A DNA stretch of 64,000 bases from Urechis unicinctus (Eukaryota; Annelida; Polychaeta; Xenopneusta; Urechidae). Under the pieces are notes generated by a model. It had not been told where the DNA came from. It worked only from the letters and a program-made list of their open reading frames with translations, and made no database searches. The position numbers were made by a program, and so were the translations under genes. Below, piece by piece: positions 1-64,000 of this stretch (position 1 is its first letter; the number at the start of each line of letters is the position of its first letter). The stretch covers positions 24,674,061 through 24,738,060 of the forward strand of contig CM067344.1 in the NCBI GenBank assembly GCA_034190875.2, given 5' to 3'.

Positions 1-3000
1 CACATTGAATGGTATAACAACATGTCATTGTACACAACCCTGTACTGCACCAATTGGTTTCCTTCAAGGATATTTTGCTGCAGCATGCCCATGCTGACTA
101 ATAAACGTGGCCCCCAGCTACAGTTAAACTGCTCGCAGATTCCATGATTGTAACATAACAAAATAGGACTTGCAATCAAAAACATGTGATAAATGATTAC
201 CAGGCCACTTCTGTGTAACCAGCCAGGACATTATAATATGATTGTGCCGAGCTAATGCAAGTAAACAATCAGCAAGTGATTATTTCATTCACGCATATTG
301 TACATATTTCATTCCATCAATGTTAATGCTTATTGTCTGCAGTTTGATGCTTGTTTTAATGGTGGGTAAGAATGATATATTTTGGTTGAACGATCCGCCC
401 GTTAGCAACAACAAGGCTCAATGCGCAGCAATTGTTATGCATTAAGACATAAACACAACCTATACGCCATCTAAACGACTTGTTATGCCAAGACCACAAA
501 CAACCACTCTTATAACAGATGTTAGCATTTATTGTGGCGCGACTATAGCATAAAAGACAAACATCGGCCAGATTGTAAGGACAACGTTAACAAGAATTAC
601 TAGAATAAATGTTCATAGGAGCGGCAGAGCAATGTAGCCTTGTTTGTTGATTCAATAAGGACAAGCCACGATGCATTAGCTGGTCATTTTGCTTGTTGAT
701 GCATTGGATGTTTCGTCACAACCCAGTTCACCACCCTAAAAACATGACAACCTGCACAAGGCTAAATCCATCGTCAATCATAATGAAAACGACATGCACG
801 TTATTAATTCGTGTTAATATTGAGTCCTGGCGCGTTGACCAAGACATCAGTGTGTTAAATGCTTGTTTGCAAACTCTTGCAAGCTTTTGGCTCTTGGATG
901 CCTGAATATAACGTTTTTGAAGACAATCCGTCATGTGTGCGCACGCATCTGCGCCCCCATTCCCACCATTTGTAAATTGTGACTATCAACGATATAATTC
1001 TATGACACCTGATTCCCACGTATATGACAGAGGAAATGTTCTTTGTATTTCTTTTCTATGCGTCGATTCTGTTTTCTACAATGAATACATTTCCATTTAC
1101 GTTCTTATGGATATGGTGTTGCGCTTTTGTGGTCCAGTATTAGCAGGGAACATATGTCACTAAATCGCCGAGAATGAATAACTTAAGTTGAAGAATAAAC
1201 ACTGAAAGTATTGCTTGCATTAGGACAAACGCAAAATGCTTATTCTTTCATGCCGCCTTGTACAGGATCGTTTCTTTAGAAAAGCAGGGCCTTTTCACCC
1301 CACATACGGCCTGTTTTCACTCGGGAAAACCGTTGGCTGAGCAGTAAGACACAATGCGAGCAACTTTGTACATGGACGCCGAGTTGAAATCACGTCTTGA
1401 ATATGACATTGGAAGAGTCGCTCTAGCCACTAGTTTTATTGCATTGCCATATGAAACTTTTTTGATGTAACCACAAATCACGAATATTTTGATTACAAGA
1501 GAAAATGAGATAACAATTGCAATAAATCGCTATATAATATTATTGTAGGTGTGCAATGCGCCTCAATATTTAAAACTTAGTTATTCCTTCTTATCGAGCA
1601 GGAGGCTGACAAGATGTAAAGAACTGGTTGCGAGGAGTTGTATGAGATGTTGTGATGACAATGAAAGAGAATAATCCATCCTAAGGTCTGGGCATATGTT
1701 AAATACCACTTTCTTCGTAAAATTGATTCTACAGTCTCTAGATCACCACATGACAAGAATAAAATATATAACATTGAGAGATCGCCATCTGAAAACAATT
1801 ACATGGTAGTATGATTCCAAACCTCGGCTACAATTTTCACGTATGCAGGACGTTGGTGCTGACACGTGGTCACAACCAAAGCGCAACTTCTCTAGGTCAC
1901 CTATTTGTATCATCCATAACGTTTGGCCATCTTACATTGCTCGATACCATCATATTGAGTCCAACCAATATAGTCGTCCCAAACGTATGCATTGACGGCC
2001 AAATGCTAAGCGCTCAGCCGAGGTTATGTTGTATTTATCGCTACATTCCGACAAAAACAATCAAAAATCAAAATAACTCCTGACAGAGCTATTTGGACCA
2101 GCTAGGTACTCATAACTCGGTGTTTATTGAAACACCTATGCCTGGGAAAATGAGAATGGTACAACCGTTAATTCAACTTCCTGTACACAAAAGGACCATG
2201 CATGCCATTGCAAAATGTTGAATCATTTCACGCGCCTAAATTTTAATTGTAGTGCCATGCAATTAGGATATGTGGTATTGCGTTGGCTTTTCGATCCTGC
2301 CCCTCAGCGGATGTTAGTACCTATGCGGATGTCAATACCTTTGCGATAATTTTTTCCCCAGGTTGCTCTGTGTAGGATGACCTCAAAAGACTTTCAGTTG
2401 GACAGAGGTCATTCAGAATTACAGCATTGTTCACGTATGTCAGCGAGTTGCTTGAAGGACGCAAATGTAACAAAAGAGCACTTACATTCTAACCTCTACA
2501 ATTTCATTGGGTTATGTACTATGCGGCTGTGACACATTCAAGTCGTGGATATGTAAACAAATTGCAATTCTATGCATCGGAATTGCTCCTATTTCAACTA
2601 CGTGCAAGGGAGCAGCCATATATAGACATGTGACACCCCTGTGCTTCAGAGCATCATAAATCTTCTTTATCTCTTATATTCAGACTTCTTCCATCTCATA
2701 TCAAGCATCTTGACCAGGCTTAGCCTAATACATCTTGTTAATCGTAACAAGCATCTGTAAACGTGGTGTTCCGCATCTGATATGTGGCCTGACATCGTGA
2801 TACTTGGGCTTATTGACCGGTTATATATTTCAACCTGGTCGTTTTATGCATCTACTTATTTGCATCATGTAACTATGCCAGTTCTTGTTTCAAATGAGTT
2901 TCACGTTGGAGGTCAGATTATGAAGAGCATTGTCGATGAAAAAACTGCATCACAGCCAGACGAATTCTTATGTTTGCAATAAAACCAATGCGGTGGGACC

Positions 3001-3189
3001 ACCAGTGCTTGCAGAGAGAACCTACAACAAGGACGTACTTTGATGATTATTGCCATACCAATAGTCCAATCTGATCAGGCGTTCCATTATGACATTACTC
3101 TATGATATGTATTGAATATCGATAGCCAACGCCGATTTTGTTTCATTTTGTTCATTTGTAGACTTATGCACGATCTGTCCATGCACATA
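1..3189. other. Single-copy noncoding stretch
   Basis: I see no recognisable gene, RNA or mobile element here. Open frames are at most 90 codons, which is expected by chance at this base composition. I found no match to the other parts of the window. It ends where homology with the segment beginning near 50390 starts. Confidence 0.6.
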
Positions 3190-5132
3190 ATAAGTAAATG
3201 ATATACGATACCTTCCAAATACACCTCGTTTGCTTAAAGAGTAATTTGATTGATGTTAGATAATTGCATTATCCGCGGTTCGTGGTTAATATGCTGAGGA
3301 ACATTATCATTTGAGATAGCTATATTACTATGCTTATTAAAGCTCAGCCCAGTGATCTCTTCAAAGACAATTAGTCATGGTATGTCTTAACGTCAAGCTT
3401 ACAATAGAATGAGCTATTATTTAATAGGCAGTCCATGTTTATGATGGATAGCTACTATTGTAATAACGATAACCTTTGCAAACCTATAAATATCCATATG
3501 TTGGTGAAATATGTGGTGTATCGCCTACCAATAAACGAGTTTTGATAACCATGTATGTATTTGTGGAACTCGTCTTAGATGATTGATAGATAGTAAATAT
3601 GCAATTGGTGCATTTATAACAGTCTCTTACAATATTGGACATAGCGGAATTGCAGCCTGTCTACTTAGCCGTGTGCCGCTATGCATTGTCATTAGTCTTG
3701 GCTGACCTAAAGATAGTCATCAGTTTGCCTATTAACATTAGTAGTGTCTGTACATCTTTGATAATTAGTATTGTGAGTACTTTACACGATTATGTACTTA
3801 GATCAATGCAACGGTATAAAATATTATTTACTTGTTATCTAGAATTTCCTTGCTTAAGCCGACGTGATACTAATTGCAACTACCACAGTGGCTTCAATAC
3901 ATACGTTTTTGCAATGTTCAAACTATCATGGCAAATGAACCTTCGGTGGAATAATTTATTTCAGACCCTAAAACAATCATATTCATGCACGTGTAAGCTG
4001 AAACTCCTTGCTACATCTGCGGAAAAATAGATTGGTGTGAATATATTTGCTTATGCTTAAAGTATTACACATCATGCCACTATGCTGAGTCATTTGCCAT
4101 TGAACTGGCAAAGTATTTAAAGTATCCATTCCCTTCAAATAAATGTAAGCTGGACGTTTTCTTGTGTACGCGTAATGCGTGCACTCGAGATTACATTAAA
4201 CTACAATAGCCATGAAGGCATAATATTATTGCCATGCTATGGAAACAAAATAATTCACAATATATTGTACCGTTTTCATGCTGTGTTTTGTTTCATCCTG
4301 TTATCTAAAAATGCGCTGGTTTTGACCATTGGTGGGTTAACCTCTGAGCAAGTTGTAGTATGCAAGCTGTGCAATATTATGAATTTGTTACGAAACATCT
4401 ATCTATTGCAAAGGTTTTCCCAGCAGATATTTGTTCTCATCAGCTGTTTAATTCATATAGCAAAGGCCAGATTATCTTCTCCCTCCATTAGCTTGCAGAA
4501 TCCATGATTATGTACTATGTCATATCTGCATGTTAGGGCCAACATTCTGCAATTAACTGCCATCCCATAACCATAATGTAGCTGCCAAGGAGGTGATACA
4601 CGCAATGAAACTTATAGCTTGACCGTAACAGCAGTTCCAGGCAAGCCCTGCATAATAGCTGGAGGCTCTATGCAGTTTAGACACGCGAACATTGTTAATC
4701 GATTTCGTAATCCGTTTTGTATTTATTGCTTTCCTGTGATCTTCCTTGTGTTTGCGATTTAATGATCTTGTACACAGTCCACTGCACACATGCAGCCCGG
4801 TATCAGGCATAGGTATCTATGTGCACAGTGCTTCATTATGCCCTTATTTTGTATGCGACATATGGATCAATAGAAATATGTCACTCGAGGTATTTCTGAT
4901 ATCAACAAAATGTGGAATGGTGGGTCCGTTTGACTATGCTCCACTCGTATTTCTTTAGTTCCGACTTCCGACTTAAGCACAATTGATCTAATTACTTTGC
5001 CTTGGCCCCTCGATTAACAGCTCGATTTAGACCATTAGTAAGCTAGTAGGGCGATTTTTACTATGTGCATGAAATAAATGATGACCCCGACGTATCAGAA
5101 CGAAGCTGTATTCAAACCCGCAAATGCAAATA

Positions 5133-5726
5133 TCAAACATCAATGGCTGAGACTGACGTTACAGGTACACCAGTGATGCTGATTGCACTTGCGCCCTTTT
5201 GTTCCTGGCAGCCACCCGGCAAGTCTAGCCGCATAAACATAGAGCGTCTACCAATCGGTAGACGTATTGCCTCGCCAGCTTGCCGCCAGGTGCCTTGATT
5301 GAATCCAGTGCAGAGCAGCAGAAACTGTTTTCATTTATATAGGCCAGCTTGATTGAACACAAGAAGTATCCGTCGGTCGTGATATGTAATTGTACATGGC
5401 AATGGCGAGATGCTACATGGATATGCTTCACCGACCTTGTACCAGCGTAATTATTGTGAAGGTGGAATGTGGATCCGATGCCTGAGCAGCACTGAGTTAT
5501 TGCTTCTATCTAGAGACGTATAATTTTCTTGTAGATAAAACCCAATAGCAATTATGGATAAGCAGCCTTGGTTCTGGATATCCTCCATTAGTGATAGCCA
5601 TTGTATGGGGCGGGGCTAATGCAGAAAACACGAGACACACAGGTTGGTACATTCCAGAGCCCACGAGGTTTTAATGTGAAGGTACATTGAAACTGTTGGG
5701 TGGTGATTCATACAGCAATCGAGGGG
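5133..5726. repeat. 594-bp segment present in Ia, absent from Ib
   Basis: Copy Ib passes directly from the counterpart of 5132 to the counterpart of 5727 (near 52560). The junction has only a 2-bp TC identity at both ends and no inverted terminal repeats. A deletion in Ib through microhomology is as likely as an insertion in Ia. No coding or transposon signature was recognised inside. Confidence 0.6.
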
Positions 5727-7499
5727 TCGATATTCTCCCGATTTTTTGCTGTAACTGTTTCACTATCACCTAGCAAATTGGATCGAGGACTGCGCTAATG
5801 TGGCGTCTGAAATGATGCAGGTGAATCATCCCCAATCAATATCATGACACGAAAGACGCATGAAATACGACAAGCAAACATTGAATTCTCGGCTTGCGTT
5901 ATTCATTCATGGCAGGCAGCGACAGTGTCGTAAAATTGATAATACTACTTGACGCATTTAATATTTCGTGGCACTTTATGTAAATCTAGATTTCATATCA
6001 TTATGACGCTAGCAACGGGTTCGTGCCTAGTCGGTGTCTCAGAATATGTCTTCCGATTACATTACCGTAGAGAAGTGACCTTGTTATTGAAATCGACGCA
6101 GAAATGGACACCAGTGTTTTACCACATGTCATATCAACATTGGACGTAATACGGGTTGTTTTTTCCTGTCGCTGATGCACATATAATCATTAGACTGAGC
6201 CCAGTTAGTTATCTTGCATTATTGGCTCTGTTGGTATAATGGTTGTACCTCTATCTGCGCTATCAATTACCTGAACTGTCTTTAATTGCAGCATGTACCA
6301 TTTGCACAAAATGGACTTTGATGTCTTTGGTTACTTTAAACAAAGTGCGTGAATAGTTTCAGGTGCGGTAGGTCAAGTGAGCAGAAATAAGATAATGAAT
6401 CGATGATAACACGTTTGCATGATAGCAACTGTGAATCATTTCCCGAGGCTCTTCCGATCAAAGCACCTAGCACGCTGAGGAGTCGGATGGTAAGAATGTT
6501 TTTGTCCATGCCACCATATAACTCTTCACAAATAAGTGATGCCCTGAGTCACCGTTGTACACGTTTACCGCGCATTGTTTCATTGCTTTCTGTATGGCGT
6601 AGTGCATGCTACCCATTAACCATGTGGCTCCTCTGTGGTTTGGTGCACCATATACAAGGGATCACACTGCCTTCCACTTAGCATAAGTGTTTAAACATTC
6701 TGATGTCGCCACATATATTTCTATAAAGGAGCGTTATTCTATATTATAATCTGTCCATGACTTGACCAGGCGTATGTAACATCATTGATGACATTCTGAA
6801 CTAGAAGTGATAGTCTGCCTGGCCGATATGCATAACCTCACTGCTTTAGTTTCCCACATTACATAAGCCGAATGGGTATTTGCACTCTAAATGCTTTCGC
6901 AAATGGAAATTATGAGAATAAGGGTCGTCAGAAGTTAAACTGATAAATATACATAGCAGTTTCTTTTAGTGCACATTTGTTGCAGTGATTCGCCGTGCTC
7001 AGTTCGTTAACGTGCTTGAGGTGTTATTGAAGTTTTGCTTTATTTTTTGTACATTGCCAACAGAAACTCAATGCAACCAAATAATCAATGTATTAGACTT
7101 TCCGCCTTATATAAGAAAGTAATAACATCAGCAAGAGAAGGTATGGCATCACTTACGATGGCCTTTGGTCTTAAGCATTTAATCAAGTATCTGTTTTATC
7201 TGCTTGAGCGTCAGATTCATTTGCAATACTAATTTGCTCTGAAACATTATTCCATTCGAGCTGCAGTACTGTGCCGTGTTTTGATTGGTGATTTCGACTC
7301 TGACCAACAGTCTAGGAACAAGCAATTAGCGCCTAGTACCCATCAAGGATGATGCGTCCCGTGAACTACTGTTAGACATTGCGAAGTGATACAGGTCCGC
7401 CATCAGCATCCCGGCGCTTTGATGCTTATGATTACAACCCTTGGTGAAACACAAATTATTAACTGTTCTATTGGAGTTTTGTTGAGTGTTTTTGTTTAA

Positions 7500-8100
7500 G
7501 AATGTCTGTTCCATCGCGTGGCGACATGCAGCAACCCTGCATGGCGTTCCAGTCACAAAGCCTGATGCATCTATAATCATTGCCGAGCACCCCATTGCAG
7601 GATATAACAGTCGGGCTGTCATTCGGTCACATGGTAAGAACGTACTGTTTATAGGATAGGCAGGCACTGCCCACGTTTCTGGTACCCAGTATCTGGCCAC
7701 AGCTGTACGTACGTTGATGACAACTTTGATCCTGGTGCGAATACTCACTACAATGACGTGGCCGGGCCATGCATGGCGTGGTTGAAAGCCTTATTACAAC
7801 AGCATGTTCCTTTGCATAACTTGTAATTATGTTTTGCAGGTCTGGTATGAATCCATGAACCTTCCTGTCATCATAGTTTCATATCAAGATTGCGGTTGGA
7901 GCAAAACTATAAATGAGAACTTTATCCAGCTTGGCGAGGATTTATGGAGACATTGTGTATACTTTTGGAGAAATGAAGTCATGCTGACAATTGCTCCCCC
8001 CCCCACCCTTCCCTATAGGATGTGGCATTAACAAGTTTAGGTGGAGACTCGATGGGTCTACTTGCTGTGAGAGTCATCTGCATAATACTCGGAATCCAAA
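7500..8100 (+). pseudogene. Exon-like block of an unidentified repeated family, copy 1 (in Ia)
   Basis: This block matches the reverse complement of ~19770-20540 and ~36680-37440, and the direct sequence of ~54285-54900. Two sub-blocks look like exons. The first follows an AG at 7653-7654 and reads through a VDDNFDPGAN peptide. The second follows a TTTTGCAG acceptor-like site ending near 7839 and reads through LPVIIVSYQDCGWSKT and NFIQLGEDLWRHC to about 8031. The sequence between the sub-blocks is more diverged between copies than the sub-blocks themselves. I do not recognise the protein family. It could be a transposon-borne or host gene remnant, or noncoding repeat DNA with chance open frames. 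Confidence 0.35.
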
Positions 8101-8885
8101 TGTGGCCGGATGTTGTTAACGAAAGTGGATGAGCAAGTTAATAATGTCGTTTGTGGTGACTGAAACCGATTTGTTGGTGACTGACAGAAATACCATAGTG
8201 CAGCTGTGTGTATTATGAAGCCCAGGCACGGTGATTGTGGTGACGTCTCAATATAAAACCAAAGAAGACACCTATGTTTGTACTGCTTGATAAAATTAGA
8301 GATGCTAGAAGCATATGTTGTTTCGGTATAATACTGAAGTCCTCTATGGTGTTATATATAGAGCAGTTCAATATTTGGGACTAATGTGTTAGCAATGACT
8401 TGACACGCTCGGTGAAAGGTCACTATATGTTCTGGTGCTATTGTGGGCGTTCTTGTTCAATCAATCCTTAAATAGTCAAATGATCCTGGATTATTCTGTC
8501 AATGTGTTTGTCAGTGCAACTCAGTCGAAGTCTATTAAAACATTGGGTTAAGGCCCCCAATGACGGACAGATGACTGGTTACCAATGAAGGCTAAAATTA
8601 CACATGCGGCTTGTTAATATCCACACCATTAGTACCTGATCAATTCACTGTATTTTGTAACGCCATATTGAGGCGATTCCTAACACTTTATGAACCCCAA
8701 GAGACACTTTTTCAATATATGTATTACACTAATTGCCTGTTAAAATGTACATTAGCAAACAAGGTGATCTTATTCGATATACCATGGCAGTAATACTACA
8801 AGCCAAATTGTTGGTGCATATCCACATTCTTGACTGCCTCACCGATTACCTCAGAGGTTTGACGTAGGCGTACAACCCGTAGGAG

Positions 8886-10237
8886 TAACGTGTGTCCGAA
8901 TCCATCCTAGCTCGCCACTGGTAACCGATTGACGAATGTGATATTTCTTGACATCCTGGAGACCAATTGTCACTGTGTGTGAAGCTACACCGATTCCTCA
9001 TCATATATGCGTATTTTACTGAACCATAAAAATCCGCCTCTTAGTTGTACATCGCAATGCAATCAAGTTATCGCGTGTCAGGTCATAGGAAGTATGTATT
9101 TGGTGTTCAGCAACACATGCAAACGCTGGAGGCAATATTGTTGTGCCTTCTTAAACAACTTGCAGTTACAGTGAAAACGCAGAATGCATTAATTCAAAAC
9201 AGCAATGTGAGATTATTCACAGATCATTAAAGCTTAGCGACGACGTAGTATCGCGGTCGGATAATCGGTTTACGGTACCAGACTGAGGTATATGAGTAGA
9301 ACAGCTCTACAGCGACTTTTTTTGCATGGTAGGTTCGTGTCAGATGTAGTCCATCCATACTGCTGGACGATCTAGTGGCAAGTGGCTTTGCGTTTTGAGT
9401 ATGTTTGTTCCAGACGACCTATCGTTTTCAGTCAGCATTTAATTATGCAAAAATAACGGAAATGTATGCATGAATATACATTAATATGTGGAAGCTGCAC
9501 AATGGCACTGTTCACCTTTAAGCTGATACATCATTCCATGCGGACATTTAATATAATCTGGTTCGAGCTAGGGTATAATCTACGGATATATCTGATGCTA
9601 AGCTTTCAAAAGTTTGGCCCGGCAGAGGATTTCCTTCCACAATGCCTTAAATGATGAGGCTGCAAGAAATGGAGAAAGCCGCATTGAATTTATCTTTGAC
9701 GTCACTTGTGTTTACTCGTTTTTAGCTTCCTAAGTAGTAAATTGGTAGCTTTGTGAAAGAACGACCACAAATATGACCTCCTGAACAGAATAGCTTACAA
9801 GAGAAGAAAATGTTCTCTTAAGGGAATATAAACTATAGTATGTAATTGGATTCCTTGAAAGTCTGCAGCACTGTACGTTTGGGAATAAGACCTAAGTGCA
9901 CTCTCCCGCTGAATCGGGCTCGCTTGCCCTAGCCATTGGTGCCGGACAAAAGAATACTTAAAATTCACATTTGCACTGGAACGGGATGGGTACGCATTGC
10001 GCAACAAAACGTGGTGTGAATGGATATGAAAAACGCTATAACTTAATTGATGTCTAATATCGATTGCTCTGAAAAGCGAGGTAAATTGTACTCGAATTGT
10101 CACATGAGCTTTCACTCCTGTCATGCCTGAGCCTGCCATTCAACCAGTGCTAAATATAACTTTATTGTTGCTGCGCAAACAAATGTGTATAATATAGCTG
10201 GACATAAATTTATATATAAATATATCTACATATATAT

Positions 10238-10240
<3 letters not shown>
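8886..10240. repeat. ~1.35-kb segment present in Ia, absent from Ib
   Basis: In Ib the homologous flank runs directly into a long (TA)n tract at 55529. In Ia this 1.35 kb of ordinary sequence separates the same flank from the matching TA tract at ~10236. A deletion in Ib anchored in the TA tract is the simplest reading. No gene is recognised inside. Confidence 0.6.
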
Positions 10241-10316
<76 letters not shown>

Positions 10317-10385
10317 TATTTGTATAAAGATATGCATATGCATTATATACATGCAGATATATGTATATATATATATATATATATG

Positions 10386-10449
<64 letters not shown>

Positions 10450-10470
10450 TATATATATATATATATATAT
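10236..10470. repeat. (TA)n microsatellite, Ia
   Basis: Long alternating TA runs at 10241-10312 and ~10363-10470 are broken by short TACAGATATT-like and GC interruptions. The flank at 10471 matches the flank of the Ib tract (55529-55805), so the two tracts occupy equivalent positions. Frames of repeated Tyr-Ile here are artefacts. Confidence 0.95.
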
Positions 10471-10794
10471 TATCCAGCAGTACCTTTCGTTGGCGACTTG
10501 TTCACGGCTTTTAGAGAATACGGCTGCGGATTTATCGCTACGCGACCAGCATCATAAATTGCACTTAGGTAAGCCGAATAACAGGTCAGACGCCAATCTA
10601 GCGTGATGAGTTCAGGCGAGACATTCTTCTTGATGAGCGAAATGAGACAACCGCGGAATACAAATCACTGCTATACCAGTCAAATATGTGCTAGGCGACA
10701 TAAATGTGGCTAGAGAACACAATATAACACATGTAAACAAAATCTTATGTGACGTACAAGGTAAACACGTCAAATGAACCGTATATCATGTCAA

Positions 10795-10797
<3 letters not shown>

Positions 10798-10881
<84 letters not shown>
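10798..10881. repeat. (TG)n microsatellite
   Basis: There are about 42 uninterrupted TG dinucleotides. The equivalent tract in Ib at 56242-56270 is only about 14 units with one interruption, so the array changed length strongly after the duplication. Confidence 0.95.
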
Positions 10882-10887
<6 letters not shown>

Positions 10888-12263
10888 TGCGATTTCCAAA
10901 GAATAGATGATAGCTCTCACTGACTGTCCAACATGCAGCAGCACAACACAAGCGTCATTCTATCTTACAGATCATATCCCCGGCGAGTACTAATATGGTA
11001 GGCCAACGTATTCAGTGTTGTTCATTCGGCAAGTATAAGACTGCTGACTATATCCGATCTACGCAGGATTAGTGTCTTATAAATAAGATATCTTCTTTTT
11101 ATATCAATATAAAAAATGAAATGTGATTAATCACTGGGACTTATCATCACTTCCAGCAACGAGCAAAAATGAGGCGGCAATTAATGGAGAGAATGGATGA
11201 CATTCTTGGACATATACCCTGTAGTGCTATAGCGAAACTGACACAAACCGGCTGCCCTCATCGTTCCCCGAATATCTGTCGTAGGGACTACAAGTATTTG
11301 ATTCCGATGAATTTCCCGAATCACGACCAGCTATTGGCTTTGGAACCAAATCAGAATCGGATCTTCTTTATTCTTCGCCATTGATGTTGGTCGTGTTATA
11401 GTTGCAGTTAATACAGGTCTAAAGTTTAAAAATGGCTAATGACCATGCTATATTGCTTGAGTAAGGTATATCAATGAAAAGTCATATTAAATTAATCGTC
11501 AAGAAGCAATCCTGCCATGCATATGAGAATCAATATTGCCGCCCACTGATTGAGATGTAGTAAGAACAATAGTGGTTTCTGGACCACATATTCTTCAGTG
11601 GGGGTGAGCAGGAGCGGTTCGGTAGTGTTTTTACCACAGGATTGGTCAACTGGCTCCTACAGACCACTCTCCTACCTACCCCATCCAATGATGGGGTTCC
11701 GGCAGCCAGCAACTGGGGCCCGCCCCCAAACCTCGGCTTGCCCCAAAAACCGACGAAAACACAAAACACATAGAATGATACTAAAGTATAAAACCTCACA
11801 ACCGATTGATACGGACTAGGCCAATGGGTATGAAATATGCGCCTTGGCGTTCAAACAATTAGAAGTACCAGATGGTGCACCATGCACGCATTGGGCGTGG
11901 GGTCGCACTACCGTGTCCCTGCCACAAGTGAAAAGTGGGAACGCATCGAGGCATTGCTTTTACCCAGAATATGTTGTGGCACGAGTACGGAACAAACTAT
12001 CACCTGATGCATAGTAATTGCACTCATGGCCGAGCTTCTTGCGGGTGCTACCCTGCCAGTGCCATGTTCTTTTGAATTACTCCTTAGTGAATACACCTTT
12101 TGCGCCTTATATTATTTGGTTGTCAAGCCGCATGTTGAAATGCATACATAGGAGCGTCTACAGATTACAGATCATCCTAGATGAACTTATTCTGGAATAA
12201 GAAAAGAATCGTTTGCGGACGCGCCTACACCTGCGGAGATATCAACATACTTTCCACCTCGGT

Positions 12264-13164
12264 GTTGTGTAAGAGAGAGGAGATGACCAATTCCAAGAGT
12301 GACTATGATGGGAATGTGAGTCGGAGACTTGATGAGGATATTAGATTTTATGTATGTAAAAGTGAGGCGTCTGATCAACTTCAACATATATTCATCTGTA
12401 GAAGTTTGGTTATTAATGACCTGAACAGCCGCCATGTTATCACAGAAATATATATCACGCGATGATAAGCAAGAAGTGAAGACCACGCTTCGAGGGACAG
12501 CGCGATGGGAACCAGCTCTTTGACATTAATATGCTGACTACTCCAACTCGAAGGCGAGCGACCTTAAAACCAATGGCTGCCAAAAACACCAGCGTACCCA
12601 AGAGCATCAGATGACAACTTTATTACCGAGGAATCCGTCTTGGGATGCAGCTGCATGCACGATTTGCTATTAAAATGGATAAAAACATAAGCCATGCTTG
12701 GATATCCAATCGAACAGATTGTGTGAGGCGGATATGATGGTGTTTTCTAGAAATGGCACAGGTAAAATCAATTAACCAATAATGGCCGACCTGGTGCATT
12801 AGCCCTTCAAGCAAAGTTTAAAGCGCCGATTAAAGATTGCATTTCCTTCACAGTGACAGATTGCGTCGAGCAAATTGAGTGAAAACAACAATGGCAGAGG
12901 CAATTTTATCAGGGGGCAAACAAGCCTCCATTGCAGTCTTATCAACCTCGATGCCATGTAACGACCACAGTAGAGGGAAGCACAGTTTTGCTTGCTTTAA
13001 TGGGCAAATTGATGAACTTTGCTATGGCGAGGAATGCATTGTCCCCGAAGTCTTAAGTTATCAGCACTACCAAGCTGTTAAAACAAATCAACACTATTAT
13101 TAACTAACCCATTGGATATTTTGTGTATATGTATGGGTCCCACGGAGACGCCATGAGTTTTCAG
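12264..13164. other. Single-copy noncoding stretch
   Basis: This lies between the end of Ia homology and the start of block D. Open frames of 94-99 codons overlap the end of Ia on both strands, but they have no recognisable motif. I see no RNA gene or mobile-element ends. Confidence 0.5.
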
Positions 13165-13612
13165 TCCTCACAATATTGATGTCACGTTGAAGGAATGGTG
13201 ACCACGCATGAATTGCATAGTGCAATCATCTAAGCAGTATATTACGGCTGTTTTGGTAGCCTGTAATGTTTGGTGGATATGGCTGGACTGTTACCCAAGA
13301 AGTGATTGCGTGCGAGATATTTGGCTGATTAAATCCCATGAGTCAGGCTTAGTAACGGACGGCTAACAACGCAGTATTGATCATTTGGTGTTCGGTGGAC
13401 AATATATGATGCCTTTAAATCGGGCTTGTGTTAATATTGTAGCGTCTGCTGTTTGCTCCAAGGTCGCTCGTTCTAGTTAGTGATTGTAGCTCTCATTCTC
13501 TTCTGGCAAATGTGTACCTTGCCTACAACAAATTACGGGGATTCACGTCTGGCACATAAAATCATTTACCCCTTTTTACTGATCGCTGGTTTTACACGTA
13601 GCGATCCCTATC
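13165..13612 (+). repeat. Block D, partial copy of unit II
   Basis: This aligns directly with ~17600-18200. Shared stretches include the sequence around 13225-13260 with 17665-17700 and the one around 13525-13600 with 18005-18185. The second copy carries extra pieces of ~37 bp and ~110 bp. It is the first part of a truncated third copy of unit II that continues through the TA tract and block E. Confidence 0.8.
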
Positions 13613-14019
13613 TTTACCCGTATAAGAACTATAATAACCTATGGTCTCGAGTCAACGACCATTTATGTTAAGGAAGGTGCTCTTTGTTTCTGGGAGTTTA
13701 TCTTTGTCATGTTCAATTAGATATAAGCCTCAACTGAACTGCTGCCGACAGATCTATGTACGCGCTACGGTGCGATAAGCATGGAAAAAAGAGGTGGCTA
13801 TAAACTCTCGTAGGATTATACAGCCTGGCATTATCTATCATCATTCGCCAACAGATGAAATAATTATCTAGCAAAGCAAAATCCAATGTTCTGACATAAA
13901 AAAGGCAGTGGCTTGGTTGATGTGATACACGTCGCAATACGATTGTGGCTATAAAGAAAAGAAGACAAGTGCAATATATACAATGCGTCATGATGCACAT
14001 TGTAGAAGCACATTAACCA

Positions 14020-14375
<356 letters not shown>

Positions 14376-14377
14376 CG

Positions 14378-14645
14378 GAGTGGTGTGTCTGTGATTTCAA
14401 TGAAATATGTAGCATGCAGTCTAGTGTGTTATCATAACATGCGCCCCACCAGACGAATATCTTACTGAGAACTATGTCACGTCCGTCAAGGGCAGTATCG
14501 GGATCTGGCTTCTTAAATCAAGCAGAGTATCTTGCCATGGGTTATGCTCACTAAGGTCAACATCATAGCATGAATACGTGCATGGCGTACAATATCATAT
14601 AATGATTCTGCTTATCAAATTCAATATAATTATATACTCAGTAAA
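14378..14645 (+). repeat. Block E, copy 1
   Basis: This aligns directly with ~34444-34715, with clear identity in the stretches after 14398 and 34460. A weaker match may continue from ~14754 with ~34720. Both copies sit just downstream of a long TA tract. No coding content is recognised. Confidence 0.8.
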
Positions 14646-14647
14646 CA

Positions 14648-14748
14648 TAGACGGTGTAATTACAATTGACAGACATCAAAATAATCAAGGCGACAAGCCG
14701 TGCGACATGTCTCTTCTTCAGGCGGTAATGCTGGATTAGACTTTGCAT
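14648..14748 (+). repeat. 101-bp local direct repeat, unit 1
   Basis: It is nearly identical to 15119-15219, 471 bp downstream, with only a handful of substitutions. Weaker similarity extends a little upstream of both copies. It looks like a local tandem duplication of unknown origin. Confidence 0.85.
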
Positions 14749-15118
14749 TGGTATTGTCAGTCTGAATATATGACTGTCAGTAATATTGTGTATCATCAAT
14801 TGATATATGGGACAAATATACCGATAAGAAATGGATTATCACACATGCAGTGTATTTGTGTACTATGCTTTGCAATTGACAGCCACGCTTATGAACAAAG
14901 CAAGCTGCAACAAGTAGGCGCCCATGATGCAATACATTCCATGGCATTTACTATCCTGACGTATCCTCCCTGACTGTGTCAGGCACAAGTACGGAGTTAG
15001 GTAATCATCACTTTAAATGGGCCTAGAACACACTGCTCTCTTTTATTTTGTAGACCAAAAAGGGATACTCTTATCAATCCCAAGTAATAGCGTCGAGTAT
15101 TCAGTAATGAACTGTATA

Positions 15119-15219
15119 TAGACGGTGTAATTGCAATTGCCAGACATCAAGATAATCAAGGCGACAAGCCGTGCGACATGTCTCTTCATCTGGCGGTAAT
15201 GCTGGATTAGACTTTGCAT
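15119..15219 (+). repeat. 101-bp local direct repeat, unit 2
   Basis: This is the second copy of the repeat at 14648-14748. The intervening 370 bp shows no other duplication. Confidence 0.85.
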
Positions 15220-16862
15220 GGTAGAGTTTGCCACTGACTGTAAACGTCATGGCCTCAACATGTCTGCAACCACTATCATCTCTGCAAAGAAAGATGAAAA
15301 ACTTTTTACGTCTCTTCCACCAAACCACAACACCACATAAAATAAAACGCAAAGTTTATATTGTACCAGCAATTTTTCATAGGTATTTATACATATTTAT
15401 AAGATGAGTGACATATCTGTATTCAACTTTCTTAAGTTAAATATTGTAATAACCCTGTGCACTCACATCTATCAGACTCTATGGTACCAGACCGGGAGAG
15501 GAGAAGCCATACATTGTATGGTTGCTCCGCCTGGGACTGCTCCCTATCACATTTCCCCCTCAGATTACACCTACAATGATTCAGGGATTTATATTCAACT
15601 TCATGTATGTGTCTGTTGAGGAACAGCTGATATACCCTTTCGCTTTCAAATGATGGCACCCTGCTAGGAATCCATTTGCACTTGGTCATCAAATGAATAA
15701 GACAATAAGCCTCAGTAAGCTCAGGTGCATTTGGCCTGCCATGCACAAAGTCCCGAATACTCTCCAGATGACTGGTGATGAATGTAGTTGGCAAAATGTT
15801 TGATCACAATTTTATGATAATCTCTGTGTTCAAGAACTGCTTCAAATGTGCTCATTTCGACTTGACATCGTTCAGATGAACTTAAGAGAAATTCAGAATA
15901 CGCTTGCCACCTCCGGCGACGTCTTTGATGTCCTTTACAGGTGTAGAAACACGCAACAAGAATGCGCGCAACAACGCAGTAACTTAAAACAGCAGCTGGT
16001 AAAGCGCGAACCAAAAGCTGACAGCATGACAGACAGAGAAAAATTCCCTCAGTAACGGTCAAAATCGCTGTGCGCGACGGTGGCCCTCCTAAATCGCTGA
16101 AGGTAGGAACTGACTCAGTTGTAGACTTGGACAACGCTCTGATATTCTCGTGGATTAATCTCATTTCAATTAATATTCGTCAGCACGCTTTAGTGCATTT
16201 TGAAGACTATGGCAAGAGCATGAATATCACACTCACCAACATAAGACAATTAATATGCAATTATTGGCATCCCATCTGTCTTTTTCTGAAGCCCCGTCAT
16301 ATTGCTCACTATCCTGCCCAGGATAAACTTTATGGCGACATGAGGCTTGTTGCGGTAGCTATATTTTATTACCTAGTTATAATATTAAAAACATCGATAC
16401 ATGTACAGCTAGCAATGCCATTATCTGGTATTGGGAATTCGGGAGTTGAATTATTTGCTTAGCGAATACGTTATTATGCAACAGCGATATATCCTGCCAT
16501 TACAGCCGAGTTAAGTAGTACATCACCTTCTGATGCTTCTTCATTATGATCTGTTGCGCTGATATTGCTGTACACTCAAATGTTCTTGGCTTTTTATCAT
16601 CTTTTTGCTCATGGAAAATCTATTTTATGCCACTTCCTCTCGTTGTTGCAGCCATGCCAAGCTGTTGCGAGGTTAGAACAGGTCCATAACATCTGTTGTC
16701 ATTTATGGATCTTGCACTAAGCCAACTGTATGTGCTGCCCAGAGGTACCGAGCAATATTGTTGCATTGATATGGTTTGCTATATGGTCTGCAATAACAGC
16801 AGTGAACAGCTCTTCTCTTTAGTAGTTTTCTTGGCAGATCGCGCATGCATAATGCTGGTGCA
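15220..16862. other. Single-copy noncoding stretch
   Basis: The stretch contains overlapping open frames of 147 codons (minus, 15721-16164) and 130 codons (plus, 16070-16462). Frames of this length are expected about once each in 64 kb at this base composition, and neither shows a motif I recognise. No duplicated partner was found. Confidence 0.45.
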
Positions 16863-17077
16863 AAATACATCTTAGGAAGATTCGTCGCCGCTCAAGAGAA
16901 TACTAAAGACACTGCCTTGGGTTAAGCAAGAAGAAAAAAGAATACAACAATAAAACTTATTACTTCACACGGCTGAATCAGTCCTAATTGACAATCGGCA
17001 TTGCCGCGTTGATCTAAAATATCGTTATATTGTTCCACATGCAAAGTGACGGCGCCCCTGGTTATCAATGTGTGTGT

Positions 17078-17098
17078 GGGGGGGTGGGGGGGAGGGGG
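17078..17098 (+). repeat. G-rich tract, possible G-quadruplex
   Basis: Runs of seven, seven and five G are separated by a single T and a single A. The runs can supply four or more G3 tracts with short loops. It lies in a ~240-bp segment (17046-17289) that IIb lacks. Confidence 0.6.
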
Positions 17099-17599
17099 TT
17101 ACCTTTAAAATGCTAGAGAAAGGTGATTTAAAAGGAGTGGCGTGAAATGTCTTTATGGGTTTACATTGCAACTTTCCCTGTTTTCATCCACACAAGCACG
17201 AATTACATGGCTTGCAATTTTCTGGCAATGAAATGGTTAATGCCACCAAGACATGGCACAGAGCTGTATAGAGCTGGATCAGTGATAGTAACTTCAATAC
17301 GACAAAGCAGAGAGGGTTAATAAAGCTTTATGGCTATGGAAAACAATCACTCCTGCTGTGACTTTGTTACCTCTCTACATTTGCAAAATACTTCATAAAA
17401 TATACCGCCTTTTATCCTTCTTGTTTTTGGAGAAAGAACAGCACAGGATGCTCTTTATTGGTATAACTGTCATCTTTTTGAGGATGTTCTTCAGCAATGA
17501 GTCCTCTTTGTTCGTGAACATAGAATTGAAGGTTGTGTTATGTAATGTGCAGCACAGACATGTAGATAGAAGATGGGTAATGTATTGCACACAATAAGG

Positions 17600-18200
17600 A
17601 TATAAATATTGACACTCCATCAGAGTATTGGAGTGAAGGTAAGAGCATGTATAGCATAGTGTAATCTTCTAAGCAGTATATTACGGTCATTTTGGTAGCC
17701 AGTAATGTTTAGTGGAGATGGCTGGACTGTTACCCAAGAGGTGATTGCGTACGGGATATTTGGCATACGAATTCGGATTCCGGAACTAGAAGTGATATTG
17801 TATGGCTGATTAAATGCTATGAGTCAAGCTTAGTAATGGAGGTTAACAACGCAGTATAGATTATTTGGTGTTCGTGTTATGGTGGACGATATGTGATGCC
17901 TTTAATTTGGGCTTGTATCAATACCCCAGCGTCTGCTGTTTGCTCAAAGGTCGCTCATTCTAGTTAGTGAACATAGCAGTTATTCTCTTCTGGCAACTGT
18001 GTACCTTGCCTACAACAAATTACGGGGATTTATGTAGTGTAATGGGGAAAATGGATACAGCTTTTTATTCTGTCTTTCCAAGATCTATCTGATCCGACTG
18101 CTGAAAAGCTAGTAATGTGTATAATTGGTGCCTTTCTCGACTGGCACATATAATCATTTACCCCTTTTTACTGACCGCTGGTTTTACGTAGTGGTCGACC
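17600..18200 (+). repeat. Block D, copy in IIa
   Basis: This is the partner of 13165-13612. It has no counterpart in IIb, where a TA tract and block E occupy the equivalent place. It carries additional pieces near 17765-17800 and 18030-18145 relative to the first copy. Confidence 0.8.
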
Positions 18201-18396
18201 ACAGCTAGCGTCACATGACAATGGGAAAAACATTATGAACATACACGAGCCAATGCCGTAGTATATTGTTACGTAAAAATGTCAGTGTATATGATGCAGC
18301 TCAGGTGGTAGCCTTTGTTCCGTAGCTGCATATATCCGCATATATTCTTATATGTATCGATTCTTTCCTACAAACTAATACATCCGCTGGACATAC

Positions 18397-18948
18397 TTGA
18401 TAATGCATAGCCCAGCAGAAATATTGTTTGTTGATGAGCACAGAATAGAGTGCTGTGGTCACGCGGCAATCCAAAGTGCAACGGCCCCATATAGGCCCAC
18501 ATTTCAGTGCTCAAGGAAGGTAAAACTCACTGAAAACCAATATTTCATAAAGAGGGACAATAATATTGTCTGCGATGTTTTCCCGATGACGTTCAATGCA
18601 TACACACACGGAGAATTATACGGCACTGTTAAACTAGCAAGCGTGTTTCTTTGTCCATTAGAAGGTACACAGATAACACAATGTTCGAGGCTCTTGCAGG
18701 GTTTCATTCATTGTGAAAATATGTCGCCAGCTGTCGGTAATCAACTGTGCGTGTTCGCCAGAGTTAATCCGAACAAACTTCGTCATAATAGAGAATCCGC
18801 CTATCTACTGGTGCCTGGCATGGACATTTATTGTCCTTATGTATTTTTAACTATAAGGCTTGTGTTAAACTGTCATCTTCGTGGTCCATTACCCTCGTTG
18901 TCAATACACTTTCATCGTACAACACCTATACCATTACAGGCTGAATAA
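18397..18948 (+). CDS. 183-codon open frame of unknown function (doubtful)
   Basis: This is the longest uninterrupted frame not made of simple repeats. It has seven cysteines, scattered hydrophobic stretches and no signal peptide, transmembrane helix or motif I can name. At this base composition a chance frame this long is uncommon: by a rough stop-codon estimate I expect about 0.1 in the window. However, the paralogous sequence in IIb (~35255-35765) is interrupted by several stops, by frameshifts, and by loss of ~80 bp around the counterpart of 18520-18600. Either IIb is a broken copy of something once coding, or the frame is accidental. The flanking sequence shows no other exon with confidence. 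Confidence 0.2.
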   Translation: MIMHSPAEILFVDEHRIECCGHAAIQSATAPYRPTFQCSRKVKLTENQYFIKRDNNIVCDVFPMTFNAYTHGELYGTVKLASVFLCPLEGTQITQCSRLLQGFIHCENMSPAVGNQLCVFARVNPNKLRHNRESAYLLVPGMDIYCPYVFLTIRLVLNCHLRGPLPSLSIHFHRTTPIPLQAE

Positions 18949-19045
18949 AATGACGATGTTGGTCAGTTACTGAACAGGGATAACCAAAACTGCTACATAT
19001 ATGCATAAGTAAATATTTACAAAAGTGCCAAATCAATTAAGCTTT

Positions 19046-19342
19046 TTATAGCACCATATATATACATACATCAATATTGTTGTTGAATGAATAACAAATG
19101 AAGCAATGGCTAAATCCGGATCTATCATGCATATCAATGGATTCTTTTGACATAGTCACGGCAATACAGCCAATACAAGCGAGTTCCGTGAAAACTAAAC
19201 CATAATTATTTGCACACATCAGAGAAGCACGCTTAAGATTCAAGCCCGCTAATGCCCAATGCAAGGCACTTGCTGCTGTTGCGCTCATGTGTGATGTCTT
19301 AATAAAACATAAAAAGTCATTTAATGCTTGAACGATGGGCAA
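19046..19342 (-). pseudogene. 98-codon minus-strand frame, partly kept in IIb
   Basis: The minus strand reads a 98-codon frame. A stretch around LMCANNYGL and ACIGCIAVTMSKESID aligns in frame with the minus strand of IIb (35948-36172). Similarity at protein level follows automatically from DNA similarity, so this is not proof of coding. It lies downstream of the exon-like blocks at 19.8-20.5 kb on the same strand and could be part of the same decayed gene. No family is recognised. Confidence 0.2.
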
Positions 19343-19769
19343 TATTCCTTCACTTATTTATCATCGGGATGACATGAAAACAATTGATCTAGAAAGCATT
19401 CGCTGAATTCATTGTTGCTGCTGTATTCAAAAAGTATCTTTTGACACCCTCTATAAGGTCTTCATAAAACACAAAATAGATATTCCTTGTTCATTGGAAA
19501 TAGCAGCAGATTAATTCATCAACAACCTTTGTCATGGTCATCCATGATAGCTTGTCCAAAATGATGTACAGATGGATTATAGAGATGAACAATCACAATA
19601 AATGTTAATAAATGTAAAACGCAGCTAAATGGAATATCTTAACAATGAGTCACAAGAACAAATAATTCTGCTTCCGATTGATTTTTTTCAGCAAAGCAAA
19701 TGATCATCTTCATTAGAAGCCCGAACATCTTGTTTTTTTGCGTAGCACTTGTATTACAATTAATAATGA

Positions 19770-20540
19770 CACAATATCTGGATGTTGCATTGTGTGGATG
19801 ACGTGGCGTGATGCAGATTGCGAATCCAGCACGTGGGCCCACCAAGCGTCCATGTGAACAAATCAATGCCACATCCTGTCTACATCCTTTTGTTCACTTG
19901 ACTTCATGTCTCCAAAAGCATGCATCGCAATGTCTTCATATATCCCCTCCCAGCTGGATAAAGCTCCCATTTATAACCACCAAGCGAATCGTGGTTTTGC
20001 TCCAACCGCATTCTTGATATGGAACTATGACGACAGGATGGGTCATGGATCTGCAACAGACAAGGAAAAGCAAATCTAATTGCAAAGAATACAGCTACTT
20101 GCAGACATTGCTAAGCGTTTGTAATCTTCAGCGCACGCTCATGTTGTAATGCTCACAAATGCGGTGCAAAGATGACGGTCAATGTTATTGGCTCGCAACA
20201 ACGCCCTGCATAGCCCGGCCACGTCATTGTAGTGAGCATTCGCACCAGGATCAAAGTTGTCATCAACGTCCGTACAGCTGTGGTCAGGTACTCGGTACCA
20301 GTAACGCAGGCGGTGCCCATCTATCCTGCACATAACACGTTGTAACTATATAAAAGCTTGTAATGGGCAACGGTAAATTTGTTTTGGATGCATTAAATTT
20401 GTTTTCAGTGACACATGTCGGTGGCTTGGTTAATTGTTACTTCATATCACGACAGGCCCAGGTCTCTGACTGGAACACCATGTCCGACTGTACAGGGTTG
20501 CTGCATGTCACCACGCGGTGAAATACCTCCGTCCTGTTGG
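19770..20540 (-). pseudogene. Exon-like block of an unidentified repeated family, copy 2 (in IIa)
   Basis: The reverse complement matches 7500-8100 and 54285-54900. On the minus strand an acceptor-like GTGCAG precedes 20325, from which a frame reads RLRYWYRVPDHSCTDVDD and DPGANAHYNDVAG. A second acceptor-like TGTTGCAG precedes 20050, from which the strand reads HPVVIVPYQECGWSKT and INGSFIQLGGD, with a stop replacing the conserved Leu-Trp before RHC. The segment between the two is diverged relative to duplication I. The function is unknown, and the frame is broken, so this copy would not be functional as read. Confidence 0.35.
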
Positions 20541-22800
20541 GGAATGGAGATTCTGAAACCCAAACACGAAACTCAATTAAGTTTCACTTATGAGATCTAG
20601 ATTCATGCAGCGACGGGATGATAAGCATTATGTAGGTGATAAACAAATCTTACAATTTCATTCACCACCTCGAAGTGCATAATAATTGAACTTATGACAT
20701 TGTTGCATGTTCAGCAGTAGTTTTAGTGCTAAAGCAGCGTCTCCGTTGCATGAGGATTAATCATATCCCAACTAATCATCTCTAACGTTCTGGCAAAAAC
20801 TTTAATTTAATATCAACTTCGTCAGAAAAATATTAATATCTACTTCGCCACAAAAATATTAATATCTAATTCGCCACAATCATACTGATCCCAAACTTAA
20901 GGCAACATTGCAATTCGTAATATCTCACAAACGAACCCTATATCACCGCACGGCACAATACTTCATAAATCAAACCAGTCACAGCTGCCACTTTTTTAAT
21001 GTCACGACCGACCCCAAATTAATGGACCTGTCCGAAGATACCCCAAACGTCCGTCAGCGAAGTAACATTACGCAGTTACAACGGATAGACTGACACGACA
21101 GCTTGTCTATGTGAGCTATGTCAAGTTGCTTACACATTATTGTACTCCACCCCATAAAATTCGATTCAACTAGTTGTTAACCCGCATTAAAAAGCATGCC
21201 TCAATATTACATATTTACAATAATAAAAAATATCTATGAATATTGATGCAAATTGACTTAGCCAAGCCACAAAACCCTTCTATTTGATGCATCCTTTTAC
21301 CCAAAGCTATGTTTGACAATCGAATCGATTTCACAGAATCTTCTTCAAGCTACTGATATGTGCAGACAAAACCTTCGAGCAACATGATGTTTTGCATAAC
21401 CACAATCGACCAGTTAAGATTATGTGCTAAGACAAGTGAATAACCTGAATGAATAATTCACATATGCAGCAAGAAAGTTACCAAGAACCTTATGAAAAAG
21501 ATGTCGCCATCGGTGACGCTACCTGTAATGTCCGTTATGAGCACGATGCATTTATAAACAACACAGGTAAACAACACAGGTAAACATATATTCACAGAAC
21601 CAGCATTGTGAGTTGCAGCAATATTTAGAATTCATCCGTACTAAAACCAATGGCTGCATATGATTATACAATACTTGAATTACCAATAACTGGTTATTGA
21701 AATGTGACTATTATAGCAGCACAACATCGTTAACGAAGTCTTATGGATCAATTACATAAGCTCCGAGTTGATCGATTATTGGTGACATACTATCGATAAG
21801 AAACTATTCACCCACATTTCCGACACCCCTTGAGTTTTGGTTCTATCGAATGATACGGTTGTAGTCCCACAAAACTCAACTTCTACATGGAAATGTTTGT
21901 ATGGTGGAAAGGCTATGAAGTAGACTGACAAGCTTTATCAAGGGTCTACGAACATCGCAGCCTCCTTCTACTGTTTACTTGCACGTGGCAACTTCGTGTG
22001 CTCTAGAAAATACCAACCTGTGTATCTCTTATGATCTGCATTAATCCCGCTCCACGCTGTTGCTAATAAAGCACTAACGGAGGATATCCAGAACCATGGT
22101 GGATTATCCATAATCGCTATCAAATGCTATCCACACGAGCTATCGTCCGCGTCGAGGAGATGGCTCCGATGTCAGTGTTGCTAACGCGTGTGATCAACTC
22201 TCACTATCCACAATGGTTCTATGGATATAAGTGCAGGGAAACAACACGAAATCCATGTGACCTCTCGGTTTTGTCGAGTAAACAGCATGTCACGGCAGAT
22301 TAATATTGGTTAAGATCCACACAAAATGTCTACATAAATGAAAACAGGGTCAGCTACTCCGAGGCGGATGTAACCTCTGCGTCCAGCAGCGAGCAGGCGA
22401 TATTAATGCGCCTGCCGACTGGAGAACGCCTTGCTTTTATGCAGCAGGACTTGGTCGGTAGCGCTGCGTACAGTAGCTATTGGCCACCAGAGAGAATAAG
22501 GCGCTATGTGCATCACTGGCTGACCTGCTACGCCAGCCTCCCTAGTCGGCCACTCTCAGGCTCAATGGTGTTCAGATGCATTATCAATCTTCGTAGTGAA
22601 CTGACGTCGCTAGTAAATTGATACACGATCGAAGGGGAAAGTGCGTCGCGTTTAAGCAGTCACAATTGTACAGCTCACAAAATATCAATCAGCAGTTTCG
22701 ATAGCCGACTGGGCGTAAGATTAGCCTCATTTTAGTCATCAGTTCATTAAGGCGATTAGGCACTGTGGTAAAGGGATAGGGGCCGTGCGCATGTGTGATA

Positions 22801-22938
22801 GTGCCAAGTTACATACGCTTGGTGAGCGCAGAGGGAATACAGTAGCCCCCGTGGGCAGGTAAATCTCACGTGCCAAGTTACATGCGCTTGGTGAGCGCAG
22901 AGGGAATACAGTAGCCCCCGTGGGCAGGTAAATCTCAC
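22801..22938 (+). repeat. 69-bp tandem duplication (2 units)
   Basis: Units 22801-22869 and 22870-22938 differ at a single base that I can see. IIb has only one unit (39603-39670). The second unit was therefore gained in IIa, or lost in IIb, after the large duplication. Confidence 0.9.
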
Positions 22939-23275
22939 GAGGCATCTGCGCCTTTGGTTCAGATGTTTGCTGCAAATCACATTGGTTTACGCGTTAACCT
23001 CTTAATACAAACAAAAACAAGTTGAAAGCTGTTAACAATAAACATGTTTGCTTAGATTACGCTGGGGAAAACATGGTTATGGATATCACATCGCATCACA
23101 AACCATGCACAATTTTGTATGCTGCTGATGCTGGCGTTGATCCACAGTAACGAAATGGTACATATTTCTCTGGTGTAAACCTATTGCAAACACAAACCAA
23201 GTATCAAACAGACATTTCGTCTTGTAGGACGTCTCAGTCATGGTGATCAATAGCTGAGGTCGTAGAACGAAAGGT

Positions 23276-23277
23276 AT
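23276..23277. repeat. Left AT target-site duplication
   Basis: The dinucleotide AT lies directly outside the left terminal inverted repeat and is repeated at 25034-25035. IIb has a single AT at 40008-40009 in otherwise matching flanks. Confidence 0.75.
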
Positions 23278-23294
23278 TGGGGGTTCTTAATATT
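23278..23294 (+). repeat. Left terminal inverted repeat
   Basis: It starts TGGGGGTTCT and matches the complement of 25017-25033 at 16 of 17 positions. Confidence 0.8.
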
Positions 23295-23949
23295 GCCTCA
23301 TGAATAATGCAGCGATATCGAGAACGAGGCCAGTAAGGGCAATCAGCAGCCCATAAGTCGCCGCACATGTAAACAACACGGTTTATTTCTCCAGTGGAAA
23401 GGCTTGTCAGTAACGGCTGTGTCATAAAGGGAAGATGCCACAGATCCCAGAAGAAAAATGAAGATGCCCACTCAATAGAGGTATGACATCTCGACCTGAA
23501 TACATGTCTTACTTGCATGGTAGTGGTCAAAATTTGTAAACATTTTTTATTGATCAAAACTGAAGATAAGGAGAAAAGATGCTGCTGTAGAATTGTTTTT
23601 GACAACAAATGGTATGCATGAAGGCATGATGATTCACACTTATATAATCCTCACTAATATTTCCTGATTATACAACCATTAAGATACTAATCTGGCATGC
23701 TTTTCCATTTCTTGCAGAGTTAAGAACATATCCACTGCATCGCCCCGATAGTGATAATAAAATCCACACCGTGTGGTTGGTAGTGCATGGATAAAATTAA
23801 GAGGTGAAATGTTTCAAAATATCTGCAAATTCATGCTATCTCTATGAATTAACTCAAAAACAAGTCAATCAATATGAAATCTTAGAAATAATCATTGAAT
23901 GCAATTGATATTCCCAATGATGGTTTTTTAACAGATCACATTATCTACA

Positions 23950-24414
23950 GAGGAGCCGACAGCAGTCCTAACAACCTCCTGTAGCTGTACTATAGGCCTT
24001 AGTGGTCAGTGTGGGCATATTGGTGATGTGCTCTACCAGATGGCGAAGTTCAAGTCCAGGGGATTCAAAGTCATTCCAGAAGATTTGGCCAAGACTTCAC
24101 TACCCCAGACCTAGCACCGGCTAAATCTGACTCCTAAGTCTGTAGTTTTAAGCCCAACCCTTAGACGACACAGAAACATAAACAACTCATCAATGAGTTG
24201 CATGCCTCTAGGCTTGCCTGCACATTGTAACATCTGTACTAGGAACATAGTACATACTGGTCATGTTCTTAGCCACCGGCTGTAGGTATTCAAAAAAAGC
24301 TACAAAGTCAAGATAGTTCCTGAACTATTTGAACCCAGTATAAAACCGTACCATGTCAGGATCATAGGAAAACCGACAAATACCGAACTTTTCGATCTGT
24401 AGTAGATCTTTCAT
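23950..24414 (-). pseudogene. DDE_Tnp_4-like transposase remnant
   Basis: The minus strand from 24414 reads a frame with IEKFGICRFSYDPDMVRFYTGF, interrupted by a stop, then NYLDFVAFFEYL. At 24122-24200 it reads a DELFMFLCRLRVGL segment followed by DLGVRFS. This resembles the conserved region upstream of the first catalytic Asp in harbinger/ISL2EU-type transposases, where a DE-F-hydrophobic-RLR-GL motif is followed by a DLA-RF motif. After a frameshift a weak FWNDF and a DCC sequence may mark the Trp motif and the first catalytic Asp region. Several stops and frame changes make it non-functional. Assignment rests on motif recognition by eye. Confidence 0.6.
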
Positions 24415-24721
24415 GGCCTGATTCTGTTTTTGTGATTCTTCATACTTGATTTGCATATCCTGTAGCAACTTCTCTAGCTGACTTCTTTGCTGTCACTCTC
24501 TTCCACAATCATCTGGATGTCAAGATCAGTACTGACAGGCAGGGGCTGGTCGTCCATCTGAAATCGTCCTTGGTGAATGGAGAGAACACACAGACGTGCT
24601 GTCTGATACCTGGAGTGCATATACATTATGAAAACAAGATAATAAATATGAAAAGTATCAACGTATTCCTTCTTATGTGCTTTACTTCCTTAAAACACAT
24701 GAAACTATTCAAATAGCTCAA

Positions 24722-24920
24722 GCCTTCTTATAATCGCTCGCAGTCACATGTTCTAGATCGTAGTTGTAAACAACTCGCCATGAACCCGTGTTCTGGACCT
24801 TGTTTTCGCCATATTTTGTGAAGCCAGGCTTTTCTTTTTAACTGTTCCATCACTCTTACAAAACGGAACGCAAAAATAACGATGGGTATTTGGTCGAGAC
24901 ACAGCGGCAGACGATGACAT
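24722..24920 (-). pseudogene. THAP-type zinc finger remnant
   Basis: The minus-strand frame begins with ATG at 24920 and reads RYFCVPFCKSDGTVKK, the spaced Cys pair and following pattern typical of a THAP domain start. After a frameshift the strand reads LEHVTASDYKK at about 24722-24755, which resembles the C-x-H-F-...-DY end of THAP domains with the last Cys lost. THAP domains are DNA-binding modules at the N-terminus of several animal transposases. This one is broken by at least one frameshift. Confidence 0.6.
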
Positions 24921-25016
24921 GTTTACAACTCGCTGCGGTCCGGCTAACGAGGTCGGAGGTCAACGGGGCTGCCCACCCATGGCCTCGTTCTGGCCGCGGA
25001 ATGTGCGGCATGCATA

Positions 25017-25033
25017 AATATTGAGAACCCCCA
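25017..25033 (-). repeat. Right terminal inverted repeat
   Basis: It ends AGAACCCCCA and is followed immediately by the AT at 25034-25035. Confidence 0.8.
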
Positions 25034-26145
25034 ATAGAGATGCCATGGCCTGATGCCGAAATTAGTCATGTTGAAGGCCAACAACGAATTGTGTATCATA
25101 TCATAAACACAACAACTAATGAGCGATGGCTGCATTGTACAAGAACGTAGCAGCATAAACAGAAAACCAGCTATGTAGGAATAGCATCACTGCACCGCGG
25201 AAGGCCGCTCTTCATTATTCATTCAAAGGGTGTTAAATTGTTACGTGTACCATAAAGTCCGTTCGCTTTGGAACCGATCACTTGGTTAATGTCCTCTGGG
25301 TATCAGTCTTGCTGTGTGGCTCTTTACTGACGTCACATTCGATTGCCGCAGTGCAATGTCGCCGAGCATGGGGAACCTAAATAACTGGAAAGAGAATCTT
25401 AATTAATATCCCCAAATGCAACCTGATAACACGTTAATCCTTGAATTATGTTTGCTATGCGATTGTAGACACGACCTATGGTGCATTGCGTGCATGCAGC
25501 ATCACGTCGTTAGCGGAATTAGCCGGAAGCCTCCCCCTACCTCCTATGTTTAATTCGGGCAGATGCATTGTCTATCCGTTTGTGGTATAGTCTTATGCGT
25601 TCAGAAACACATTCTGATATAAAATATCTCCTGCATCGATCAGTTCGTGGCATCGTTGCACTGGAAGCACCTTGTTGTCATTTTGCAATGCGATCGAGGT
25701 TAAGTAAGGTTGTGCTGATAGAGCACGGCTTTATCGTGTATGTCTCATACTGACGTAGCCGACCGGCGGTATCAACTAAGCTAAGAAATCTTGGAAAAAC
25801 ACTCGGAGATGATTCTGGCCACAGTCATTGAAGCAAGCTCTAGGAACCCTGTATGTCAGCGCAGTAATGCATAGAGCAATAACAAACAACATTAATGACG
25901 CAATTCCACTTTGGGCGGAAAATGAGGTAAATTTGTCAATTACCTAAATAGTGTTAGGGGTTATAATCGGCTGTTTGAGCGATTAGTACTTATTGCTTAT
26001 ACTGACATCTCTGCCATCGCGGGGTATGACGAAATACATTTTATCTTCTATCAAATGATTTAAGCAAACGTTCGTATTACTTGGAGTAATGCCAGCTCCC
26101 TTGAGGCGATTAAAGGCCCAAATGTAGCCATTTCCTGCAGATAAT

Positions 26146-27087
26146 TTAACATGGTAATGAAAGGAAATGGGCCGCAGCAGTTGTGATCAGTTCCCATTAG
26201 GAACCGGATATCTTAGGTACAGTATATCGCGAGGCTGGATATCGAAACGACCTTTATGGCATTGTGTAAGCGAAATGTAGAATGCAAATGGATTAATCAG
26301 AACAACATTAAGCTTGTTATTAGTGCATACATCACTTTAATAGGGAAAGTCAATTGCTTATTGATCCTGAATTGAAGCACAATATTTTATATTTTATAAC
26401 CCTGACGCCTGAATGCCCTATCATTTCATATGTGCTCGGGTCCTGAGCCCCACAAAACCGCCTTACGTTGTTTCCATTGTATAGTAATTTTCCTAAGGTA
26501 GCAGATCTTACAATATATTAATCAAAAAAGATCTTGGAATACACTTTGACAAACGACTCAAAATCGCACAAAATTTCAGTGGTCATTTGTTGAGATTGCA
26601 ATGACTCGCTGCATCTGTTAAGTATGGGGCTTTGATGGATACGATCGGAATCGCACAACCGTTCAACCGAAGTATTGGCATACAAGGCGTTTCATAAAAT
26701 CCGTTCAAAGCCCTTGGTCAAAATGAACCTATTATAGGCAAGCTATACAAAAAACATGCATGGTCAAGTTGCCAACGGTACATTGGCAAAGGTCGAGCCA
26801 ATAAGCGCTGCTATTAAGCAATATTCCACAAACAAATAAATACACAGGCAATTATCGCCAATGCATGGTGCAGCAATCTTGATCTTTAATCTCCTATAAG
26901 TAATTATTTCTGTAATTGGTTAATGCGACCTTGCTATGGCAAAGCAATCATTAATAAGCGAATGTGATCAACAAAATCCTATTCTATCTTGTGAATGCTC
27001 AAACCTTCCTCATTATGCACTCCAACTTTAACTTATTAATGCTATCACTGCCGGCATTCCCATGTACTGCATGTGCTTTGATGGTTT
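26146..27087. repeat. 942-bp segment present in IIa, absent from IIb
   Basis: IIb (41526) joins the flanks directly, sharing a single AT with both ends of the IIa segment. No terminal inverted repeats or transposase similarity were seen. The 2-bp AT could be a target duplication, but it equally fits microhomology at a deletion. Confidence 0.55.
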
Positions 27088-28743
27088 ATCATCCTATCTT
27101 TGATCAGCTTATCTCACAAAGCATGGTGTGGCCAACTACTGCCATACTGACTAGCTGCCATGACATAGATAGCATCGTAATTGCCTCTATGTCTTCTGCG
27201 CGAGTTTCCCGAGCAGAACATCCTCAATCGCGACCACACCCAGCAATGGATTATAACAATCCATGCTATGATTAACTGTCAGGTTACCACTATAGTGATG
27301 TCACACACGCCAGCTTTATATCATACCTGTTAAACCCGGCCGTTGTACGGCCTTTTTAGCAGTTTCAACGTTTCACCTGGACCTGCAATGGGGTTAATTA
27401 CGCGATAGACAGCATCCAAAGGGCATATGGCACGGTGTGGTTGACCTCAATGTTATCTGTTCAATACAATGTCAGGTAATAACACCCTCTTATTCATTGA
27501 TGACTATATTTGCTCCCAACAGTCAAGGTTGAACAACTATTGTAAGAAGACATTTGCTGATGCAATTAACTTACTTACTATCAACGACTAGACTTACAAA
27601 TGCATAATTTATCGCATGTACAATGTGCCCCATAACCACAACGTCTCGTGAGGATTGTGAATGCAGTGATATAAATATATGTACAGGCTGACATGACATA
27701 TCCACGAGGGCAATGTCTTTTATTTTGACCTTCCATATATACCTTAGTATAGGTAATGCGGTTGTTTGAGAGAAACATAAGGTGGTGATATAAATTTTGT
27801 AGATGCCAATACATATAAGGAATTAATCGGTGGGTGCGGTATATACGGCCTGTCTACATCTCTACAAAATGGTTGTCATTAACACTCAATCTATACGCTT
27901 CTAAATGATCAAACCGATGTTCACCAGCTAAATAGTATATGGCAGTCAATCATTGGTGATAGACTGGATTAAGTAACCTTGTGTACAGGAGCAGACTAAG
28001 CCACACCTCTTGATCAGCTTAGGTTATGCGATTGCTGTGCAGTGGAACATCATTCCTGTGCAATAGATATCCTAATGTGTGGTACATTTAACTATATAAC
28101 ACAAGCATTTGTCGCTGTGTTAAATGAAAACGCCCAATTCTGGTCTTTGTCTAATTGGTCGAAACCAAGCAACCTGTCAACCTGCCGGATGTGTTTATCA
28201 TTGTGTCATAGTTCGTATTCAACTGATCTCGTTAAAGCAAATGTTTCGCAATTTTTGAAGCAGCCTCGCCAATGCTTCTATTTCTATCGGTGTGGTCTGC
28301 CACTCAACGGTGCGTTCTGCCACTCAACGCTTTTTAGACTGGGATGTTTTAAGGGCACGGGATGACGGTCTGTCACGTAACGGATCGTTCGTTGCTGCTT
28401 TTCGCAGGAGCGACTACAAACTTGCATGGAGATGATCACCGAGGCAATGTTGAAATCTTGCATATAAGCCCACAGTAAATAGATATTCCGGGCATAAATG
28501 CAACAAATAATCGCAATACCAACTTACGCAGGTATATTTCTAGCCACTATTGTTTTGCAGTTTAAAGCTTTTGCTAAATGTCATTCGAAACAGGCTGCAT
28601 AATACTACCGAACATTAGTTGACAAGCACATATTTGCAACTCTTTCATCTCATATAATTACACGTCGCATATACCACGTTGCACATATAGTTATATATAT
28701 ATCAATCATATTTATGTATATACCAACTTGGCTGTATATAAAC

Positions 28744-28853
28744 AAACACATACACACACATCAAGCACACACACACACACCAAACACACATACACACGCA
28801 CACACACGCATACACACACGCACATACAAACGCACACACACACACACACACAC
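28744..28853. repeat. Imperfect (CA)n microsatellite
   Basis: CA repeats are interrupted by TACA, AAGCA and GCA variants. The IIb equivalent is 43143-43283, where the array is followed by a long TA tract that IIa lacks. Confidence 0.9.
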
Positions 28854-28868
28854 ATATGAATAAAATAT

Positions 28869-29406
28869 AAATGCGTGAAATTCTGCGAATGGTATTGTAA
28901 TAACCTTTATTCCTTTTACCGTACAATTATAGCTCAGCAAATTGTTCAATCATATTGGGAACCTACACACTGCCCGTCACTTAATTGCAATATCTCAAGT
29001 GTACATCCGGTGCCTCCTAGTATCTTATCTACCTTTCACCCGAGAAATGGAGATTTACATGGTAACTGGTTTATAGTACCAACATTTCATTGTGTGATGC
29101 CAGTCACCGACTGAATTGACACGTGAATTTTATGTGGCGTCGTATGATGGTCAGTTGTTCCCCGGACGAATCAAATGAAGCATCTTTCGATGGAGTCGAT
29201 CGTTGCTGTGCTACCGATGTTAAAGTGGTCTCATTAACTAGATTAAAGCATCACAAACATCCCCCAGTCCCGGTTGATGATATTACCTTATATATTTCGA
29301 ACAACAGAATAACAGTCGTCGATTGGGAACGGATGATGATTTCTGATGTAACGTTTTTTGGCATGGAGCCATCTGTTACATCCCCTCAACGCTGACTATC
29401 ATTTAG
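28869..29406. repeat. ~537-bp segment present in IIa, absent from IIb
   Basis: The IIb flanks meet at about 43411, immediately after its TA tract. The IIa segment holds a 90-codon plus frame (29123-29395) without a known motif. The ends carry only a weak TAAATG/CATTTA inversion. Insertion and deletion cannot be separated. Confidence 0.5.
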
Positions 29407-30108
29407 CGGATACTTGTGGCAAACACGATATTGTTTATTGGTTCGGAGCCTAATCATCTCTTCGAAGTATTTGCTCCATGGCCGAAAGCTATTACATCTG
29501 ATCGCAAACGCGACCTTGGTTCTTGTTGGTGTATCATAATGACACCACAACAAGATTACCCCGATTCACCACAAGACTAATTGAGAGAGCGTCATGATGA
29601 CTTACCACGTTGCACATAAATAGTTCCTAAACGCACCTGAGGCTCAGATCATACCCTAGTTATAACAACTTGGCTGTAGGATTATTTAATGATATGGGTT
29701 TGAACATGTAATAACCCAACGAGTTAACGACCTTGGTTGCTATATCTAAACTGTATTAGTGTATAGCGGTAGCTTGAAATGTCTTGAAGCGGCAATACTG
29801 AAACAGATATTGGCGACCTGTAAAGTTTAACAGGAGGTGTTTTCTGGTCATCCAAACGGTTGCCAAAATTTGTTGCCTCTCTTGATACTTTCGACGGGTC
29901 TCCAAAAAATATTTAAAAAGGGATGTTAAGTTGAGGAAATGACGAAAGGCGTATTTGGTAAGCCACACGCGTTATATAGTCATACAGCGCATAACAATAC
30001 TGCAGTGTCGTTAAGCTGAATGTAATGTTATGCAACGGCACATCAAAAAACAATATTTGTGTTGAATCGGTGATCAAATTATGCTCGTTTACAATATAGC
30101 ACATTCAT

Positions 30109-30331
30109 TATTTGCATTATAGTGCTCTGTAAATCATTTCGGCTGTCGGCATATGTGGCTTTGCATTATAACGTTCGGCTGTTGGCATGGTTTTGCATTA
30201 AAACCCTCAGTAGATCCTGTCGGTTGTCGGCACTTGTGGTTTTGCATTATAACGCTCAGTAGATCCCCTCGGCTGTCGGCGCATGTAGTTTTGCATTATA
30301 ACACTCAGTTGATTCTGTCGGCGGTCATCGG
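30109..30331 (+). repeat. Minisatellite, ~48-50-bp unit, five units
   Basis: Units begin with TTTGCATTATAACGCTCAGT and contain CGGCTGTCGGCAC. Starts fall at about 30110, 30160, 30190, 30238 and 30289, so one unit is shortened to ~31 bp. IIb has four units at 44137-44325. Confidence 0.85.
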
Positions 30332-32654
30332 CACAGATGTGAATATATATATAGGACACAATGGTAAAGAGTGCTGAACAAAGAGAGAGAATGACTATCC
30401 ATTGCATACCGTTCTAAGGGCGCGCAAGGCAATTAGTTGACAACACAGGTAGCCGGAGAGCAAATTGGAGGTTGCTCTGACATCCACCATTCCAGCATTA
30501 CTCCCGGAAGAGTTATGAAGCAATAGCTACGTCTTTTGGAGACATGTCATTCAAAGAAAGTTTGGGGCTTATTAACTTTCTCTCAACGACAAGAGAATAA
30601 CGTGACTGTGATTGATGTGGATCATTGTGATTCTGAGACAGTGAGACTCAAGCGACGGCACAAAACTCTCATCCCTGCCGCATATAATGGGAAATGAAAA
30701 TAGAAACAAAACCTGCAATTTCTGAGCGGATGCAACATTGGAAAGTGTTCATGGTTCTTGAATTACTTTTTTCAGAGCAGCATGAGGGTAACGTAGGCTA
30801 CACATACTATTACGAGGAAGAATGAAGATATAAATTTAATAGTAGAATTATCACATCCGTTCCACTTCGATGCAGTCAACTATAAGGTGTATATTCGAAA
30901 GTTTGTTTGACATGTTATTCTTAGTTGCATCAGACGTTAAGTAGGTATTTAAGCAGAGATCATCAAAATTATGCAATAGCCAAAACACCTGATTGCCTAC
31001 TGGGTTCAACAATGTTTCCAAAACATCAAGCCCGATCACTGACCCTGGCTATTGTTATGTGATACACGGTGAATACAGGAGGGGTTGTGGCGAAAATACG
31101 CTCAGGAAGCTATTCATATATCCTTTTTTGAAAACAAAGATTGTGATTTTTTTTTCTTTCATCTAATAACTATCGATGGTTTTGTGTACCTAATAACATG
31201 AAAGTACTTGCAAGAACAATTGCGGCCAATTTAACCGTTAATATGAACCACCTTTTGTCGAATGCATCGTTATCCGATACATTTTGAGGCTTTATAAGGG
31301 CATCAAGCAAATGCTGCTATTCTTTGATGTAGTGACAAAAGTGTGTTGCAGTGCTGACTGCATCACTGAGCACCTCTGGTGTAACATACACCAAACTCCA
31401 CTCTGATAACAGAGAAATTCTAGTCACCGCATTTATCAACTGTGTTTGAATCAGTTAATAAATGTTGTTCAATATTAGCAGCGCGGGTCGTGCACTTTAC
31501 CCTTTTAGTGTTTTAGAGGCTACTGCTGTATTTAAATAAAATATTGATGGTCAGCAATTGTTGTGTGAAAAGATACAAATGAGTATAACATACACTTGTC
31601 TTACATAAAGTACACTTCCGTCACTAAGAATTTTAATTGATTAAAACTGATGAAAATGCCCAGAATCATGCGGCGACGCTTACGTGACACATGTAATTGA
31701 AAACACTGCTCGTCTGCTGTCAGGGATCGGATAAACAGGAGTAGAACATAATGGTACTAATAATAGGTCCCTCTTGCATTCACCATCATACGACAGCATG
31801 ATGGGAAAGCAGAATTGTGCTCTTGCATATAAATTAGATTGCACCGAATGTACGGAATGCACAATATGACTTTGTCCATTAATTGCAGCCCCTCAGTAGT
31901 AAGATAGGGGCATATTGTATGCTCTATTCTTTGACAGCCAACACAGAGTTCGACCGAGATAACTGCAATGAAGCAAGAATTATTTTCTCTGTCCATTAAA
32001 ATTTGCTGTAATGCAATTGTTGTTTACCATGCCATCATAGTTTTTGCTGAGTGGTACTGTGACATGGACTTTTGAAGAGCATTCAGTTATGTAGAACAAA
32101 GGATAGGTGCATTTCGAAATGTCAAGCAAAAGATGTAAGACATCTTTTTTGGCCACGTTTTGCCCGAACTATTATATCATTTTGAGATAGTTGTTAAGTT
32201 TCAGAATCATTGCTTACTAACAGGAGCTCGGTTTAAAAAAATGTCCTTATATATATATATCAATAAGAAAACCTATGTAATTTTATTATCGTCCACAGTA
32301 AGTTTGCTTAAGACAGTTCCGAATTTAATGATTGAATAACGCCTCGCATTTTATTGTGTTCGTGTGATTGTACCCCCAAAACGAATAATGTTTCCAATAA
32401 ATGTTTGTCATGTGAGTACATAAGCCCTTACATGTATCGTGGGAGAATATGGCAGTTGCACTTGAGATAAAGGGGGTAGAGTACTTTGATACCTTTTAAG
32501 GTTTATGCCAACATATTTTTACTTATTATATCTCTGCATCTGTAGATACCGAATGTAGATGTCTTTTCAGTGAGAAGACATCTATTCTGTCGGATTGCAT
32601 GAATCGTGAAAATATTGTTATGATGAAAGAAACAATTATCGAACATTCCACAGA

Positions 32655-33242
<588 letters not shown>

Positions 33243-33280
33243 AATAACCTTTTGGTAAATAAGTTTGAATTTTCTGCAAA

Positions 33281-33345
33281 ATGGGGATATCCTATTTGCA
33301 GATGATAATAAAGCTCCCATTAAATATTCTATTTAATATGCCCTG
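33281..33345 (+). other. Short conserved block with FADD-like codons
   Basis: This aligns with 46838-46905 near the end of IIb homology. In the same frame it reads [15 protein letters not shown] here and DILVVDDDVAPITYS in IIb. FADD resembles the catalytic box of reverse transcriptases, but the segment is too short to assign. Confidence 0.25.
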
Positions 33346-34177
33346 CATACATTTTTATCAGAAACTTAAAAACACTTCATCCACATTGATACAGCAGCCA
33401 TATTTTTTTACTTTATTCACATTACAAAGCCTTGTCCGTGCAATATCAGCAGCAGTAACTGCTACGAGCAAGTGTTTTTGAAAATTGTGTGTGTATAACA
33501 ACATGATTGATGTTATGAGGCAGATATCCTGCGACATTCTGCTACACACTGTTCTGTCTAGGGTCTTATTGACTATTTGGGTGGCAGCTTTATGCAAATA
33601 TATCTTGGCGTGGATAGGATCCGGGCTTACAGCGACACTTCATAGGTAAATGGGTTTTTCAAATCCGGTCGTCCTGTTGCACCAGTGGCATCAGAATATC
33701 AAAATCAATATGCATCTTGGGAAAGATTCGTCGCCGCGCCACAGAGAATACCAATGACAGTGCCTTGGGTTAAGCAAGAAGAAATTAGTAAACAAAAATT
33801 AAACTCATAATTTCATGCGACTGAAGCAGTCCAAATTGACAATCGTCATTGCCGCGTTGTTCTAAAAATATCGTTATATTGTTCCACATGAAAGTAACTT
33901 CATTACAATAAAACAGATCGGGTTAATCGAGCTTTTTGATATTATAAAGCAATCACGCCTGGTGTGACTTTGTTACGTTCTCTACATTTGCAAAACCTAC
34001 CGCCTTTTATCCTTTTTTTGGGAGAAAGAACAGCACAGGATGCTCTTTGTTGGAATTACTGACATCTATTTGAGGGCGTTCTTCGACAATGAGTCCCCTT
34101 TTGTTCGTGAACATAGAATTGAAGGTTGTGTCATGTAATGTGTCATGTATTGTGCATATATACACACACGCACAATC

Positions 34178-34365
<188 letters not shown>

Positions 34366-34443
34366 CATTAATGCCACAGGCGTCTACGAAACAAATGTGA
34401 ATTACAAGTGTCAGGAATCGCAAATGGCATCATAACTATCTCT

Positions 34444-34715
34444 GAGTGGTGTGCGTGTGATCTCAATGAAATATGTAGCAGGTAGTCGAGTGTGTTATCA
34501 TAGCATGCGCCCTACCAAACAAATATCTTACTGAGTGCTTTATCACGCCATGCGGCGTGCCCGTCAAGGGTAGTATCACGACATGGCTTATGTCCATCAA
34601 GCAGAGAATCTTGCCACGGAGTGTGCTCACTGAGTTCATCATCAAAGCATTGATGCGTGCATTGGGTACAATATCTTATCATGATTCTGCCTATCTAGTT
34701 CAATATTGTGATATG
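34444..34715 (+). repeat. Block E, copy in IIb
   Basis: This is the partner of 14378-14645. IIa lacks it, having block D in the corresponding interval. Confidence 0.8.
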
Positions 34716-36679
34716 TACAGTCCGAATACTTGGCTGATATATGACACAAATAAATCGTTGCGTTGCTATCGTGAGGTGCGCTTAACTTGCTATTGTTCTT
34801 TTTCACGACAAGCGATGCTCGACTTCTGTGCTTTATTTGTCGGGTAATACCATAGAATAACCATCCATGCTGCCAGCTGGGGGTTAAAAGGTCGTGGCAT
34901 ACAAGATAGATAGCCTTGCATGGAAAAACCCCGCATCGTAGTGGTTGTTTTAATTAAAAAAATGAAATGATCAATAAAAGTAGACCTAATATACATGCTA
35001 TGTGCACTGGTTGTGCTAGTTGGCACGCTACTGTTCAGCTCGATGCATCCAGGTCTGAGGTGATATTACATGATCGCATGACAACAGGAAAAACATTTTG
35101 AACATACACCAGCCAATGCTGTTAGTCGATTGCAACGTATAAATGTCAGTATATAGGATGCCGCTCAGGTAATAGCTTTTGTTCACGTAGCTGCATATAT
35201 CCGCATATATTCTTGTATGTATCGATGATTTATTACATGTTAATACATCCGCTGGACATGCTTGATAATGCATAGCCCAACAGAAATATTGTTTGCTGAT
35301 GAGCACCGAATCGACTGCTGTGGGACTGCGGCAATCCAAAGTGCAATGGTCCCTAAATATGCCCACATTTCAGTGCAAAGTGCGCATACATACACACAAG
35401 GAGAATGATAACTTAATTATACAGCAATGTTAAACTGGCAAGTGTGTTTCTTAGTCCATCAGAAGGTACATAGATAACACAATGTTCGAGGCTCTAGCTG
35501 GATTTCATTCATTGTGAAAATATGTCGCCAGCTGTCGGTAATCAGCTGTGCGTGTTCACCGGAGTTAATCCGAACAAACGTCGTCATAATAGAGAATCCG
35601 CCTATCCACGGGTGCCTGGCACGGACATATATTGGCCTTTTGTATTTTTATCTATAAGGCTTCAATGTTAAACAGTCACCTTCGTGGTCCATTACCCTCG
35701 TTCTCAATACACTTTCGCTGTAAAACACCTATAGATGTATTAGCATACCATTACAGGCTGAATGAAATGACAACGTTCGATGTTGGTCAGTTACTGAACA
35801 GGGATAACCAAAACTGCTAGAAACATGCATTAGTAAATAGTTACAAAAATGCCAAAACAATTAAGTTTTTTGTATAGCACCATATATACATACATCAATA
35901 TTGTTGTTGAAGCAATAACAAATGAAGCAATGGCTATTTCCTGAATTTCAACTAGATAGCCTGTATGGAAGTATTATAATTGATGGAAAAGCAATTCCTA
36001 TTTGTACAAAGTTATGTTCCAATCTATCCTGCATATCAATGGATTCCTTTGACATAGTCACGACAATACAGACAATACAAGCGAGATCCGTGCAAGTTAA
36101 GCCATAATTATTTGCACACATCACAGAAGAACGCATAACATTCAAGCCCACTAATGCCCAATTGCAAGGCACTTGCTGCTGTTGCGCTCATGTGTGATGT
36201 GTTAATAAAACATAAAAAGTCATTTAATGCTTGAAAGATGGGCAATATTCCTTCACTTTTTTAATCATCGGGATGACATGAAAACAAATTATCTAAAAAG
36301 CATTCGCTGAATTCATTGTTGCTACTGTATTCAAAAAGTATCTTATGAAACCCTCTATAAGGTCTTCATAAAACACAAAATAAATGTTCCTTGTTCGTTA
36401 GAAAAAGCAGCATATTAATTCATCAACAACCTTTGTCATGGTCATCCGTGATAGCTTGTCCAAAATGGTATACAGATGGATGATAGAGATGAACAATCAC
36501 AATAAATGTTAATAAACAGTGAACGCTGCAAAATGGAATGTCTTAACAATGAGTCACAAGAACAAATAATTCTGCCTCCGATTGATCGGTTTCAGCAAAG
36601 CAATTGATCATCTTCATTAGAAGCCCGAACATCTTGTTTTTTGCGTAGCATTTGTATTACAATTAAAAATGATACAATA

Positions 36680-37440
36680 TCTGGATGTTGCAGAGCGTGG
36701 ATGACGTGGCGTGATGCAGATTGCAAATCAAGCACGTGGACGCACCAAGCGTCCATGTGAACAAATAAATGCCACATCCTGTCTGCATCCTCTTGTTCGC
36801 TTGACTTCATGTCTCCAAAAGCATGCATCGCAATGTCTTCATATATCCCCTCCCAGCAGGATAAAGCTCCCATTTATAACCACCAAGCATATCGTGGTTT
36901 TGCTCCAACCGCATTCTTGATATGGAACTATGGCGACAGGATGGGTCATGGATCTGCAACAGACAAAGAAAAGCAAATCTAATTGCAAAGAATACAGCTA
37001 CTTGCAGACATTGCAAAGTGTTGGTAATCTTGAGCGCACGCTCATGTTGTTATGCTCACAAATGCGGTGCAAAGATGACCATCAATATTATTGGCTCTCA
37101 ACAAACGCCCTCCATAGCCCGGCCACGTCATTGAAGTGAGCATTCGCACCAGGATCAAAGTTGTCATCGACGTCCGTACAGCTGTGGTCAGGTACTCGGT
37201 ACCAGTAACGCAAGCGGTGCCCGTCTATCCTGCACATATCCCGTTGTAACTATATAAAAGCATGTAATGGGCAACAATAAATTTGTTTTGGATGCGCTGA
37301 ATTTGATTCTAGTGACAAATGTCTGTGGCTTGTTTAGTTGTTACTTCATATCACGACAGGTCCAGGTCTCTGACTGGAACACCATGTCCGACTCTACAGG
37401 GTTGCTGCATGTCACCACGCGGTGGAATACCTCCGTCCTG
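36680..37440 (-). pseudogene. Exon-like block of an unidentified repeated family, copy 3 (in IIb)
   Basis: This is the paralogue of 19770-20540. On the minus strand the TGTTGCAG acceptor-like site precedes 36953, and a frame over 36807-37016 continues through YKWELYPAGRGYMKTL. A separate minus frame (36592-36873) reads ADRMWHLFVHMDAW. Frames differ from those kept in duplication I, so the reading frame is not consistently preserved. Confidence 0.3.
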
Positions 37441-39602
37441 TTGGGGAATGGAGATTCTGAAACCCAAACACGAAACTCAATTAAGTTTCAATTAAGAGAT
37501 CTAGATTCACGTATGTCCAGCAGCTCCAAGCAGTAGTTTCAGTGCTGAAGCATTATGTCCGCCACAAGAGGATCAGTCCTATCCCAACTAATCATCTCTA
37601 ACGTTCCAGCAAGTATCAACTTCTTAACAAAAATATTAATATCTAATTCGCCACAATCATACTGTTCCCAAAATCAAGGCCTCATTGCAAATCGTAATAT
37701 ATCACCACAGACGAACCCAATATCACCGCATGGCACAATACTTCATAAATCCAACCAGTCACAGCTGCCCCTTTTTTAATGTCACGACCCACCGCAAATT
37801 AATGGACCTGTCAGAAGAAACCCCAAACGTCCGTCAGCAAAGTAACATTACGCAGTTGCAGCGGATAGACTGACAGGACAGCTTTCGCATTTATGTGCTC
37901 CACCCCATAAAATTCGATTCAACTAGTTGTTAACCGCATTATAAAGCATGCCAAATCAATATTACATATTTACAATAATGAAATTTCTATGAATATTGAT
38001 ACAAATTACCTTTGCCAAGCCACAAAACTCTTCTCTCTGACGCATCCTTTTACCCAAAGCTATGTTTGACAATAGAATTAATTTCACATCATCTTCAAGC
38101 TCCTAATATGTGCAGACAAAACCTTCAAGCAACATGAGGTTTTGCATAACCACAATCAACAGGTTAAGATTATGCGCTAAGGCAAGTGAATAGCCTGAAT
38201 CAATAATTCACATATGCAGCAAGAAAGTTACCAAGGACCTTATGAGAAATATGTCGCCATCGGTGGCGCAGCCCGTTATGTCCATTATGAGCACGATGCA
38301 ATTATAAACAACACAGGTAAACGATAGCCCTCCAGGAGGCCGCACAAATATACACAGAACCAGTAATGTGAGTTACAGCAATATTTAGAACTCATCCTTA
38401 TGAAAACCAATGGCTGCATATGATTATACAATACTTGAATTACCAATTACTTGTTAATGAAATGTGTCTATTATAGCAGCACGACATCGTTAACGAAGTC
38501 TCATGGATCAATTACATTAGCTCCGAGTTGATCTAATATTGGTGGCATACTATCGATCACGAACTATTCACCCACATTTCCGACGCCCCTTGAGTTTTGG
38601 TCCTATCGAATGCTACGGTTGTAGTCGGACCAAAACGGACCCCCGCCTTTTCTTTGCATGAAACTCAACTTCTACATGGAAATGGTTGTATGGTGGAAAG
38701 GCTATGAAGCAGACTGACAAGCTGTAGCAAGGGTCTACGAACATCGCAGCCTCCTTCTACTGTTTACTTGCACGTGGCAACTTCGTGCGCTCTAGAAAAT
38801 ACCAACCTGTGTATCTCTTATGATCTGCATTAATCCCGCTCCACGCTGTTGCTAATAAAGCACTAACGGAGGATATCCAGAACCAAGGTTGATTATCCAT
38901 AATCGCTATCAAATGTTATCCACACGAGAAACAGACACGCCCGCGTCGAGGAGATGGCTCAGATGTCAGTGTTGCTAACGCATGTGATTAACTCTCTCTG
39001 TCCACAATGGTTCTATGGATATAAGTGCAATGAAGCAACATGAAATCCATGTGACCTCTCGCTTTTGTCCAGTAAACAGCATGTCAAGACTGAATAATAT
39101 TGGTTAAGATCCACCCAAAATGTCTACATAAATGAAAACAGGGTCAGCTACTCCGAGGCGGATGTAACCTCCGCGTCCAACAGCGAGAAGCCGATATTAA
39201 TGCGCCTGCCGACTGGAGCACGCCTTGCTTTTATGCAGCAGGACTTGGTCGGTAGCGCTGCGTACAGCAGCTATTCGCCACCAGAGAGAACAAGGCGCAA
39301 TGTGCATCGCTGGCTGACCTGCTACGCCAGCCTCCCTGGTCGGCCATGCTCTGGCTCAATGGTGTTCCGATGCATTTATCAATCTTCGTACTGAACCCAC
39401 GCCGCTAGACAATAGATACGAATAGGGAAAGTGCGTCGCGTTTAAGCAGTCACAATTGTACCTATTGATTCTTGGATGGCAGCTCACAAAATATCAAGTT
39501 TCGATAGCCGACTGGGCGTAAGATTAGCCTCATTTAGTCATCAGTTCATTAATGCGATTAGGGGCTGTGGTTAAGGGATAGGGGCCGTGCGCATGTGTGA
39601 TA

Positions 39603-39670
39603 TTGCCAAGTAACATGCGCTTGGTGAGCGCAGAGGGAATACAGTAGCCCCCGTGGGCAGGTAAACCTCA
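39603..39670 (+). repeat. Single unit of the 69-bp repeat
   Basis: IIb has one copy of the unit that is doubled at 22801-22938 in IIa. Confidence 0.8.
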
Positions 39671-40006
39671 CGAGGCATCTGCGCCTTTGGTTCAGATGTT
39701 TGCTGCAAATCACATTGGTTTACGCGTTAACCTCTCAATACAATCACAAACAATTTAAAGTTGTCTACAATAAACATGTTTGCTTAGATTATCCCGGGGA
39801 AAACAAGCTTAGGGATATCACATCGCATCACAAACCATGCACAATTTTGTATGCTGCTGATGCTAGCTATGATCCATAGTAACGAAATGGTACATATTTC
39901 TCTGGTGTAAACCTATTGCAAACACAAACCAAGTATCAAACAGACCTTGCGTCTTATAGGACGTCTCAGTCATGGTGATCAATAGCTGAGGTCGTAGAAC
40001 GAAATG

Positions 40007-40010
40007 TATA
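40007..40010. other. Empty insertion site of the ISL2EU-like element
   Basis: The sequence TATA here, in flanks that match both sides of the IIa element, carries one AT (40008-40009) where IIa has AT, the element and AT. This is the unoccupied target. Confidence 0.75.
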
Positions 40011-40444
40011 GAGATGCCATGGCCTGATGCCGAAATGAGTCGTGTTGAAGGCCAACAACGAATTGTGTATCATAGCATAAACACAACAACTAATGAGCGA
40101 TGGCTGCATTGTACAAGAACGTAGCAGCATCAACAGAAAACCAATGACACAGGAATAGCATCACTGCACCATGGAAGGCTGCTCTTCATTCTTCATGCAA
40201 GGGGTGTTTAATTGTTACGTGTACCATAAAGTCCGTTCGCTTTGGAGCCAGGTCGCTTTGTTAATGTCCTCTGGGTATCAGTCTTGTTGTGTGGCTCTTT
40301 ACTGACGTCACATTTGATTGCCGCAGTGCAATGTCACCGAGCATGGGGAACCTAAACAACTGGAAAGAGAATCTTAATTCACATCTCCAAATGCAACCTG
40401 TTAACACGTTAATCCTTGAATTATGTTTGCTTTGCGATTGTACA

Positions 40445-40849
40445 CTTGAGAAACGGATTGAAAGGCAACACAGAAAAGATGAGCAGGAGTGTTAATAACT
40501 GTAATTTTTTTGAATACCGCCTTTTTGTTACAATTTTTGTATGCATTAAAGAAAGAAGGTTTAAGGATTAAAAAATTTGCTTGTTAGCAAATCGTTAGAG
40601 CCGTAGCTTTATCACCATTTACCACACTAATAGACGATGACTTATTTGTTCGATTGCCCCAGCTTTCTTACAACAAAGTAAACCAAATGTCTTTTTGTCG
40701 AAACAAATCACATTCCATAGGTTTATGTACTATTCACCAGGACGATATAGCCACGATATATTCACAATCGAACGGCTGCTTTTGAAGCTAAAAGCGACGT
40801 TGCATTGTCACACATCCATTTCCATGTAATGCGCTCGTAAATACTCAAG
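40445..40849. mobile_element. Possible ~405-bp MITE-like insertion in IIb
   Basis: IIb has ~410 bp here that IIa lacks (IIa equivalent near 25467). The segment starts CTTGAG and ends CTCAAG, and is bordered by ACA on both sides (40442-40444 and 40850-40852). IIa has a single ACA at the equivalent point. That is the layout of a short inverted-repeat element with a 3-bp target duplication. The inverted repeat is only 6 bp and the flanks contain other small differences, so chance is possible. No coding content is seen. Confidence 0.35.
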
Positions 40850-43142
40850 ACAGGACATATGGTGCATTGCGTGCATGTAGCATCACGTCGCTAGGGAAAT
40901 AGCCGGAAGCCTGCTCCCCCTACCTCCCCTATGTTTAACTCGGGCTGATGCATTGTCTAACCGTTTGTGGTATAGTCTTATGCGTTCAGAAACACATTTT
41001 GATATAAAATATCCCCTGCATCGATCAGTTCGTGGCATCGTTGCACTGGAAGCACCTTGTCATTTTGCAATGCTATCGAGGTTAAGTAAGGTTGTGCTGA
41101 TAGAGCACGGCTTCATCGTGTATGTCTCATACTGACGTAGCCGACCGGCGGTATCAACTAAGCTAAGAAATATTGAAAAAACACTTGGAGATGATTCGGG
41201 CCACAGTCATTGAAGCAAGCTCTAGTAACCCTGTATGTCAACGCAGTAATGCATAGAGCAATAAAAAACACCATTAATGACGCCATTTCACTTCGGTCGA
41301 AAAATCTGGTAAATTTGTCAATTACCTAAATAATGTTAGGGGTTATAATCGGCTGTTTGAGCGATAAGTACTAATTGCTTATACTGACATCTCTGCCATC
41401 GCGGGGTATGACGAAATTCATTTTATCTTCTATCAAATGATTTAAGCAAACGTTCGTATTACTTGGAGATAAGCCAGCTCCCTTGAGGCGATTAAAGGCC
41501 CAAATGTAGCCATTTCCTGCAGATAATCATCCTATCTTTGATCAACTTATCTCACAAAGCATGGTGTGGCCAACTACTGCCATACTGACTAACTGCCATG
41601 ACATAGATAGCATCGTAATTGCCTCTATGTTTTCTGCGCGAGTTTCCCGAGCAGAACATCCTCAATCGCGACCACACCCAGCAATGGATTAGAACAATGC
41701 ATGCTATAATTAACTGTCAGGTTACCACTAGTAACTAATTGAAGTTAGTATCGGCCGAAACTAGCATCAAAGTGATGTCACAAACACCAGATTTCTATCA
41801 TACTTGTTTAGACCCGGCCATTGTATGGCCTTTTTAGCAGTCACCTGGACCTGCAATGGGCTTAGTTAAGCGATAGACAGCAATCAAAAGGCAAATGGCA
41901 CGGAGTGGTTGACTTCAATGTTATCTATTCGATAACATGTCAGGTAATAACACCCTCGTATTCATTGATGACTATATCTGCTCCCAACAGTCAAGGTTCA
42001 ACAACGCTAGTAAGAAGATATTCAACGACTACACTTACAAATGCATAATTTATTGGATCGTACAATGTGCCCCATTACCACAACGTCTCGTGAGGATTGT
42101 GAGGGCAGCGAAATAAATATCTGTACAGACTGAAATGACATATCCTCAAGGACAATGTCTTTTATTTTGACCTTCCATATATACCTAAGTAAAGGTCATG
42201 TGGTTGTTTGAGAGGCGAGATGGCGATATCAATTCTGCAGATGCCAATACATGCAAGGAATTCATCGGTGGGTGCGGTATTTAAGGCCTTGTCTATATCT
42301 CTACAAAATGGCTGTCATTACCACTCAAGCTATACGTTTCTAAATTAACAAACACATGTTCACCAGCTAAATAGTTGATGGCAGTCAATCATTGATGATA
42401 GAGTGGATTAAATAACCCAGCGTAAGGAGCAGACTAAGCCACACCTCTTGGTCAGCACAGGTTATGCGATTGCTGCGCAGTGGAATATCACGCCTATGCA
42501 ATAGAGATCCTAATGTGTCGTACATTTAACTACATAAAACAAGCATTTGTCGCTGTGTCAAATGGAAACGCCCAATTCTGGCCTTTGCCTAATTGCTCCT
42601 AACCAGGCAACCGTTCGACCTGCCGGATGTGTTTATCATTCAGTTATGGTTCGTGTTCAACTGATCTCGTTAAAGCAAATGCTTCATTTTTGAAGCAGCC
42701 TCGCCAATGCCTCTATTTCTGTCGGTGTGGTCTGCCACTCAACGGTGCGGTCTGCCACTCAACGCTTTTTAGACTGGGATGTTCTAAGGGCACGCGATGA
42801 CGGTTTGTCACGTAACGGAACGTTCGTTGCTGCTTTTCGCAGGAGCGACTACAAACTTGCACGAAGATGATCAGAGAGGCAATGTTGAAATCATGCATAT
42901 AAGCCCACAGTAAATAGATATTCCGGGCATAAATGCAACAAATAATCGCAGAACCAACTTACGCAGGTATATTTCTAGCCACTCCAAACTTGCAAAAAGC
43001 TATTGCTAAATGTCATTCAAACAGTCAGCATAATACTACCGAATATATTTGCAACTCTCTCGGCTCATATAATTACACGTCGTATATATACATATATATA
43101 TATATATCAATATATGTAAGCATACACCAACACGCATATAAA

Positions 43143-43405
<263 letters not shown>

Positions 43406-44136
43406 TAAAATTTACCGGATACATGTGGCAAACACGATATTGCTTATCAGTACGGAGCCTAATCATCTCTTCGAAGTATTTGCTCCATGGCCGAAAGCTA
43501 TTACATCTGATCGCAAACGCGACCTTGGTTCTTTTTGGGGTATCATAATAACACCACAACACAGAGTCGCATGATTACCCCGATTCAACCTAAGACTATT
43601 TGAGAGAGTTAACCACGTTGCACATAAATAGTTCCTAAACGCGCCTGAGGCTCAGATCATACCCTAATAATAACAACTTGGCTGTAAGAGTATTTAATGA
43701 TATGGGTTTGAACATGTAATTACAAAATGCGTAAACGACCTAGGTTGCTATATCTAAGCTGAATTAGTGTATAGCGGTAGCTTGAAATGTCTTGAAGCGG
43801 CAATACTCAAACAGATATTTACGATCTGTAATGCTTCTATTTGCTTCTATTGATACTTCCGATGGGTCTCCTCTGCAACATGCACAAATGACATATGTAT
43901 GTGGTCTAACTAAGTAATGATTGGATAAAAATAATTTATTTAAGAAGGGATGTAAAGGACAAGAAATGAAGAAGGACGTATCCAGTAAGCCACACGCGTT
44001 ATATAGTCATACAGCGCATAACAATACTACAGTGTGCATTAAGCTGAATGTAATGTTATGCAACAGCTCGTAAAAAGCAATATTTGTGTTGAATCGGTGA
44101 TCAAATTATGCTTGTTTACCCTATTGCACATTCATT

Positions 44137-44325
44137 ATTTGCATTAAAGTGCTCTGTAAATCGTTTCGGGTGTCGGCACGTGTGGTTATGCATTATAACT
44201 CTCAGTAGATCCCCTCGGCTGTCGGCACATGTGTATTTGCATTATAACGCTCGGTAGATTCTGTCGGCTGTTGGCACATGTGGTTTTGCATTATAACGCT
44301 CAGTTGATCCTGTCGTCTGTCAACG
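44137..44325 (+). repeat. Minisatellite, ~48-50-bp unit, four units
   Basis: This is the counterpart of 30109-30331, with unit starts near 44138, 44187, 44236 and 44285. It lacks the short unit found in IIa. Confidence 0.85.
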
Positions 44326-45613
44326 GCACAGATTTGAATATATATAGGGCACAGTGGTAAAGAGTGCTGAACAAAGAGAGAATGACTATCCCGTGCATAG
44401 CGTTCTACGGGCGCGCAAGGCAATTAGTTGACAACACATGTAGTCGGAGTGCAAATTGGAGGGTGCTCTGACATCCACCATTCCAGCATTGCTGCCAGAA
44501 GAGTTATGAAGCGATAGACTGTGCCACGTCTATTGGAGATATGTCATTCAAAGAAAGTTTGGGGCTTATTAACGTTTCTCTCATCAACAAGAGAATAACG
44601 TGACTGTGATTGATGTGGATGATTGTGATTCTGAGACAGTGAGACTCAAGCGCTGGCACAAAACTGTCGCATATAATGGCATTTGAAAATAGAAACAAAA
44701 CCTGCAATGTCGTAGCGGATGCAATATTGGAAAGTGTACATGGTTCTTGTATCCCTTATTTCAGAGCAGCATGAGGTTAACATAGGCTCATAATGCTAAA
44801 TAAATTTTTATAGTAGAACTATCACATCCGTTCCACTACGAAGCAGTCAACTACAAAATGTTTCGTTCGTAAGTTTGTTTGGCATGTTATTCTCAATTGC
44901 ATCATACATTATGTAGGTATTTAGACAAACATCATCAAAATTATGCTTTGAAAAAACGCCCGATTCCCTACTGGATTCAGTAATGTTTCCAAAACATCAA
45001 TCCCGATCGCTGACCCTGGCTATTTTTAGGGCCTTTGACGATGGGATAGACCCGACGCTGAATAATCCGACGCTGAATACGTGAGGGGTTGTGGCGAAAA
45101 TACGCTCAGATCGCTATTCTTATATCCGTTTTTGAAAACAAAGATTGTGATCTGTTCTTTTCTTCATCTGATAGCTATCGATGTTTTGGTGTTCCAAATA
45201 ACATGAAAGTACTTACATAATAACAAGAACAAGCGCGGCCAACTGGTCAAACTTAGACCTAATGACGCAATATTTAAGCGTTAATATGACCCATCGTTTG
45301 TCGACTACATCGTTATCCTATACATGTTGAGGTGTTATAATTTGATCTCGGGCATCAAGCGAATGTTGCTATTCCTTAGTGTAGTGACAATGACGACTGC
45401 ATAATTGAGCTCCTCTAGTGTAACATACACCAACTCCACTCTGATAACAGAGAAATTCTTGACACCGCATTTATCAACTGTGTTTCCAGTGTGCTTTCAT
45501 CAGTTAATCATATTGTTCAATATTAACAGCACGGGTCGTGCACTGAACCCTTTTAGTATCCGCCATGAAATTGTCTAAACAAAAGGCTACTGCTGTATTT
45601 TTAATAAAATATT

Positions 45614-46121
45614 TAACCATTTCCAGGAATCGCTTCCATTAGCCTTACCAGAGTGCACTTAGCAGTTAGTAATGATGTATTACTAGCACAAAACACGCCA
45701 TGGATTTTAGCGATACTACTCAAGGTCAGCCATGAATCGTGCGAAAACCCATTTCAGGTGGCACATCCACAGCTGCGATACAGCAATACTTAACTTATGG
45801 CAATATCATGCAGATAAGAAGGCAATATGATGAAGCTTCGTGAGAAATAATCTGCCACGGTAGACAGATAATGTATTATATGATATATTTTCCATTCACA
45901 CTAAGTTGGCAAGTAACTATCTCAAGCAGTTGCTGAAGACCTACAGCATATTTTGCACTTTGAATAGAAAAGATAGTTTATATATTACACTGCTAGCAAA
46001 TATAAGGGGCAGAACGGCTACACACACTTATCGAATGCAATGACTATCAACCAAAACATCCCACGATTGAGGATTCATCTACATCCAATAATTGCGACTG
46101 GGGTTGGGCTCGTTCTAGACC
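45614..46121. other. ~508-bp segment in IIb replacing ~65 bp in IIa
   Basis: The flanks align with IIa at ~31545 and ~31612, but the sequences between do not. No inverted ends, target duplication or coding motif were seen. A replacement or a compound indel is likely. Confidence 0.45.
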
Positions 46122-46905
46122 AGTACACTTGCGTCACTAAGAAATGTCATCGATCAAGACTAATGACAACGCCCAGAATCATGCGGCGACGCATAGAGGA
46201 CACAGAAATGACGCTAACGCGACACATGGAATTGAAAACACAGCTCGTCTGATGTCAGGGAGCGGATAAACAAGAGAAGAACATGATGATATTAATAATA
46301 AGGCCCCTCGTGCATTCACCATCATACGACAGTCTAATTGGGAAAGCAGAATTGTGTTCTTGCATATAAATTGGATGCACCAAATGTACGGAATGCACAA
46401 TATGACTTTGTCCATTAATTGCAGCCCCTCTGTAGTAAAATAGGGGCATATTGTATGCTGTATTCTGTGATAGCCACGAAAGAGCTAGACCGAGATAACT
46501 GAGATGATACAAGAAATTAATTCTCTGGCCATTAAAATATACCATCTTAGTTTTTGCTGAGCGGAAACGTGACGTGGACTTTTGAACAGCATTTGGTTTT
46601 GTAGAACAAAGGTGCGCTTCAAAATGGCAAACAAATGATGTTAGACATCTTTGTTGGCCATGTTTTGTCCGAACTTTTATATCATTTTGAGATAGTTGCT
46701 AAGTTATCAGACTCTTTGCTTACTAACAGGAACTCGGTTTAAACACAATCTCTTTATAGATATTAATAAGAAAACCGATGTAATTTTATCATCGTCCATA
46801 TTAAGTTTGCTTAAGAAAATTCCGTAATGTGCAACATGGGATATATTAGTTGTAGATGATGATGTAGCTCCGATTACATATTCTACTTTTAAACATGCTC
46901 TTCAG

Positions 46906-49900
46906 AGTACGCATGAACCTTTCAACAGCGTTATCCAGGGTTGGTGTATCCAAGCATGTTTCACATTCAGCAATGGATTGAAAGTGAGGCTAATTTAGGC
47001 TGATTGTTAACGTCATGATGCTCGGCCGCCTCCATGTTCGATAATCTATGCGAGTAATAATAATAAAAGATCTCACCAACACCAGTAACTGCGAAAATGT
47101 TTAAATGTTGGAACATTGGCACAGCCTATTATCAGACATTAATAAATTTCCCTGGACACCAGTTAGGATCAGACTACTTATTATTCGCATACAATTGCTG
47201 GTTAGCATTTCATCAATGGTTTAAGCCATCATGACCTACAGTCTACCTTCTAGTCGATGGTAAAAATAATGAACAGTGCCAAGAAAGACTGCAATTGAAT
47301 TATTTCATCGACTAATCCAACCGCAGTTTGAACTGGTATAATGCGTAACTACAACGATTCTTTTGCGGTTATTCTACATGAGCAAAAGTAAGTTATTAAA
47401 TCCTTTATTAGCCACGATATGCGGCTGTTCAGTGATGCCGTGTTGCAAAACTGCTTTGAGTGAATAAAATTACTATCAGTGTTGATGTTTAATGTGAGTC
47501 TTTCATAAATAGCATTGCTCCCTTGATTGACATCAACAGTGACACAACAGTACCGATGTGCAGTCCGGTGTGCTTTGGTACATGTTATAAGCGGACAAAC
47601 AAAAAGCCTTTCCGGAAGCCAGCGTATAAATTTGATTAAGAGATAAGGTCCATTTGCAGTAGCTTAATAGGAGAGCGTACCCTGTTTATACAAACACGAG
47701 ATTGTATGATACCTGCATACTTAGGCGACGGAAGGTAATCCATTGAATGATGTTTTGTAGCCTCTGCAGGTAGCAACCAGTCTGTGATATCATACACATC
47801 GCATTCATTATCGCATTCATTATCGGACAAAAACGATTCAGTTATAAATAGATGAATAATTTAGTATATGATTCATTATAAGGCGACGAATTTATCGAAA
47901 CCATGGTAGATAATCGACCATTTTAATAGAATCGCTCACACTTGCCCTTTACTTTCCTTCTTATCTTATCTGTTGGCATTTTACAATCACCAACGATAGA
48001 TTGATGCTATTTGATTAGGAAATCCATTCCAAAATGATTTATAAAATTAGTACTATCGAGGAAGTTGATGCTACTCAATCTTACTTGATTGTACTTGACT
48101 TCTACCAAAACCCAATTGTCATGTGAATGAGACCTGATGATGTTGGGAGTGGAGGCGCTACATGCTGCCCATATAAGAGGAATAACCCACGTAATACCGG
48201 TCATTTCTCGCATTCGTTTCTGTAAAATGCTGCCGTGTTTCTGTAGTTGTAAGTTCTCACAGTCACCTCCCACCACAAACAATAGTCACCTCTGTGTGGT
48301 TTCATATATCCATAACATAGCTTTGGACCAGTTGATAATACAGTCTCTTGATTAAGTGTCGAATCAATGATATTTCCAATCCGTCTACTATTCAAACCAG
48401 ACAACTTGTACGCATTGTTAAAAAAATAACATGCAAAACTGAACTGTTATGTGGGTAGTTTTTCCAACAGTATGTTACCCTGATTCTATGTGTTTGAGTC
48501 CACACAAATCATGTCGACGACGCTGCGCAAAACATATTAAGCCTCAGACACCTATCCGAACCAATTGAGTTAATTGCTAACCGCAAAATAGCTATCAGAA
48601 GTCTGGCTGCATGTAAAATGGGTCGCATCAATTAGAAAAATTCATAGCTATTACTTCGCATGAGGGCGTTTGTGTCTTGTGTGCATTAGATCTCATTATA
48701 GATAACCTGCATGTGTTCTGAATATCATGCGTCTGTACTGCCAATGTGGCGTTCACTGCAGAGCTCCAAGCTCTGCTCTCACTTACAAAGATTGCTGAAT
48801 GGAGGTGATGTGCAATTTTATGTAGCAACAGCAAGGGGTTTCTTCAATGTTATGATGCTTCACTGCACGTTTACCAAAAGAACTATTTTTAGAATACGAG
48901 AATCGGTCACACGGGTGAGCAGCTCTGCCATCATAGACATTGCTTCTGCCTGGCCCATGGTGTTTGCATAGATAGGACAGAAATATGGATAATCTGCATT
49001 GGTTCAGAATACCACGCATTTAAACTGGGCAGTATACTCCAGGGTTCTGAGGAACCCTGAGTTCCCAGTAAAGGAACCCGCGAGATTGCAGTCAGACATT
49101 CAGCAAAATGGTACGCGGATCCATGCGACCTATGGAGGCCCCTTGAACGTCTTTCAAGATTGATATAGAGAAATTTTTGTTTACTGTGCATGCTGTAAGA
49201 TGACACCTGAACTTATGAATGATGACGCTAATAACTTGATCATTGTCGTAATATAACAGCTGGTATGCAGAAAAAATATAATTGACATTATAGGAATCAT
49301 GTACTGACCGGTTTGCAGTCCGATAATTTGTATACACTTAATTGATTATTAACCCTATCCCAATTAGTTCTACCGTTTTGTGATTACGTACGCGAGATAT
49401 ACGCCTACCAGATTAGCAATAATCAAATGGGTGAGCAAAGGGGCTGCTTCATGTTGTGTGTGTAGCCCCAGTTGTTTTCTCCTAGTGCTATTTACACAGT
49501 TAATCACACGACTGAAACCTCTACAGACTGTCATTAACCGGCATTTGATAACCGTGTTGATTCACACATAGAACAACCGGTGTGGATCTATTCATAGACT
49601 CATTTACCTGAACAATTATTTACCAGATATAGGAGGATGCCCTTTTTCACACCTTTGGGTATGAGGTCGGGATAATTGGAGATGTCTCTTTTACAATGTT
49701 TAATTTACAAGCGTACAGAATATGGCAGTACAATACGGCCATATTCGCCATTTAGTTACCAACAACGATACATGCAAATATGATTTAGTTTGACTATTAA
49801 AATGTTTTTAAAGGATATATGTCCGACAGAATTGGCAACACAAATAACTTGCTACCAATGCAAAGTCTACTGCGTGGCCAGGTGATCCTAAATCAGCCCT

Positions 49901-50345
49901 GGATAAGGATTATCCTCCATAACGGCCATCCACATTTTGTGATGACAGCTGCTGGTCACACGTCTACGTTTAAGCTATCATGTTGGAGTACATGTCCAAA
50001 GTAACGAACACAAGCTTCCTGTTTATTGCTATGTGCGATTATCATCAGATAATGTTGTATCTACACTACGTAACATCAAACCTACAAAGCCTAACATTGC
50101 GCTATTTGAAAGCGAAAACTATTTTGATCTATGAAAAATAATGTCACGCGCATTCAGTCTGTCGTAACTGGCATTTATACACACTATCAACTCATATCAA
50201 TTATTGTTGGTTCTAGTTGCTGTATGATAAGCTACAATGCACGACGCCGATCTATTTCTATGGTTTTTCTTCGTTCGAATCGGTAGGATTTAATTGAGTC
50301 TGTAGCTTCCCACACAACATGAAAATAGTGCTAAGAATAATTCAT
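46906..50345. other. Single-copy noncoding stretch
   Basis: No recognised gene or partner in the window. Open frames are at most 91 codons. A short inverted repeat AGGGTTC/GAACCCT with a 4-nt loop lies near 49040. Confidence 0.5.
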
Positions 50346-50376
50346 CTCTCTCTCTCTCTTTTTCTCTCTCTCTCTT
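50346..50376. repeat. (TC)n microsatellite at the Ib boundary
   Basis: About 30 bp of CT repeats with a short T run lie immediately before the point where homology with Ia begins (~50390). The Ia boundary has no such tract. Confidence 0.85.
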
Positions 50377-53300
50377 ATGCTGGATACTAAGTTAATGATA
50401 TACGATGCCTTCCAAATACACCTAAAGGGTAATTTGATTGATGTTAGATTAATGCATTATCCGCCGTTCGGGGTTTATAAGCTGAGGAACATCGTCACAT
50501 TGAGGTAGTTATATTGCTATGCTTATTAAAAGCTCAGCCCCGTGTACTCTTCAAAAACAATTGGTCATGGGAAATCCTATAAATATCCATATTCTGATGG
50601 AATATGTGGTCTTTCGCCTACCAATAAACGAGTTTTGATAACCATGTATGTATTTGTGGAACTCGTCTTAGATGATTGACATATAGTAGACATGCAATCG
50701 GTGCATTGATAACAGTCACTTACAACATTGGACATTTAGGAATTGCATCTTGTCTACTTACCCGTGTGCCGCTATGCTTTCTCATAAGTCGGGGCTGACC
50801 GAAAGATATGCATCAGTTTGCCTATTAACATCAGTGGCGTCTGTAAATCTCTATAAATTAGTATTGTGAGTACATGTACTTTACACGATTATGTGCTATG
50901 ATCACTCAGATGCAACTGTATAATATATTATTATTTAAAGGAGTTGTTATCTATTTCCTTGCTTGGATTAAGCCGACAGGATACTAATTATAACTACCAT
51001 AGGGGCTTTGATACATGTGTTTTTGCAATGTACAAACTATCATGGCAAATGAACCTTCGGTGGTATAATTTATTTCAGACCCTAAAACAATCATATGCAT
51101 GCATGTGTTAGCTAAAACTCCTTCGTGTGTCAGATGTACAGTATCTTGCTACATCTACGAAAAAATAGATTGGTGAGAATATATATTTGCTCATGCTTTA
51201 AGTATTGGACACACCATTTGCCGTTGAACTGGCAAAGTATTTCAATATATGATATCCATTTCCTTCAAATTAATGAAAGCTGAATGTTTTCTGGTGTACA
51301 CGTAATGCGTGCACTCGAGATTACATTAATATTGTTATGTAGTTTACACTTGTCGTGACCGCATAATAATACCATCATGCTATGAAAACAAAGTAATTCA
51401 CAATATATTGTACGGGCTTCATGCTGTGCTATGTTTCATCCTGTTACCTAAAAATGTCGAGCTGCTCATTGTTCTTTGTGCGGGTTTGGACCATTGGTGG
51501 GTTGAATCTGAGCAAGTAATATGCATGATGTACAATATTATGAATTAGTTACGAAACATTTATCTTTACTAAAGGTTTCCCCAGCGGATATTTGTTCTCA
51601 TCAACAGTCGTTGATTTTGATTCATACATCAAATGCCAGATTATCTACTCCCTTCATTTGCTTGCAGAATCCATGATTATGTACAATGTAATATCTGCAC
51701 GCTAGGGTCAGCACTCTGCAATTAACTGCCATCTTATAACCAGGATTTAGCTGCCAAGGAGGTGATAATATGTACACGCAATGAAACATATATCTTGACT
51801 GTAACAGCAGTTCTCTGCAAGCCCTGTATTACAGCTTCACATACATCCACCCGCATGGAGGCTCGATGCAGTTAAGACACACGCGGACTGCATTGATGTC
51901 AGTCGTTTTCGTAGTCCGTTGTGCATGTATTGCTTCCCCGTGATATTTCTTCTGTGTTTGCGGTTTTAATGATCCTGTACACAATCCGCTGCACACATGC
52001 AGCCCGGTATCAGGCATCGGTATCTATGTGCAGAGTGCTTCGTTATGCCCTAATTTTGTTTTGTTTGCGACGGATTGATCAATAGAAATTTGTGCCACTT
52101 AGTCACTCGAGGTATCTCTGATATCAACAAAATGTGGAGTAGTAGGTCTGTTTGACTATACACCACTCGTATATGTTTGGCTCCGTCGTCGTGTGATCCG
52201 GGGAAATTGGCAACAACCGTGTGAGTCAACGCGGAAGAAGGTTTAAGTGGCAATCCAGCTGAGAGGAATGGCTGTAGCCCTTCATCCCATCTGGAGCCCG
52301 CTTACAGGATTATATAACGCACACCTCTTGCCTATGTGGCTAATAGACTCATGACTAAATGAGGCTTATCCTGCGTCCAATCCGCGTTTAGCACAATTGA
52401 TCTAATTACTTTGCCTTGGCCCCTCCCTCGATTAACAGCTCGATTTAGACCATTAGTAAGCTAGTAGGGCGATTTTTACTATGTGCATGAAATAAATGAT
52501 GACTCCGACGTATCGACACGAAGCTGTTTGCAAACCCGCCAATACAGATATCAAACATCGATATTCTCCCGATTTTTTGCAGTAACTGTTTTACTATCAC
52601 CTAGCAAATTGGATCGATGACTACGCTAATGTGGCGTCTGAAATGATGCAGGTGAATCCTCCCTAATCAATATCATGACAAGAAAGACGCATGAAATAAG
52701 ACAAGCAAACATTGAATTCTCGGCTTGCGTTATTCATTCATGGCAGGCATAATAAATAAAATAGATAATACTAATTGACCAATTATACACATTTAATATT
52801 TGCACCAAAAATGCTCGTGGCACTTCCTGTAAATCTAGATTGCATATCATTATGACGCTAGCAACGGCTTCGTGCGAAGTCGGTGTCTCAGAATATCTCT
52901 TCCGATTCCATTACCGTAGAGAAGTGACCGTGTTATTGAAATCGACGCTGAAATAGACACCAGTGTTTTACCTCATGTCATATCAACATTGGACATAATA
53001 CGGGTTGTTTCGTCCTGTCGCTGATGCACATATAATCATTAGACTGAGCACAGTTAGTTACCTTGCATTATTGTTAAACGCTCTGTTGGTATAATGGTTG
53101 TACCTCTATCTGCGCTATCAATTACCTGAACTGTCTTTAATTGCAGCATGTACCATTTGCACAAAATGGACTTTGCTGTTCTTGGTTACTTTAAACAAAG
53201 TGGGTGAATAGTGTCAGGCGCGGTAGGTCAAGTGAGCAGAAATAAGATACTGAATCGATGATAACGCGTTTGCATGACAGCGGAGGCTCTTCCGATCGAA

Positions 53301-54284
53301 GCACCTAGCATGCTGAGGCGTCGGATGGTAAGAATGTTTTTGTCCATGCCACCATATAACTGTTCACAATTAAGTGATGCCCTGAGTCACCGTTGTACAC
53401 GTTTACCGCGCTTTGTTTCATTGCTTTCTGTATGGCGTAGTGCATGCTACCCATTAACCATGTGGCTCCTCTGTGGTTTGGTGCACCATATACAAGGGAT
53501 TACACTGCCTTCCACTTAGCATAAGTGTTTAAACATTCTAATGCCGCCACATATATTTCTATAAAGCAGCGTGCAATTCTATATTATAATCTGTCCATGA
53601 CTTGACCAGGCGTATGTTACATCATTAATGACATTCTGAACTAGAAGTCTTAGCCTGCCTGGCCGATATGCATAACCTCACTGCGTTAGTTTCCCACATT
53701 ACATAAGCCGAATGGGAATGTGCACTCTAAATGCTTCCGCAAATGTAAATTATGAGAATAGTCAGAAGTTAAACTGATAAATATCCCTAGCAGTTTCTTT
53801 GCTGCACATTTGTTGCCGTGATTCGCCGTGCTCTAATCTTTAACGTGCTTGAGGTGTTATTGAAGTATTGCTTTATTTTTTGTACATTGCCGACCGAAAC
53901 TCAATGCAACCAAATTATCAATGTATGAGACTTTCCGCCTGATATAAGAAAGTAATTACCTCAGCAAGAGAAGGTATGACAAGGCTTACGGTGGTCTTTG
54001 GTCTAAAGCATTTAATCAAGTGTCATTACCTGTTTTATCTGCTTGAGCGTCAGATTCATTTGCAATACTAAATGAAGCTGACGAAGTGCTTGCAACGAGC
54101 TCTGAATCTTGATCCCATTCTATCTGCAGTGCTGTGCCATGTTTTGATTAGTGCTTTCTACTATTAGATTTGGTGAAGTAAGACAGGTCTGCCATCAGCA
54201 GCCCGGCGCTTTGACGCTAACGATTACAAACCTTTGTGAAATACAAATTATTAACTGTTGTGTTTTTGTATAAGAATCTCTGTT

Positions 54285-54900
54285 TCACCACGTGGTGACA
54301 TGCAGCAACCCTGTAGAGTCGGACATGGCGTTCCAGTTACAGACATGGACCTGTCGTGATATGAGGTAACAATTTACCAAGCCTGATGAATATATAATCA
54401 TTGACAAGCCCGCCACTGCAGAATATAACAGTCGGAATGCCATTCGGTCATATAGTAAAAACGTGATGTTTACAGGATGGACGGCCCCCGCCTGCGTTAC
54501 TGGTACCAAGTACCCACCACAGCTGTACGAACGTTGATGACAACTTTGATCCTGGTGCAAATGCTCACTACAATGACAATCCTTATTACAACATCATGTT
54601 CCTTCGCATAACTTGCAATTATGTTGTGCAGGTCTGGTACGGATCCATGCTCCTCCCTGTCATCATAGTTCCATATCAAGCTTGCAGTTTGAGAAAAACT
54701 ATAAATGGGAACTTTATCCAGCTTGGCGGGGATTTATGGAGACATTGCGGTGTATGCTTTTGGAGACATGAAGTTATGCTGACAGTTGTTTTTCCCCACT
54801 ATAGCATGTGGCATTAACATGTTAAGGTGGAGACCCGATGGGTCTACTTGCTAGGTGAGTCATCGGCATAATACTCTAGCATTTAGCATCGACCGCCCCA
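54285..54900 (+). pseudogene. Exon-like block of an unidentified repeated family, copy 4 (in Ib)
   Basis: This is the paralogue of 7500-8100 and inverted paralogue of the copies in duplication II. After an acceptor-like TTGTGCAG ending at ~54631 the plus strand reads LPVIIVPYQACSLRKT, INGNFIQLGGDLWRHC and FWRHEVM without a stop up to ~54816. The preceding exon-like segment has a one-base loss relative to the other copies, so the whole is not an intact gene. Confidence 0.35.
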
Positions 54901-55525
54901 AAAATATGCTTTCGCGATGTGGCTCTCGGAATCCAAATGTGACCAAATGTTGTTTACAAAAGTGGATAAGCAAGTTAACAATATCGTTAGCGGTGACTGA
55001 ACCCGATTTGCTGGAGACTAAAGTGCCAAAGCGCAGCTGTGTGTATTATAAAGCACAGGTATGGTGATTGTGTGTTCCAGTTGTGGCGTTTCTATATAAA
55101 ACCAAGGAAGACATCTATGTTTGTACTGCCTGATAAAATTAGAGAAGCAAGAAGCATATGTTGCGGAATAATACTGAAGTCCTCTGTGGTGTTATATATA
55201 GAGGAGTTTAGGCCCCCGAAGACGGTCAGATGACTGATTTCCAATGATGACTAGAATTACACATGTGGCTTGTTTATATCCACACAAGTAGCTGAAAAAA
55301 CCGTTTACATTCAAACCAAATTCTAGTACCCCATCAGTTCTCTGTATTTTGTAACTCCATAGCGTGGTGATTCGTAACACTAACAAACCAATCATGAACC
55401 CCAGGAGACACCTTTTCATTATACGTGTTGCACTAATTGCCTCTTAAAATATACATTAGCAAACAACGCAATCTTGACCGCCTCATCGATAACCTCACAA
55501 GTTTGACGTAGGCGTACGACCCGGT

Positions 55526-55805
<280 letters not shown>

Positions 55806-55813
<8 letters not shown>

Positions 55814-55870
55814 ATCTGTGTGTGTGTGTGTGTGTGTGCTGTGTGCGTGTGTGTGCGTGCGTGTGTGAGT
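55806..55870. repeat. Imperfect (TG)n following the TA tract
   Basis: TG repeats with CTG, GCG and AGTG interruptions are directly joined to the TA tract. They are not present after the Ia TA tract. Confidence 0.9.
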
Positions 55871-56241
55871 GTATCATGTTTTGTCCATGCCTAGGTTATC
55901 CATAGAAATATCCAACAGTACAGTACCTTTCATTGGCGACTTGTTCACGGCGTTCTGAGAATACGGCTGCAGTTTTAATCCCTGCGCGACCAGCTTCATA
56001 AATTGCAATAAGGTAAGCCGCATAACAGGTCAGGCACCAATCTAGAGCGATGAGTTCACGCGAGACATTCGTCTTGATTAGCGAAATTAGACAACCGCTG
56101 AATGCAAATCTCTGCTATCCCAGACAAATATGTGCTAGGCCGCCATAAATGTGACTAGAGAACAAAATATAGCAAATTTAAACCAAAGCTTATGTGACGT
56201 ACAAGGTAAACACGTCAAATAAACAGTATATCATGTCAAAT

Positions 56242-56270
56242 TGTGTGTGTTTGTGTGTGTGTGTGTGTGT
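56242..56270. repeat. Short (TG)n, counterpart of the long Ia tract
   Basis: About 14 TG units with one TTG interruption, in flanks matching 10798-10881. Confidence 0.9.
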
Positions 56271-57619
56271 TTTCTGTGCGATTTCCAAAGAATCGATGTT
56301 AGCTGTCACTGACTGTCAAACATGCGGCAACACAGCACAAGCGTCATTCTATCTTACAGATCATATCCCCGGAAGTACTGATAATATCAGTAATAAAACT
56401 TGTACTTGCCAAAGTATAAGACTGTAGACTACATCAGATCTACGCAGCATTAGTGTGTAATAATTAAGATATCTTCTTTTTATATCAATATAAAAAATGA
56501 AATGTGATTAATCACTGGGACTTATCATCACTTCCAGCAACGAGCGAAAACGAGGAGGCGATTAATGGAGAGAATGGATGACATGCTTGGACGCATACCC
56601 TGTAGTGCTATAGCGTACTTGACACAAACCGGCTGCCCTCATCGTTCACATAATATCTGCCGTAGGGACTACAAATATTAAATTCCGATGAATTTTCCAA
56701 ATCACGACCAGCTATTGACTTTAGAACCAAATCAGATTCGAATCTTCTTCATTCTTCGTTGGTCGTGTTATAGTTGCAGTTAATACAGGTATAAAGTTTA
56801 AAAATGGCTAATGACCATGCTATACTGCTTGAGTAAGGTATATCAATGAAACGTCATATTAAATTAATCGTCAAGAAGCAATCGTGCCATGCATATGATA
56901 ATCAATATTGCCGCCCACTGATTGGGATGAATTCCTCTCTAGAGTCAGAACATTAGTGGTTCTGGACCACATATTCTTCGGTGGGGGTGGGCAGGAGCGG
57001 TTCGGTAGTGTTTTTACCACAGGATTGGTCAACTGGCTCCTACAGACCACTCTCTTGCCTCCCCCACCCAATGGTCGGGTTCCGGTAGCCAGCGACTGGG
57101 GCCCGCCCCCAAACCTCGGCTTGCCCCAAAAACAGACAAAAACACACAGAATGATACTAAAGTATATAACCTCATAACCGATGGATAAGGACTAGGCCAA
57201 TGGGCCTTAGGTATGAAATATGCGCCTTGGCGTTCGCACAATAATAAGTACCAGATGGTGCACCATGCACGCATTGGGCGTGGGGTCACAATACCGTGCC
57301 CCTGCCACAAGTGAAAAGTGGGGACGCATCGAGGCATGGCTTTTACCCATAATATGGTGTGGCACGTGTAAGGAACAAAAACGCACCCGATGCATAGTAA
57401 CGGCACTCATGGCCGAGCTTCTTGCGGGTGCCGCCCTGTCAACGCCATGTTCCTTTGTATAACACCTTAGTGAATACACCTTTTGCGCCTTATATTATGT
57501 GGTTGTCAAGCCGCATGTTGATTACAGAATATCCTATATGAACTCATTCCGGAATAAATAAAGAATCGTTTGCGGACGCGCCTACACCCGCTGAGATATC
57601 AACCATACCTTCCACCTCG

Positions 57620-59310
57620 GCCAGAGAAATAGGAAGTTACATGGGGACTAGTTCGACCCCATGCAAGCGCAGCAAGTTATTAAAAGCCGGGTCCACCCCA
57701 ATAAGGCTCTGGAGCTACATGGGTAATAGGACACTTCCCACGAGGCTCCCTAAGTGCCAACCAAAATACCTTCCCAGAGGTCGTGCACCTACAAAAACAC
57801 TGGAAACTCACCACAGCGATTCTATCTCTTAAGATCCAGCTTCTGAAACCCAACCGGACAGAAGCGGGAAATACACCAGCCCAGTGACTTCATTAGGCAT
57901 GTTTTGGTACTTGACGGCCGCAATCTTGATGTCGACCATCCCCTTCCAAAAGCCCCTGGGACTATATATGTATATTGTTTGCATGCGACGAGTCATGGAA
58001 ACCATTGTAATATCCAACAATTACTATCGAAACTAAATATATAATGACTAACTCGGCTTGCGATATGGGAGCATGCGCAATGGAACATCCGGAAAACATG
58101 AGCAGCAAAATAAATGAGCACATCAAGCGGCATGAATGAAAAACAAATATAAGAACTTTACTACCATCCTTGTGTTTCCAGCAGAATCAACCTGTTAGAA
58201 AATCATCGCTCAAAACTCACTACACAGGTTGTTGCGGCATACAACTCACAATGCAAAGCAGATGACAGTGTTTCGAATTACTTGGCGTGACCATGCCGAT
58301 CGCTGGCATTCCCAGGATAATGAACGTCACCACACGTCCTTTGGTGATCTGACAGCACACAAGTCTTATAGGTGGGGCTCGGGCTCCAGTGGGTAGACAT
58401 GTTTTGTCTACCTCCGGAAAGTGCTCATAGATGGCAGCTCCGACCTCCTGCTGCTCGGTTATCTACTAAGCCGACCATACCTGCTCGTTTACCACATCGT
58501 GGCGCTGGCATGCCTCACCCACTCGTGAGTTATGTAGCATCTTGAGGATCAAATTGTTTCTACTGAAGGCCAGGGCACAAGAGGGCTCCCCTCTCCCACG
58601 AGAAATTTAAAACCTATATAAATCTGGTTTGCCTTTTGTTTGATAAGCAAGTCCTTTGTGGCCATTGCAAGTGTCACATGGCATGAAGTCAAGATAATAG
58701 GATGCCCCTTATAGAGCCTTTTTCTAGATTTGAGAGGAGTCCACAATGAGGTTGGAAACAACCACAGCATGTTGACGGGCTTTGTACAATTTTACAATCG
58801 GTACTTGGGGTAGACATAGCGCAGCACTTTATAGATGTACTAGCCCATGTCACCGGCAATCCAGGAGCCCATATAGCCACGGCAGCCGCGACATCACCCT
58901 TTGATACACCCTTGTGAGACGCAGCTGCTGCTCCTAGGCAACCTTGACCTAGTCCTAGCGGACCTCACTAAGAAACTAATTCTGGTTGGCCTTTAGGTCT
59001 GCAGAATCACTACGCCCCATGGCAATCTTTCTCGTTTTTCCGTGGGTCACGTTCAGGGTTGGACTCAATTGTTATCTCTCCACTTCATTCGAAGTCATCG
59101 TTGCTTCCGCTGACATAAGCAATTTCGATGTGGATTTGTTGCTTACCAGACGATTTGTCTCTACACTGCGTTTGTTTCGGTTGTTGTGAGTGGGGCTAAA
59201 ACGCAGAATAGCATAATCCTCGGCTACGACCGCAGCCAGCCTGTCTCTCTTGCAAGCCATGTCTTGAGCCCCTGGAATGGCCAGGGGTGCAGGAATACTG
59301 GGGTTTTCAT
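57620..59310. other. GC-richer stretch, possibly a decayed coding element
   Basis: Base composition rises visibly here, with frequent GGC, CCC and GCC runs, beginning where Ib homology stops. The minus strand has several 62-73 codon frames. Local peptides such as RVVTFIILGMPAIGMV and NQIYIGFKFLVGEG look less random than those of neighbouring sequence. They lie in different frames with many stops, and I recognise no family. No terminal repeats were found. Confidence 0.35.
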
Positions 59311-60591
59311 GAGTAGTGCATTATGATAGAGTAGACACTGTAAGTATCTGGTTAACGATGCTATATGGCTCTAAATCTAATATATGTGTACGCCACTCAG
59401 GCATACCTACAAACGCAGCTGTCACGAGCGTGCATACGGCCATCGATCTGCCGGAACAACAGTACATGCGGTAAGTTGATCCATAATTTTTGTGTGGTTG
59501 GTGCCTGCTAGTTGCTAGCGAACAACTTTGATAGTCCAGATGATCTGTGGCATCTGAAGATGAGATGGGTGTAACAAATATGATGATGGCTCGAAATTAT
59601 GATACCTGGATGAATGTGCTTCAATTGCAGAGCAATGACTAGGGAGAAAAGCACGTAACTGATGAATGCGAATATATTTTGAGAGGACGGATTAGATGTT
59701 ATTCGTATTTTGCCTAGGTCCACATATGCTCGAATTGAGTGATAACGATGTTCGTGGAGATATTCAAACTGAGATCACTCAGTACTTTAGTCAAAAAACC
59801 GGGGTATTAAAGTCGCTACACATTCCATAGGGTTAGTCAAACATCAACCAATACATCGATATACCGCTATGATCGCTCGATTTTGACGGCCGCTATGATC
59901 TGCAGGTGTGAGCGGTGGCCCGCTATGATCTGAAAGTTTGATAGATGGCCCGCTATGATCTGATCATAAAGAGGTGTGAGAGATCGTCCGCTATGATAAG
60001 TAGTTGCTGGTTTGTTGGGCTGCAATGATCTGTAGATTTAATTTCGCAATATGTGAATCTAATTGATCTCAGCACGCACCGAACCATCTATCAATAATAT
60101 GGTAGGCATTTGTGGTAACTCCTTGTTGATTTTAGTAGCTGAGGCCAGCAAAAGGTGAGAAAAGAATGATCTTCATTATGAAAGCATCAGCTTCGCATTG
60201 AGTCATTTGCTCTTCTCAAACTCATCACGATTGATCGATGATATTCTGTTGTCACTTCTGTGCATTGATTTATCCTAATACTAGTATTTGACCGACACAC
60301 GCATCCTTCTAGTATGCAATGCAAACAAGATTAGGTTGCATGCTACGTAGCAAGAGTGCAAAAAATCTATGCTACATAATATTGCTGAACTATATCACCA
60401 TAACAACGTTACCGAAATGTATCATTGATACTGATGTAACTGAGTAGCGGTGGCGGCTCGGGAATCAGCGAACTATTGGATTGATTTATTCTGGCATCCG
60501 ACCGCACCTGCATGCGGAAAGGATAACCAAGACGGCCCTGTTACAGTTGGAAACGGATGTTGGTACCTTGCCCCGCGGCCCTCGATGCATT
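59311..60591. other. Noncoding stretch with a small minisatellite
   Basis: No gene is recognised. It contains the CGCTATGATC repeats at 59864-60030, listed separately, and the short lead into the last TA tract. Confidence 0.5.
59864..60030 (+). repeat. Degenerate minisatellite with CGCTATGATC core
   Basis: The core occurs at about 59865, 59891, 59921, 59951 and 59989, with a variant CTGCAATGATC near 60019. Spacing is 26-38 bp. The sequence between cores is GTGTGAG- and GGCC-containing but variable. Confidence 0.75.
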
Positions 60592-62362
<1,771 letters not shown>

Positions 62363-63105
62363 AGCTCTATATTTGCTGACATCAAACAGGGCAGCACGAA
62401 AACTGTCATGGTGGCGGCGATGTATGAATGTGGTTCCCTCGGGACATAAAACCGTCATAACGAGGATACTTCAAAAACTCATTACTGAGTTTTATGATTG
62501 ACCTTTACTGGAAGAACGTGTCCAGTTCTCAATCAAGTTGTGCCTGCTATCTACCCTGTTTAGTAACCTATGTATTGCTGTTAATGCTAATTTGTATTTC
62601 GGTTGATGCATGCTGATCGTTGCCTGCTAGTTTTGTTCTTAGAGTACAGCCTATTCGATGAATTAAGGCGAGTTTTATGCTACCAGCTGAATGGCATAAT
62701 GTTACCTACCCACATAAATGTTACACAATGAATAGGCCATGAACGCCACATTGCCTATTTTTAATGGGATATCTTGTTTTTGCGGACGGAATGGTGATAG
62801 ATACTGGCGATATATTCGGCATTCCCTTCACATCAATCATTTGCTATGATGTTCATACAACACGGGCGCGTCAGCTGCTACCATATCTACCACGTTATCC
62901 CATTTATTGACACTAACGATAATGCATAAAACGTATCATACCCTGCATGATAATAATTATCGATAATGTAGATGGTGCAAACAATGCAACTCCAGGCCGA
63001 GGGAGTCCATTAATACATAACACTTCGTGAATGAGGTATCCATAATGCTATACCATGTTATTGCATTGTGACTGTGCTGTTTGATTACGAAAGTTCTCAT
63101 CTTAA
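62363..63105 (+). repeat. 847-bp-period tandem repeat, unit 1
   Basis: This aligns directly with 63209-63979. Unit 1 lacks ~37 bp present in unit 2 at ~63602-63638. A 48-codon in-frame tail (62764-62910) is shared, with more amino-acid-changing than silent differences. Confidence 0.85.
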
Positions 63106-63208
63106 TAAAGAATGATTACTGGTACATACCGATCTGTGCATCTTCTTTCCCGTGGCTATTCGTGAATTAAAAATACTTTTTGCATGTGTCAGCTAGCACT
63201 AGGGGACA

Positions 63209-63979
63209 AGCTCTTTATTTGCTGACATCAAACAGAAGCGGCAGTACGAAATCGGTCATGGGGGCGCCGATGTATGAATGTGGTTTGCTAGGGATGTAAT
63301 ACCGTCATAACGAGGAAACTACAAAAACTCATGACTGAGTTTTATGATCGACCTTTACTTGAATAACGTGTCCGGTTCTAAGTTAAGTTGTGTCTGCTAT
63401 CTTACATTTTTGTCACCTATGTATTGCTGTTAATGCTTATTCGCATTTCGGTTGATGCCGCTGATTGTTGCCTGTCAGTTGTGTTCTTAGAGTACAGCCT
63501 ATTCGATGAATTCAATTAAGGCGAGTTTTATGCTACCAGCAGAATGGCATAATGTTTCCTACCCACATAAATAATACACGATGAATAGGCCATGAACGCC
63601 ATGAGTGTGGCCTTCAGCGGGGAGGAAATATATGCCTCTTTTTTAATGGGCTGCCTTGTTTTTGCGGACACAACGGTGATAGATACTGACGATCTATTCG
63701 GCATTCGCTTCATACCCATCATTTGCTATGATGTTCGTAAAACACGGGCGCGTCAGCTGCTTCCATATCTACCACGCCATCCCATTTATTGACAGTAACG
63801 ATAATGCATAAAGCGTATAATACCATGGCGAATAATCGACAATGGGGATGTTGCAAACAATGCAACTTAAGGCAATGGGAGTCGATTGACATATAACACC
63901 TCGTGGATGAGGTATCCATTATGCAATACCATGTAATTGCATTGTGAATGCGCTGTTTGACTACAAAAGTTGTCATCTT
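63209..63979 (+). repeat. 847-bp-period tandem repeat, unit 2
   Basis: Homology with unit 1 ends near 63979, just before a TATA-rich end of the window. Further units beyond the window cannot be excluded. It contains a 66-codon frame (63592-63792) of no recognised function. Confidence 0.85.
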
Positions 63980-64000
63980 ATATATGTATATAAAATATAT

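Follow-up and report, generated by a model that had tools for sequence, protein, structure and literature searches.

A short transposon, very probably a recent ISL2EU-type insertion, with empty target sites in a locally duplicated region of Urechis unicinctus

The window, i.e., the whole 64,000-nucleotide stretch of DNA analysed here, contains a 1756-bp DNA transposon at positions 23278–25033 in copy IIa of a local duplication. Almost certainly, this element was inserted recently and represents a non-autonomous form, with internal deletions, of a cut-and-paste family of the ISL2EU type within the PHIS superfamily. The 1756-bp segment, its 17-bp terminal inverted repeats (TIRs; TGGGGGTTCTTAATATT and TGGGGGTTCTCAATATT, matching at 16 of 17 positions), the 12-bp subterminal inverted pair and the flanking AT duplications had been described in an earlier sequence-only reading, and all of them were confirmed. 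The features of the element and of the corresponding unoccupied site were as follows (window coordinates, with the strand where there is one):

23276–23277: left target-site duplication AT (a single AT is present in copy IIb at 40008–40009)
23278–23294, plus strand: left TIR TGGGGGTTCTTAATATT (the end pattern occurs 252 times in the genome, against 0 for the reversed control)
23321–23332, plus strand: left 12-bp subterminal inverted repeat AGAACGAGGCCA, a putative transposase-binding site
23380/23381: junction of a 312-bp deletion, absent from 20 aligned sister copies (the same 312 bp are kept in the long member L074)
23515/23516: junction of a 66-bp deletion, with the 6-bp direct repeat CATGGT at its ends
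23932–24114, plus strand: relic of the N-terminal part of the YqaJ protein (second protein) with a stop at its end, resembling by eye the N-terminal region of the frame in the long member L073
24120/24121 (element 843/844): family-level deletion junction, at which 1784 bp of the 4.3-kb element with the YqaJ and DDE_Tnp_4 domains are gone (element positions 1192–2975 of L074 are absent)
24120–24197, minus strand: HTH_Tnp_4 relic of the transposase, in the open frame 24111–24260 (PF13613, E 8.6e-5, residues 22–47 of the 49-aa frame)
24325–24492, minus strand: transposase segment with a coiled-coil-like stretch and the FGICRFSYDPDMVRFYTGF motif (motif identical in L073, near-identical in L074)
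24552–24554: family-level junction, at which a 409-bp intron-like stretch with a TA microsatellite is missing compared to the 4.3-kb element
24570–24610 (edges approximate), minus strand: remnant of the exon for the C-terminal part of THAP (VCSLHF in the family)
24837/24838: point at which 41 bp of the THAP exon were lost, a deletion absent from 20 aligned sister copies
24838–24920 (edges approximate), minus strand: relic of the THAP N-terminal exon (CVPFCKSDG)
24980–24991, minus strand: right 12-bp subterminal inverted repeat
25017–25033, minus strand: right TIR, TGGGGGTTCTCAATATT when read inward
25034–25035: right target-site duplication AT
40008–40009: unoccupied target in copy IIb, a single AT with no footprint

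The 12-bp subterminal pair was shown to be perfect, starting 44 bp (left) and 43 bp (right) from the ends of the element. An inverted-end score of 16/17 was obtained for 2 out of 200,000 random 1756-bp spans of the window, and scores of 13 to 15 for none; these two spans most probably represent the element, as its exact start was expected in about three draws. No further copies of the element were found within the window at E ≤ 0.01, and Rfam and tRNA scans of the window gave no matches. Long TA-rich self-complementary microsatellites were observed in the window at 10200–10473, 14020–14370, 32650–33240, 34178–34363, 55528–55805, and 60606–60764, and a TA microsatellite was also present inside the intron-like stretch of longer copies of the transposon.

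Searching the host genome (1.19 Gb, 926 contigs) with the end pattern TGGGGGTTCTYAATATT gave 252 matches (132 + 120), while the reversed pattern used as a control gave none. Among the 100 matches listed of these 252, 68 formed pairs, giving 34 elements (the window copy is one of these) with lengths of 237–4487 bp, and 32 were unpaired; within the same 100, all paired elements (34/34) had one T-form and one C-form end. A DNA search, in which 40 of 410 first-look candidates were scored, showed many near-full-length copies of 93–97% identity on many contigs. AT was present on both sides of 29 of the 39 sister copies fetched, i.e., 29 of the 35 with both ends recognisable (18/20 among the first 20 copies). 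A recognisable end was missing in four of the ten sister copies not flanked by AT/AT (L029, L030, L038, and L045), and both ends were present without a clean AT/AT in L014, L017, L033, L040, L041, and L046 (6/35). At 12 loci taken from a protein search, eight had both ends within the stretch and six of these eight were flanked by AT/AT, the two misses again being L041 and L046. One flank was shared by L019 and L021, and likewise by L085–L087, one of which was reversed; these are therefore copied sites and not separate insertions. The existence of other genomic copies with the same ends, which had been proposed as a check on the original description, was thus borne out. No relatives of the element were found in the genome_contigs, viral_contigs and phages collections.

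Both ends started with TGGGGG in the window copy and in 20/20 sister copies; the 252 end matches are not countable for this trait, as the search pattern itself begins with TGGGGG. At 18 clean sites (the window copy and the first 20 sister copies, minus L014, L017, and L021), the base before AT was T in seven cases, C in six, A in four and G in one, and the base after AT was T in nine, A in six, C in two and G in one, giving an AATT target at three of the 18 sites. Thirty-four copies of 2.1–2.26 kb differed from their own consensus by 0.18–2.26%, the closest pair being four positions apart. FYTGFK followed by a stop was common to 22 of these 34 full-size copies, the pattern not being found in the other 12.

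Within the element, the earlier reading had reported both THAP and DDE_Tnp_4 as recognisable in decayed form. This held for THAP with the help of the family only; DDE_Tnp_4 is unrecognisable in the window copy because the internal deletion removed it. The HTH_Tnp_4 match in a 49-aa minus frame, one of 10 pieces submitted to Pfam, had an E of 8.6e-5 and 22.5 bits, which is below the curated Pfam cut-off of 27, and the same frame scanned within longer stretches gave E values of 0.002 and 0.013. It was the sole match in a six-frame Pfam scan of 18200–28100 at E ≤ 0.1, and nothing was found by Pfam on the plus frames of the element. Neither THAP nor DDE_Tnp_4 was matched in the minus frames of the window copy at Pfam E limits of 5 and 10, at which HMMER filters remove most matches above 0.1, and a PDB search for THAP in the window copy gave chance matches only. 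The decayed look of THAP in this copy is due to the 41-bp deletion in the domain. The YqaJ-protein relic at 23932–24114, when scanned alone, had no Pfam match. Two candidate assignments were rejected: a minus frame at about 23960–24120, considered as the start of the DDE domain, is antisense of the N-terminal stretch of the YqaJ protein, and "LEHVTASDY", considered as the C-terminus of THAP, gave way to the VCSLHF exon as the true one. None of the 312-, 66-, and 41-bp deletions was present in 20 aligned sister copies, and the CATGGT repeat at the edges of the 66-bp deletion suggests a repair-linked loss.

At the level of the family, the coding content was much clearer. The protein search, with 150 of 542 candidates scored, gave relatives whose longest open frames reach 432 aa. 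Two long members, L074 (4330 bp) and L073 (4318 bp), were found to have TIRs as in the window copy and to be flanked by AT/AT. Both matched the whole DDE_Tnp_4 profile of Pfam (142.8 bits in L074, 143.1 bits in L073) and both contained HTH_Tnp_4 (34.6 bits in each), and YqaJ was matched with 74.2 bits in L074 in the frame at 1688–2896, the transposase and YqaJ genes of the long members being convergent. THAP reached 29.3 bits in a consensus exon (cut-off 23.9); reading two exons jointly, those of the consensus and L031, gave a match to the whole profile with 58.0 bits. Sequences of the predicted THAP exons were seen in L073 and L074 as well, upstream of HTH and DDE_Tnp_4. Thus, profile matches to the two domains named earlier were obtained: for THAP in the family consensus, and for DDE_Tnp_4 in a 4.3-kb member that shares the ends of the window copy.

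Pairwise comparison of L073 and L074 showed 65 mismatches in 4382 alignment columns, 116 of these columns being gaps, and 7 of 356 codons differed in the transposase exons, four of the differences being silent and three not. The YqaJ frame was split in two in L073, and in L074 the N-terminal stretch of the protein was in another frame than the domain; therefore, completeness is not established for any single copy. DDE_Tnp_4 was very abundant in the host genome, with 2335 first-look candidates, of which 150 were scored and all listed matches were over the Pfam cut-off; many had long open frames, and nine were clustered at C7:32.239–32.290 Mb. Besides, at the ISL2EU-like locus L053 (C13:7394394), a DDE_Tnp_4 match of 159.5 bits was located close to an ORF whose single product combines YqaJ (58.1 bits) with a PHD finger (36.8 bits). 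A DDE_Tnp_4 match located 3.6 kb from copy L011 was not similar to the family.

Compared to L074, the 2176-bp consensus of the family lacked two stretches: one of 1784 bp, in which L074 has its DDE_Tnp_4 and YqaJ domains, and an intron-like one of 409 bp that includes the TA microsatellite. The latter stretch was retained in L029–L031. Other derivatives were also bounded by AT: six of about 2.5–2.6 kb with both ends (AT/AT in 6/6), and five of 1.05–1.1 kb, 1.8 kb, and 237 bp (AT/AT in 5/5, three representing one copied site). The smallest of these, L084 (C4:4338182–4338418), was a 237-bp MITE-like derivative consisting of the first 18 bp and the last approximately 220 bp of the family. On this comparison, the window copy derives from the long form by deletion and is non-autonomous; it presumably moved in trans, the reading frames having already been broken while the family multiplied. 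The locus thereby connects a non-autonomous short form with its long coding relatives within one genome.

The "two-copy" duplication (window 18211–46828) was found to be part of a local array. In this array, on contig C3 at 24.22–24.87 Mb, the 421-bp target region occurs at least 10 times across about 650 kb, in both orientations, i.e., in IIa, IIb and eight further unbroken paralogs, one of which was matched only from base 46 of the 421; this count omits two partial matches, one ending before the site and one of 73% over about 120 bp elsewhere on C3. All nine paralogs other than IIa were empty, one having AC for AT, and paralogs L076 and L078 were identical across the aligned stretch. When the flanks in IIa were joined and compared with IIb, 838 bp were aligned with 53 substitutions (6.3%) and two 1-bp gaps, neither of them at the junction. 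The junction in IIb is not a deletion scar, since there is no gap there and no flanking base was removed. The exact unoccupied site with a single AT that had been noted in IIb was thus upheld, and extended by eight more unbroken paralogs that are empty.

The empty site, GT-AT-AG, leaves a 2-bp AT as the sole fitting assignment, and the comparison of the filled site with nine empty paralogs fixes the duplication accordingly. This bears on whether the element could belong to another PHIS group, i.e., PIF/Harbinger (TWA duplication), Pangu (ANT), Spy (no duplication) or PHISTA (TA), which is very unlikely. Related DDE transposases are common to all of these groups, and the ends can also be read as ATTGGGGG...CCCCCAAT, the filled site alone permitting ANT or TA; the empty site permits the 2-bp AT only, however, and the transposase is accompanied by THAP exons and a YqaJ partner and not by a Myb/SANT protein.

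The window copy showed seven substitutions compared to L009, the closest of 34 copies compared. It differed from a first consensus of 20 copies at 10 out of 1756 positions, seven of which were private, and from a second consensus of 34 copies at 20 positions, that consensus leaning to another subgroup. Between IIa and its nearest empty paralog, L079, the difference was 1.7% across about 400 bp, and the insertion is therefore younger than the split between these two. On these substitution counts, the insertion is placed well after the IIa/IIb duplication; the earlier proposal that it postdates the duplication agrees with the seven substitutions to the closest relative as against 6.3% between the IIa and IIb flanks. 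It is highly improbable that the element was already present before the duplication and left IIb by precise excision. Such an excision would also leave IIb without a footprint, but an older element would be expected to have about 3% divergence on its own branch instead of seven private substitutions in 1756 bp, and the nine empty paralogs would require several precise losses. The nine empty paralogs together with the few substitutions thus exclude precise loss from IIb in practice. A microhomology deletion in IIb, comparable to the IIa/IIb indels without inverted ends (26146–27087, 942 bp; 40443–40847, 405 bp), has a negligible probability as the origin of the indel in view of the TIRs at the exact edges of the indel, the same edges on copies genome-wide, and nine empty paralogs with near-identical flanks. 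The indels at 26146–27087 and 40443–40847 themselves look like ordinary deletions or insertions.

A recent insertion of an ISL2EU-type derivative would be explained as follows. Transposases of the DDE_Tnp_4 type work by cut and paste, and the THAP domain is a zinc finger that binds DNA. A transposase from the long relatives would recognise the shared ends through the TIR and possibly also through the 12-bp subterminal repeat; THAP (or THAP and HTH) would be the putative DNA-binding part on one or the other. It would excise the short element and cut the target at AT with a 2-nt stagger, and gap filling at the staggered cut would give the AT duplication; YqaJ may have an accessory role. The short form would have arisen from the 4.3-kb element through loss of the 1784-bp (DDE and YqaJ domains) and 409-bp (intron-like) stretches, and would have been amplified in trans, with its frames broken beforehand. 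The window copy would have lost 312, 66, and 41 bp more, and would have been inserted in IIa after IIa parted from its nearest paralog. Short deletion derivatives moved in trans are also found in PIF/Harbinger.

It is possible, at somewhat less than an even chance, that the family is currently or was very recently active, with a relaxed N|AT|N target, TGGGGG ends and autonomous members still in the genome. If so, it would offer a natural setting for direct tests of ISL2EU transposition and of what the YqaJ nuclease does. The family is young and has near-identical copies and open transposase frames, and it is therefore a fair candidate for testing ISL2EU movement and the purpose of YqaJ. Among the papers searched, a single one, on Spy, combined ISL2EU with the term "transposition assay".

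PHIS groups are defined by the composition of their target-site duplication, and the shared or usual traits of ISL2EU, as given in the group descriptions of Han et al. (2015; PMC4482050), include an A|AT|T target and TIRs that usually begin with GG. The family described here was found to share with ISL2EU the 2-bp AT duplication, a transposase with DDE_Tnp_4 and HTH in the long members and THAP in consensus exons, and a YqaJ domain in a second ORF (PMC4482050). The early assignment of the element to an ISL2EU-like kind with an AT target is supported by these traits. Its TIR length is within the 6–259 bp given for ISL2EU, and its long form is 4.3 kb compared to a published mean of about 4.84 kb (PMC4482050). 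In contrast to the A|AT|T context of ISL2EU, AATT was found at only three of 18 sites, and unlike the usual GG start, the TIRs begin with TGGGGG (PMC4482050). The PIF/Harbinger type, with its 3-bp TWA duplication and Myb-like second protein (PMC4482050, PMC9179366), differs in both respects, as the empty site gives AT and the second protein is YqaJ, not a Myb/SANT-like one. The 3-bp ANT duplication of Pangu does not agree with the empty site either, which has only AT.

Teleost ISL2EU elements (PMC9179366) are similar in having two ORFs and in encoding a YqaJ exonuclease alongside a DDE transposase that contains HTH or THAP; they are from another host, and the likeness is one of description. 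The domain order THAP-HTH_Tnp_4-DDE_Tnp_4 is also that of genes in Holothuria glaberrima (preprint PMC13228809), which are described there as host THAP genes, in a description that does not include ends or duplications. Spy, a sister clade of ISL2EU with a DDE transposase of the same superfamily (PMC11304231), differs in making no duplication and in its preference for AAATTT, neither of which was found here. By the published group traits, the elements are taken as a new family of the ISL2EU kind, which may already be catalogued under the name of the host, and they show that the published ISL2EU preferences for target and ends do not hold in every case.
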